DNA from: Apostichopus japonicus | Taxonomy: Eukaryota; Echinodermata; Holothuroidea; Aspidochirotida; Stichopodidae | Direction: 5' to 3' | Assembly (NCBI RefSeq): GCF_037975245.1 | Contig: NC_092578.1 | Coordinates: 14,676,321-14,740,320 of the forward strand | Length of the DNA stretch: 64,000 nucleotides | Shown: positions 1-64,000 of the stretch, one piece after another | Layout: each line of letters begins with the position of its first letter | Numbering within the stretch: position 1 is the stretch's first letter | Notes under the pieces: generated by a model | Told to the model about the DNA's origin: nothing | Database searches by the model: none | The model's input: only the letters and a program-made list of their open reading frames with translations | Translations under genes and position numbers: made by a program

Positions 1-476
1 AAACATACTTTGAACTTTTTGATCTCCCACCTAAAATATATTTTCGGTACAAAAAATTAGAGAAGAGGGTATAAATTGCAACGAATTTTTGCCCAAGTTG
101 AAATTCTTTTCCAAGTGTAAAATACAATTTCCAGCTCTAAAGTTATGGACGATTAAAATCAGCATCAAGTTCTTGCTTGTTCTTAGTCAACTTATGCCTT
201 TCATTCGGGTTCCTTGCAAGTTTGACAATAATTTACTTATATGTACAAATGATATATACGTAAAAAATGATTTAATAAATTATGCATTGATAATGGTCCC
301 ATTCATTTTTTCAGACAAATTCTTACATACCTATAAACGTCCAAAAAGTCACTCGGGAATGAAATGTTTGTACATAACTAGTGCGGAGCTGTTTCTACGC
401 GTATAGTCATATATTATATCATGCAAACACCATGCACAGTCATGGAGCAACATGGCTTCTTGCAAAGGTATATAGT

Positions 477-752
477 CCCAGCAAACACAAAAACGTTTTT
501 AAAACGTTATTAAAACGTTTCGTCTTTTGTTTTGATAACGTTATTTGTGGTGTAATAAATATGTAACGAAAACGTTTTCAGGCTATTATTTCAAAACATT
601 TTTTCAATAAACCATTAATATAACATTAATATAACATTAACATCTCATAAAAACGTTTTGCCGACGTTTTTATAACACCACATTTAACGTTATAAAAACA
701 TATTTTAGAGGCTCTTTTAAAAATGTTATGATAACGTTTTGTGTTTGCTGGG
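477..752. mobile_element. Foldback/MITE-like element with AACGTT subrepeats
   Basis: About 276 bp with terminal inverted repeats: cccagcaaacac at the left and gtgtttgctggg at the right. The interior is full of AACGTT/AAACGTT motifs in both orientations, so the strand can fold on itself. No coding capacity. A clear target duplication is not seen. Confidence 0.7.
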
Positions 753-1520
753 GTATAGGCCTACTGTAACACACTGAATGACTCAAATCATCAGTTTCTG
801 CTCAGTTATATTTCTATTAGTGTGCAGCAGCAACAACGACGGAAGAAGGATCAATACAAAACAGTTGAGGAGAGCTGAAATAAGCCAGATGCTTATTTAG
901 TACAGGCAGCTCTCCCATATATATATATAATTGGTAGCAAAATATAAAGAAAACTGGAGGAGAAAAACAACAAGATGAATAGAAAAGTTAGAACAGAAGA
1001 CCAAATAAACGAAAAAACAGTTGACAAAAGATGACGGAGAGGCAAAGAAATGTACTTTGTGAATGTAATTGTACCGAAGTACAATTATTCCTTTCATTTT
1101 TTATTTATTTTATTATTATTTTTCTTTTTTCTTTTGCAGAATTTAGTTACCCTCTCACTAAATTTAATATGATTTCCGATGCCATTCCATAAGTTTACGT
1201 CAGATGAACAAATCGAGCGACTGAAAGCTTAAGTGTGAACGTTATCTTGATGAATATTGCCCGAATTCCTACATAGTGCAGTAATTGTGATAATCACATG
1301 TGTTAAAGTTGAAACAGTTGTCAAAGATGACAGACGTAAGCCTATTTACGTATTTGTAACATGAAGGTGCCAGTGCGGCCAAAGAAGAAGGAATCGCATA
1401 TCTAAAACTCAATGGACTTTGGAATAATCAGTGCTTTGTTAATATACTACAGCATTAGATTAAGTTGACTTCGATCAAATGAGACATAAAGAGGGCGTTT
1501 TCCCTTGTGACGTCACTCAC
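753..1520. other. No feature recognised
   Basis: AT-rich, with a polypyrimidine stretch around 1095-1140. The next SLC23 exon (GPLT-type motif) was looked for on the minus strand and not found, so it probably lies outside the window. Confidence 0.5.
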
Positions 1521-5260
<3,740 letters not shown>

Positions 5261-6086
5261 ATTATCTGTAATATATACATATTGAACTTTAATGAGGGTT
5301 AGGAGGGAAGGTGTGACTTAAACAAATGACTAGAAGGTCAAACAAATTCGTTCCATCAGCTATAGGAGCGAAAATCGGAAACATGCATGTAGTTTTCCAC
5401 ACACACAAAAAAAAAAAAACAATCAAGAGAAAGAAACCTCTAAGGCACCCCTACACCTTTCCCGTATATGAATTGTTACTTATACATTGAGAGAGAACAG
5501 GATAGGGGTATGTGGTGAGCCAGACAATCCACAAGGACAAATACAGACTATATGTAATTGTAACCATACCTCCGTCATATACCGTCATGTGGACTCTGCT
5601 TCAAGTGCGAGACAAGGATACACCGTTTTCGAGATGATTCCAAGCCTCCTATAAAAAGCAAGTCCAAGTCCGAATCCACAATTACAAATGCATTGTTATT
5701 ACTTACTTTTCCATAATGTTTGATCTGTTTTATTAATTGATTAAAACTGATACAAAGTTTGGAGAGGTCGAGTGTGAAAAAAAAAATGTTTAAACAGGTT
5801 CAGTAAGACCTGACATTATCCGCTACGCGTCAGTCATTGAGGCATTAATAGACGAATCCAGGCTTCTTAGTAGGTAACTTTATGCTCCTCAAACTCAATT
5901 GGATATTCTGTTGGCGGTTTCAAGACAACCCTGCAGCTATCCGTCCAAGAATTTTTTTTTTGTTGAACTGAACTATAGTGTTTTCAAAATCTGTTATATT
6001 TGTTAATACTAAGGCAAGAGTACGTAATCTCTCTCTATATATGTATATACTATATATATACTTTTAAGTTTATTCAAATCACTTCA
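5261..6086. other. Upstream region of the SLC23 gene, no further coding seen
   Basis: Should hold the 5' UTR exon and promoter, but no TATA box or 5' exon can be fixed by eye. Two short TA-rich runs are present around 6035-6060. Confidence 0.4.
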
Positions 6087-6462
6087 AAGCATTAATGATC
6101 TCGATTGGGTTAGCATCATGATTGATCTCTGGAATAAGGCAAAGTATGTCACCAAAACAGAACTGGCATTGTTCGATCAGGGAGTTGTTATAACAACGCC
6201 TACAGTGTTGTTATAACAACGCCTACAGTGGATTGACGACCTTCCAGGCTTACTGGTTTCGAACCTCTGGACATACAATCAGCGTCCATGGCCTAGTTGG
6301 TTAGGGTGACCGCGTATAAAGCGGAAAGCCCGGGTTCGAATCCCTGTGGCGGCTGGGAGTTGTTATAACAACTCCCTGGTTCGATACAGGTGGCAATATC
6401 CTAATGACGACCTTCCTTAGTGGTTTCGAACCTCTGGACATACAATCAGTGTCTATAGCATC
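6087..6462 (+). mobile_element. tRNA-derived SINE copy 1, interrupted
   Basis: Starts aagcattaatgatctcgatt and continues as in the copy at 6463 up to 6177. It is then interrupted by a 201-bp inverted-repeat element (6178-6378) and resumes with gttcgatacagg, atgacgacc and ggtttcgaacctctgg. It is followed directly by copy 2. Confidence 0.75.
6178..6378. mobile_element. 201-bp element with perfect 20-bp inverted repeats carrying SINE sequence
   Basis: Left end cagggagttgttataacaac (6178-6197); the right end 6359-6378 is its exact reverse complement. gttcgat (7 bp) lies directly on both sides (6171-6177 and 6379-6385), as after a transposition. The interior (6198-6358) is part of the same SINE family, with box A and box B. 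The palindrome gttgttataacaac occurs a third time internally at 6207-6220. Confidence 0.7.
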
Positions 6463-6704
6463 AAAGCATCAATGATTTCGATTGGGTTAGCATCATGGTT
6501 GATCTCTGGAGTAAGGCAAAATATGTCACCAAAACAGAACTAGCATTGATGGATACAGCTGACAAACGCCTACAGTGGATTGACGACCTTCCTTACTGGT
6601 TTCGAACCTCTGGACATACAATCAGCGTCCATGGCCTAGTGGTTAGGGTGTCCGCGTATAAAGCGGAAAGCCCGGGTTCGAATCCCTGTGGCGGCTGGGA
6701 GTTT
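6463..6704 (+). mobile_element. tRNA-derived SINE copy 2, intact
   Basis: Composite SINE with box A-like tggcctagtggttagggt (6632-6649) and box B gggttcgaatccc (6674-6686), ending in a short T run. Further upstream, ggtttcgaacctctgg resembles a second box B, hinting at a dimeric head. Not a true tRNA gene: no closed acceptor stem. Confidence 0.75.
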
Positions 6705-7041
6705 TTTCAATGTTATGTATTCTAACTCTTACCGTTTCAGGTAAATATATATATATTTATTATTATTATTATTAGAGAAAACCAGAGAAATATGACTCAT
6801 ACTTGACAAATAAGGAGTAAAATTTTAGAAAAAATATTGGAATTTCTTCAGCAATGCTTTGCAGTCGAATGAAAAGTGCCAAATGTAACACAACGAGAGT
6901 ATGACGCTACATAAGTGTAAATTGCATTGATGGAATTAGAACCAAATAAACCATGACTATACAGGAAGCGGATCAAGGAGCAAAGGACGGATTACATATG
7001 CTTGTAGAACTAATAGTTCTAAAGTCCCAAGTCTTTGTTGA

Positions 7042-7970
7042 GGCCGGTGAGCGAATTTCTTTTTCCTGAACCTTTCGGGCAGTGTACGTGGAGTTTAGCC
7101 AATCAGAGCGAGGCTGTGTTGATGACGTACTACTCAGTAAAGATGGCGGCGTGCTTACCAAATGTTGAAGTGGGGAAATCACATTCGATAAGTCAACATA
7201 ATTGTTGTACTACAGCAGAAAGTATTAAGGTATATAGGCCTTGCAATAATAACATTATACTGAATCATTGTGCACAACTTACGTGACGTTTGCATCGGTT
7301 TCTTTGCTGAAAAACGGCGATGTATGATCGCTGTCTGTTATACAAATTTACAATGTCTTCAGATTGACATGACACTGTACTCAGTACTGTAGTACTGGTA
7401 CAGTAGTATGTTACGTACTTACAGTTAACCGTTACATCTACACAGCAATATTTGTACACAGTGACAGTAGGCCTACAGCTTTAGGAAATTTTTATGATCT
7501 ATCTATAAACTAGAGGCCACGGTAGCTATTACTAATAAAAATTGGACACCTAACGGAGGTCCGATTGCAATCAAATAACTTTTCCTATAGAACCTCCTTG
7601 AGAGAGACGAGGTCCAGTAATTAACGGTTTATTGTGGAAACTGCCAAATATCTGTTGTAAACTGATGAGCGAATTAGGTAAATAAGAGTACAAGTACTGC
7701 CCTTGTTTTATTATGCAATAAATCCTCTCTTTTAATTGTTCCAGAGTGAATATCTGTTTCCCTTGGCTTTTCTTCTAGCCAGTCATCTGCCTTTAATTTA
7801 GGATAAACTTTCCTAAAACGTCTTTCGTTTTCCACCTTATGTTATTGAAGCGACGCATTTACCCGACTGACCATTATACTGAGTAGTACGTCATCAACAC
7901 AGCCTCGCTCCGATTAGCTAAATTCCACGTACACTGCCCGAAAGGTTCAGGGAAAAAAATTCGCGGCCGG
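7042..7970. mobile_element. Foldback element with about 95-bp inverted arms
   Basis: The left arm 7042-7139 and right arm 7877-7970 are reverse complements at roughly 90 percent identity by eye, 740 bp apart. The arms contain gaacctttcgggcagtgtac, then an inverted-CCAAT-like ccaatcagagcg and gatgacgtac. The left arm runs into aaagatggcggc. No coding capacity in the spacer. Confidence 0.8.
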
Positions 7971-8211
7971 GCGATGATGTGAGACTTAATACGAAAGATT
8001 CAATCGATTTCTTTACGTTTGCGTTTAGTGGCGGATTTGAAGTTCGAGGCAATTTGAGAGAATGACTATGAAGATTGAAATGTTCGGAAACGGGGAATCC
8101 TACACAATTATCATGAATACATTTTTTGGTGATTACCTACATTATGTTTCACCTACATAATTGCCCTCTTTGCAAAGTACAATACACAGTAGAAAATGTA
8201 AATAACATTAA

Positions 8212-8300
8212 TAGAATCACAAGAGAGGGGAGGGGGGGGGGTCTTGGACTATAGAATAGAATCACAAGAGAGGGGAGGGAGGGTCTTAGACTATAGTCAA
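8212..8300. repeat. Tandem duplication, about 48-bp unit
   Basis: Two adjacent copies of aatcacaagagaggggaggg plus a gtctt(g/a)gactatag segment. Confidence 0.85.
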
Positions 8301-8671
8301 CATTGGAATTTTTACCTCGGGCCTGGGGTAATATGGGGGCTTATATGGCGTCGAGGTTTTCAGCAACGGAAATTGCCTGCGGAAGGGGAAAATGAGTAAG
8401 GAAGTCTGGAGGAAGTGAGTAGAAATCTAAGGTTGGGGGGGGGGGTGTTTGACGAAATGGTAGCATGGGGGTGCCCTTAAAAGATTCCCCTACAGACTGA
8501 TTGTCGGCCCTGGAAATACCCTGTGTAATTAAGTAAAGGGGATATCCGACGTTCAAGAAATAACCAGTTAAAATGGCCGGTGTTCAAAATCACGTGGGTG
8601 GGAGCAAATGCGTTTAAATCTTAGGCATTGGCTGTAAGCAATAGAACTCTTGAGATTATGTGGGTGAAAAA

Positions 8672-9031
8672 CAGTGGCGTAGGAAGGTACTTTTGAGTGG
8701 GGGGGCTGAAGACTGATGGCCGGCCTGGGGGAGGGGTCTAAGGGGAGGGGGTGTCCCCCTCCCCTTTGGAATTTTTTTGCATTTCCAGGTGGCCTCAGAT
8801 GCAATTTGGTGCAATATAGCACACTTCAACTCTCACTCCATTTTGTAAAGAATTTTGCATTTTCACCTGGCCTTAAATGCAATTTGGTGCTCCAAATGAG
8901 TTTTTTCTCATTTGGAAATGAAAAAGGGGTTTCTGACTTGCGGAGCGGGGGGCGGAATGATACTTCCGCCCCCCCCACATTTTTCACTGGGGGGCTGGCG
9001 CCCCCCAGCCCCCCCGGTTCCTACGCCCTTG
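8672..9031. mobile_element. hAT-like MITE family A, copy 2
   Basis: 360 bp, same ends and interior as the copy at 4063. Flanked by the 8-bp duplication gtgaaaaa at 8664-8671 and 9032-9039. Shorter G/C runs than copy 1 account for most of the size difference. Confidence 0.9.
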
Positions 9032-9069
9032 GTGAAAAAACTATTAAAGTGTAAATACATATGAATATC

Positions 9070-9480
9070 AGTGGGTTTATAATAGACCGAAGTGGTTAAG
9101 GAATTGCCATCTAATTTGACCAGAACATCTAGGAATGATATTTGGTGTTTAGAGACTTCGACAGAAAATTTAATGCCGTCATGAAAGAAGTAACATGATC
9201 AAAGAAAGACTCAAGAGATTCACCATATGGTCAGACAAAACATATATCTTCAATGTATCTTTAATAATGATGGCTTTAGAAGAGAAGTGCATGGATAGCA
9301 TTTCCTGTTCCAATTCGTGCATAACTATGTTGGCGTAACATGGTGCCATCATAGTGCCCATAGCGGTACCATTGATTTGGAGATAATATATTCCAGTACA
9401 AGAGAAATAATTATTACTTAATATGAAACGTAACATAGGACCACGATCGTCAGCTAAAGTGGGGTTGGTGGTATACTGGT
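9070..9480 (-). pseudogene. Decayed Penelope-like reverse transcriptase fragment
   Basis: On the minus strand, NNYFSCTGIYYLQINGTAMG followed by TMMAPCYANIVMHELEQE matches the Q-x-x-G-x-A-M-G region of Penelope-like reverse transcriptases. The next block, the (Y/F)xDD catalytic region, is read only after a frameshift, as RYIEDICFV, and then hits a stop. No intact element; an old relic. Confidence 0.72.
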
Positions 9481-10099
9481 GCTTTCACTTACCTGAAGAC
9501 AAACGTCGCCCTATAAATAAAAACCCTCTATAAAATTTAATGTGCTTACCTCTCTTTTACCACGACGGCTTTTGAAGTTCTCAGTAAGAATGTTAAAAAT
9601 CACAAGCTCTTTTACTCCAATACTGTATAGCAAATCAGGGTGTTAATTACCTGACACGTTCGCAACTCAATACAACAAACAGGTGTATGCTTTGTCAGCT
9701 TGAGAAACTAAATTTTAAGAACTGGTCTAATAGCTAAAAATTTGTTTTTGTACTAGTTGATCCTAGTTGACATTGATCAGAATCACTGACCTGGAAAATA
9801 GTAAGGCATAATAAAAAAAATGCATATTCATCGGCAACCTTTAAGAATTCTTGAATTCTTGTAGGTCTAATCCCAGCCTTACAAAAAGATACCACCCATG
9901 TACATCTCGAAAGTCACTAGTTGCTAGTTTCATGGCGACTTTAAATTAAACCCAGCGCCCTCTTTTCGTGTTTTACAAAGTGAAGTAGCTCAATTGAGTG
10001 GTTTGTATGTTGAGTGAATGCTCTTTACTTTAGTCTTCGTATGTGATAGTGCAAGGATTTTAAAACACTATTCCTATTGATGTTTCTGTTTCAAGGTAT

Positions 10100-10447
10100 T
10101 TTTACTTGGGGTGATGGGGGGGGGCCGCTAATCCGTGAAGAAGTCCATGGGAGGGGGTCTAAGGAGAGGGTACTTTATGGCGCAAAAAGGTGCTGCATTT
10201 TGCAACTTTTAAAACTACTTCGAAAAATTTCAGACTGATTAAATTGTATCGTTCGCAAATACATGTATGTTTATGTACTATGTACACTAGGAATATTCTT
10301 TAGGAATATTCTTCTAGGGAATTATTACATTTGTAATATTATGTCTACCAAAAGGTGCTTTAGTCCCCCCCCCCCATACTATTCTGCCGGGAATAAAGCC
10401 TCTGCTCCCCCCCCCCCCCCACAGAAATATACGTAGTTGCGCCCTTG
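10100..10447. mobile_element. Probable degraded MITE related to family A
   Basis: Starts with a G-run, then gggagggggtctaaggagag and aaaaggtgctgcattttgca as in family A. It ends with a C-run and ttgcgcccttg, the inverse of a caagggcgca terminus. Boundaries and target duplication are not certain. Confidence 0.5.
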
Positions 10448-10581
10448 ATATGAGTTAGTGAGTTAGACTAAGCAGTTCAGCCACTTTAATTGATGAACCT
10501 GAGGTGATTAATTCATGGGTAACAGTCCTAGAAGTGCAAATTCTTAAGAGTTACATATGGTATAAAAACAGAAAATGGATT

Positions 10582-11146
10582 GTTAGCAGTGATTTGTAAA
10601 GGTTAACAAACTCTCAAAACCAATGTTGTGCCTACACATGATAGCAGTGATTTGTAAAGGTACCAAAACTCTCAAAACCAATGTTGTGCCTACATTAGAA
10701 CAGTGATTTGTAAAGGTATACAAACTCTCAAAACTAATGTTGTGCCTACACATGATAGCAGTGATTTGAAAAGGTACAAAAACTCTCGAAACCAAAATTG
10801 TGCCTACATGATAGCAGTGATTTGTAAAGGAATACAAACTCTCAAAACTAATGTTGTGCCTACATGATAGCAGTGATTTGTAAAGGTATCAAAACTCTCA
10901 AAACCAACGTTGAGGCTACATAGCAATGATTTGTAAAGCTATACAAACTACTAAAACCAATGTTGTGCCTACATGAGAACAGTGATTTGTAAAAGTATAC
11001 AAACTCTCAAAACCAATGTTGTGCATACATGAGAACAGTGATTTGTAAAAGTATACAAACTCTCAAAACCAATGTTGTGCATACATGATAGCAGTGATTT
11101 GTTAAGGTATATATACAAACTCTCAAAACCAATGTTGTGCCTACAG
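10582..11146. repeat. Minisatellite, about 55-57-bp unit
   Basis: About ten copies of a unit containing agcagtgatttgtaaaggta, then acaaactctcaaaaccaatg and ttgtgcctacatgata, with point and small-indel differences. Short reading frames in it are by-products of the repeat. Confidence 0.95.
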
Positions 11147-11721
11147 TCATACTTTAAGTTTCCTTGCAATTATTGTCGTCAATTTATTCTCATTTGAATT
11201 GGTAACGAATACTGATTAACAATATCACAACATGAAAAACATTTTCAAAATTCATTCATGACTTTATTAATTAAATGAAAATGAGTAATTTATTAATTAT
11301 ACATGCTGTCAAACAGGGACGTTGCTAGGGTCTTGTGATTGGGAGTGTTGTGTGGAATCATAATATTCCAACTGGAATCATAATTTTCCAAAAGGGTGGA
11401 TTCGTAAGGCCATGTAAGCCTTAAATGAAAATAATTAGAAATAGCCTAATATTATTGACTCAGAAATCAGAATTTTCCTGACAAGGTTGCGATCAGGATC
11501 TTTCTATTACGACCAACTTGCAACAAAACTTTAACATTCTCATATTGTGTGTAATTATTATTATTTTTTTTTAATAATTCGGGTCAACTATCACCCCGAA
11601 CCCCGGGGCCGCTCCATCACTACCACTTCCCTTTCCAAATATCCCTTACAGTCCCTCCTCCCTTCCCATTCTCCTCATTCCCACCCCTATCACCTGACGT
11701 AACGTATATCGCTAGCCGTGA

Positions 11722-14490
<2,769 letters not shown>

Positions 14491-14491
14491 G

Positions 14492-14492
<1 letters not shown>

Positions 14493-14568
<76 letters not shown>

Positions 14569-14569
14569 T
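14493..14569. repeat. (TA)n(CA)n microsatellite
   Basis: About 64 bp of TA followed by five to six CA units. It abuts a SINE copy. Confidence 0.97.
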
Positions 14570-14589
14570 ATAATTGAAATCGTAGTGAG

Positions 14590-14850
14590 TTGAAAAATCC
14601 AGAATAATGAAAAATCTTCCAGCCTTCAACATGATTCGAACCCAGTCCTCCCGCTTTATTTGCGGACACCCTAACCACTACGCTATGAACGCTGATTGTG
14701 TGCCCAGAGGTTCGAAACCGGTAAGGACGGTCGTAATTCCACTGTAGGCGTTTGTCACCTGTATCGAACAATACTACTTCTGTTTTGGTGACAAAGTTTG
14801 CCTTACTCTAGACATCAAACATGATGCTAACCAACTCGAAATCATGTATA
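14590..14850 (-). mobile_element. tRNA-derived SINE copy 3 (minus strand)
   Basis: Reverse-oriented member of the family at 6463: reading on the minus strand it has gcatcatgtttgatgtctag, acaaacgcctacagtggaat, box A-like agtggttagggtgtccgc and box B-like gggttcgaatc. More diverged than the 6.2-6.7 kb copies. Confidence 0.7.
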
Positions 14851-17660
14851 TGCATACGTGTGTATGCGTGAGTGTGTGTTTGTGTACATTATATAATTTG
14901 TAAAACTCTTGCAATATGTTAAGCTCGTAAACGACAGCAATAATAATTTATAAACGAAATGAAATTTGTACACACCTCTTCTTCAGTTGATATGAATCCA
15001 CGATGGTCATAAACTTCGCACCTGGTAAATCTCCTCTACCGTCTGCTACTGAACTTGAGATAAACGCTGTTGATTTGTATGTTTGATATACTGTTTGGCT
15101 ACCAGCAAAATTTCATCGAATATGTAATCACAGAAAAGACTATGACAGCGTCATAAATAGTATATGGGCACGCAGAGTAAATGTTTTACTTCAATTAAGT
15201 TTTTTATTATCCGAGATGTAGCTGTAACCCGATCGTTGAACCGTATCTGTTCTATAAACATTCCCAGTAAAGCACACGACCACATTTGACAAATGGTTAT
15301 GACTGAACTTCTGACAGCAGTAGTTCGAAAACTGCATTTATATGAAAGACCAGTATGTATTGGCACTGACCATAAGAATTTGAAGAACGTCCAAAAACCT
15401 TGTGTGACAAACAGATAGGTCTATTACTTGTCGTAACCATCTGTATATTATTTCGGTGGATATATCTGTTCTGTTCCCCCCTTCTTTATCTAAATATAGG
15501 ATAGAAATCTCCGTGTACTGTGCAAGCCTGATTCATCGACTGTCCGGGGTGTCTCCGCTTAACATGCGCTCGAACCAGATTGCTCTCTGATATTCACCGA
15601 TGTTACTAAATGTAAGGGCCGATATGAATTTTAAGCACTTGTTGTTCAGATTCACTAGAAATTTGTCGATATATTTTAAGACGGCAACAATGTATGTTGT
15701 ACCGCTGTACAAACCATATGTATATAGTAAAATGTCACTCTTTGGCTTAGAGCAGTTCGCGTACATGTTATATAAAACATGGAGCTAAATGGCGATCTAT
15801 GCATATACATACATACAGAACAATTCACGTGACTCGCGCAATCACACTTTCAGTTCTTGGTGAGCAAAATTTAGAGCTCGTATTAAAAGTATGATTATAG
15901 GTAACATAAAGTTCCACACACATTGACTATACTTGAAGTAACAGTGCATACGAAATACGAAATCCCCACCCACCAATTATATTGAGCTTTGATGGTACAA
16001 TATTTATACGTGTTGGGTCGGTGTGCGGGTGGATATGAGTTACTGTTTTCTTGTATTGCTCTCTCTATTTCTTTATGGGAGCGCTCTACTAGACAAGCCC
16101 TCTGGATTTTTTGGAGTGCTTCCTTTCAAAATTTTCCCTGTTGTTAATATCTCTTGTCACTTAGTTAACTTCCTGTATTTATATTGTGAAAAAAAAATGA
16201 AATGAAATGAAATATTTGAAAATCTTGCGTCCTTTGATGTACTACATGATTTGTCTATCATATTTTCTTCATTAGATCCATAACTAATGATATTGTGGTT
16301 GACGGATGCAGTATATATAGTGTGAAAGCTCAACTTATTTCAATGAAAAGGATAATTTGTGAATCAGCATGGCACCATACGGTTGACCAAAAGCCATTGT
16401 TAACAGAGCAACTATAGAAGTACTGCATGAGGCCTGATGACGTCATCTTGCACAATGTCGTCCGTATGTCTTCTGTCATTGGTCTGAAAGGTCAAATGTC
16501 ATCGGAATATAACGTAATGGTCACTCATGTTTACGTCCAACAAGTACCACTTGGCATCCAGTGGTCAAACCTTATACTCTCATTAATATATGGCAATAAC
16601 TTGCTGAGTCCGAAAAAAAGAGAACCTTTTATTTCAGCATTGATTGATCTCAGATTTGACTTTTACATAGTAAAACACATACAAACTTTACACTATAGCT
16701 TCAATATTTAACACATAAGGAAAATTGAATAACACAAACCTAAGAAATCGCTCTAGCCTATTCAGAAACGGGCGCTTAATGAACTACATACATTCCCGGC
16801 TTTAATATGTGATCGTGTAATTAGGAGTCGCCTTCCGCTTTCCATGCACAAACGATATTTGTCTTGGGCTTTCCTAAGTGACTTTAAAAGATTAAAAGAA
16901 AAAACACTAACGGATCCAGGAGCTTAAAAATGAGAGGGGGCGGGGTTCGCCCTGATTGTGTTCAAGCCGACTCCAATCCAGGAGTATATGGGTAGTTGGT
17001 ACTATCCTACCCTCACACCCCCCCCCCCAAAAAACATTAATAATAATAAATAAATAACATTTATTTGTAGTCATCCAATGGTGCTTTTGGAGACTTTTGA
17101 GGTCTACACACAAGGTGGTGTTAATTTAGTATACCTTTGAATGTTCTGCGTGTTGAATAAAGGCTGAGGGTTGGATGAGCTTCGATCCGCATCTGACTAA
17201 TGTAATTTTTCACTTCTCCCTTACTCGATACTCTTTTCAAGTCACCCCATTTACTGCTCACTCGTACCCTTCCTTCTACATAATACTCCATGTTTATGCC
17301 ATTAGGGTCACCTTGCGAAGAGGATCGATGCGGCAAGAAAACCAGAAAGTTCCCTGAGTTCAGAACAGCAAATCTCTGAAATATGTTATGTCGGTCAGGG
17401 TAGGGGTCTAATCGGAGGGTACCCATCCTCTTAGAAATGCTGGTAAAATGGAGGGTGCTTAGATGCAAAATGGTGCTATATTTTACAACTTGTTGAAGAA
17501 TTTTCGACTGTTTAGGTTGTACCGCACATTTGCCTAAATGTTGTATAATTATGTACTGTATGCCTACACTAAAGGATTTTTGTTTTTAACCAGTGCAAGA
17601 GGGGGAGGGGAGCTTCCTGGTTTCTGTCTGGGTAACCCACTCCTTTATCGAATTATGCTA
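14851..17660. other. No gene recognised
   Basis: Mixed AT-rich sequence. Around 16905-17040 and 17380-17470 there are G/C-run segments (ggtctaatcggagggtac and similar) that resemble fragments of the family A MITEs. No plausible exon was recognised. Confidence 0.4.
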
Positions 17661-17662
17661 TA

Positions 17663-17917
17663 GGAGTGTTAGCTCAGTGGTTAACGCCGGTGCCTTTCAA
17701 TCATAAGGTCCCGAGTTCGAGTCACTCCAAGATTAATGTATGTCGTCCAGTTACAGAGTTGTTGACAATTGACAATTCATAATCATGGATGTTAAATATG
17801 AATCTAAGAGACTGACTTCGGTCAGCTTGCGGCTTTGATAAGCCAATGATCGGCTTCTTCGCAAGTTCCTCAGCTGCTTTCAGGAGGATCTATAATACAT
17901 ACATACATACACACATC
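17663..17917 (+). mobile_element. tRNA-derived SINE with (acat)n tail
   Basis: Head: ggagtgttagctcagtggtt (box A) and gagttcgagtcactcc (box B), with the first six bases complementary to the cactcc end. It is followed by an unrelated body and a (catacata)n simple-repeat tail at about 17885-17915, as expected for a SINE. It lies 190 bp upstream of the ACBP gene 1 start codon. Confidence 0.72.
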
Positions 17918-18101
17918 ATCAACAATGGAAGCAGGCCTACCTAGAGATACCTGGATAACACGGCAAGATTACGTCATCAAAAGTTACCTTGCTCACATGG
18001 TGTCTACATAACGGTAGATTAGTCATTACTGTCCGTACCGCCCAAGCTCCCGTGACTATACAGTGAACGCCTCACCCTGTTCTCCAGCCGTATCAGAAAT
18101 C

Positions 18102-21100
18102 ATGCCTTCGGTAAGAAGCTAATACCTATTGTTTAGCCCTTAGATTAAATCTAAGAACCTACTCCTTTTTTATTTAAAGTGATATTTTATTTTGATAATA
18201 CCTAACAAAGACGTAAGGTTTCAAACAACCACAGTGCATTTACATTTAATTAAATAGGCTACGTTAGATACAGTGTTACTGTACGTCGGTTCTATAGTAT
18301 CTGGACTGGTTGCGCGAAGTAGGCTTGGCAGGTCTTTGTTCGTTCACTAATTACTAGTAGTACAGTGCATTGGAGTAGATATATCCATGTTATGATGAAA
18401 TATTGAAGACGGTTTAACTGAAGGTTTGGGGTTCTAATTTAGAATCCGTACCATCCGACAGGCTAAAAGAGGGCGCTCCTTTTGATGGGGTGAGGGTTGT
18501 TAAATGGGGCGTGGATATTTTGGGGGACTAAAAGAGTTTGGCGGTTTTAATGAAAATAGTACAGTAGCTTCAGCGCTTATGTCCCTTCATTGTACCCATT
18601 TACCCCTATTCCGTATCTCTCTTCACGTACATAGATGGAGATGTCGTTCCAGTAAACCATCTCTGGCTTATATAACTATACCCCTTTAATTCATTCAAGC
18701 GAATCATTCACGCGACGCACCTATTCACTGACTGTTATTCTATTGAAGCAAGCCGATGCGAGCACACACATTCAGCCAGATTATACAGTTGTTATACAGT
18801 TGTTATTCTGCCGATTCGAAGTAAGCTTTCACATTCATATGGTACGGATTCTAAAGTCAGGCCAGGTTTGGTATAAACATGTTTACGACTGAAGCCATTG
18901 TATTTGCCTAGCAAATTGGTCTTCATTAGCCACATTGTATGTTACACTGACAGTACTTGTAGTAGCCCAATTTGCATCATGTATGAAGTTTATACAAAGA
19001 AGCTTTGGCACTTGCAGCAAATTGAAGATGAACAGCTCACCCAAAAGCGTCAATTTACACTGCTATTTTACGTAGAGTCTTACTCTTAACGTTAGGCAAT
19101 GAAGTGCCCAATAAAATTTTCCAGATTGTAAGAAATTCTTAAAATAACAAAAATACAAAGAATTGTGAGCCACTTCTAAGGGTATACGTATGTGGAATGG
19201 AAAATTAAATTAAATTGGTATCATGTTTCTACTTAAACATAACTAGGCTCCACGAAACAGTTTGTTACTGCTAGATCTGTGCTGCTGGGACGTAACAACA
19301 TGTAAAAGTGCCTATCTACTGAAGCATACTGCACGATTAACGACGTTTTCAAGCTTCTAATAAATTGAAATGCAGCTTTTAACTGAACAAATATACAACT
19401 CGTAGGATGTAACCCAATTTTTTCATTTATTAGCATACTCCAAGAATGTGTCAGGACTTCCTTTGGCATTTCACAGGCAGTGACACAGATGGGCATTAGC
19501 ATATATTGCTTGCCTAGCCTAGCTTCAAGTTAACTTGGCTAGTACTGACTACTACTACTAGTAGTATACTTATAAATTTATCGCTGTCTAAATGCAACAG
19601 CAGTAAATAGGCTATAACCAATTGGTAGGATTGGAAAGAATAATGGTGATAACAAACTTTGTTAGGACTGAGATGAAAGTCTGCTCTTGCTGTTTTGCCT
19701 ATATAGGCCTAATTGCTACTTAAGAAGCCAAAGATTGTTGTAGGCCTACCTTCCATGCAAAGAACGAGATTAAATGTTTGTGGTAAATGTATGCATCCTT
19801 TTTGAAGTGATGAAATGATTAATTGTATTTCATCACAACGTGAGTCACCATGCATAACTGAAGGCATCTGAGAGTTACAATATGGAGATTAAATTACAAA
19901 ATGATAACAATATAATATTTACACAGAAGAAAGACTTGTAAGTAGACAACAATGTGCTGTGGCAGACTGCTAAAAGTGCTGCAAATACATGTTTATAGGC
20001 CTACATCTATTATGGTACCTTGTTCCATCGAATCTTTAATATTTCTTCAATGAAAGCTTGGAAAAATTGTAAAAACTTAGAACAGAATATCAATCATTGT
20101 TAAACGACGTATATTGTTTTTTCAAATATCCAAACTTGTTTTGCGTGTTGACCGATCCTCCAATCACAGGGCTGCATCATGCATTAACTTATACACAGCA
20201 ATAATGGCTTCTTGGTTGTTTCACTACTGTGAGGTACCTATCATTTAAAAAATGCAGTATATAATTTCTCGATGATCTTTCACTGAAATCCAGCTTTTGT
20301 AGACATGAATTGTCATAAAAATGTTCAAGAAAATATTTTACCTCAACATGGCTTGCAGTGTTTATCAGTCTTTTTCATTCACTGAGCATTTGTGTCAGGT
20401 CACTAAGGTGGCTGTATGACTCTACTATGAACCCTCCCCAGCAGTCAGGTAGCCAGGCTCGGTGCAGGGGGGCATGTCCCTCCCCTTTCAGACTAGTGTT
20501 CTCCCACTCCCATCCCCTTAATTTATCCCACCATCATGTGAACAAAAACTTTATACTGAAGTAACAGCACATGAGTATTGTGCCCCTCTTTTCAATATTA
20601 CTGCCCCTCCATACTTTGTTGGTGCCCCTCCAATTCAGAGTACCTCCCCAGTGGCCCAAACATTTCTGTTAAGCTGTCTCGCCAAAATTTCAGTCTCAAT
20701 AAACTTAGCATGGTGAACAATATAGACAGTTGGGCTTTGTGCCCTATGTAATTAGTTACGAGCCTAAGTAAGATAGTACATTTGCAAACATGCTAGGACA
20801 GTGGCGTAGGAAGGTACTTTTGAGTGGGGGGGGGCTGAAGACTGATGGCCGGCCTGGGGGAGGGGTCTAAGGGGAGGGGGTGTCCCCCTCCCCTTTGGAT
20901 TTTTTTGCATTTCCAGGTGGCCTCAGATGCAATTTGGTGCAATATAGCACACTTCAACACCCACTCCATTTTGTAAACTTAATTTTGTATTTTCACCTGG
21001 CCTTAGATGCAATTTGGTGCTCCAAATGAGATTTTTTTTCTCATTTGGAAATGAAAAAGGGGTTTTCTGACTTGCGGAGCGGGGGGGCGGAATGATACTT

Positions 21101-24100
21101 CCGCCCAGTGTTCGATTTTTCCGGTATCGCATCGCAAAATGCGATCCAAAACGACAAACTTGCGAGACGTTTCCAAATCAGCATCGCACTTTCTGCCGAT
21201 TTGTGCGATACAAATTCTTAGTCAGATTTGGGAGCAAACACTCAAACCTTAACTTACGAACTGTCGATCACAATGTAAAAGTCATAATTTATTGAGTTTA
21301 TACTCAATGTACAACTTATCGACTTGACCGTATAGCGAAAAAAACCCTGAAAAAATAATATCCTACCATAGTTAAGTGTAAAGCAAATAGCCTAACCACC
21401 TCGGCGGTTACAGATCTCACGTAACTAAAAGGTTCCCTGGCAACGTGCCAAAAAATGTTAACAAACAGGTGTTATACAGGGGATGAGCTCACAGTTGTTG
21501 GGAAGGTACCTGGGCAAATTCGCAGCACATGTACCGTGGTACAGTAGTTGGGTAAAGGGTTAAACACTGCAGTTGTAAAAATGTACGCATAGTGCACGCT
21601 ATTCATTGTTAGGCAGTCTAGAAACGGGGCTTTGCTGAACGTTGTTTGTTTCATAATATTGAAGTTTTGTAAGTTGCACTTTTTAAAGATTGAAAGACAG
21701 ATTAAATCTCTTTTCATTTTATAACATAATACAGCTACTTTAACTTGTCATTTTAAAATTTTCATCAGTTTCGTGACAATTTAAATAAAAAAAGTTGTCA
21801 GTATTTTGCATCCTCAACTGCGAATTTTTTCATCGCCAGACATCGCAAAAAAAGACAACAATTTTCGGGGGCTTTCGCCCCAAGGATCCCCACGAGGGGT
21901 TCTACCCCGTGACCCCACCATAACCCTAAGATGGGCCCCTGGACACCACGCCTTTATGCTCGCACGTTACGCGTGCTAGGCAGGCGAACACCGGCGGGAA
22001 ATCGGCAGTGTGTTCGCGGGAAATTGAACAAGGTTTTCCAACACTGCTGAACTGTGCAGTTACTGTATGCATCATGTTCAAGGTTTTCACGGAGGCCTTT
22101 GAGGAAATGAATGGTTAGTACAGTGTATATATGCTGCACTAATGCTGTGTGTAGGCCAAGGTTCACGAAGGTCAATGGTTATATTCGCGCGCCATAGACG
22201 TGTTTTTAGATGTTACGGAGAGTCAGGTTTCCATGGATATTAATCGAAAATGAATCTGAGTTTAACTGACGCTAAAGAAATGGATCGTCTTGGGCAGATT
22301 AACAAATCATTGCATGTATAAATAAGTACAGGTAGCTCTGCTGTTCAAAAGAAAAGTTCAATATCGGTTTGCTGTTATCGGCAATTAGGCAAAATTTTAC
22401 CGATACCGATATGCTGCCGATATTGCAAATATCGGCCGATACCGATATTGAAAACGATTATCGTAGCCATGGGCGTCAACAGGTGGGGGACGGGGGGGAC
22501 ATGTCCCCCCCACTTTCAAAAGTGGAGGGGATATCATATCATTTGTCCCCCCCCCCACTTTTCAGAGCAGTTATTAAAAAAATCACATGCATATGCGCGA
22601 TTTTCTATCACAATTGCTGAGCTGATTCAAGTAGAATCTAACTTAAGAATCATTATCAATAAATTGCACTGGAAATTAGAACAGTGCTTGGCCCTTTATC
22701 CCCCTTCCTCCGATATTCACCCTCCCCGCTTCGTCCGAGACCTCTGATAAAAGTTTGTGCGATGTTTGAACGATGTTTTAGAGTGTTTTGTGGAAGCACC
22801 CCTTCTCGCCAGAAATGGAATTCCCCTTGCCCTACACTGTGAATCAGAGAAAACGACGCATTTCAACTTGAAAACAAGTCGAAGACCCCACCAGGAAGGT
22901 AATATCATATATTTTAGGCCCTACAGACAGTATTCTGCCTGTATGCAGGGTATTATATGATACCAAACTACCGAAAATATTTCGTTTGAGATGGACGCTG
23001 TGTAATTCGTTTCCCTTGGTGTCAGAACGGCATCTTTCTACCAGTACTTTCTGTCGGAATTTAGTTTTGTGAGACAAAATTTCTCCTCACAGATCTGGTT
23101 CTGATTTAACTAAAAACGACTCAGGAAGGCCGTCTCCTGCGATCTAGGGGGTCTTATGTACCCAAAATTTTCTGGTACGCTACGCGCCAACCAATGGTGG
23201 CGCTCCGCTTAGATAGTATAGTGTCCCCCCCACTTTCTGAAACCTGCTGACGCCCATGATCGTAGCAACACTAGTATAAATAATAATAATAATAAACAAA
23301 CATTTTCTAGTTAATACATTGATCCCCAACATTTGGTCAGTTTTGTGGTAATTTCAAAACTGCTATTCAATATTGGGGAACTGCTATGCAACAAAAATAT
23401 TGTACAGCAATTGTCAAAATTTGTTGCTATGCAATTTTTTGGCCATAAGTCGAACACTGCTTCCGCCCCTCCACATTTTTCACTGGGGGGGCTGGCGCCC
23501 CCCAGCCCCCCCCGGTTCCTACGCCCTTGTGCTAGGATATATTTTGCAAAAAGTAATCTGAACAACTGTTTAAGCAGTGGTTAAATACTTGTGTGTTCAA
23601 CAAGTATATCTTTTTTCCAAAAGCTTTGAGCTAATCTAGTGCATCAAGTGTTTCTATATGTGAAATTGAAAGATATTTTGACCATAAGATCAGGATTCCG
23701 TTGAAACCTTGTTACTATTAGGTAGGCACCCTTTGCACGAGTGATTGTTTGGCCCTTTTGGGTGTACCAAGGTGGCATGAGCGACCTTCAAATATAGCTC
23801 TGCAAAGAGTATTGTTGTCAGCAGGTGCGATGTGGCCTCTATGTCATGAATAATACCACCATACATCCTACTACCTACCAATCCTACTCTTTTACCTAGA
23901 TGGAAACTGGAAGCTTTAAGTTCTATTTGTTTTGCTGCATTATAATCAGTTTGTAACTTAAATGTTATGTGATTACCTTTTATATTTGTGGTTTTAAACT
24001 TGAAGCAGGCATTTACTCTGTTATTAAAGCACCGATCAATTATATATATCAGAGAAAATTACACACATTTCGATATAGGCTACGTAGGCCTATGTTGTCT

Positions 24101-27100
24101 CAGCACATATGAATTGTAAGAAGCCTTCTTTAGTATTAATTAAAACTTTTCAGACATAATGTATTCAGAATTGGGTAAATTGTTTCAGCTCCAGTGTATA
24201 CCGACCTGATTTTTATTTTCTTACACAAACTGATCTTGCAATTTGAACAACAAAGTTTCCCGCACACCCATAGTGAAATTCCCCTCACATATTTCATGTA
24301 CATGAAATTGCCAAGAAAACTTTTCACTGTTGTAAGTTTTATGTCAACCTGCAGTACGTTCCAAATATTTAAAATATATCAAGTTCGTCATAATGATATT
24401 TTTTTTTCTTCCCCCTTCCTCTCCAATTCTCTTTTCAAGGACGAATTTAACAAAGCTGCTGATGAGGTCAAACAGCTGACCACCAAACCATCTGATTCAG
24501 ATCTGTTAGAACTTTATGGTTACTTTAAACAAGTCACTGTCGGTGATTGCAACACAGGTACAGTACTAACTTTATACCTTAATACTGTAACTGGAAGTAT
24601 TAACAATCATTAGGGTTCATTGGTTCTCCATACATGGACAGTGAACATTGCTAACATGTGGTCAATATTACTGTAGGCATGCAAGTCCACTGTGGATTAA
24701 CATACATTCCCTACAAATGCCAGCAGGGTGCATGCATATGGTTCTCAGGTGCTCTTATTGTACCCCATTTGACCAGTCAATTTTCCCCCCTTGACCAATT
24801 GACCTAATCTGTTAAGTTCAATCGTGCCTACTGTCAAATATATATAGAATCACAAAGAAAGTACAGTTTTCATCTTTAGAGGCTTGGTCATATGTTTTAT
24901 TAGTCGGGTACTGAAGTCTTCAGTCACATTATTAATCAACTTATGCAATAAGTTCCTTATTTTCCTAAATGTTTGGACTTTTTTTTACAAAGAATTAATA
25001 GGTCCAAGCTCTGTAAACTATTAAGTCCACAAAAGAATTTTGCTTGTATACCCAAAATACCAACTGTGAGTCATAAGCTATTAACTTTTAACAACAGAGC
25101 AAAGTTTTGAACCCAAAAGGTTGGAGATCTTTTTAGCTTGATCAATTCCAAGTCATGTCCATTTCAGATCATGTATGGATCAGTCAAGGAACAGTCAAAA
25201 TATTAGCAAATATACTCAGTTCTATTTGTCCTTTTTGATATTTAATCCACAATTTCCCTGAAGTATTTTGTATTTTTGTCACTGTCTGAGGTGGACGTCT
25301 GCACTGAGTCCAACAGTGTAATAGATATCGTGTGTTTTTACTCATCAACACCCCTGATATAAGTTACTCATTAACCAAAACTATTTGTTTAACGATAGAT
25401 GTTTACCTCAAATTATAGCTACTCAAAAGATTTGCTGAACAGATTCAGCAGAGAAGTTTACTGCTGGAGATAAGAGTTTAATCTTTTTGACCCTTGAATG
25501 TTTGCCATCAGGTGCATTACCCAACTGAACAACTGAAGATCTCTATATTTATCAAGGCTCTCTTATAAAAGCCCCAATAAAACTGTAAATCTTTACTCTG
25601 AAAATAAACTTCATATCAGTACAAACTGATTTCTTAATTTCAATCAGTTGACCTTTTTTTATTACTTCTTTTCTGTTTGAATGATATTTCAAGTACATGG
25701 AAGTACAAGCCCTGGATGTTAGCTGTAGTATCGAACACCAGAAGTGACATAGCGAGTGGAGTTAATCCAGTTATTCATGAAATTTACAAAAGTTTAAGCC
25801 ATCCTGTAACATGTATTAAAGAAACTCAAGATTTTGGAACCTTAGTTTATATAAAGAGCCTTGTCCGGCCACAGTCCCAGGAAGAGTGCTAATATGGTAC
25901 TGCATTTAACATGGTAGTAAATTAGTAATATTGTACTTAAGTTCACTTGAGACTTTCATGTACTGTAGGCTACAGTAGGTGCCCATGATTGCTACCTCTT
26001 TTTGCATTCACCATTATCTGAGCACCAAATGGAAACAACCCACCCTCATAATCAGTATTGACCACTGGGGAGTTGAAATAAATTTGATATAAAATGACTT
26101 ACTAATTCTTAGACAAATCAATGTGAACTAACATGATTTTTAACTTTGTTGCCAATGAACCGAATAAATAATAGAAACTCCACAAGCCATTCAGACAATC
26201 AATCCTACCTAATTGTGTGGAAGCCTAATATCTTAGCCAAGCTGCCATGCCTATTTATATCATGAACACTGTTGTATATAAATTACAAATTCTGTTAAAT
26301 GAACTGTACTTTACTGTACAGTACCCTTGAGTACAGAGAAACATCTCAAGAGATAAGCGTTTGGCCGACTTACAATTTTCACCAACGCTCTGAAAAAACT
26401 GGATATTGAAAAGAAAAGAAAAACTTGGAGGGGGGGGGGGGGAGTTTGGGGTTCTTTCTGAAGTAGAAACTTCAAATATTTAATAATTAACAATTTAAGT
26501 GACAGTCAGCGTTGTGGTCAAGTTGTTAAGGCAGTGGACTTGTGATCTAAGGATTACAGGTTTGAGCCCTGGCCAGATCACTGAGTTGTGTCCTTGGGCA
26601 AGGCACTTTATCTCCATTGCCTCTCTTCACCCAGGTGTATAAATGGGGACTTGCGAGGTGACTTGTAAATATAGTTGCGAGCGCCGGTTTGTGGCTGCAC
26701 CCTATGGGAAGTCCCCCAGGGGACACATGGCTGTGGTGCACTGTGGTGCCCCAGGAGAGATTGTTTGAATTGTGCACACTTTGGTGTGTAGGCGTGACAA
26801 GTTACCAATGACCAGGGTTAAGTTACACATCAGGGACAGCAAGTTTGCTTATGAGGATGTTCATTAATCAAGAATCAGCATATATACAGCAGCTTTATTG
26901 TATAGTAAGCTCAATACAGAAATTTCATTTAATTTATTAATGCTGGTCAAAACTATTAATTTTACTTCTGCCTTTCTCTCCAACAGCAAGACCAGGCATG
27001 CTCGACATGAAAGGGAAGTACAAGTGGGATGCGTGGAATGCACACAAAGGTCAGAATAATCTACTTGTCCATTTTACTGGGGGTGTTTTGTGCGGGCTTG

Positions 27101-27865
27101 TACTTGTGGTAGCGTGGAGGTCGACTACAAAATCAGTTAACCCTCCATTCCTTTCCTTTTGCTAATCTTGCCATATACTGTATTGTGCTGATGAAAAGTA
27201 TGTCCGCCATAACTTACGTTGAATAAATGCTTTTCGGAGATTTTCCATTTCTCTGCTGCTACATTGAAGATGGCAAAATTTCGCGAGCCCACGAGCCCTG
27301 GATGTTAATAAAGGGTTCACGTTTGTATAAAAGTTCTCAAAAGTCGTATTTGTTGGCCTCATTGTTATGCCCCAGTTGCTACGAACATTTAACAGGTAAG
27401 ATTCGATTACCTTCGTTACCTGGATCGCGGATATCCTTGGACTTGAATCCAATATATGCGCCGTCACCCTACTCCACAGGCCACCCCATCTCTAATAGTC
27501 TTCATCTTATGTTATGCTAGCTGTTCCCATGACTCCTAAGTAGTTTGTAAATTTAATGTTTTTAGAGGTGTTTTACACATCTCGTGCTTCCTTTCCCAGC
27601 ATATCATCGAATTCAAATTTGACAAATGGCATGGGTTGATTGTCTTTTTGCCCTCCTCCCACCCCTCCCTGCCACCCTCAATTGTCCAGGTTTCATACCT
27701 GTATGCCATATGCTCCCCCCCCCCCATATCCTCTCTCACACTCCATTCTGCTACACCCATTCCTCTCTTCAATTGTTTTCTTCCTATTTTTATCTTTCAG
27801 GTATGAGCACCAAGGATGCAGAAGACAAATACATCGCAAAAGTGAATGAACTGAAAGCAAAATAG
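18102..27865 (+). CDS. DBI: Acyl-CoA-binding protein (ACBP), gene 1
   Basis: Four coding exons: 18102-18110 (a 9-nt micro-exon, Met-Pro-Ser), 24440-24557, 26987-27049 and 27801-27865. Together they encode 84 residues, close to the usual 86 of single-domain ACBP. Intron phases are 0, 1, 1. The protein has [18 protein letters not shown], then [27 protein letters not shown], and a last helix with [13 protein letters not shown]. The ligand-contacting Tyr and Lys of the YxxxKQ helix, the Lys before WDAW and the C-terminal helix Tyr are all present. ACBP is a cytosolic four-helix bundle that carries long-chain acyl-CoA for lipid synthesis and oxidation. There is no signal peptide. The start is the only ATG that puts a consensus donor (gtaag) directly after codon 3, exactly as in the paralogue at 32193. 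Intron 1 (6.3 kb) contains nested transposons. An AATAAA at about 28031 could be the poly(A) signal. Confidence 0.93.
21106..23459. mobile_element. Non-autonomous hAT-like element B, inserted in family A copy 3
   Basis: Ends cagtgttcga at the left and tcgaacactg at the right. 8-bp target duplication cttccgcc at 21098-21105 and 23460-23467. About 1.55 kb without the element nested inside it. No transposase could be read. CAGTG termini and an 8-bp duplication are hAT hallmarks. Confidence 0.9.
22468..23258. mobile_element. hAT-like element C, copy 1, inserted in element B
   Basis: 791 bp. Left end catgggcgtcaacaggt; right end is the inverse of catgggcgtcagcaggt (16 of 17). 8-bp target duplication atcgtagc at 22460-22467 and 23259-23266. 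Nearly identical to the copy at 30463. Subterminal G- and C-runs; no recognisable protein. Confidence 0.92.
26503..26825 (+). mobile_element. tRNA-derived SINE with a conserved central domain
   Basis: Box A-like tggtcaagttgttaaggcag and box B-like ggtttgagccctgg, then gtccttgggcaaggcacttt, ctcttcacccaggtgtataa and atgggg. This central block resembles the conserved domain shared by several animal SINE families. In ACBP gene 1 intron 2. Confidence 0.75.
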
Positions 27866-30454
27866 ATAAAAAAAAATAACGCTTTCAATTCCAGCCTGTC
27901 CGTTAATTTTAAATTGTAAAACAAAATACAGTGATCAAAATTTTAGGATTTTCTATCAGTTACACATGATTCCTTTTGTCTACTCTCTACCAATACACGG
28001 ACTACCGTGATGTCATCAGGACCCTAGTCCAATAAATTCAATTGTAGACGACTTTCAGGACCATGGATCATGTAAATTTGTTTTGATGATTATCTTCATT
28101 AATCTTTCTATTTTTTTATTTTATTTTATCGGAAAACGTTTTATTGATGATCTTTCGGAATGTTTAGATACCACAGAACTTGTTACCTTGTTGTCACTGG
28201 TTTTATTTTTTAGACGAGGTAAAGAAAACTGCTAGATTACGTTCAGAATGGTGACGTACAATCGAACTCTGTGCATTTCTTCTGCGACCCTTCATGCAGT
28301 GTATTTTTTTTACGAAAAGACTAAATCATTCAATCTGAAATTGTGCAATTTAAGGGTTTTTTTAAAATTGCTTATGATCAATGCAAACTCTTAAGGTAGC
28401 AGACCTACTCCCTTGGGTGCATGGTTTATAGGGCAGAAGACAGGGAGGGGGTGAGGGAGGGTGAAGGTGAATTAAATAGTATTAGTTCTATTATAAGTTG
28501 GCTCCTATGCATTATTTCAGGCATTATCCTTTTTACAGGGTACGATTTTAGTCACTAACTTGCCAGTGAATAAAGTTGGAAATTCTCATTGTAGCATTTC
28601 AGATAAAAAGCTGAACATGAATATCTTCCTTGTTTTTGTGACAGTAGTGTTTTTTTCCTTGCTATGCATCTGTAGCATTAACCCAATTTACATGATAATG
28701 CTGACATGGTATTTTATTATATTCTGATTATGCATTCATGTAACGGTAGTGTTTTATTTCCTTTGCTATGCACCTGTAGCATTTACCCAATTTACATAAA
28801 AATGCTGACATGGTATTTTATCGTATTCTGATTTTGCATGTTCTCAATGTTCTCAAACTCAGTTTGTGACATTGTGTACTTCTTTGATATCAATCGGAAT
28901 CCCTTAAAGTCAATGTGTAGCATTAATGTTCGCCTTCGAGGGGAATCATGATACACACCCTGACGATGATCACACAGTGACCAGTCTAGATGCAAGGGGA
29001 CTGGGGTTGAGAGCGGATTAGTTGGTTCGTTGTTTGGTTTTTCGTGCCCAGGTTCTCTCCTGGGTGACTTTTCTAACAAAGTATCCTTAAAAGTTAATGT
29101 TTAACAAGTAGACACAATAAATGGCTTACACAGACTGTTGTGTAGGTGTCTAATATACTGTAAAGACTACAGCTCAATAATGTAAAGACTAACAGACTAA
29201 CAATACAAATAAAAGAAACGTGGTACAAGATTTTGTTGTTCTTGTTTTGTTCCAAGTTTTCCTTTTTTCCTTCTCATTCTCGGCAATTTTTATAGACGTT
29301 TCTCTCAAGTTTGGGATCCCAGGAAAACCCAATTAAAAATTGCTAGACTTATTTTGACATGAATCTACGCTCATCTGAGCTTCAACAAATTAGGCAAAGG
29401 TATCCATTTGGAAGATATTAAGAATTGGTTACACAGTCTCCCCCTCCCCCCTCCCTGTCCCACCTCCCTTCCGTAACAACCCCCCTAAATAGTAATTAAA
29501 ACATGAAAATAGTTCTGCTCAGGGGACAGTGAGGTACTAAACGGGAGACGTGTGATGTCCCGCCCTGCTCTAACCAGATAGCATCTACCCGCTCCAACCA
29601 GGGAGCGATCCCTAGACCCTAAGTCCGAAAGCTCTTTAAGTGTTCGTCTTCTAGATATTAGAGAAGCACTATGGGAAAACACTTTTAAAGTGCCAGGCAA
29701 AATGCACCTGAATAAAAGTTATGGGGCAAGAGGGATCCACGTCTCCCCCCCCCCCTCCCTCACGCTTCATTGGTGAACCAACTTTTAACGTGTAATTGAT
29801 CATTTGTTGTTTCAAATTTGATTAATTTTGAAAAAATGTCAACGTCATATAACTTGGTAAGCGCAGCAACTGCTTGTATACCTGGATAGTAAGAGAGGTT
29901 AATACACACTACATTTCGTACAGAGGTTTAATACGGTGCGCGATTAAAGAAAGAAACTTAACAACGGTAACCTTCATTCTTCCGTATACATTAAGCGTGT
30001 TTTGTTTTACCGGCGCCGACTAGTGGAAGGGTCAACTGAGGGGGCCGACATCATTTGAGGGGGGGGGGACAAATACGCCCTCCCCATTTGCGTTGCCACT
30101 GAATATGACATGTTTTGTAACCCATGATTCTTTATTTCATTGCTGCTTTCGCCAATTAGATCTGCGGTAATGACTGAGGCTGGTTACGTGACAAATGCTG
30201 CCCATGTCGTGTCATACATAGGTTATATATAGCAAATATTGACTGAAACAAGTGTATGTTCTATACCATTGCCAATGTAAATTTACAGAGAGAACTACTT
30301 AAACACCCGCAATTTACTTTAATGTCTATGGCGTAAACCGCAACCGTTACGACAAACAGTTTTTACAAGGTGACTTTAAAACATACAGATCTAGTTACCG
30401 GTACTTGGTTGGAAGAAATGTACATGATTGTAGTGATCTTGTACTCGTACGTGC
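27866..30454. other. Intergenic DNA between the two ACBP genes
   Basis: Holds the ACBP gene 1 3' UTR region, an imperfect direct duplication around 28640-28700 and 28745-28830 (tgctatgca(t/c)ctgtagcat, then acccaatttacat), and the dispersed repeat at 28938. No further gene recognised. Confidence 0.5.
28938..29074 (+). repeat. Dispersed about 137-bp repeat, copy 1
   Basis: Shares aatgatcacacag-type, gatgcaaggggactggggtt, gagagcgga and cgtgcccaggttct(c/t)tcctg with the copy at 43392. A diverged fragment with gagcctgggcacgaaaac lies in reverse near 47803. Confidence 0.8.
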
Positions 30455-30462
30455 CCCCCTCC

Positions 30463-31254
30463 CATGGGCGTCAACAGGTGGGGGACGGGGGGACATGTCC
30501 CCCCCACTTTCAAAAGTGGAGGGGATATCATATCATTTGTCCCCCCCCCCCCACTTTTCAGAGCAGTTATTAAAAAAATCACATGCATATGCGCGATTTT
30601 CTATCACAATTGCTGAGCTGATTCAAGTAGAATCTAACTTAAGAATCATTATCAATAAATTGCACTGGAAATTAGAACAGTGCTTGGCCCTTTATCCCCC
30701 TTCCTCCGATATTCACCCTCCCCGCTTCGTCCGAGACCTCTGATAAAAGTTTGTGCGATGTTTGAACGATGTTTTAGAGTGTTTTGTGGAAGCACCCCTT
30801 CTCGCCAGAAATGGAATTCCCCTTGCCCTACACTGTGAATCAGAGAAAACGACGCATTTCAACTTGAAAACAAGTCGAAGACCCCACCAGGAAGGTAATA
30901 TCATATATTTTAGGCCCTACAGACAGTATTCTGCCTGTATGCAGGGTATTATATGATACCAAACTACCGAAAATATTTCGTTTGAGATGGACGCTGTGTA
31001 ATTCGTTTCCCTTGGTGTCAGAACGGCATCTTTCTACCAGTACTTTCTGTCGGAATTTAGTTTTGTGAGACAAAATTTCTCCTCACAGATCTGGTTCTGA
31101 TGTAACTAAAAACGACTCAGGAAGGCCGTCTCCTGCGATCTAGGGGGTCTTATGTACCCAAAATTTTCTGGTACGCTACGCGCCAACCAATGGTGGCGCT
31201 CCGCTTAGATAGTATAGTGTCCCCCCCACTTTCTGAAACCTGCTGACGCCCATG
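30463..31254. mobile_element. hAT-like element C, copy 2
   Basis: 792 bp, almost base-for-base the copy at 22468 (they differ in C-run length and a few substitutions). 8-bp target duplication ccccctcc at 30455-30462 and 31255-31262. Lies between the two ACBP genes. The high identity implies recent movement. Confidence 0.93.
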
Positions 31255-32192
31255 CCCCCTCCCCCAACCCTTGGCGACGCCACTGCTCTTTACTCGTACC
31301 CTTACATGCATGTTGTACTGTGAATGCTGGTTAGGTATCCCGTATAGTGTGACTAATCTACATATCATCAGTACTAGCAACAATCTGTGGCGATATGATA
31401 AATAGTCAAACAACTATTATTCAAATGCAGACAATCACTTTGCTGCGTGTTTGGTTTTTTAGACGCTTAAAATTGTCCTCATTATGAACATATCTCTTCA
31501 GAAACCTCCAGGAAAGTTTTAGAAATGCTAAAATGTTGATGCCAGTTTTGTTGACCTTTCCCTCTTATGGAAACGATAGCACATGTTAGACAACTATTCG
31601 GGTCTTACAATCCGTGGCGGCGGAGCCGGTGGGGAGGGTGGGGGGCAGTGGGGGCGAAGGTTGCCATAGTTAAAGATAATGAGTAATTATGAACATATTG
31701 GGTTGTGGGCAGTTCTTTTGTTGATTAATGTTGGGAATAAAAGATAAACGCTTGTTCAGTGTTCTCAATAAGACTTTCTTGTGAATTCAAATAATGTTTC
31801 CCCAGATATAATTAAAGCTAATGAGGTTGATTAGCATTCTGCTTAGTCAAACTTTGGGTTCATTATCGTTTTATTTCTATATTACTATCAGGTCATAACT
31901 CGGTTTATCGTCATAATATAGGTACTCAGTGATGTGGCGTCTCATTGTACAATGAGTGCGAAGTCCTTTCTGTTGATAAACTAAATTGATAAACATGTTA
32001 TCTTTATTAAATATATCGTTTGTTGTATGCGCTGTAGGTACATAATTGACGTTATCATGTATGCTCAATGTTGTCATATAAAGGTCATTAGCAAGAGAGT
32101 ATTCTATACATTGCTCAAGAACCGACAACCGAATCGACGCCACAACCATTGTTTCAAAAACCTGCCCAAAACTTTCCACAGAAACTGTCAAG

Positions 32193-35100
32193 ATGCCATC
32201 GGTAAGTACTGATATTGTTATCCTCGTCATTTGTTGTTGTTTTCTGCTACAGTATATAGGGGTACAACGCCTGCCTGTTGAAGGGGTCACAACGGTGCTT
32301 GGAGTCAAGAAAAACTCAAAAGGCTTTCATGAGACGAGAGGGTAGTTAAAAACTTGGTGGGGGGGGGGGGGGGTATGCTATAAGACAAGAGGGATGAGAT
32401 GAACTTCAGGTATTTATATCATAAACGTAGACCCGCACACAGAACATTCAAATGACGCAAAGCAATATATTTAGCGTTGTAGACCACAGAGTTTTCTTTA
32501 CAAGATTGAATATGTAATGACTCCCTCATCAGGAGCAACCTATGGATTATGACCACATATAACTGTGATCACGATAACTGTCTAATGAGCAAAGTGTGTT
32601 AAAGTGATATACGGCTTGGTCCATGAGTGGGGTGCGGTGGAGGGGGAGGGTAGCAAATGAGGGGGTAAAAGTTCGGTAATATCGTGAGATCGGTTCCTAT
32701 ATGTTTGTAACTAATTTTTAATGGCTTTCAGAAGTAGTTGGCGCCCTGGTCCCCCTTCCTGGTTACATAGTTAACTAAATTGAGTTTTGTTGTTGTTGTC
32801 ATTTTCACATATTCTAGGATGAATTCAACCAAGCAGCTGCCGCGGTTCGTACCCTGACTACGAAGCCATCTGACAGTGATATGCTGAAGCTGTATGGGTT
32901 ATACAAACAAGTTACTGTGGGTGCCTGCAACATAGGTATGTATCCTGGTCATGATATATAGATGACCACCACCAAGTGACGAGAAATTATATCATTTTGT
33001 ACATTTCTTTAGTTATCATGCATATAGCAGGAATCCATCGATTTCAAAGAAAAAAAGAAAAAAGAAAAAAAAGTTACTTATGATACTTCTTGGGAAAGAG
33101 GAGAAAAGTTAGTTAGTAGGAAATATGCTTTATGAACTTTTTTTCAGTGAATATATAGGCACCAGTTTATCATCATGAGGGAAGTTTATAAATACAGAAT
33201 TTTCTTAATACTACAAACTATAATTCACTTTAGAAGCAAATGGATTAGTTCACGATGTAATTAGATATTGCATGTTCTACAATGAAACACTGACTTTACA
33301 CCCTGCAGTGAAACAAAGCCTATATAGCGGTACGATGTTGTATACAGTAGTGGTCTGTAGATGTTTAGGCCCACAGCGCTAACTGAACCCCAAACCCCAG
33401 AATAGATGCTCCGGATGCAGGAAAGCTAGCTTGGAAGTTACATCACTCCTCACTTACCTGTTTCCTATACATGCGCACTCCGATCTACCCTAGTCTATAA
33501 GAACTGGTAACATTCTTGCACGGCGCCCCCAGTGACCCTCTCTACTGTCCCTATCCAGTCGCCGCCTTTTGAATCTCTATCATTGAGAAGTGTAATACAC
33601 GCGTGTTTATAACTTGGTATTTAACGTCTGTTTTCACGCCTGGTTTTCCGTTCTTGGTGGACTCTTTTCTCAAGTCAGGGAGACGGTTTTACTTCATCTA
33701 GTTTCATGGATAACGAACAAGCCCCGAAAACTGTTGGATTAATTTTCGGACATGTTGGAAAAATCCTGGGACCCACCGTATAGTTTTCTGGACACACTTT
33801 TGTGCTGTGCCGCGTAGTTTGCGGACCGTCGGCGTATTGTATATATATGTAATAATGCATGAACGGCGCACCGTACATTTTAGTATAAGTTAAAGGAAGC
33901 AATCTAAATGTTTTGAAGATGGTTCGATTCATTAACTTTCTGTTTCTTTTTCTAGTTTAATTGTTCATTTATTAATTGCCTTGTCTAGGGGTATTTCTAG
34001 CAATTCAAGTGAAGAAATATTGAAAGTATAATTGCACAGTGAAAACGCACATGGACAAAGAGGTCAGCTACAATGTATAATTAAGGATGTGTTTAATCTA
34101 TATCTAAACCTATGTACCGTAAAGTGACTAACTAGAAGAACAATTTAACAATCACGAAAGCATTATCGATTAATATGAAAGTAAAAACAAAACATGTTTA
34201 CATAACTATACAATGTACAATGTAGCTTGTTTAACTCATATCAACATTTCCTTCACGACTTGTTGAACATAACGTCAAGACTATATTGTAATTAAATCAG
34301 CCTTATGGTAACTATATATATAACTACATCATTATAGCCTGTAAGACAAAATATTCACTGAAGCAACAGGGATACGTCTTCAGGGTGTTCACTGTGGGAT
34401 CGTTTGTCTACCTCAGTGTATTACATAAGACAGTGGCGGCAGGTTGAAATATTGACTTGACCACGAAGGCGAAAGAGGTTGGGGTGGTGGGTGGGGAATG
34501 AATGAATGATGGTGAATTGGGTGGTGGACCGGTGGTACCGTATTTGACCGACAGGACTCCTTTAACAATAGCCAATAGGCTTGTAACTGATGCCACGTGC
34601 ACTATTTAGTTGTCTTAAACTCGCCCAACAATAACCAACTTCACCTCTACTGTTCTCGTCATCTACTGAATATTCTCTTCTAATACTAACAGTTATTGGC
34701 TTCCTTGGACTCGAAAAAAATAATTACTTAATAGTACACTAAATAGGCGACATCTGTCACCTTGCACTCAGAAAATCATTGGTATGTAAAATGACTCAAA
34801 AGGAGTCGTTAGCCTAGGACAAAACGTCTCATTTTGAGTCATTTCAACCCACCAAATGTCATGAGTTTTCTTTGCTTTGAATCATTCACCGCGGGGAAGG
34901 CCGATTCTGACGTCACTTACATCATACTTGTCTTGAACGTTCGGTAAACTGACCATTACACATGTCAGATAATGTACTTTGAAGCCGTCAGCTTGCCACA
35001 CTCTTCTTATACGTATATAGTAAGTTCCGATGAGGTTAGGTCATATAACTCAACTGTACAGCTACTTAATATAAAGAATCCGACTCCCAAATCAAAACAT

Positions 35101-38100
35101 AAATCAATATATGCCTGTCCTCACCTGAAATCACATAAGAAAAGTAAGTAGAAATCCGTATATAGGACTTCATAGAGTTGAGAATATCAAGTTAATAGAA
35201 ACTTGTACCAACCGAAATTAATGGAAAAGCAAATGCAGCAAATCAAATTATCAAATGGATTTAATCAATATCAATAACCACACATGTGATCAATATCATT
35301 TTATACATAAAAAAAAAACCAAGTGCATAATTTTAGTTTAATATATGCAAGCATGAGCGTCCTCATTTTTACCATTTCCTCTTTGTTCTCTAGTTACCGT
35401 ACTATCATAATAAGAACTATGAAAATGGTCATGTAAACAAAAGTTGAACATATTTTGACACCGAGAAGGAACCACTTTACGGTCCTCATCCATTCCGGGT
35501 TTTCTTGGTCTTTTGCGGCGAAGCGAGAACTAATTGCAACGTAGGATGATATGACCACGCCCTCCACTAACAGCCATACGACATAGCCACCTGTAGAAGG
35601 AAACAACAGCCAACACTCTTTTAGTGATTGGTAGTGCAAAAAAGAATGCAACAGTTACGTCAGTCACCTGCTTACGAAAATATAAAACGTGATGTGCATG
35701 AACTAGAAATTTCAGCCATCTTAAAGATCATTATTATTGCCCCCCCCCCCCCACACTCCCGCAACATGCTTAGAAGTCCCATAGTGATCCCACGTGTTGA
35801 CACATGAACAAGAATGTTACTACCATCCTCAGAACATTTTTTCATCAATTTGCCTTGGTGCACACTCCCCCGTGTCAGGACCTTCAGTGGAAATACTTTT
35901 TGGTTTCGATGATAATCGTAACCTATATGCATTCATGCTGGCGTGTGTGTGTGTATGTACGTGTGTTATGATCCCATATTTTGTGTCCCATAGTACATTA
36001 CTGAGTACAAGAAGTCTTGTTGTTTATAGTGGATGTCAAAGGTTATTTGGTGTCACCAGTGGTCAAATTGTGAAAACCTTGTAAACACGATATTTCAAGA
36101 AGAGAAGCTTGGACATTTTTTTATGTAGGAGAACCATATTAAGGACAATAAGCCTATTGGTTTTTGTGGAGGTCAAATGTCATTTGGGGTCTTCAGAGGT
36201 CAAATTGTGAAAACATTGTAAACAAACTATTGCAAGCAGGGAACCTTGGACAGATCTCATATTTGGATTGCAGATGGACCATATCAAATTTAAGGAGCCT
36301 GTCATTGCCTTAGATCGAGGTCAAAGGTCATCTGAAGTCAACAAACGCCAAAAATTTATTTCACAAGGGAAGCTTAAACAGATCGCATATTTGGTATATA
36401 ATTATACCACATTGAGTACAAGTAGCCTATAGTGTTGTGACCGAAGGTCAATGGTCGTTTGAGTTCACCAGGGATCAACTTGTGAAAACCATGTTTAACA
36501 CAATATTTCAACAATGTCAGATGTCATATTTAGTATGTTGATGTATCACATTTAGTACAAGAAGCCTGTTGTTGAGGTCAGTAGTCATTTCAGGACAGCC
36601 TGTGTCATACATTGTGAATTTATTGTTTGTCACATCACACTGCTTTTCAATGTTATTACTAAGATCAATTATGTTGTACACCCTCATTAAACATTACGTC
36701 TAATCCATGACGAAAAATGTTCATCATCGAAACCACAATGCATCTTGGCATTCTGGTTAATACTCCAAGCAATTTTGAGCTCGCTGAATTTAAGCTCAAT
36801 ATTGATGACCATTAACTTGATAGTTTCCCAACTGCTAATTTCACTTCCCATGAGGTTCACTTGAGTCACTATAATAAATGTTATGGTTAATGTTCTATAT
36901 GAACTATTTATAGAGATTTTCGTCTTCTACTCAAATTATTTGTACCTTTGCCCCGAATCTTATATGCAGACTAACCTATAGTATAGGAACTTCTGTTATG
37001 AAATTTGCAGCAAGTATAGCTGAAGTGTTCATATTTACTTTGATATGTAACATAGGCACCCAGACACAGGATTGGGATTACGCGGGGCTGGGTAGAGGGG
37101 GGGGGGGTGGTGGCAGAAGACAGACACATTTCTGTTAGGTTATGACCTTTACATGATGTATTGGCCTTATTTGTAAAAGGCATTGCTGTGAAAATTATTA
37201 AGGGAATCATCCCACCCTCGTACCCCACCCTCGTATTCCGCCTCCCCCCCCCCCCCCCCCCTTCGAGTTGTCCGACGCTCTGTAGCAGATTCTTCGAGAA
37301 GATCAAGCATCCATTGTGATATTAATGCTGCAAACAAAGAACATATTTTCCCTACTGTTCAATTGTATGATGAGAGAGATTAAGTTGCAGCCAACAAACA
37401 AATGACATACCAATGATGGCTTGCCCGGCAGATGGGAGTTTGTTAAATAAGAAACTAAGGAACACAAAGAGAAATGCCATACCAATGACGGGTTGCTCGG
37501 TATATTGGAACTTGTTAAATAAGAAACTAAGGAACACGAAGGAATATGACATACCAATGACGGGTTGCCCGGTAGATGGGAGTTTGTTAAATAAGAAACT
37601 AAGGAACACGAAGAAATATGACATACCAATGACGGGTTGCCCGGTAGATGGGAGCTTGTTAAAAAGGAAGCTAAGGAACACGAAGAGAGTCAAGATACAG
37701 CTCAAACTGAATGCCGCTGCTTTTGGATCTGGTGTCCGAGGGAGGCAAAGTGCCAACGTGGTCATCGCTGACATCACCAGACACGGAAGTATGAGAGCCA
37801 TGAAATGTAACGACCTTTGACCTCTTTTGAGCTTTAACACGTAATGGATGTAGGACTGTTCCTCGCCCTCGCAGCTTGCGCAGTCGTAGCTATTAGCGCC
37901 AACTTCAACTAGCTCGATATCCAGACTCCATAAGCCGTGTTTTAATGCATACTTCTTGTAAGCATTTTGATCAATGAGGTCTGTAATTTTCTCAAATTGT
38001 TGCTGTATTAAAGACGTAGAAAGTATGGTAGGCATTACAATGTAATGCATAACTGAGGGATCAATGACGCAGTATTGTAGGAAATCCAGAAGGTTTAGTT

Positions 38101-40078
38101 ACTATGATGTATAAGTTAGGTTCTGAAGAAGAGTAAAGTGATAACTTAATATTATACTTAATGATGAACGCTATACATTTCTAAGAAGAAGAAAAAACAC
38201 TTATACGTTATAACTAATATAAAGTATGGGACTGGACAAGAGTAAAGCGATAATTTCATTTTATTCTTATTCTCAAAAGAGATTTCTCATGCCAGACAGG
38301 AAGCAAGGGCGTAGGAACCGGGGGGCTGGGGGGCGCCAGCCCCCAGTGAAAAATATGGAGGGGCGGAAGTATCATTCCGCCCCCCCCCCCCGCTTCGCAA
38401 GTCAGAAAACCCCTTTTTCATTTCCAAATGAGAAAAAAAAATCTCATTTGGAGCACCAAATTGCATCTAAGGCCAGTTGAAAATGCAAAATTATATACAA
38501 AATGGAGTGGGTGGGTTGAAGTGTGCTATATTGCACCAAATTGCATCTGAGGCCACCTGGAAATGCAAAAGAATTCCAAAGGGGAGGGGGACACCCCCTC
38601 CCCTTAGACCCCTCCCCCAGGCCGGCCATCAGTCTTCAGCCCCCCCCCCCCCACACACACACAAAAGTACCTTCCTACGCCACTGACTGTACGTGTGAGC
38701 CTCCGCTCACGTATTGGTCACATAGGCTATTCAAGAAAACATGTCGGTTTTGGCGCGTAACTACAAACGTTTAAATTGTATACGCCTTAATGTCTAACAA
38801 ACTGCGTTAGTCTTTGTGTGGCGATACGCGAATCCCCACATAAGGACTTGTGAATATTGTCGGTATTTGGCGATCAATATGTGGCAATGTTAGGATCGCA
38901 TGATAAGTAAAATGTTCTTGTTCATTACGTGGAGATGCTATTAGTGCCACATAGGGACTTAAATTGTTCTTGGTCATTATGTGGATATAACTTTGTATTC
39001 ATATGAAGACCTAGGTTTACATAATTTTTCTGCATATTTGGCGGTTTTGGCGTCCCATGGTGATCGGCTCGTAGTAAATATACTTACTTCTCCAGTTTGG
39101 TAAAGCCATGTAGTAAACGTGAGATAGCAGATCTGTTCATCAAACGGATAATATCGTACGGATATTCTGCAAAAGGACTCAAAATTAGCAAGCGTATACC
39201 AGTACACCTGTCCTGTGTATTCCAAGGTGATTGATGTAGTCTCCGGTTGAAAGCTTCTCGGACCTGGTGCAATGCTGAATGGAAAGTTTGATATCAACAG
39301 GGGAAATGAATGTGAAATAAAGCATTGACTAAATCCGTTCGGCTATACTTTTCACCAATTAAGAACTGGATTTATTTTTTAAAGTAAATTTTAAATATTT
39401 GTTGGGTTCATAGGGTTTCCGTTGCGGAAAACTTCGATGCCAAATATGCCGCCATATTACCCCATAGGCTCAGTGATCAAATTTCCCAATGTTAACTATA
39501 TATGGTCTATCCCCTTCCCTCTCTTGTGATTCTAACAATGTCATTTACATGTTCTACTGTGTACTTCGCAAAGAAGGCAGTCATGTAGATGAAACAGGTT
39601 CTCGGTTCCGCTTACGTTTCAATGATCACAAAAAAATGTATTCGCGTGATAATTTTGTAAGATTTCCCGTTTCCGAACATTTCAATCTTCCGATAGACAT
39701 TCTCTCAAAAACCTTAATTGCCTCGAACTTCAAATCATCTTCTGAACGTAAACGTAAAGAAATCGATTGTATCTTTCGTATTAAGTCTCACATCACTGGC
39801 CTCAATAAAGACCTGAGACCCCTAAACCACCAGAAGTTACAAACATATGTAATCCGTTCTTCCTATTCTTTGCTCCTTGATCCGCTTCCTGTATAGTCAT
39901 GGTTTATTTGGTTCTATTTTCATCAATGCAACACATATATCTAGCATCATACTTTCATTGTGTTACATTTTGTACTTTTTCATTCCACTGCCAAGTATTG
40001 CTGACGAAGGTCCAATGGGGACCGAAAATTCCAATTATATTTTCTAAAACAATACTCCTTATTTGTCAAGTATGTATG

Positions 40079-40109
<31 letters not shown>

Positions 40110-43100
40110 ATACATGCTAAAATATCGTGCGGTCGAATTCACAGACAGAGATGTGCTATCACAATTCTGTTAAAATACAAACTGAAACATCAGGCAAATG
40201 AAAGCCACAATACGTCATATTTACGTCATATCACTCACCTCTCGTTAAGCACTAACTCTGGTTGCCAAAGAAGGCCTTCTCCACTTCCCGATGATAGAGG
40301 GAGTTTTGTCTTATTGATACCCTCGTAGTTTTCTGGTTGCCATGTCAACTGGGGGTCGCACCAAGTCTGTCAGTGAAACCAAGCTAAAATCGACAAGTCT
40401 GGCTTCATAATGATGTTCAAATATAGGCCTATGCTCTGAACGATTGATTAAATATAGGCTAATTTAAGGCTGGAAAGTATTTCTTATTTGGAACAATGAA
40501 ATAATGCAAAGTTCTTAATTGGTTATGAATACTACAATCTTAATGTAGTAATTAATAATAATTTGACATAGCTTCATTTTAATATTATAATGAGAACGTT
40601 ATTTATGACATTTCAATCAATAAGGAAGAATATCCAACGTCACTTACCAAAGCTACCATTCCTCGCAGTTGGAGATGTTGTTCGATTTCATTCTTCAAGA
40701 AAATTAAAACATAAATATTACGCAATTATTGCTCAATCACCCGCTGATCGTCAACCACCTCCCCAGCCCCAATCACAGTGCATTGTAAACGTCCACCTCT
40801 CGCACTTGATATCTTCAGCATGCGGTTCATCAATTTTTGTCAGAATTTGCCAACCATTCCTCCCCCCCCCCCCTCCCCTCAACATGTAACATGAGGGCAA
40901 TAAATTGAGTTGCAGATCTCATCTCCTCCATGACGGAAGTGAATGTAAGGTTACTTCTGAATGCATCTTCTTGTCATCTCAAAATGTAATATTTCCCATT
41001 TTCTCAACATATCTTTTGCTTTAATGCCTTTTCCATACTGACAAGCAGGTGATGGCTTAAGCAAAAGTTTTGAGGTATTTGACCTCTGACCGTTGACCTA
41101 TACGTCACCAATCACGCAGATAGAGTTTTCATGGTCAGGCACCTACCCGCCAAGTTTGAACTTGATCGGACTTAATTAACGCGGTCTAGAAGGAGTTCGC
41201 GACACACTTCTTTGCTCACGCACACACACGCGCGCACACACACATCCTCACTTTTCTGTGGGGGAAGTGGGGTGGGGTGGGGGAGTACATTACGTCATCT
41301 CCCCTAAACGTTACATTTAGGGATATGATATAATACAAAACAGGTAAATAATATAGAATCACACGCTGTAGGTGACGCCTGAAGCTGTGATTACAATTTA
41401 CAGAAATTATACTCGCGGTCATACATGGTCAGTCACTTATTTTTTAATTGATTTGTTTGTGCTATATACTATTCCCATGAAACAGTGGTCTTTACTTAAG
41501 TAACCATATACAAACTTGTTAGGAGGTGTTTGGGTGGTGGATGACATTTCGGACGTTCAAAATCACTTCCGAAGTAATAATAGATACGTAATATTAGAAA
41601 TAATATTGGACACCTTACGTGGCCCTCAGAACGTTCTTTCAGATGTGCGCGACGACCTGGTCTGACCAGGGGAGGGGGGGGGGGGGGTTGAGAGTGATGA
41701 GCGAGGGCGAGGGGGAAATGAAGCGTACCTAAAACAAGGGGACCTTGGTATACAATCGTACAATGGGCCCGACCTTTCTCTCGAGCGAGTGAGACAAGGG
41801 GAACATCAATTTTACCATACTATTCAACTATGCATGCATGTAAAATGCAATATTAAAAACTCAGATAAATACTGACCAGAACAGAAATAGTTGGCGTAAA
41901 ACGATAGCCAACGATGACTGGTTTCGATGTGTCATTTACAGGTCGTAAAGAAGGCTCGTAACCTGCCATCAGTGTTTTATGTAGCTCCCGAAGTACATCT
42001 CGACTTGCACACTCAGCTATTTGAAGACGAGTAAATACAACAAGATCATAGACGGGAATAAAACAAATTAAAGAGGCGGGGTGGCCCTGTGGAACCAATA
42101 TTGCCTCCGAATTACCCCCCTCCCCCCCCTCCTCACAGGGAACCACCATCGGTGTGAACGTCATTTTCAATTGTTATCACTGAGACATGTCAATCTCTAA
42201 TTGATCCACAGTCTGTGGCGTAACCAGCGTGGGTTTTTTTTTTTGGGGGGGGGGTGGGGGTCATATGACATCGGTTGGCAAAAACAGTATAAAATGGATT
42301 GAAAGGCTCAGTTAAAACCATTTCGCGGTTGACGTTAATCCTTAATTGACTGGAATTATCAAAGTAATACAAGCCAATTACGTCTTAAGTTAAATATTAT
42401 CCTATTTGCTTGTTTGCTTTCTGTCATTGTTACCAACCCCCTCCCCGATCCCACCCATCCTTTGGCAACACACGCTACCCAACAACTAACGAGATAACGT
42501 GTGGATCACAACGTATTTAGTAGTGGTGTCAGAGCTATAAATAAACTGCAAAAAGAACAACATGAAAACTACGTTTTATTAACGGCTTCAGGAATGAAAT
42601 TAATACGCAATATAGTAGTGAAGGTTAAATACGTTAATCAATATATCTGTATTGTCCTAAATCTAGATATATACATGTTATTTACATTATGAAATACTAG
42701 GTAAAGTGAAAATGGTACTTACCTTGATTTGGCAATATATGTAAAAGCACAAAACAATTAAAGAGGAAATTATAAGGCATGTTGAAGACTTTTAATCTGG
42801 TAAAAGTGTTATACTCGGTACGTACTGAGCGTAAAGCCAACACCCCGATATAGACATCAATTTTATATGTTCTTTCTAATTCAGACGTTAAACGTCAAAA
42901 CAAAGAGGGTTGAAGATAAAAGCTTTTAATTACAGTTTTCAAGTACATATAAATTCTTTCAGTATACACTTAACGTCAGGAAGCTATGTTTATTGATTAT
43001 TATGTATCACTTTCGTGGTAAGGAATCGTGTAAGAGCCGTTACAAATTCAGTTTACTGATCGGTTATTTCCATGCATCCAAGGTGATTCTTTGGTGGTCT

Positions 43101-43897
43101 AATTTTGCAGCACAGCCTTCTCTTTTGGTTTCTCGATAGGGAAAACTATGAATTCACTCTTACCGACCTTGCAAAATGGTTAGGGGGACGCCAGATTGCA
43201 AAGTCGGCAATGACTAGGCCTATAATACGAATAGCAAAGTCGATAAATTACTATTACGGTCAGATTCGTCCAACACGGAGCCCAAAGCGAATTAATTAAT
43301 CAGGTCAAACATCCGGGTTCTATTCATGCTCAGTTTTGCAATACCGCTCTTATTTTCTTTAGGGGAGGGGGGGAGGCATTTCGAACTGTTCGAGGGGTAT
43401 GGTGATGCACACCCGACAATGATCACACAGTCACGGTCCCGATGCAAGGGGACTGGGGTTGAGAGCGGATCAGTCGTTCGGTAGTTTGGTTTTCGTGCCC
43501 AGGTTCTTTCCTGGGCGACTTTTTCTTAAAAAGTATTTCGAACTGTAGTTTTCATTCTTCTTTTGATCCGTTCTCCAGCTGAACCACCTAGCAGTAACGT
43601 AGAAGGACGAGCTAAATGGAACGCCTGGAATGCAAACAAAGGTAGAGATCAAATCAGTGATACTATTTACCTCTTTTTCTTCTTACTATTTTTGCTAACA
43701 CTGCATGCCTCACAAGCACTTACACTTTGATTCTGCAGTTCTGTGCATAAAACAAACTATAATAATACAATCGGATTTTGTAAAATATTGACAGGTTTTT
43801 TACCCTGAGGCTCTCCTTTCCTTTCTTCGTTTCAGGGAAAGCAACAGACAAAGCTGAAAAGGAGTACGTCGCTTTAGTAAACCAGCTGAAGGCATAG
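32193..43897 (+). CDS. DBI: Acyl-CoA-binding protein (ACBP), gene 2 (paralogue)
   Basis: Four coding exons: 32193-32201 (micro-exon, Met-Pro-Ser), 32818-32935, 43579-43641 and 43836-43897. Together they encode 83 residues with the same intron phases (0, 1, 1) as gene 1, 4.3 kb upstream on the same strand, so this is a tandem duplicate. It reads [20 protein letters not shown], then an [14 protein letters not shown] helix, [13 protein letters not shown], and [11 protein letters not shown]. The acyl-CoA-contacting Tyr/Lys pair, the Lys before W-x-A-W and the last-helix Tyr are kept. The RPGMLDMKG loop of gene 1 is replaced by EPPSSNVEG, the main divergence. It probably works as a cytosolic acyl-CoA carrier, perhaps with altered affinity or tissue use (inference). 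Intron 2 is 10.6 kb and contains a whole receptor gene on the other strand. Splicing across it is inferred from matching phases and family order, not from transcripts. Confidence 0.89.
33000..35390. other. 5' part of ACBP gene 2 intron 2, no feature recognised
   Basis: AT-rich intronic DNA with a few short homopolymer runs. No exon or transposon end could be supported. Confidence 0.4.
35394..42780 (-). CDS. Cys-loop ligand-gated ion channel subunit, nicotinic-receptor-like, short M3-M4 loop
   Basis: Seven exons, minus strand: 42780-42723, 42016-41877, 40692-40648, 40366-40239, 39274-39088, 38002-37627, 35590-35394. They total 1131 nt, i.e. 376 residues plus stop, with phase agreement throughout. 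The 45-nt exon 3 matches the size of the equivalent vertebrate nicotinic exon. Order: hydrophobic signal peptide (1-19); [37 protein letters not shown]; loop-A-like LLWQPELVL; Cys-loop 159-173 ([15 protein letters not shown]); loop B Trp in TTWLYQTGE; loop C SYDCASC at 227-230; M1 about 253-274, M2 about 281-300, M3 about 314-332, M4 about 357-375. Oddities: Cys-x-x-Cys instead of vicinal Cys-Cys, no loop A Tyr, a Lys instead of Glu at M2 -1', and an M3-M4 loop of about 25 residues. It probably forms a pentameric channel at the plasma membrane; ligand and ion selectivity are unknown. The whole gene lies inside ACBP gene 2 intron 2. Confidence 0.88.
36030..36640. repeat. Degenerate tandem array, about 130-140-bp unit
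   Basis: Five diverged units each containing aggtcaaaggtcat-like, ttgtgaaaac and gaagcttggacagat-like segments. The aggtcaaaggtca core recurs near 36037, 36170, 36305, 36445 and 36573. Lies in the last intron of the receptor gene. Confidence 0.8.
37401..37685 (-). repeat. Four in-frame 72-bp copies of the M2 exon 3' end, each with a splice donor
   Basis: The end of receptor exon 6 is repeated four times at a strict 72-bp (24-codon) period. On the minus strand the possible exon ends are 37627, 37555, 37483 and 37411, each followed by gtatgt-type donor sequence. Each copy encodes [10 protein letters not shown], then L-P-S-T-G-Q-P-V-I or a close variant. The reading frame stays open through all four, and every donor has phase 1, matching the next exon at 35590. 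The first copy gives the canonical protein. Copies 1 and 2 are the most alike; copy 3 reads FQYTEQPVI and copy 4 reads LPSAGQAII. Confidence 0.92.
38304..38685. mobile_element. hAT-like MITE family A, copy 4 (inverted)
   Basis: 382 bp, reverse orientation relative to the other copies: begins caagggcgtaggaaccgg and ends ccttcctacgccactg. Flanking 8-mers (acaggaag and actgtacg) match only partly, so this insertion is older or rearranged. In receptor intron 5. Confidence 0.85.
39489..40027 (+). pseudogene. Penelope-like element 3' end, GIY-YIG domain plus hammerhead-like motif
   Basis: The frame 39489-39896 encodes [20 protein letters not shown] and [11 protein letters not shown]. This is the GIY-YIG endonuclease fold start of Penelope-like retroelements with the YVGET motif degraded to HVDET. 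The reverse transcriptase part is missing (5' truncated). About 105 bp after the stop, 40001-40027 reads ctgacga, a GGTCC/GGACC stem, then gaaa, resembling a hammerhead ribozyme core. In receptor intron 4, opposite strand. Confidence 0.72.
40078..40104. repeat. (TA)n microsatellite
   Basis: Short TA run directly beyond the Penelope-like fragment. Confidence 0.9.
43392..43528 (+). repeat. Dispersed about 137-bp repeat, copy 2
   Basis: Same repeat as 28938-29074, here ending 50 bp before ACBP gene 2 exon 3. It is not at the equivalent position in gene 1, so it is a dispersed element rather than part of the gene duplication. Confidence 0.8.
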
Positions 43898-44217
43898 GAT
43901 GGATGTTTAATGTTACATTTAAATGCTACTGTTGCAGATCTTTCATTTGCAGTCGATTGAATGGAGTACAGCACACTCATTACCGATATATTTATGACAA
44001 AATGAAAATGAAATTATTAAATTATGAAATTAATTATATTAATAAGCGCTGAAATATTGGGTTGGGGGGAGGCAAATCAAGGGCTCTCAAGAGCAAGAGG
44101 CCTTTTTGAACAGTTCCCATACCATCTTTGTTATTCAGGTTGTGCCTGAAAAAAAAGGAGTGATGTGGGGATGTTCTAGAGGGCCCTTAGGAGCATTTAG
44201 ACATTGCCTCATGTATC

Positions 44218-45558
44218 CAGGGGCGTATCCAGGATTTTCCAATAGGGGGGGGGGGGCGCCAGGCATGAATGATCGCCGTCCTGGGGGATGGGTCTAAGGG
44301 GAGGGGTGTACAATTTTTGCTTTCGAAGAAGGGCTGAAATGCAAAATGGTGTCATATGCATTGGCGGCGATCCGTACTTCCGAGTGGAGGGGGGGGGGGG
44401 GATATGACCTTGTTGACTATCTTAGCGTAGCGCCACCATGATTTGGCGCGAAGCGTACAAGAAAATTTTGGGATTAACAAACCCTCTAGATGGCCGGAAA
44501 CGGCACTTCCCGAGGTTTCCAAGCGGCATATACCCAACTTTAAAATAGGGATGTCATGTCCGAAATATCTCATAATCAGGATCCAAAATACTTTTTTTTT
44601 AATTTCGGGTGTTATTTTGGGAAAATTGCCCCTGTCAATCTTGTTTCAGGCGCAACGTTAGAATGTTCGAGAGCTCTTTTATATTATTCGATGAAGAAAA
44701 TGGCCTCATGCAGGCTATTATAGGCCTATACACATGCAATACACAATTACACATAGTTAGTTACATTCCTAGGTACCGATTGCTAGGGCATCCAGGTGAA
44801 ACGTGTATTAAGCATTACCCTGGTTACATGAGATTCTCAGCTGTTCGAGGGAACATGTACGTGTGTAGGCCTACTATAGGGCCTATATGAATACTATGAG
44901 GGTGCATATATGTACTATATCAATACCGTGGGCGCAATAATACATTTTGTTGTTATAGGGCCAATGAAGCCTACAGTCAACTATTTTTGCTTTATAAAGA
45001 CGCTTTATTTGAAAAGATCGCACTGCGTTTATGGTAGGCGAGAAATGAAGCTAAAAAAGAGCCGTACATTAACGAAGATGCATAAATGTAGGCATGAAAA
45101 TATTCTTATCCCTGGCATTTGGTGGGGGGGATATGGTGCATTACATCCCCTCCACCCATTTTCATGGGGGGATATATCCCCCCTCCACCCAGGATCGCCG
45201 CCCATGGCCATATGTGATCCATTTTTCGACCTTAATAATAAGCAACATTTCCAGTAAATATGGACACAAAATGCACAATTTAGTATGGCTGGCATGTCAC
45301 TTAGTGTTTATAGTGATAATACAAACACAATTACCATCTATGTTTCTAAAACTATTATGCCGCCGAACTTCGCCAGAACCTTTTTTTGGCAAACAAAAAA
45401 TAAAGCATATAGGAGGGGGGGGGGGGGGTTGAGCGATCACCGACATCTCACATAAAGGTCGTCATCAATTTTTTTTTTTTTTTTGCTAAACTTTTTTTTT
45501 TTTGGTGACGGCCAAAGGGGGGGCGCGCGCCTGTTGCGCCCCCCTGGATACGCCCCTG
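44218..45558. mobile_element. hAT-like element D
   Basis: 1341 bp with perfect 16-bp ends: caggggcgtatccagg at the left, its inverse at the right. A 6-bp direct repeat tgtatc flanks it (44212-44217 and 45559-45564), shorter than the usual 8. No transposase. It contains another element, 44359-45206. Confidence 0.82.
44359..45206. mobile_element. Element E, nested in D and related to element C
   Basis: 848 bp. Ends cattggcggcgatcc and the inverse of catgggcggcgatcc. Flanks gtcatatg and gccatatg agree in 7 of 8 bases. Its segment near 44405-44475 (agcgtagcgccaccatgatt, then tggcgcgaagcgtac) is a diverged reverse complement of the right subterminal part of element C. Confidence 0.78.
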
Positions 45559-46312
45559 TGTATCTGTTGGATATACCCCGCCACTATAAATCAATGTCAG
45601 AGGTAAGGATCGCTACCCAGACTGAGCGTAGGGGTAGGATAGAGGTATAAATTCCAAATAAATTGAAATTAAATAAAAGGTTGTTTATAAACTGTAGAAA
45701 TGTTTATTCGCAGTTTCATATGTCGAAAATAAAATGAAAGTAACGTATCTCTTGTGTTGTTTTTTTTTTCTTTTTTTTCTTTTGTTTCAAATAGCCTCAT
45801 TGTCATCGATAGAGTTTCGACAGGACCTTGATTTAAGTGGTGAAGATTGGGTTGAATCGAATGAAGTGGGTTGGAGTAGGATGAAAGTGAAAACAATAAG
45901 ACAATATGATTGTTTTTCATGGGTCAGTCGAAGTTGAAGCCGACTTCCTTTTACGGGTCCTGAAACACAACAAAGTAGAAAGTGAGAGAATGGACGCCAC
46001 GTAGTCTATATAGCTGCTTAAAATTTAAATTACAGCGACTTTATACTTATGGTGGGGGGGGGGTATTTCTGACACTAATATCCAAGAACAATGGTTATTA
46101 GCATCACCCGTAGTCAATATTTACTAAAGGTGATGCATATGATGTAGCTCAACGAATTGAGGGGTCTGATGAAGAAGGAGCTAGGGAGATAGGTAGGAGG
46201 AAAGACATGTGACATTTCAGAATAATAAGTACAAGAAAAAAATACCGCACAGGAGGACGACTAAATCAACGATACACTTCTAATTAATTGTTTCCTTAAT
46301 AGGGCATTTGTT

Positions 46313-47062
46313 GTGTGCAGCAATTGGTCCTTATTCCATACAGAGGTCTCCAAATTAAAAGAGATTTTATACCATAATGGTTATCCCAGCAGGATTTTGG
46401 AAGAGTGTGTATACAAATTCCTCAATAAGAAACTTAGTTCTGAAGTGGATAATCAGGATAAGGATGATGACAGTAAGTACATGATTACCATTCCATTCAT
46501 AGGTCACCCTTCACTAAATTTCAAGAGATCCTTAACTAAACATTTTAGAGGCGTTAACAAGAAGTGTATTATAGTTTTCAAAACGTTTAAAGTCAGTAAT
46601 TACTTTTCCTTGAAAGATAAGACCCCCATGGCCCTTAAAGCCAATGTCATCTATTCATTTGAAGGTTCCTGTGATAAGAACCAAACTTACATCGGTAAGA
46701 CTAAAAGACATCTGGCTACAAGGGTCAAGGAGCACTTATCTGACAAATCTGCAATCTATGAGCATATCACTCACTGTATAGACTGCCGATCAGCTAACAT
46801 CACCAACTTTAGTGTCATAGACAGCGGCTATACAGACTTTGAAATTAAAATTAAGGAGGCACTGTACATCAAGAAACTTAAACCCGTTTTAAACAATCAA
46901 CTATTTCAACATGGATCGTCATTTATTCTCAACTTATTTTAGAACCTCCTATATCTTTGAACATACATAGTCATCATTAATACTACAACTTTCGCATGCA
47001 CTATACATAAGAGATTATTTTATTATCTATTTCCTGACGAGGAAGATGTGAAATCTTCGAAA
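46313..47062 (+). pseudogene. Penelope-like element 3' end, GIY-YIG domain plus hammerhead-like motif
   Basis: The frame 46313-46942 (209 residues) encodes the C-terminus of a Penelope-like polyprotein: IPFIGHPSLNFKRSLTKHFR (connecting region), ANVIYSFEGSCDKNQTYIGK with TKRHLATRVKEHL (GIY-YIG core with intact YIG), and a helix ending EIKIKEALYIKKLKPVLNNQ. The upstream reverse transcriptase is missing. About 92 bp after the stop, 47034-47062 reads ctgacga, a GAAGAT/ATCTTC hairpin, then gaaa, the same arrangement as at 40001. Confidence 0.82.
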
Positions 47063-48349
47063 ACGTTTGAATATACATTACTATGACTTTCATCAACTGT
47101 TTCGTTTTATTTTGTTCGTTTATCTGGTTCTACAAATGTAAAACTCTTCCTAAATTTTACACTTCTAATCCCTTTCAACTGCATGCCCCAGTCCGTTTAC
47201 ATTGACAACGATACAACATCATAGCACCCAATTGTGATCACACAGGTAGTACCTATTCCGCGAAACCCTGACGGCACAGAAGTTAATCGTATATACCGGT
47301 ATACTGGTCATACTCTCCCCAGGCCAACTATACATAAGGATTAATAGCAAGCGAATATAATCCATGTCTTTCAGTTACGTCACCCAAGGAATAACCTCGA
47401 GAGAAAACCAATCAGTGTGTCAATAGTGTTATAAACTGACTCCATCTTTAGCTCCAGTGCCTTTTAACATGACGACAGCGGCTATCTGATGATGTCTAAC
47501 CAGAGTTTTCCCTTTCGAGCAAATATCCAAATAAAATAAATAGCTAAATTCGAAATTAAATCTAGGTATTTCGACTTGTGTGAGTGGGCTTATGGACGAC
47601 GCAGGAAACATCCAACCAAAGGTGACCATGTTTCGTAACATCTATACCTAATCAGAAAGCAAGTTTAGTAATAATTGAGAATAATTGAGAATATTGAGAA
47701 TGTAAACATGTGATCATGGCGTTGTTAGTTCAAGTTAATTATCGGGGTAGTAATTAAGTGGTAAAAGGTCACTTTTGTGAAGAAAGTCCTATTAAGATAG
47801 AGCCTGGGCACGAAAACCGAAAAACTTGATCCACTCTCATTCCAATGCAACCCGCCACCAACCCCCCCCCCCCCCACAACCCCTTATATCGAGACTGTAA
47901 CAGTATTAAATGATTAAATGCTGAGAAGAGATCTGCACATGGCCCTAATTAAAATGTAGGGAAGAGATCTTACTGCTCAGAAAATAATGAAAGAAAGAGT
48001 AACTACAACAATTAGTCAACCGCGCAATCCCCCAATGTTATTACGTAACTTGAAAATTCTAGGCGCATTCTTTAAGTGCACTCAACCTGTTACACTTAAT
48101 AGTTTACAAGACAGAAACAGTCCATTCGTTTTTGACGTCTCCTAAACGTACTACGTCTTCAGCACGTGGCATTCTGGAACTCACTCCATTTCACCTTCGC
48201 CTTCTCGCATGTGCTCTTCTTCTTCTTCTTGTGAGAAGTTTTTCCGTATGTTTGGCGAGGAATTAATCAGTTACAGCAATAAATTGATATCATATATGTT
48301 TTAGAGGTGTTTCAGTCATTACCTATACGTCCTCATTTTTGAAAATAAA
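47063..48349. other. Upstream region of the LDLa gene
   Basis: No coding region recognised. A C-run and a reverse fragment of the 137-bp dispersed repeat lie near 47803-47880, and (ttc)n at about 48220. No confident promoter element. Confidence 0.4.
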
Positions 48350-51300
48350 ATGAGGATCTTGGTATATTTCCTTTTCTATGTTCTATTAAGCGAGTGCCAT
48401 GGCTGGAAGGAGCCACGCCCGAGTGTGAGTCGTTTCTCCAGACGAATGGGAAATCTGGTAAGTGGTCAACTTAAGCCTAGGAAAAATAGTCATCATCTAT
48501 ATTTAACCTTTTCATAATGACGAAAGGTTTCCATGCTAAGTAAAGACGCCGTTTGGCAAACTTATTTGATAAGAAACGTGGTAATATAGATAGCATAAAT
48601 TACACTTTTATTGCTCTCTAGAGATACTCATTCATATAGCTTTTATGATCAGAAACTTGCTATCATGGTTCACTCCTTAAGATTACGATAAACGATGTAA
48701 TAACTTGGGCTATAAATCTGTCTGTCTGTTGTACTACAATTTCTGTGACGTTATGACTTTCAATTTCATGCTGTTATACTTATTTTGTTCGTGCATGTGT
48801 TCGACGGTGAATAGCATAAAGTGTGTAACTACTCAGAAAGCTATATGGTATATGCTGAGTGTACAGGTGGTCAGACATGCAATGCAAGTGAATGTTTTAG
48901 TCTGCTCACGTATTGGGGCTGGGTGGGTTGGGGGGGGGGTAATCATATTACTTGTTTTAGCACCAAAACGCATAAATCAAATTTTGGAAGAGAAATGAAA
49001 ATTGATATAGGTTTCTCGGTCATTTTTTTGCAAATGACTCTGCTCTAGGTAAAAGGAAAGCATTTGTTCATAACCTTAAAACTTTAAGAATAGCTAAAGA
49101 AGCACCAATGTTATACCAAATATGATAAACAGATCACAAAAGTTGCGTTAAATATTATTTTAGACTGCCACCATTAAAGCAGTATAATTCACCTGAAAAT
49201 GTTAAAGGTCTATTTGACCCTCCTGATCCTTCCCCAGCACCCCCTGCCCTCTCTCACATTGAGAGAACTCTCAAACTCTTCCTTCATAGGGTGGGTATAC
49301 ATGACCATAAGAATGAAACAAGCAATTCAAGTTACGAAACAGCTTCAGTACGTATTGGACCCTACATTTATTCCATTCGAACTCGGTATATCTTCTTAAT
49401 CAGCACAGATAGTAAAATTTAAATTCAATAAATACATACTCAGAGGCGTACTTTGTTTCGAATTTATCTTTCTCTTTGCAGGTACATTCACTTATCGGCA
49501 ACAGCGGAAAACTGTTTTTTGGTAATTCAAAAACAATTCAAGATGGAGGTAATATTCATAAGCTAACGCCCTCGCACTATCCCTTGCCCTCCCCGTTCCT
49601 TCTCCGTCTTCCCGACACACTATCTATATGCGTTAAACCAGAGAGCTGCTCCTTGGTTAAGAGGAATTTATTTTCATCTCTTTGAAGAACCAGGATATAT
49701 AATTAATATGTTGATAAATATGTATTGTTAAACACTAGGCTCAGCTTTACTGTCCAACCAAATCATCTCCTCATTTTGACGTCACATTAGCTGCATATTC
49801 ATAAAATAGTTGAAGTTGTAATGTATTGTGTTAACGCATAATGTTGAACAATGGCGGACAGGCTATAGAAATGTGTTTTGCATACTTTAGATTATGAACA
49901 TTTGAAAACTGTGGCTGCACGTTCAAGTAATACAGATACAACATTGCATCATAACTAAACATGTCTTTCTCATTGTCCAGGAAATTAACAAGATGTTTTT
50001 TATTTCTTTCTTCGTTCTCTTTGAGCGCCTTGCTTGACACCATATCCAACATCCTATCCTTGAATAAATTTCAAAGAATTTACTTTTCGTATATTATGCA
50101 TTACGACAGATTTATTTAACTACGTGACACTTTGTCATACGAGTTCTCCAACTAAATATCATGTTTTAATTGTTTTTATAGTTTGTAGTTTTAATACGTT
50201 CTCATAATTGGTTATTATATATTTCATCCTTCAGGTAATTGCATCTCCGGCTTTCGATGTTACAACGGTACTTGCCTAGATGTAGGTCTAACTTGTGATG
50301 GCGTCGGTGATTGTAGCGGAGCCGAAGACGAAGTTGCCAGTTACTGCGGCATTGAACCAGAGGAGAATTTCTTAAGGATAAGAAGATCTGTGGAAGATAA
50401 CAAAGTATTGAAGGTAAAATAATCCTGAATGATTTTATAATATATCTATACTTGAAATAGTCGTTTTACACACGTTATAGAAATGGATTTGTGTTGATTC
50501 CAGTGGAGGATATTTAGGTTGGGTATCGGGATGGCTTTGATGATGGGGTAGGGGAGGGGTGATTTTAAGGCTTGACCAGGACGGTGACAAATGGTTAAAT
50601 GGTAATCTGCATGGCTAGTAATATTGGTGAGATGGTGAAGATGAGTATGGTGAGTATGGGTCAAACGGGTGAGGTGCCTGGCAAGGATGGTGAGACATTT
50701 AGATAAGATGAAGAGGTCCAGGCCATGATGGAGAGGATTACGGATAGTGGGGTTCGTCTGGATGGTGAAAATGGGTCAAACTAGGAAAGTCAATTTTCAG
50801 GAGGGCGAGGATCTCAGACGGATAGAGGATCGGGGGGGGGGGATCAGGACGGTGGGGGTTGTGGAGATGGTTAATAATAGTTAGGATGGTGCGTTTGGGT
50901 GGAATGGTGTGGATTAGTGGGTTGGTCAGGGTTGTGAGAATAGTCAGATGGTAATATAGTAAGGATTGTTATATGATGACAATGTGCAGGGATGTCAGAA
51001 TCATTGTCTTGATGGTTAGATGTATGCTAAGGAGGGTGGGAATGGTGATGTCCATGATGGCATGCCGCTCAGACTTTGAGAATGTTGAGAAGAAACGTGG
51101 TCAGAATGTTGAGATGGTCGGATGGTGGGGATGACCAGATGGTGAAGATCGTTGCTAGCTAAACTGGTGAGGATAGTCAGAATTCTGGTGGAATGGTATA
51201 AGATGGTGATGCTAAGGAGGATGGTATAAGGATAAACAGGATGATGAGGCTGATTTTAATTGTTGGTTAAGTTGGGTAACAGAGCTGTTTAAGTGAACAA

Positions 51301-54300
51301 ATTGTTCAAAATAGAAGCGGAAGTATTGTCACATGGTTGACTAAGAGGTGACCGTTTTGCAACTGTGGAATCTCGTATCAGTGTGTCCAAGTATATAGAT
51401 GCACGCAATGGCTTAGTAAAATTGACATATAATCATATAAATATTTACATATATTTAATCTTATCTGCTTATATTCATTTTTTGGGTTGGATTGTTACGT
51501 AATTCTAACCATAAAGCATAAATCGGTTAGGACTACGACGTTAATAAATTGTTTGTGATTATTGGCTCTAATAACTAAAATAGTGTAAATGCTATCATTT
51601 ATCAGGAAACTTGGAACCGAATCGGCATGCACCCAGAATCAAGACAAGCCATCTGCAGTAACGTTCAGTTCTGGTGTCCTTCGAATTACAAATGTATTTC
51701 AATAACCAAGGTCTGTGACGGTCACAACGATTGTACACAAAGGGAGGTGAGAAAAAACTTTCACAACTAGTTTCCTTGTAAATTCTTTCACATTTTTACA
51801 TAATTTTGAGGCAGATGATATATGATAACTGTCGTAGATTTGCAGCACTTCATTGATTGCTCTACAACCAATATGGAGCTTTATAACAAGACTGGTGGCG
51901 TTCTCTAATTCCAAAAAGGGTGTAGTCTTATCCATTTTCCCTCCCTGTTCCCTTCACCCCATCCCACTCGCAAATTCCAAATATTACACTAGCATCTAAT
52001 CATGTCAAATTCCTTTAACCATCTCACGTTCCCATAAGTGCCATTTTCGTGATCATGTGAAATAGGACCTAGGAGAGCATGCAGGGTATTTGTACTTTCC
52101 GTCTGCAGTGCAAAGAAAATCATGTATAGTTATTGTAGTGCGCATGCTTTGGTCGCTTTGGTCTGCGTTAAGGGACCGAACTGGCTTCTTCCAAAAACTT
52201 CAAAAAGGGTTGCAGTAACAAAGACCCCTACATTGAATATGAACAACTAACTAACATTGACCTTCGCCACGCACTACAATGACATGTGTTTTTATACAAA
52301 TACAGTTCTAGATGTGAATACCTTGGGGTTGTTTGCAACGACTTCAACTGTCACGTGATCTAGTACAGCATTTACGATCGGTAGAAGATGACCGTTTTAG
52401 ATGCAACCTCTTTTGCGGTTTTGTGGAAGGTTTCTTCAAATAAACATATAAGAGTTGGCATTATAATTAGTCATATGATCTATATTGTTATCGATGTTGT
52501 TGTTGTTGTTGATGTGTTTGCAGGATGAAGAGAATTGTCCATTTGTTACGTGTCCAGACGGATATGAAAGATGCAGTGGCGGGAAATGCATTCCATTTTA
52601 CTGGATTTGTGACGAGATCCGTGACTGCCCGTCGGGTTTTGATGAAACCAATTTCGACTGTGCCACTCGAAGTTGCAAGGTCGGCCAATTTAGGTGTACC
52701 ACAGGTAAGAGATTACAAGTTCAGGATTTTTGTGTTGGATTTAGAAAGTTTTCGAATATTTTAAGATTGGAATTTCACAAGTTATACCTCGATTGTTAAA
52801 GTAACGCTACATTTCAAACTAAAGTGGGAGCAGGAGGAGGAGGGGGGGGGGGGGCGTTTGCATGTTTTTCAATGTGCTGTCTTGATATCAAAATTTCAGA
52901 ATCAAACAACATCTTTACGAATAAAAAGTGATAATAACTCTGGAAACTATTAGTCTGTTCACTTTGATCAAAAGTAATATTACAAGGTTACAATTGTATT
53001 TACAAGTTAGAGGGTTTGACGTATCGTTAGAGGACCTGACCTTATGCTCAAACAGCGAGTTAGTTTTCCGTTGTCCAGTATTTTTTTCAGTATCACAGTT
53101 ATGTAAAAATTACGTTAACAAAAAACCTACACATGATTGTTTTGCATCGTATTGTAAGGAACCGTGAAATTTGCAAAATGTGGGATTACTGTCACAAGAG
53201 GATGGGGGGGGGGGGGTCGGGAACCCCCCTCCGACCGCCTGGCTGCGTTGTTAGCTGTGTTTACTACATGAGCAATGTTTCAGTTACAAGCGTTCTAACC
53301 AGGGATTTCTACTAGTTTTATAACTTTTTATGTTAAAATAATTTAGTAAGCTATAGGGCGTTCCTTAGAAGTGAAGTAAGCTTAGCTCGAACGAAACAAT
53401 TTATTCACCTCAACACCCAGACGGAGGGTGCTCACACCAATTTTAAAATTACTTTTTTCTTGTATATTGGTGATGAATTGTATTACTTTCGATATTTTAA
53501 TAGTTGGCTTAGCACACATTATAACTGCAGTTAGGCATATATTTAAGAACAAATCCGAAAGAAAATACATTTCCATGAACAACGGACATTACGTATTTTT
53601 CACCGAAACATAACCTTAACAAACAGCAACATCTCCATATTGATATTTACAAGGATAGGTGTCGATTATTGGGTTCTTTGCATGTGAAGGTCTAGTCGAA
53701 GAAGCAGAAACGATCTGTGTGATAATGGTCACATCTACATGGGACCATATTCAAACGCTATAGTACAACTCGTATCACGTCATATACCACGTTTGGAAGC
53801 AGTCGTAGTGCTGTGAAGCGGGACTTGAATGTAAAGTATAGCATAAAATTATCCCTACCTATTAACAGATCAGTCCATTATATCTTTTCGTCATCTCATT
53901 ACAGGCGCCTGTCTTCCAGGACACTTCCGATGTGACGGACAGTTCGACTGTCAAAGTGGGGAGGATGAAAACATCTGTGATTTGGATGCCCAATGTGACG
54001 GAAATGGGTTTCTTTGTACAGACGGGTCGGCGTGCATTTCTGAGGTAAAGTTTTACAAATTAATTTACTATAGGGTGGCTATAGCGTTACGTGACGTCTG
54101 GTTGCCGCAGTAAACCATTTTACACCGTGGAAGGCGGGAAAGCGATGGTGGGAAACAGACGATGGAGGGGAAAGAGTGGGTATTGGGGCTGGGATGTGGG
54201 AAGGGTAATAAATGTGGTGGGAGAAGAGTGGGTGGGACGGGAAGAAGACAGCAGTTTATACTGAACATGATAAATCCGGGTATTATGGCAATTAACCACC

Positions 54301-57300
54301 GCTCGCCTGCAGGCTTAAATACAGAAGCATTACACCTCAGAGAAGCAGATGGGGTGGGGAAAGGAGTGAATGGATTGAATTGGAGATATGCAGATGTGAA
54401 AATTGTGTAGTATCGCTATCGTGTGACCAAATGTAAAGTTAGACCTCTTATTATAAGTTTATAAGATAATTTAATTGTTCGTGCAAGCCATTAGTCAGTG
54501 ATTCAGTCGTAGACAGTTTTTAATTTGTAGATGGAATAAGATATTACCTCTCTATATATATATTTTTTACATATTTTTTTTTTTCATTGCTTTCTTCATA
54601 AAGATGGGCATCTGCGACGGACTGTCCCAATGCACCGACGGTTCTGACGAATTTCATTGCGAAGTACCCTTAACAACAGCTGAAAGTTCATCCTGTCCAG
54701 TCCTCTGTAAGATTGGATCATATATGCATTGTTTACCGCAGAACAAAAAATGTGATAAAACAGTGAACTGTTGGGATGGCTCCGATGAAGAAGATTGTCC
54801 GACGACTGCAAATCTACCTACCACGACCACCACAACACCAACGACAACTACATTTTGTGATGATGGGTTTTTCATCTGTGTAATTGGAACATATTCATAT
54901 TGTTTATCGAACAGTAAATTATGTGATCAGGAACAGAATTGCGACAACGGTGACGACGAAAAAGGATGTACACCACCACCACAGTCGATCACAACCACCA
55001 CTCTACCAACCACCACTCTCCCAACCACCACTCTTCCATCCACTACGACTATACCACCAACAACATTCGTGTGCAGTGATGGTTTTTTTATTTGTGTAGT
55101 TGGTACATACACCTATTGTTTACCGAACAGTAAATTATGTGATCAGGAACAGAATTGCGACAACGGTGACGACGAAAAAGGATGTACACCACCTCCACAG
55201 TCGATCACAACCACCACTCTTCCAACCACCACTCTTCCAACCACCACTCTTCCAACCACTACTCTCCCAACCACTACTCTCCCAACCACTACTACGACTA
55301 TACCATCAACAACATCCGTGTGCAGTGATGGGTTTTTTATTTGTGTAATTGGTACATACACATATTGTTTACCGAACAGTAAATTATGTGATCAGGAACA
55401 GAATTGCGACAACGGTGACGACGAAAAAGGATGTACACCACCACCACAGTCGATCACAACCACCATTCTACCAACCACCACTCTTCCAACCACTACTCTG
55501 CCAACCACTACTACGACTATACCACCAACAACATCCGTGTGCAGTGATGGGTTTTTTATTTGTGTAATTGGTACATACACATATTGTTTACCGAACAGTA
55601 AATTATGTGATCAGGAACAGAATTGCGACAACGGTGACGACGAAAAAGGATGTACACCACCACCACAGTCGATCACAACCACCACTCTACCAACCACCAC
55701 TCTTCCAACCACTACTCTTCCAACCACTACTCTACCAACCACTACTACGACTATACCACCAACAACATCCGTGTGCAGTGATGGGTTTTTTATTTGTGTA
55801 ATTGGTACATACACCTATTGCTTACCGAACAGTAAATTATGTGATCAGGTACAGAATTGCGACAACGGTGACGACGAAAAAGGATGTACACCACCACCAC
55901 AGTCGATCACAACCACCACTCTACCAACCACCACTCTTCCAACCACTACTCTTCCAACCACTACTCTTCCAACCACTACTCTACCAACCACTACTCTACC
56001 AACCACTACTACGACTATACCACCAACAACATCCTTGTGCAGTGATGGGTTTTTTATTTGTGTAATTGGTACATACACATATTGTTTACCGAACAGTAAA
56101 TTATGTGATCAGGAACAGAATTGCGACAACGGTGACGACGAAAAAGGATGTACACCACCACCACAGTCGATCACAACCACCACTCTACCAACCACCACTC
56201 TTCCAACCACTACTCTTCCAACCACTACTCTACCAACCACTACTACGACTATACCACCAACAACATCCGTGTGCAGTGATGGGTTTTTTATTTGTGTAAT
56301 TGGTACATACACATATTGTTTACCGAACAGTAAATTATGTGATCAGGAACAGAATTGCGACAACGGTGACGACGAAAAAGGATGTACACCACCACCACAG
56401 TCGATACCACCCACAACGACCACTTTGCCAACCACCACTCTTCCAACCACTACTCTTCCAACCACCACTCTTCCATCCACTACGACTACACCACCAACAA
56501 CATCCGTGTGCAGTGATGGGTTTTTTATTTGTGTAATTGGAACATACACATATTGTTTACCGAACAGTAAACTATGTGATCAGGAACAGAATTGCGACAA
56601 CGGTGACGACGAAAAAGGATGTACACCACCACCACAGTCGATCACAACCACCACTCTACCAACCACTACTCTACCAACCACCACTCTTCCAACCACTACT
56701 CTTCCAACCACCACTCTTCCAACCACTACTACGACTTTATCACCAACAACATCTGTGTGTGATGATGGTTTTTTTATTTGTGTAATTGGAACATACACAT
56801 ATTGTTTACCGAACAGTAAATTATGTGATCAGGAACAGAATTGCGACAACGGTGACGACGAAAAAGGATGTACACCACCACCACAGTCGATTACCACCAC
56901 CACTCTACCAACCACCACTCTACCAACCACCACTCTGCCAACCACTACTCTTCCAACCACTACTCTTCCAACCACTACTACGACTATACCACCAACAACA
57001 TCCGTGTGTGATGATGGGTTTTTTATTTGTGTGATTGGAACATACACCTATTGTTTACCGAACAGTAAATTATGTGATCAGGAACAGAATTGCGACAACG
57101 GTGACGATGAGAGGGATTGTCCAACCACACTAACATCTATTCCACCCACAACAACCGTTTTGCCAACCACAACATTACACCCAACAACAACTGCAGTGTG
57201 TGGTGATGGGTTTTTCATTTGTCTAATTGGTACATACACATATTGTTTACCGAACAAAAAATTATGTGACCAGGAACAGGATTGCGACAACGGTGACGAC

Positions 57301-60237
57301 GAAAAAGATTGTCCAACCACACCAGCAACCAACCCTCCTGTGACAACCACGTTGCCACCCACAACTGTACTGCCTACAACTACATCAGTTTGTACAGATG
57401 GCTTTTTCATGTGTGTGATTAATACATTTAAATACTGCTTACCGAATAGTAAAAAATGTGACCTCGTACAGAATTGCGACAATGGTGAAGATGAAAAAGG
57501 ATGTGCAACAACATCTTTTCCTACCACGATGTTGACATCACCTTGCGGAGAAGATATCGTCTGTCGAGTAGAGAGCTTCCTTTACTGTTTACCACAAACT
57601 AAACGATGCAACGGGAAAATGGATTGTCCTGACAGATCCGACGAAGAGAACTGTGTAACAACGGCTCCTTCGAGATCCACCACGGTCACTACCGGATCCA
57701 TCTGCGACTTTTTCACATGCCAAGGGAATGGTCAATGTGTGGACATGGTAGATATATGTAATGGTGTTGAAGACTGTCCATCAGGAGAAGATGAGGATGG
57801 CTGTCCCACACCTGTGCCATGCGTCTTCGGACAATTTGAATGTAATGACGGCACGTGCATCCCTGTCTCACTTGCATGTGACGGAACCGCACACTGCCCT
57901 TTCTCGGAAGATGAGCTGAATTGCCCGCAAGAGAATTGTCCGAGTAAATTCCGTTGTAAGAGCAACGATGGTTGTCTTCAAGAGATTGCATGGTGCGATG
58001 GAGTCGATCAATGCGAAGATGGCTCTGATGAAGAGAACTGTGGTTCATGCGGTGCTGGCCAATTTGCTTGTTCCGCTTTTGGAATGTGTATAGAACGTTC
58101 GAAAGTTTGTGATGGTCGACCGGATTGTCCAGGACCCACTGACGAGGAGGACTGTACGGCAATTGAGCCGTGCGTTGGATTCTTCGATTGCCAGAATGGG
58201 TATTGCATTGATATATCGAGTGTCTGTGATGACGTCATGGATTGTCACAATGGTTTTGACGAGAATGATTGCGAGGGGAAGAGAGGAGAGTCTGTGGAGG
58301 ATGAGAAAGATACATGTCAACACTATTGGGTAAATTCATGTGTTTCGATGTTGATCTATGTTAATTCAAAAGGAATTTACTCCATTTTAATTATTCTTCT
58401 CCCATTGATATGCATGTGTTTTATTGTATATCTATGTTTGTGTCATTGCTTTAAATTTTTTCGACTAGTCAACGATAGACCCAAACGGAAGGTAAGGAAG
58501 CATTTTTACTAGAAAGGTCGGAAAAACACATTATGCTTGGATGTTAAGGGTTTCATTTTATCTCGTAGGTTTTTTATTTATTTTTATTTCTAAGAGTACC
58601 CGATAAAATTCTGATTTGCGAAATGTTATCATTCTGGAAATCGTATGTGACATTTTTTTAAGGATTAGACTGAAAAGACACCAGATCAAAAAACATCAAT
58701 GACATTTTTAGTTTAATATCGGCCTGTTCCATTTGAATGACGTCTATGAACTAATGGGTTTTCAGTTTTATCTTCGCTATCAGACGAACGTGAAAAGTAA
58801 GAAAAGATGCAAAACTTTTCAGTGATGACCTTTGACATTTGACCTTTTGACCTTACTTTGCATAATTTGTTTTGTTTTCAGTGTAACAATCGATGTCTAG
58901 GTTTAACCCAGATTTGCGAAGGTCGTCTGGATTGTGGTGTAGACTTATCAACTTCATGTGGCTTCCGCCAAAACGGTAAACCTATTTTCTCTTACTTTTA
59001 TACTTTTTTTCAGATGCAATTCGTCCGATTTTAGTCATAACAAAGAAATATAAAGCTATTCATTTGATCTTTTATCACTATAGGAACTTCAAAAACGGAT
59101 TTCCTTCTGCATCTGATTGATCTTGTTTAGGTTATTAACAAACATTCATTAATTCCTTTACCTTTCTTTAACTCTCATTCAATTGGTTATTGTAGTTGTT
59201 CTGTGCAAACACGTTACCATTTCTTTCCTTCCTTTTCTAATATCTTCTTGTCTTTTATGATTACAGAGGAAACTGACAAAGAAACACTGGACGAATTATT
59301 GCTTGAACTTTCAAACTCACTGGAATCTGTGAAGAGGCAGAAAAGTAAGGATGATATTATAAAAGGCAATTAGAATTAACCGGAAGTATAAACAGAATAA
59401 TGATCACCCATTTTTAAGCTTCCATCAAATAATTTGATCTCACGTACAAGTCATTTCTCTTTTCATTCTAATCTTAAAACTTCTGTGTTTTAAAATATCT
59501 CAATATCTAGAAATGCATCAAATCATAACGACGAAATTATTTCCATTACAAACATTTTGACGGTGAAATATGAGCAGATGTGACGTGTAATTTCTCGTGT
59601 TAATATAAATTCTTTCGTTTTGAAAATTTAATTCAATGACGCCTTAATAGTTAAATAAGATAAGTTAATTGAAGTCTTTACTTTACATCTACAAACTATA
59701 TTACAACAGAAGAGAAAATTAATTAGAATTGTGGTTTGCTTTGCAATTAATTTAAAATAGTTTGCAATTAGTGGCATTCCTAAACACATGGAGTTCTCTA
59801 CTAGCTCCCTGTGTAAAATATCTACGGATAAAAAAAATCGTTTCACATTCAATTTGCTGAATTTACGACGCCGTTCTTCTTTTCTTGTCTCTCTACAAAT
59901 GGGTGGATATTGTTTGATTCCTTAATAATTTTATGTGCAATATTTGGTCTATAAAGGTAACACTCAGAAGATGACGAAAAAGTTGGCAAAGCAAGTGGCC
60001 GATGAAGTTAGCATTCGACTTCAAACCCAAAGAGACGATGACGACCAGAAAGAGAAAGGGAACAATATTGAAAAGAAGGGTGACGAAGTTAGTGACGTAA
60101 GAGGGGAGACTCCCGGCCACCTGTCTGACGTAATCGCCAAGAAAATAGAGATGACGCAACCACGGGGGGATAAAGAGACACTAAGAAGACAACTGAATCT
60201 TAAAAACTTGTTGGAGAAACGTTTTGACGGAAAATGA
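48350..60237 (+). CDS. Secreted multi-LDLa protein with Thr/Pro mucin-like linkers
   Basis: Ten exons: 48350-48457, 49482-49548, 50235-50413, 51606-51746, 52524-52704, 53905-54044, 54604-58329, 58882-58975, 59267-59344, 59957-60237. The 4995 nt give 1664 residues plus stop, with phases consistent throughout. The start ATG opens a signal peptide (MRILVYFLFYVLLSECHG). About 25 LDL-receptor class A modules follow (six Cys each, acidic C-terminal SDE-type calcium loop), several split across introns. Exons 3-6 and the end of exon 7 carry varied modules. The middle of exon 7 carries near-identical modules (CSDGFFICVIGTYTYCLPNS...) separated by PPPQSITTTTLPTTT-type linkers that should be O-glycosylated. 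The last about 120 residues are charged and helix-prone with no LDLa. RIRR after the first module resembles a furin site. It is probably secreted or matrix-bound; ligand unknown. ATG 54604 is an internal exon start, since the preceding half-module (exon 6) is completed there. Confidence 0.9.
50490..51260. repeat. Degenerate GATGGT-type minisatellite in intron 3
   Basis: Long G-rich plus-strand stretch built from irregular units such as gatggtgaggatggtcagaa. It occupies most of intron 3 of the LDLa gene. No open coding pattern of its own. Confidence 0.75.
54856..57330 (+). repeat. Coding tandem array of LDLa plus TTTLP units
   Basis: Inside the large exon, units begin (first Cys codon) at about 54856, 55072, 55321, 55540, 55774, 56038, 56272, 56509, 56758, 57007 and about 57200. 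Spacing between the well-matched units is 249, 219, 234, 264, 234, 237, 249 and 249 bp. The Cys-rich part is almost identical at nucleotide level. Length varies mainly by whole 15-bp steps (five codons, Thr-Thr-Thr-Leu-Pro) in the linker, so this is a minisatellite inside a larger repeat. The pattern indicates recent unequal exchange or gene conversion. Confidence 0.95.
58330..58512 (+). other. Intron 7 start with in-frame transmembrane-encoding extension
   Basis: The exon 7 frame stays open for 60 codons past the donor at 58330 (gtaaat). It encodes a hydrophobic run (IYSILIILLPLICMCFIVYL and on) followed by basic RPKRKVRK and a stop. A second, better-looking donor (AAG then gtaagg) sits at 58491/58492 in the same phase. 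The short donor is preferred for the main model because CQHYW at the exon end joins CNNRC of exon 8 to make a complete LDLa module. Retention would give a membrane-anchored form. Confidence 0.55.
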
Positions 60238-63200
60238 AAATGGTGTCTTGTTCATAATTATAATACTTTAGAAGATGTTTCCATCTTTGCCGACAAATTG
60301 TTCTACGAAGGAGTGTTCCAGTTTGAAGGAATTCATTAATTTTTAATCTAAATTTAGCTATTGAAATTAGTTACTTGAATTCATTGAATTTTATTTAAAA
60401 TTTTATTTAAACTTTTAATTGATAGATTCATTTTTTAATACTGAAATAATTTGGATCGAAAAAAATTACTTTATATCGTAGGCTAGCTTGTCAAAAGTTT
60501 TGTTAAATTTAATAAGCATACCGTATATGTTGGTGGTGGGTGTGGGGGGGGGGAGTGGAGGGTTGTATCGGGGAATGAAACCCTGTTAGCTGGTTAGTCC
60601 TTCAATGAATTAATTTGACATAATTGGCACTCTAAAATTTTACAAATGACGGCGGTCTTTTCGGTAGTTGTTCATATGAACATGAGGAAAAGTGCCTATT
60701 TTAGTTTAAATAGCTCATTCACATTAAGAATGATATATGTTTCATGCACTATACTTTAAGGGTGGTCGCTCATCCTGAGGTATGAAGTCACAACGTATGA
60801 ACGTCACGAAGTTTCATTTTACGACATTGGAATCTTTAAAAATGTGTTTCTGCACAATCGATCGTTATATTGACCTGTAACGACAAAAAAAGGTCAACAC
60901 GGTTTGATGATGATGATATCAAGAAATCGTTCATGAATTAATATCTATTTTGATTGCCCGATACAATGCAGAAATATCTTTATCACTTCACACTCTCTTA
61001 GTCCCTTTCAATGAAGGGCAGGGGTTGGGAAAAGAAATACAGATAAGGGTGGCAGTTAATTGGGTTGGACAAGCAGTTGTTGACTTATGCGATGATCACG
61101 TTCCTTTCAAAAATTATGCAAATAAGTTAAAGCATCGTTTTATTTATGTAGTATCGCATAAATTGAAATAAATTTCGGAGTTAAATACATGATCCTCTGC
61201 AATATTTGTGATATCATTTGTTGAAAGTATCTCGATATGGAACGCCCTCTCACTCAAGTAATCCGTTCAAGCAAGACGTTCATGCATCAGTAGAATTGCG
61301 TACATTAGTTTTAATCCAGTGATCAAACCAATGTAGGCCTACGATTGTAAGTTTGGATAGCTCAGAGTGTTGACTGTTGATTTCTTATAACTTTAATGTG
61401 CATGTACTGCACACAACAATTCCTTCAATGGCAAGGAAACTTGTCTTATGACGTAATCCGAGGGAAGGAAAGAAGGCTATAGTTTAGGGGGTGGGAGGGG
61501 GGGGGCGACAAAATCTAGTTTTGAATAGAATGATCCCCAAATTAATTGGTGAACGGATCATATAGCCTAAGTATAATACTACATTGTGTAATTGTGCAGG
61601 CGGAAAAAGGTACCATTTTCGGTTCATCTTCAACTTTAAATGACCACATAGGATCCTATATAGGGAATTCCATCCGCAATGAAACAGTTTAGTCCCTTTT
61701 CATCCCCTATCTCTTTTAAACAGATCTTCCCAGACCCTGTGATATGCAAAACTGTGAGCTTACATTGTGCTTGGTAAGCACGCACCTGCAAGCGTGCAAA
61801 CAACACTTATAGTTCGATCAGTGTATCAGTCCGATCCCGGCATACGATCCATCAAAGCGTGCGTCCCACTATAGGCCGCCTACTTGTACCCCGTTCCGGT
61901 GTAGCAGACTAGCAATTCACACATGTCGCATATATCCCATATTCAGTACATACTGTCCTAGTCCCCCTGTTTATACTGGATTTACCACCAGTACATAATT
62001 GCCAAATCTTACCCACTATGTGTCGAGGAAATTTGGCTACAAAGAAGTTTGAACTCCATTAAGTTCGTAATCTTTTACCTCTGCAATTATTATTATTTTT
62101 TTTTTGTAGCTGCTGCCTGCCCTATCCCGTACCCGCCCTCCGTGAATTGGGGATTACGTTAGATCTCTCCAACTGTAAAGATGACTATGAACGCAATTGT
62201 AGTGGCCGAATACAACATGCAACATATACGGAGGATAAAATAGCAGCAATCACAACATAAACATTCTTTTTTTGTTCCTCCTATTTTTTCCTCCTATTTT
62301 TTTTTGTAGCATCGCACAACTTCTCATTTATTTCCTGTAACAACTAATAATGTATGCATCTGCTTTAATATTTGATAAAATGAACTTAGCTGCCTTTTGA
62401 ATGTCGAATTGCCAAAATTTTATGCGGGACAAAATATACTATGAAGTATTTGCGGACATTTTTTACCAGGACATTTCGTCCGGCCGTGCTATATTTGCCG
62501 TGAGGTGGGGACACAATTTTCAGCAGATAATGTCTGACCGGACTAAATGTGCTGGTACTGAGTGTTTCCCCCGGACACTTTGTACAGGGGACACTGTACT
62601 GTCCATCCTTATCAATTTCTATGGTACTGTCACATCGGCCCCGTGTGGCTAGACTTTGGGGTTTGGTTGCGTGTGCGCAAGTGCGTGTCTTTTTCTTCAA
62701 GTAAGAGTAAAACACGGCAACCATTGCAAAGTCAGTCAGATGATTTCACAATGATAGGATAGATAGGATAATATATTATCTATTGAATTCAGAAATATAT
62801 GGCTCTATAGGATTAACTATAAGTGATTAACTAACAGATATCGCTATCACTCATATACTTAAAACTCACTGCATTTATTTCTAATTAATTTACTTAGTGG
62901 AAAATTAAATAAAAGATAAGATCTTATAGCTTTAAAACTTAACTGAGAAATATGTGTCGATCATGCGCTCTGGATGCCTTGCAAGCTGATTGTCTGCCCC
63001 ATAAGGTCTACTTGTGGGTTAAGTGGATTACGATATCCCCAAAATTCGCCCTCCCAACCCCAGCTTCCAACCTCGTCCCCTAGTCCCCGGCCCTTCAAAT
63101 TTCGTCCAGGCTGCTGTCATCTCTGTGACTGTACGTTGAAGTCGATGGAGATATAGATTGACTGCGCCATGCCAACTTCATTCAAGAATAACTTGCCTCG

Positions 63201-64000
63201 ACAATCCCAGGGCCGTATATAGAGACAATCCCTGTCGCGAACGCTCTCTATCTCTGTTAATGAAAGTCTAGGCTGACCTAAAGAAAATGTTTTATCTACG
63301 ATAGAAAATGGAAGACAGGAGCACCTCTAGACCTACTGTATGTACCTCACTTTGCTGCACGTCTCTTGTTTCACACATTTAATAAACTAAGGTTGCTAGG
63401 CCTGACCCATGTTTTATCGGAAATTTCGCTGAATTGGTCGACTGTGATGACTTACATTGCAACCTCAAGACATTTTTCCAGCGTACGGTGAAAGTGTTAG
63501 TATAACTTACTAGGCCTATTGATAATCTAACTTTTACTTTTTACTATAGACAGAAGTCGTCTTAGCACTTATTAAAAGGAACAAGTCAGTTTCGAACAAA
63601 TCTAGATTGATCCTTTGATTAGAAATTGTCGTCGGCACTGCAGCAAACATTGGCTCCAATAGTAGTTACAGCTGAATCATGAAAAGCAAGAAAACTATGC
63701 ATATACTCTATTTTATGTTGTGCTTCACGTTTTCCAGTGCTTATAAAGCGATACTATTACCGGCTGACTCTGCAATTTCGTTACAACAAACCTAACTTTA
63801 GGGTATGATACAGTAAGTGCATGATATGACCTTTGGTATGTTTGGCCTTGGGTTGTAGTACTTGGTTTGTGTAAACATCTAACTGTTTACAAAGTGTTAT
63901 CACCAGGGTTCCCTTCATCATAAGATCCAGTTTCATTTAGTAGTGATTGGTTAATGGAGTCTAGCCTATCTCTATTTTATTACAGCTGCGATAAGATTTC
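60238..64000. other. 3' flank of the LDLa gene, no gene recognised
   Basis: AT-rich with a few G-runs (60540, 61480). Short open frames at 60950-61171 and 62386-62724 show no family resemblance or splice context. TAGGCCTA-type octamers recur (for example 61333 and 63512). Confidence 0.45.

Follow-up and report, generated by a model that had tools for sequence, protein, structure and literature searches.

The stretch of Apostichopus japonicus DNA analysed here (64 kb in total, referred to below as the window) contains on its minus strand a predicted Cys-loop (nicotinic-type) receptor gene of 376 amino acids at 35394..42780. The gene consists of seven exons, of which exons 1 to 4 were placed at 42780-42723, 42016-41877, 40692-40648 and 40366-40239, and exons 5 to 7 at 39274-39088, 38002-37627 (ending at the first donor) and 35590-35394, respectively. 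This gene model was built by hand from the sequence, and its joins and reading frame were then checked by script. All seven exons are open, and each intron of the gene has a gt donor and an ag acceptor. The start of exon 6 was set at 38002, after ...tacgtctttaatacag, from where the exon is open and in phase. A start at 38122 was ruled out, as it brings in two stops. The last exon is preceded by a phase 1 acceptor (ttccttctacag ahead of 35590; 35591..35602, minus strand), which is common to all of the exon 6 donors described below.

In the 376-residue protein, the ligand-binding domain of neurotransmitter-gated channels (PF02931) was recognised with an E-value of 3.7e-37 and a score of 128.3 bits at a cut-off of 26. 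The score of the protein for the membrane domain (PF02932) is 26.8 bits, slightly under the cut-off of 28.1. The Cys-loop is found in the joined protein as two cysteines 13 residues apart, and the hydropathy profile has four peaks (17-residue window, mean of at least 1.3) that correspond to four hydrophobic segments. A search of the PDB matched 156 distinct chains. The best chains among the matches listed are nAChR alpha (E 1.1e-30), and the lower-ranked ones among them include other nAChR subunits and 5-HT3A. Alignments were compared for two chains, both of nAChR alpha, and both of these span M1-M3 of the 376-residue form. The nAChR and 5-HT3A subunits in the PDB likewise have the order of ligand-binding domain, Cys-loop and M1-M3, with an M2-M3 linker of almost the same length as in the 376-residue form. 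The two aligned nAChR alpha chains differ from this receptor in their divergent sequence and have no extra units after M2. Altogether, the prediction is that of an intact-looking Cys-loop receptor gene. No further receptor genes were detected above chance by tblastn in the 64-kb window (best other match E 5.0), and none of the 60 pattern matches to exon 6 relatives in viral contigs was confirmed by tblastn.

The boundary between exon 6 and intron 6 is spanned by a tandem array with a period of 72 bp and 4.0 copies (37400..37688, minus strand). Tandem Repeats Finder reported 87% matches and a score of 450 for this array, which has a total length of 289 bp. One unit is made up of the 61 terminal nucleotides of the exon and the 11 initial nucleotides of the intron. 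Copy 1 (37616..37687) encodes the C-terminal half of M2 together with the M2-M3 linker and has a gtatgt donor after 37627, at the canonical exon end. The same gtatgt is found in copy 2 (37544..37615, donor after 37555) and in copy 4 (37400..37471, donor after 37411), while copy 3 (37472..37543) has gtatgg after 37483. In copies 1, 2 and 4 the exonic TTG is followed by gtatgtca, and the donors are identical across the 11 bases compared. Pairwise identities among the four copies equal 67 (copies 1 and 2), 61, 63, 64, 66 and 60 of 72 positions, and their resemblance, judged from these comparisons, is beyond chance. A second copy of the array unit elsewhere in the 64-kb window was not found above chance (best blastn match E 0.037, over 19 bases).

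All four donors are in phase 1 and share the single acceptor, which constitutes a putative alternative-donor arrangement. Joins from 37627, 37555, 37483 and 37411 to 35590 gave open frames of 376, 400, 424 and 448 amino acids, respectively. If left unspliced, the frame continues past the donor of copy 4 and meets a stop after a further 18 residues, counted from the split Gly codon. With a 17-residue window, the hydropathy of the extra units peaks at 1.44-2.1. The sequence-only reading of this locus had proposed that donor choice yields receptors of these four lengths, with an open frame through all copies, suitable donor phases and extra hydrophobic segments in the longer forms. The joins and the hydropathy peaks reproduced each of these points, and its assignment of the host gene to the Cys-loop receptors agrees with the PF02931 and nAChR alpha matches. 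It had also described a quadruplicated exon end with four gtatgt donors. The 72-bp unit and the four copies stand, but the unit is not all exon, with 11 bases being intronic in copy 1, and only three of the donors are gtatgt.

The identity of the working exon end was assigned by homology. Since the alignment of the 376-residue form with nAChR alpha extends over both M2 and M3, copy 1 represents the canonical end of the exon. The departures from nAChR alpha are small, with 1 extra residue before M2 and 2-residue gaps in the linker and in M3. The donors of copies 2-4, in turn, would insert 24, 48 or 72 residues into the M2-M3 linker. Copy 1 is therefore presumed to provide the main donor on the basis of protein homology, and not of splicing rules.

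The strength of the donors was assessed by U1 pairing energies computed with ViennaRNA. The energy equals -5.3 kcal/mol for copies 1, 2 and 4 and -4.7 kcal/mol for copy 3. Values between -6.9 and -12.0 kcal/mol were obtained for the five remaining donors, which makes the array donors the weakest of the gene. Among the 44 GT dinucleotides in 38010-37291, the four array donors occupy ranks 2, 3, 4 and 7. Given this weakness and the equality of three of the donors, a leaky choice between the array donors is plausible. The identity of the donors in copies 1, 2 and 4 also means that the donor sequence itself gives no reason for exclusive use of the first. Of two competing donors, the intron-proximal one is favoured by SRSF1 in human cells and the intron-distal one by hnRNP A1, according to the introduction of a published study (PMC5585400). 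By the SRSF1 rule as given there, cells with abundant SRSF1-like proteins could prefer copy 4. A search for RNA structure that might pick a donor gave nothing above the chance level across the array (z -0.02).

Each copy further contains a consensus-like acceptor site, tcgtgttccttag or, in copy 4, tttgtgttccttag (37455..37687, minus strand), with AG ends at 37671, 37599, 37527 and 37455. The acceptor-like ttccttag has 13 pyrimidines among the 15 bases upstream and lies 44 nt ahead of the donor of its own copy. For comparison, the assigned acceptor of exon 6 has 10 pyrimidines of 15. Mini-exons of 44 nt starting at these sites were ruled out, as their length is not a multiple of three and neighbours would be only 28 nt apart. 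The distance of 28 nt from the donor of one copy to the AG of the next is not a multiple of three either, and a new intron between copies would not be neutral for the protein. The boundary itself reads ATTG followed by GTATG and has no AGGT, the motif involved in intron gain by AGGT duplication. Any use of the cryptic acceptors within the array would shift the frame.

The retention of an open frame and of the donors was compared with a neutral expectation. In the simulation, which started from copy 2, 10, 13 or 15 random substitutions were introduced across copies 2-4 in 20000 runs each. Copies 2-4 remained stop-free in 74, 67 and 63% of the runs, respectively, and were both stop-free and in possession of all three GT dinucleotides in 55, 46 and 41%. 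The entire array can be read without a stop in three of six frames, two of them on the minus strand and one on the plus strand, as is to be expected because the repeat length is a multiple of three. Frame retention was thus rejected as evidence of use, and the retained frame and donors taken together say little on whether the downstream donors are used. Donor conservation was likewise rejected as evidence, since one of nine donor columns is variable compared to 16 of 72 in the unit, a difference that is not significant (p 0.36). The divergence of copies 3 and 4 with the frame kept had earlier been taken as compatible with some use; the frame is indeed kept, but the step from there to use does not follow, as the neutral simulation often keeps it as well.

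The changes unique to a single copy are distributed unevenly. Their synonymous and nonsynonymous counts are 3 and 0 in copy 1, 0 and 0 in copy 2, 0 and 6 in copy 3, and 1 and 3 in copy 4. In copies 3 and 4 combined, 9 of 10 unique changes are nonsynonymous, compared to approximately 75% under neutrality (binomial p 0.47). In their synonymous to nonsynonymous counts, copies 3 and 4 differ from copy 1 (Fisher p 0.014), with two of the three unique changes in copy 1 held by one codon. Copy 1 is recognisable by its codons AGC and CTT, which read AGT and TTA in the other copies. As all three unique changes in copy 1 are synonymous, the receptor gene has apparently been constrained in the past. The copy-wise pattern is as expected if constraint acted on copy 1 alone. 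It does not prove that copies 2-4 are unused, because every choice of donor leaves copy 1 within the coding sequence.

A second pattern concerns the hydrophobic decamer of the unit, the amino acids of which are unchanged in all four copies. All five variable columns inside the decamer are synonymous, compared to none of the 11 elsewhere (Fisher p 0.0002), and this contrast was matched in 0 of 1500 neutral simulations for any codon window, the window having been chosen post hoc. Three of these five columns separate copy 1, which is always coding, from the rest. If these three changes were made in copy 1, they are explained by its coding role; an origin in the common ancestor of copies 2-4 would instead strengthen the case for translation of the extra copies. 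When copies 2-4 are analyzed alone, the synonymous columns are 2 of 2 in the decamer and 0 of 11 outside (post hoc p 0.033). In these copies the decamer holds 2 of the 13 variable columns in 30 of the 72 positions (p 0.031). The decamer pattern could reflect translation of, and constraint on, the extra hydrophobic segments. However, gene conversion or unequal ages of the copies could also explain the scarcity of decamer changes in copies 2-4.

Tandem Repeats Finder detected arrays with units of at least 50 bp in three other places of the window, namely at 10584-11145 (56 bp unit), at 28637-28839 (104 bp unit) and at 54992-57513 (a unit of approximately 249 bp, within an LDLa-repeat reading frame). 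In a genome with such arrays, one that straddles an exon end is, in our judgement, not very surprising. The LDLa frame (54502-58509, plus strand) is open for 1336 residues and contains 12 stretches of the LDL-receptor class A type (PF00057), which are connected by linkers rich in Thr, (LPTTT)n; some adjacent units of its ~249 bp tandem array are 97% alike. Another open frame of 225 residues at 46265-46939 (plus strand) ends in a GIY-YIG domain (PF01541) and would fit a Penelope-like retroelement. Matching open-frame stretches at 22322-23086 and 30303-31082, which are 7996 bases apart at their coinciding ends, suggest that an element several hundred bases long is repeated here. Rfam matches to tRNA were found at 6282-6354 and 6625-6696 (plus strand; 39.2 and 44.4 bits), 343 bases apart. 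A similar open-frame stretch precedes or overlaps each of them, and they may represent tRNA-derived repeats instead of tRNA genes. Across the whole 64-kb window, Rfam gave nothing besides these two matches, both of which are distant from the receptor gene. Runs of the TA dinucleotide occur at 3715-3845 (65.5 copies), 11725-11957 (117 copies) and 14494-14556 (31.5 copies).

We consider it somewhat probable that the array is a duplicated intron start with leaky splicing, in which copy 1 serves as the working exon end. On this view, a nicotinic-type receptor gene would have acquired a short, minisatellite-like tandem duplication spanning the donor of its M2 exon. Copy 1 would then continue to end the exon and give an ordinary 376-residue subunit, and copies 2-4, placed at the start of the intron, would mostly be spliced out with it. 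The downstream donors are probably used at some rate, because copies 2 and 4 match the donor of copy 1 and all of the donors are weak. In the resulting longer products, M2 and M3 would be separated by one, two or three additional hydrophobic segments, and such subunits are unlikely to give working channels. Judged from the DNA alone, a leftover duplicated intron fits at least as well as longer channels do.

Alternatively, the choice of donor might be regulated, with the 400, 424 and 448 amino acid forms being made on purpose and the extra segments altering receptor assembly or giving a dominant-negative subunit. The correct frames and phases at all four donors would suit such regulation, as would the hydropathy of the extra units and a decamer that has no amino-acid change and retains its post hoc signal in copies 2-4 alone. 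A single-sequence structure model of the exon 6 read-through (197 aa) is also in line with it, in that a helix of 17-20 residues is predicted for each extra unit, although the low confidence of this model (pLDDT 58.7, pTM 0.28) makes it too poor for conclusions. In contrast, variable columns outside the decamer are nonsynonymous in 11 of 11 cases, the donor of copy 3 is weaker than the others, and every extra unit would land in the M2-M3 linker. This linker couples binding to gating in Cys-loop receptors. On balance, we regard regulated donor choice as unlikely.

The downstream donors might instead dominate, in which case most transcripts would lead to non-working receptors, with the gene being lost or a low output being tolerated. 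Such a splicing defect under way would be in line with the weakness of the array donors relative to the rest of the gene and with the membrane-domain score below its cut-off, as well as with the preference of SRSF1 for intron-proximal donors reported from human cells (PMC5585400). The seven open exons and intact splice dinucleotides speak against it, as do the exclusively synonymous changes unique to copy 1, which point to a gene under constraint, and we hold this explanation to be distinctly unlikely. It is more doubtful still that the array acts as a length dial, by which donor choice adds from zero to three hydrophobic helices (376 to 448 residues), with a fast-evolving copy number and a decamer under selection. 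Finally, tandem arrays are a common site of assembly error, but a wrong copy number, or an array absent from the animal, is very improbable here, as the array is short and any two of its copies show 5 to 12 differences over the 72 positions, which makes over-extension of a single copy in assembly unlikely.

Several published cases resemble the array in some respects. In the potato RdRp gene, a tandem duplication across an intron-exon boundary gave a new intron (PMC4974935). As in the receptor gene, a short duplication over a splice boundary multiplies a splice signal within one gene; however, in potato the acceptor side was duplicated and the new intron is reported, whereas here the donor side is present four times in the DNA sequence. 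Intron gain in Drosophila via tandem duplication of AG/GY proto-splice sites (PMC2891723) also involves a duplication in or at a coding exon, and according to that paper a length that is a multiple of three can permit differential splicing. The array differs from this case in that TTG is followed by GT without AGGT, and an intron between neighbouring copies, 28 nt in length, would break the frame.

In-frame alternative donors are known from KIT, where use of both GNNK+/- forms and tissue differences between them are reported (PMC12818652). KIT likewise is a membrane receptor with in-frame donors at one exon end, the products of which differ by four juxtamembrane residues, but it has two donors in contrast to the four-copy array. 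Neighbouring donors of one intron also compete in intron 4 of DOK7 (PMC5585400). The DOK7 donors are of unequal strength, 11 nt apart and frame-shifting, whereas three of the four array donors are equal in sequence and all are 72 nt apart and frame-keeping. A four-copy donor array does not appear in the available parts of these four papers (PMC4974935, PMC2891723, PMC12818652 and PMC5585400), and a limited search of the open-access literature found no report of a Cys-loop receptor in which the donor is repeated as an array.

If the long forms are made, an odd count of added membrane passes would be expected to invert M3. Should the downstream donors be in use, the locus would offer a natural test of spliceosomal choice between donors that are equal and spaced 72 nt apart, and of whether additional helices behind the pore helix are tolerated in a Cys-loop channel. 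Otherwise, duplication at a splice boundary would have produced a frame-compatible intron that mimics a coding exon, a warning for gene prediction.
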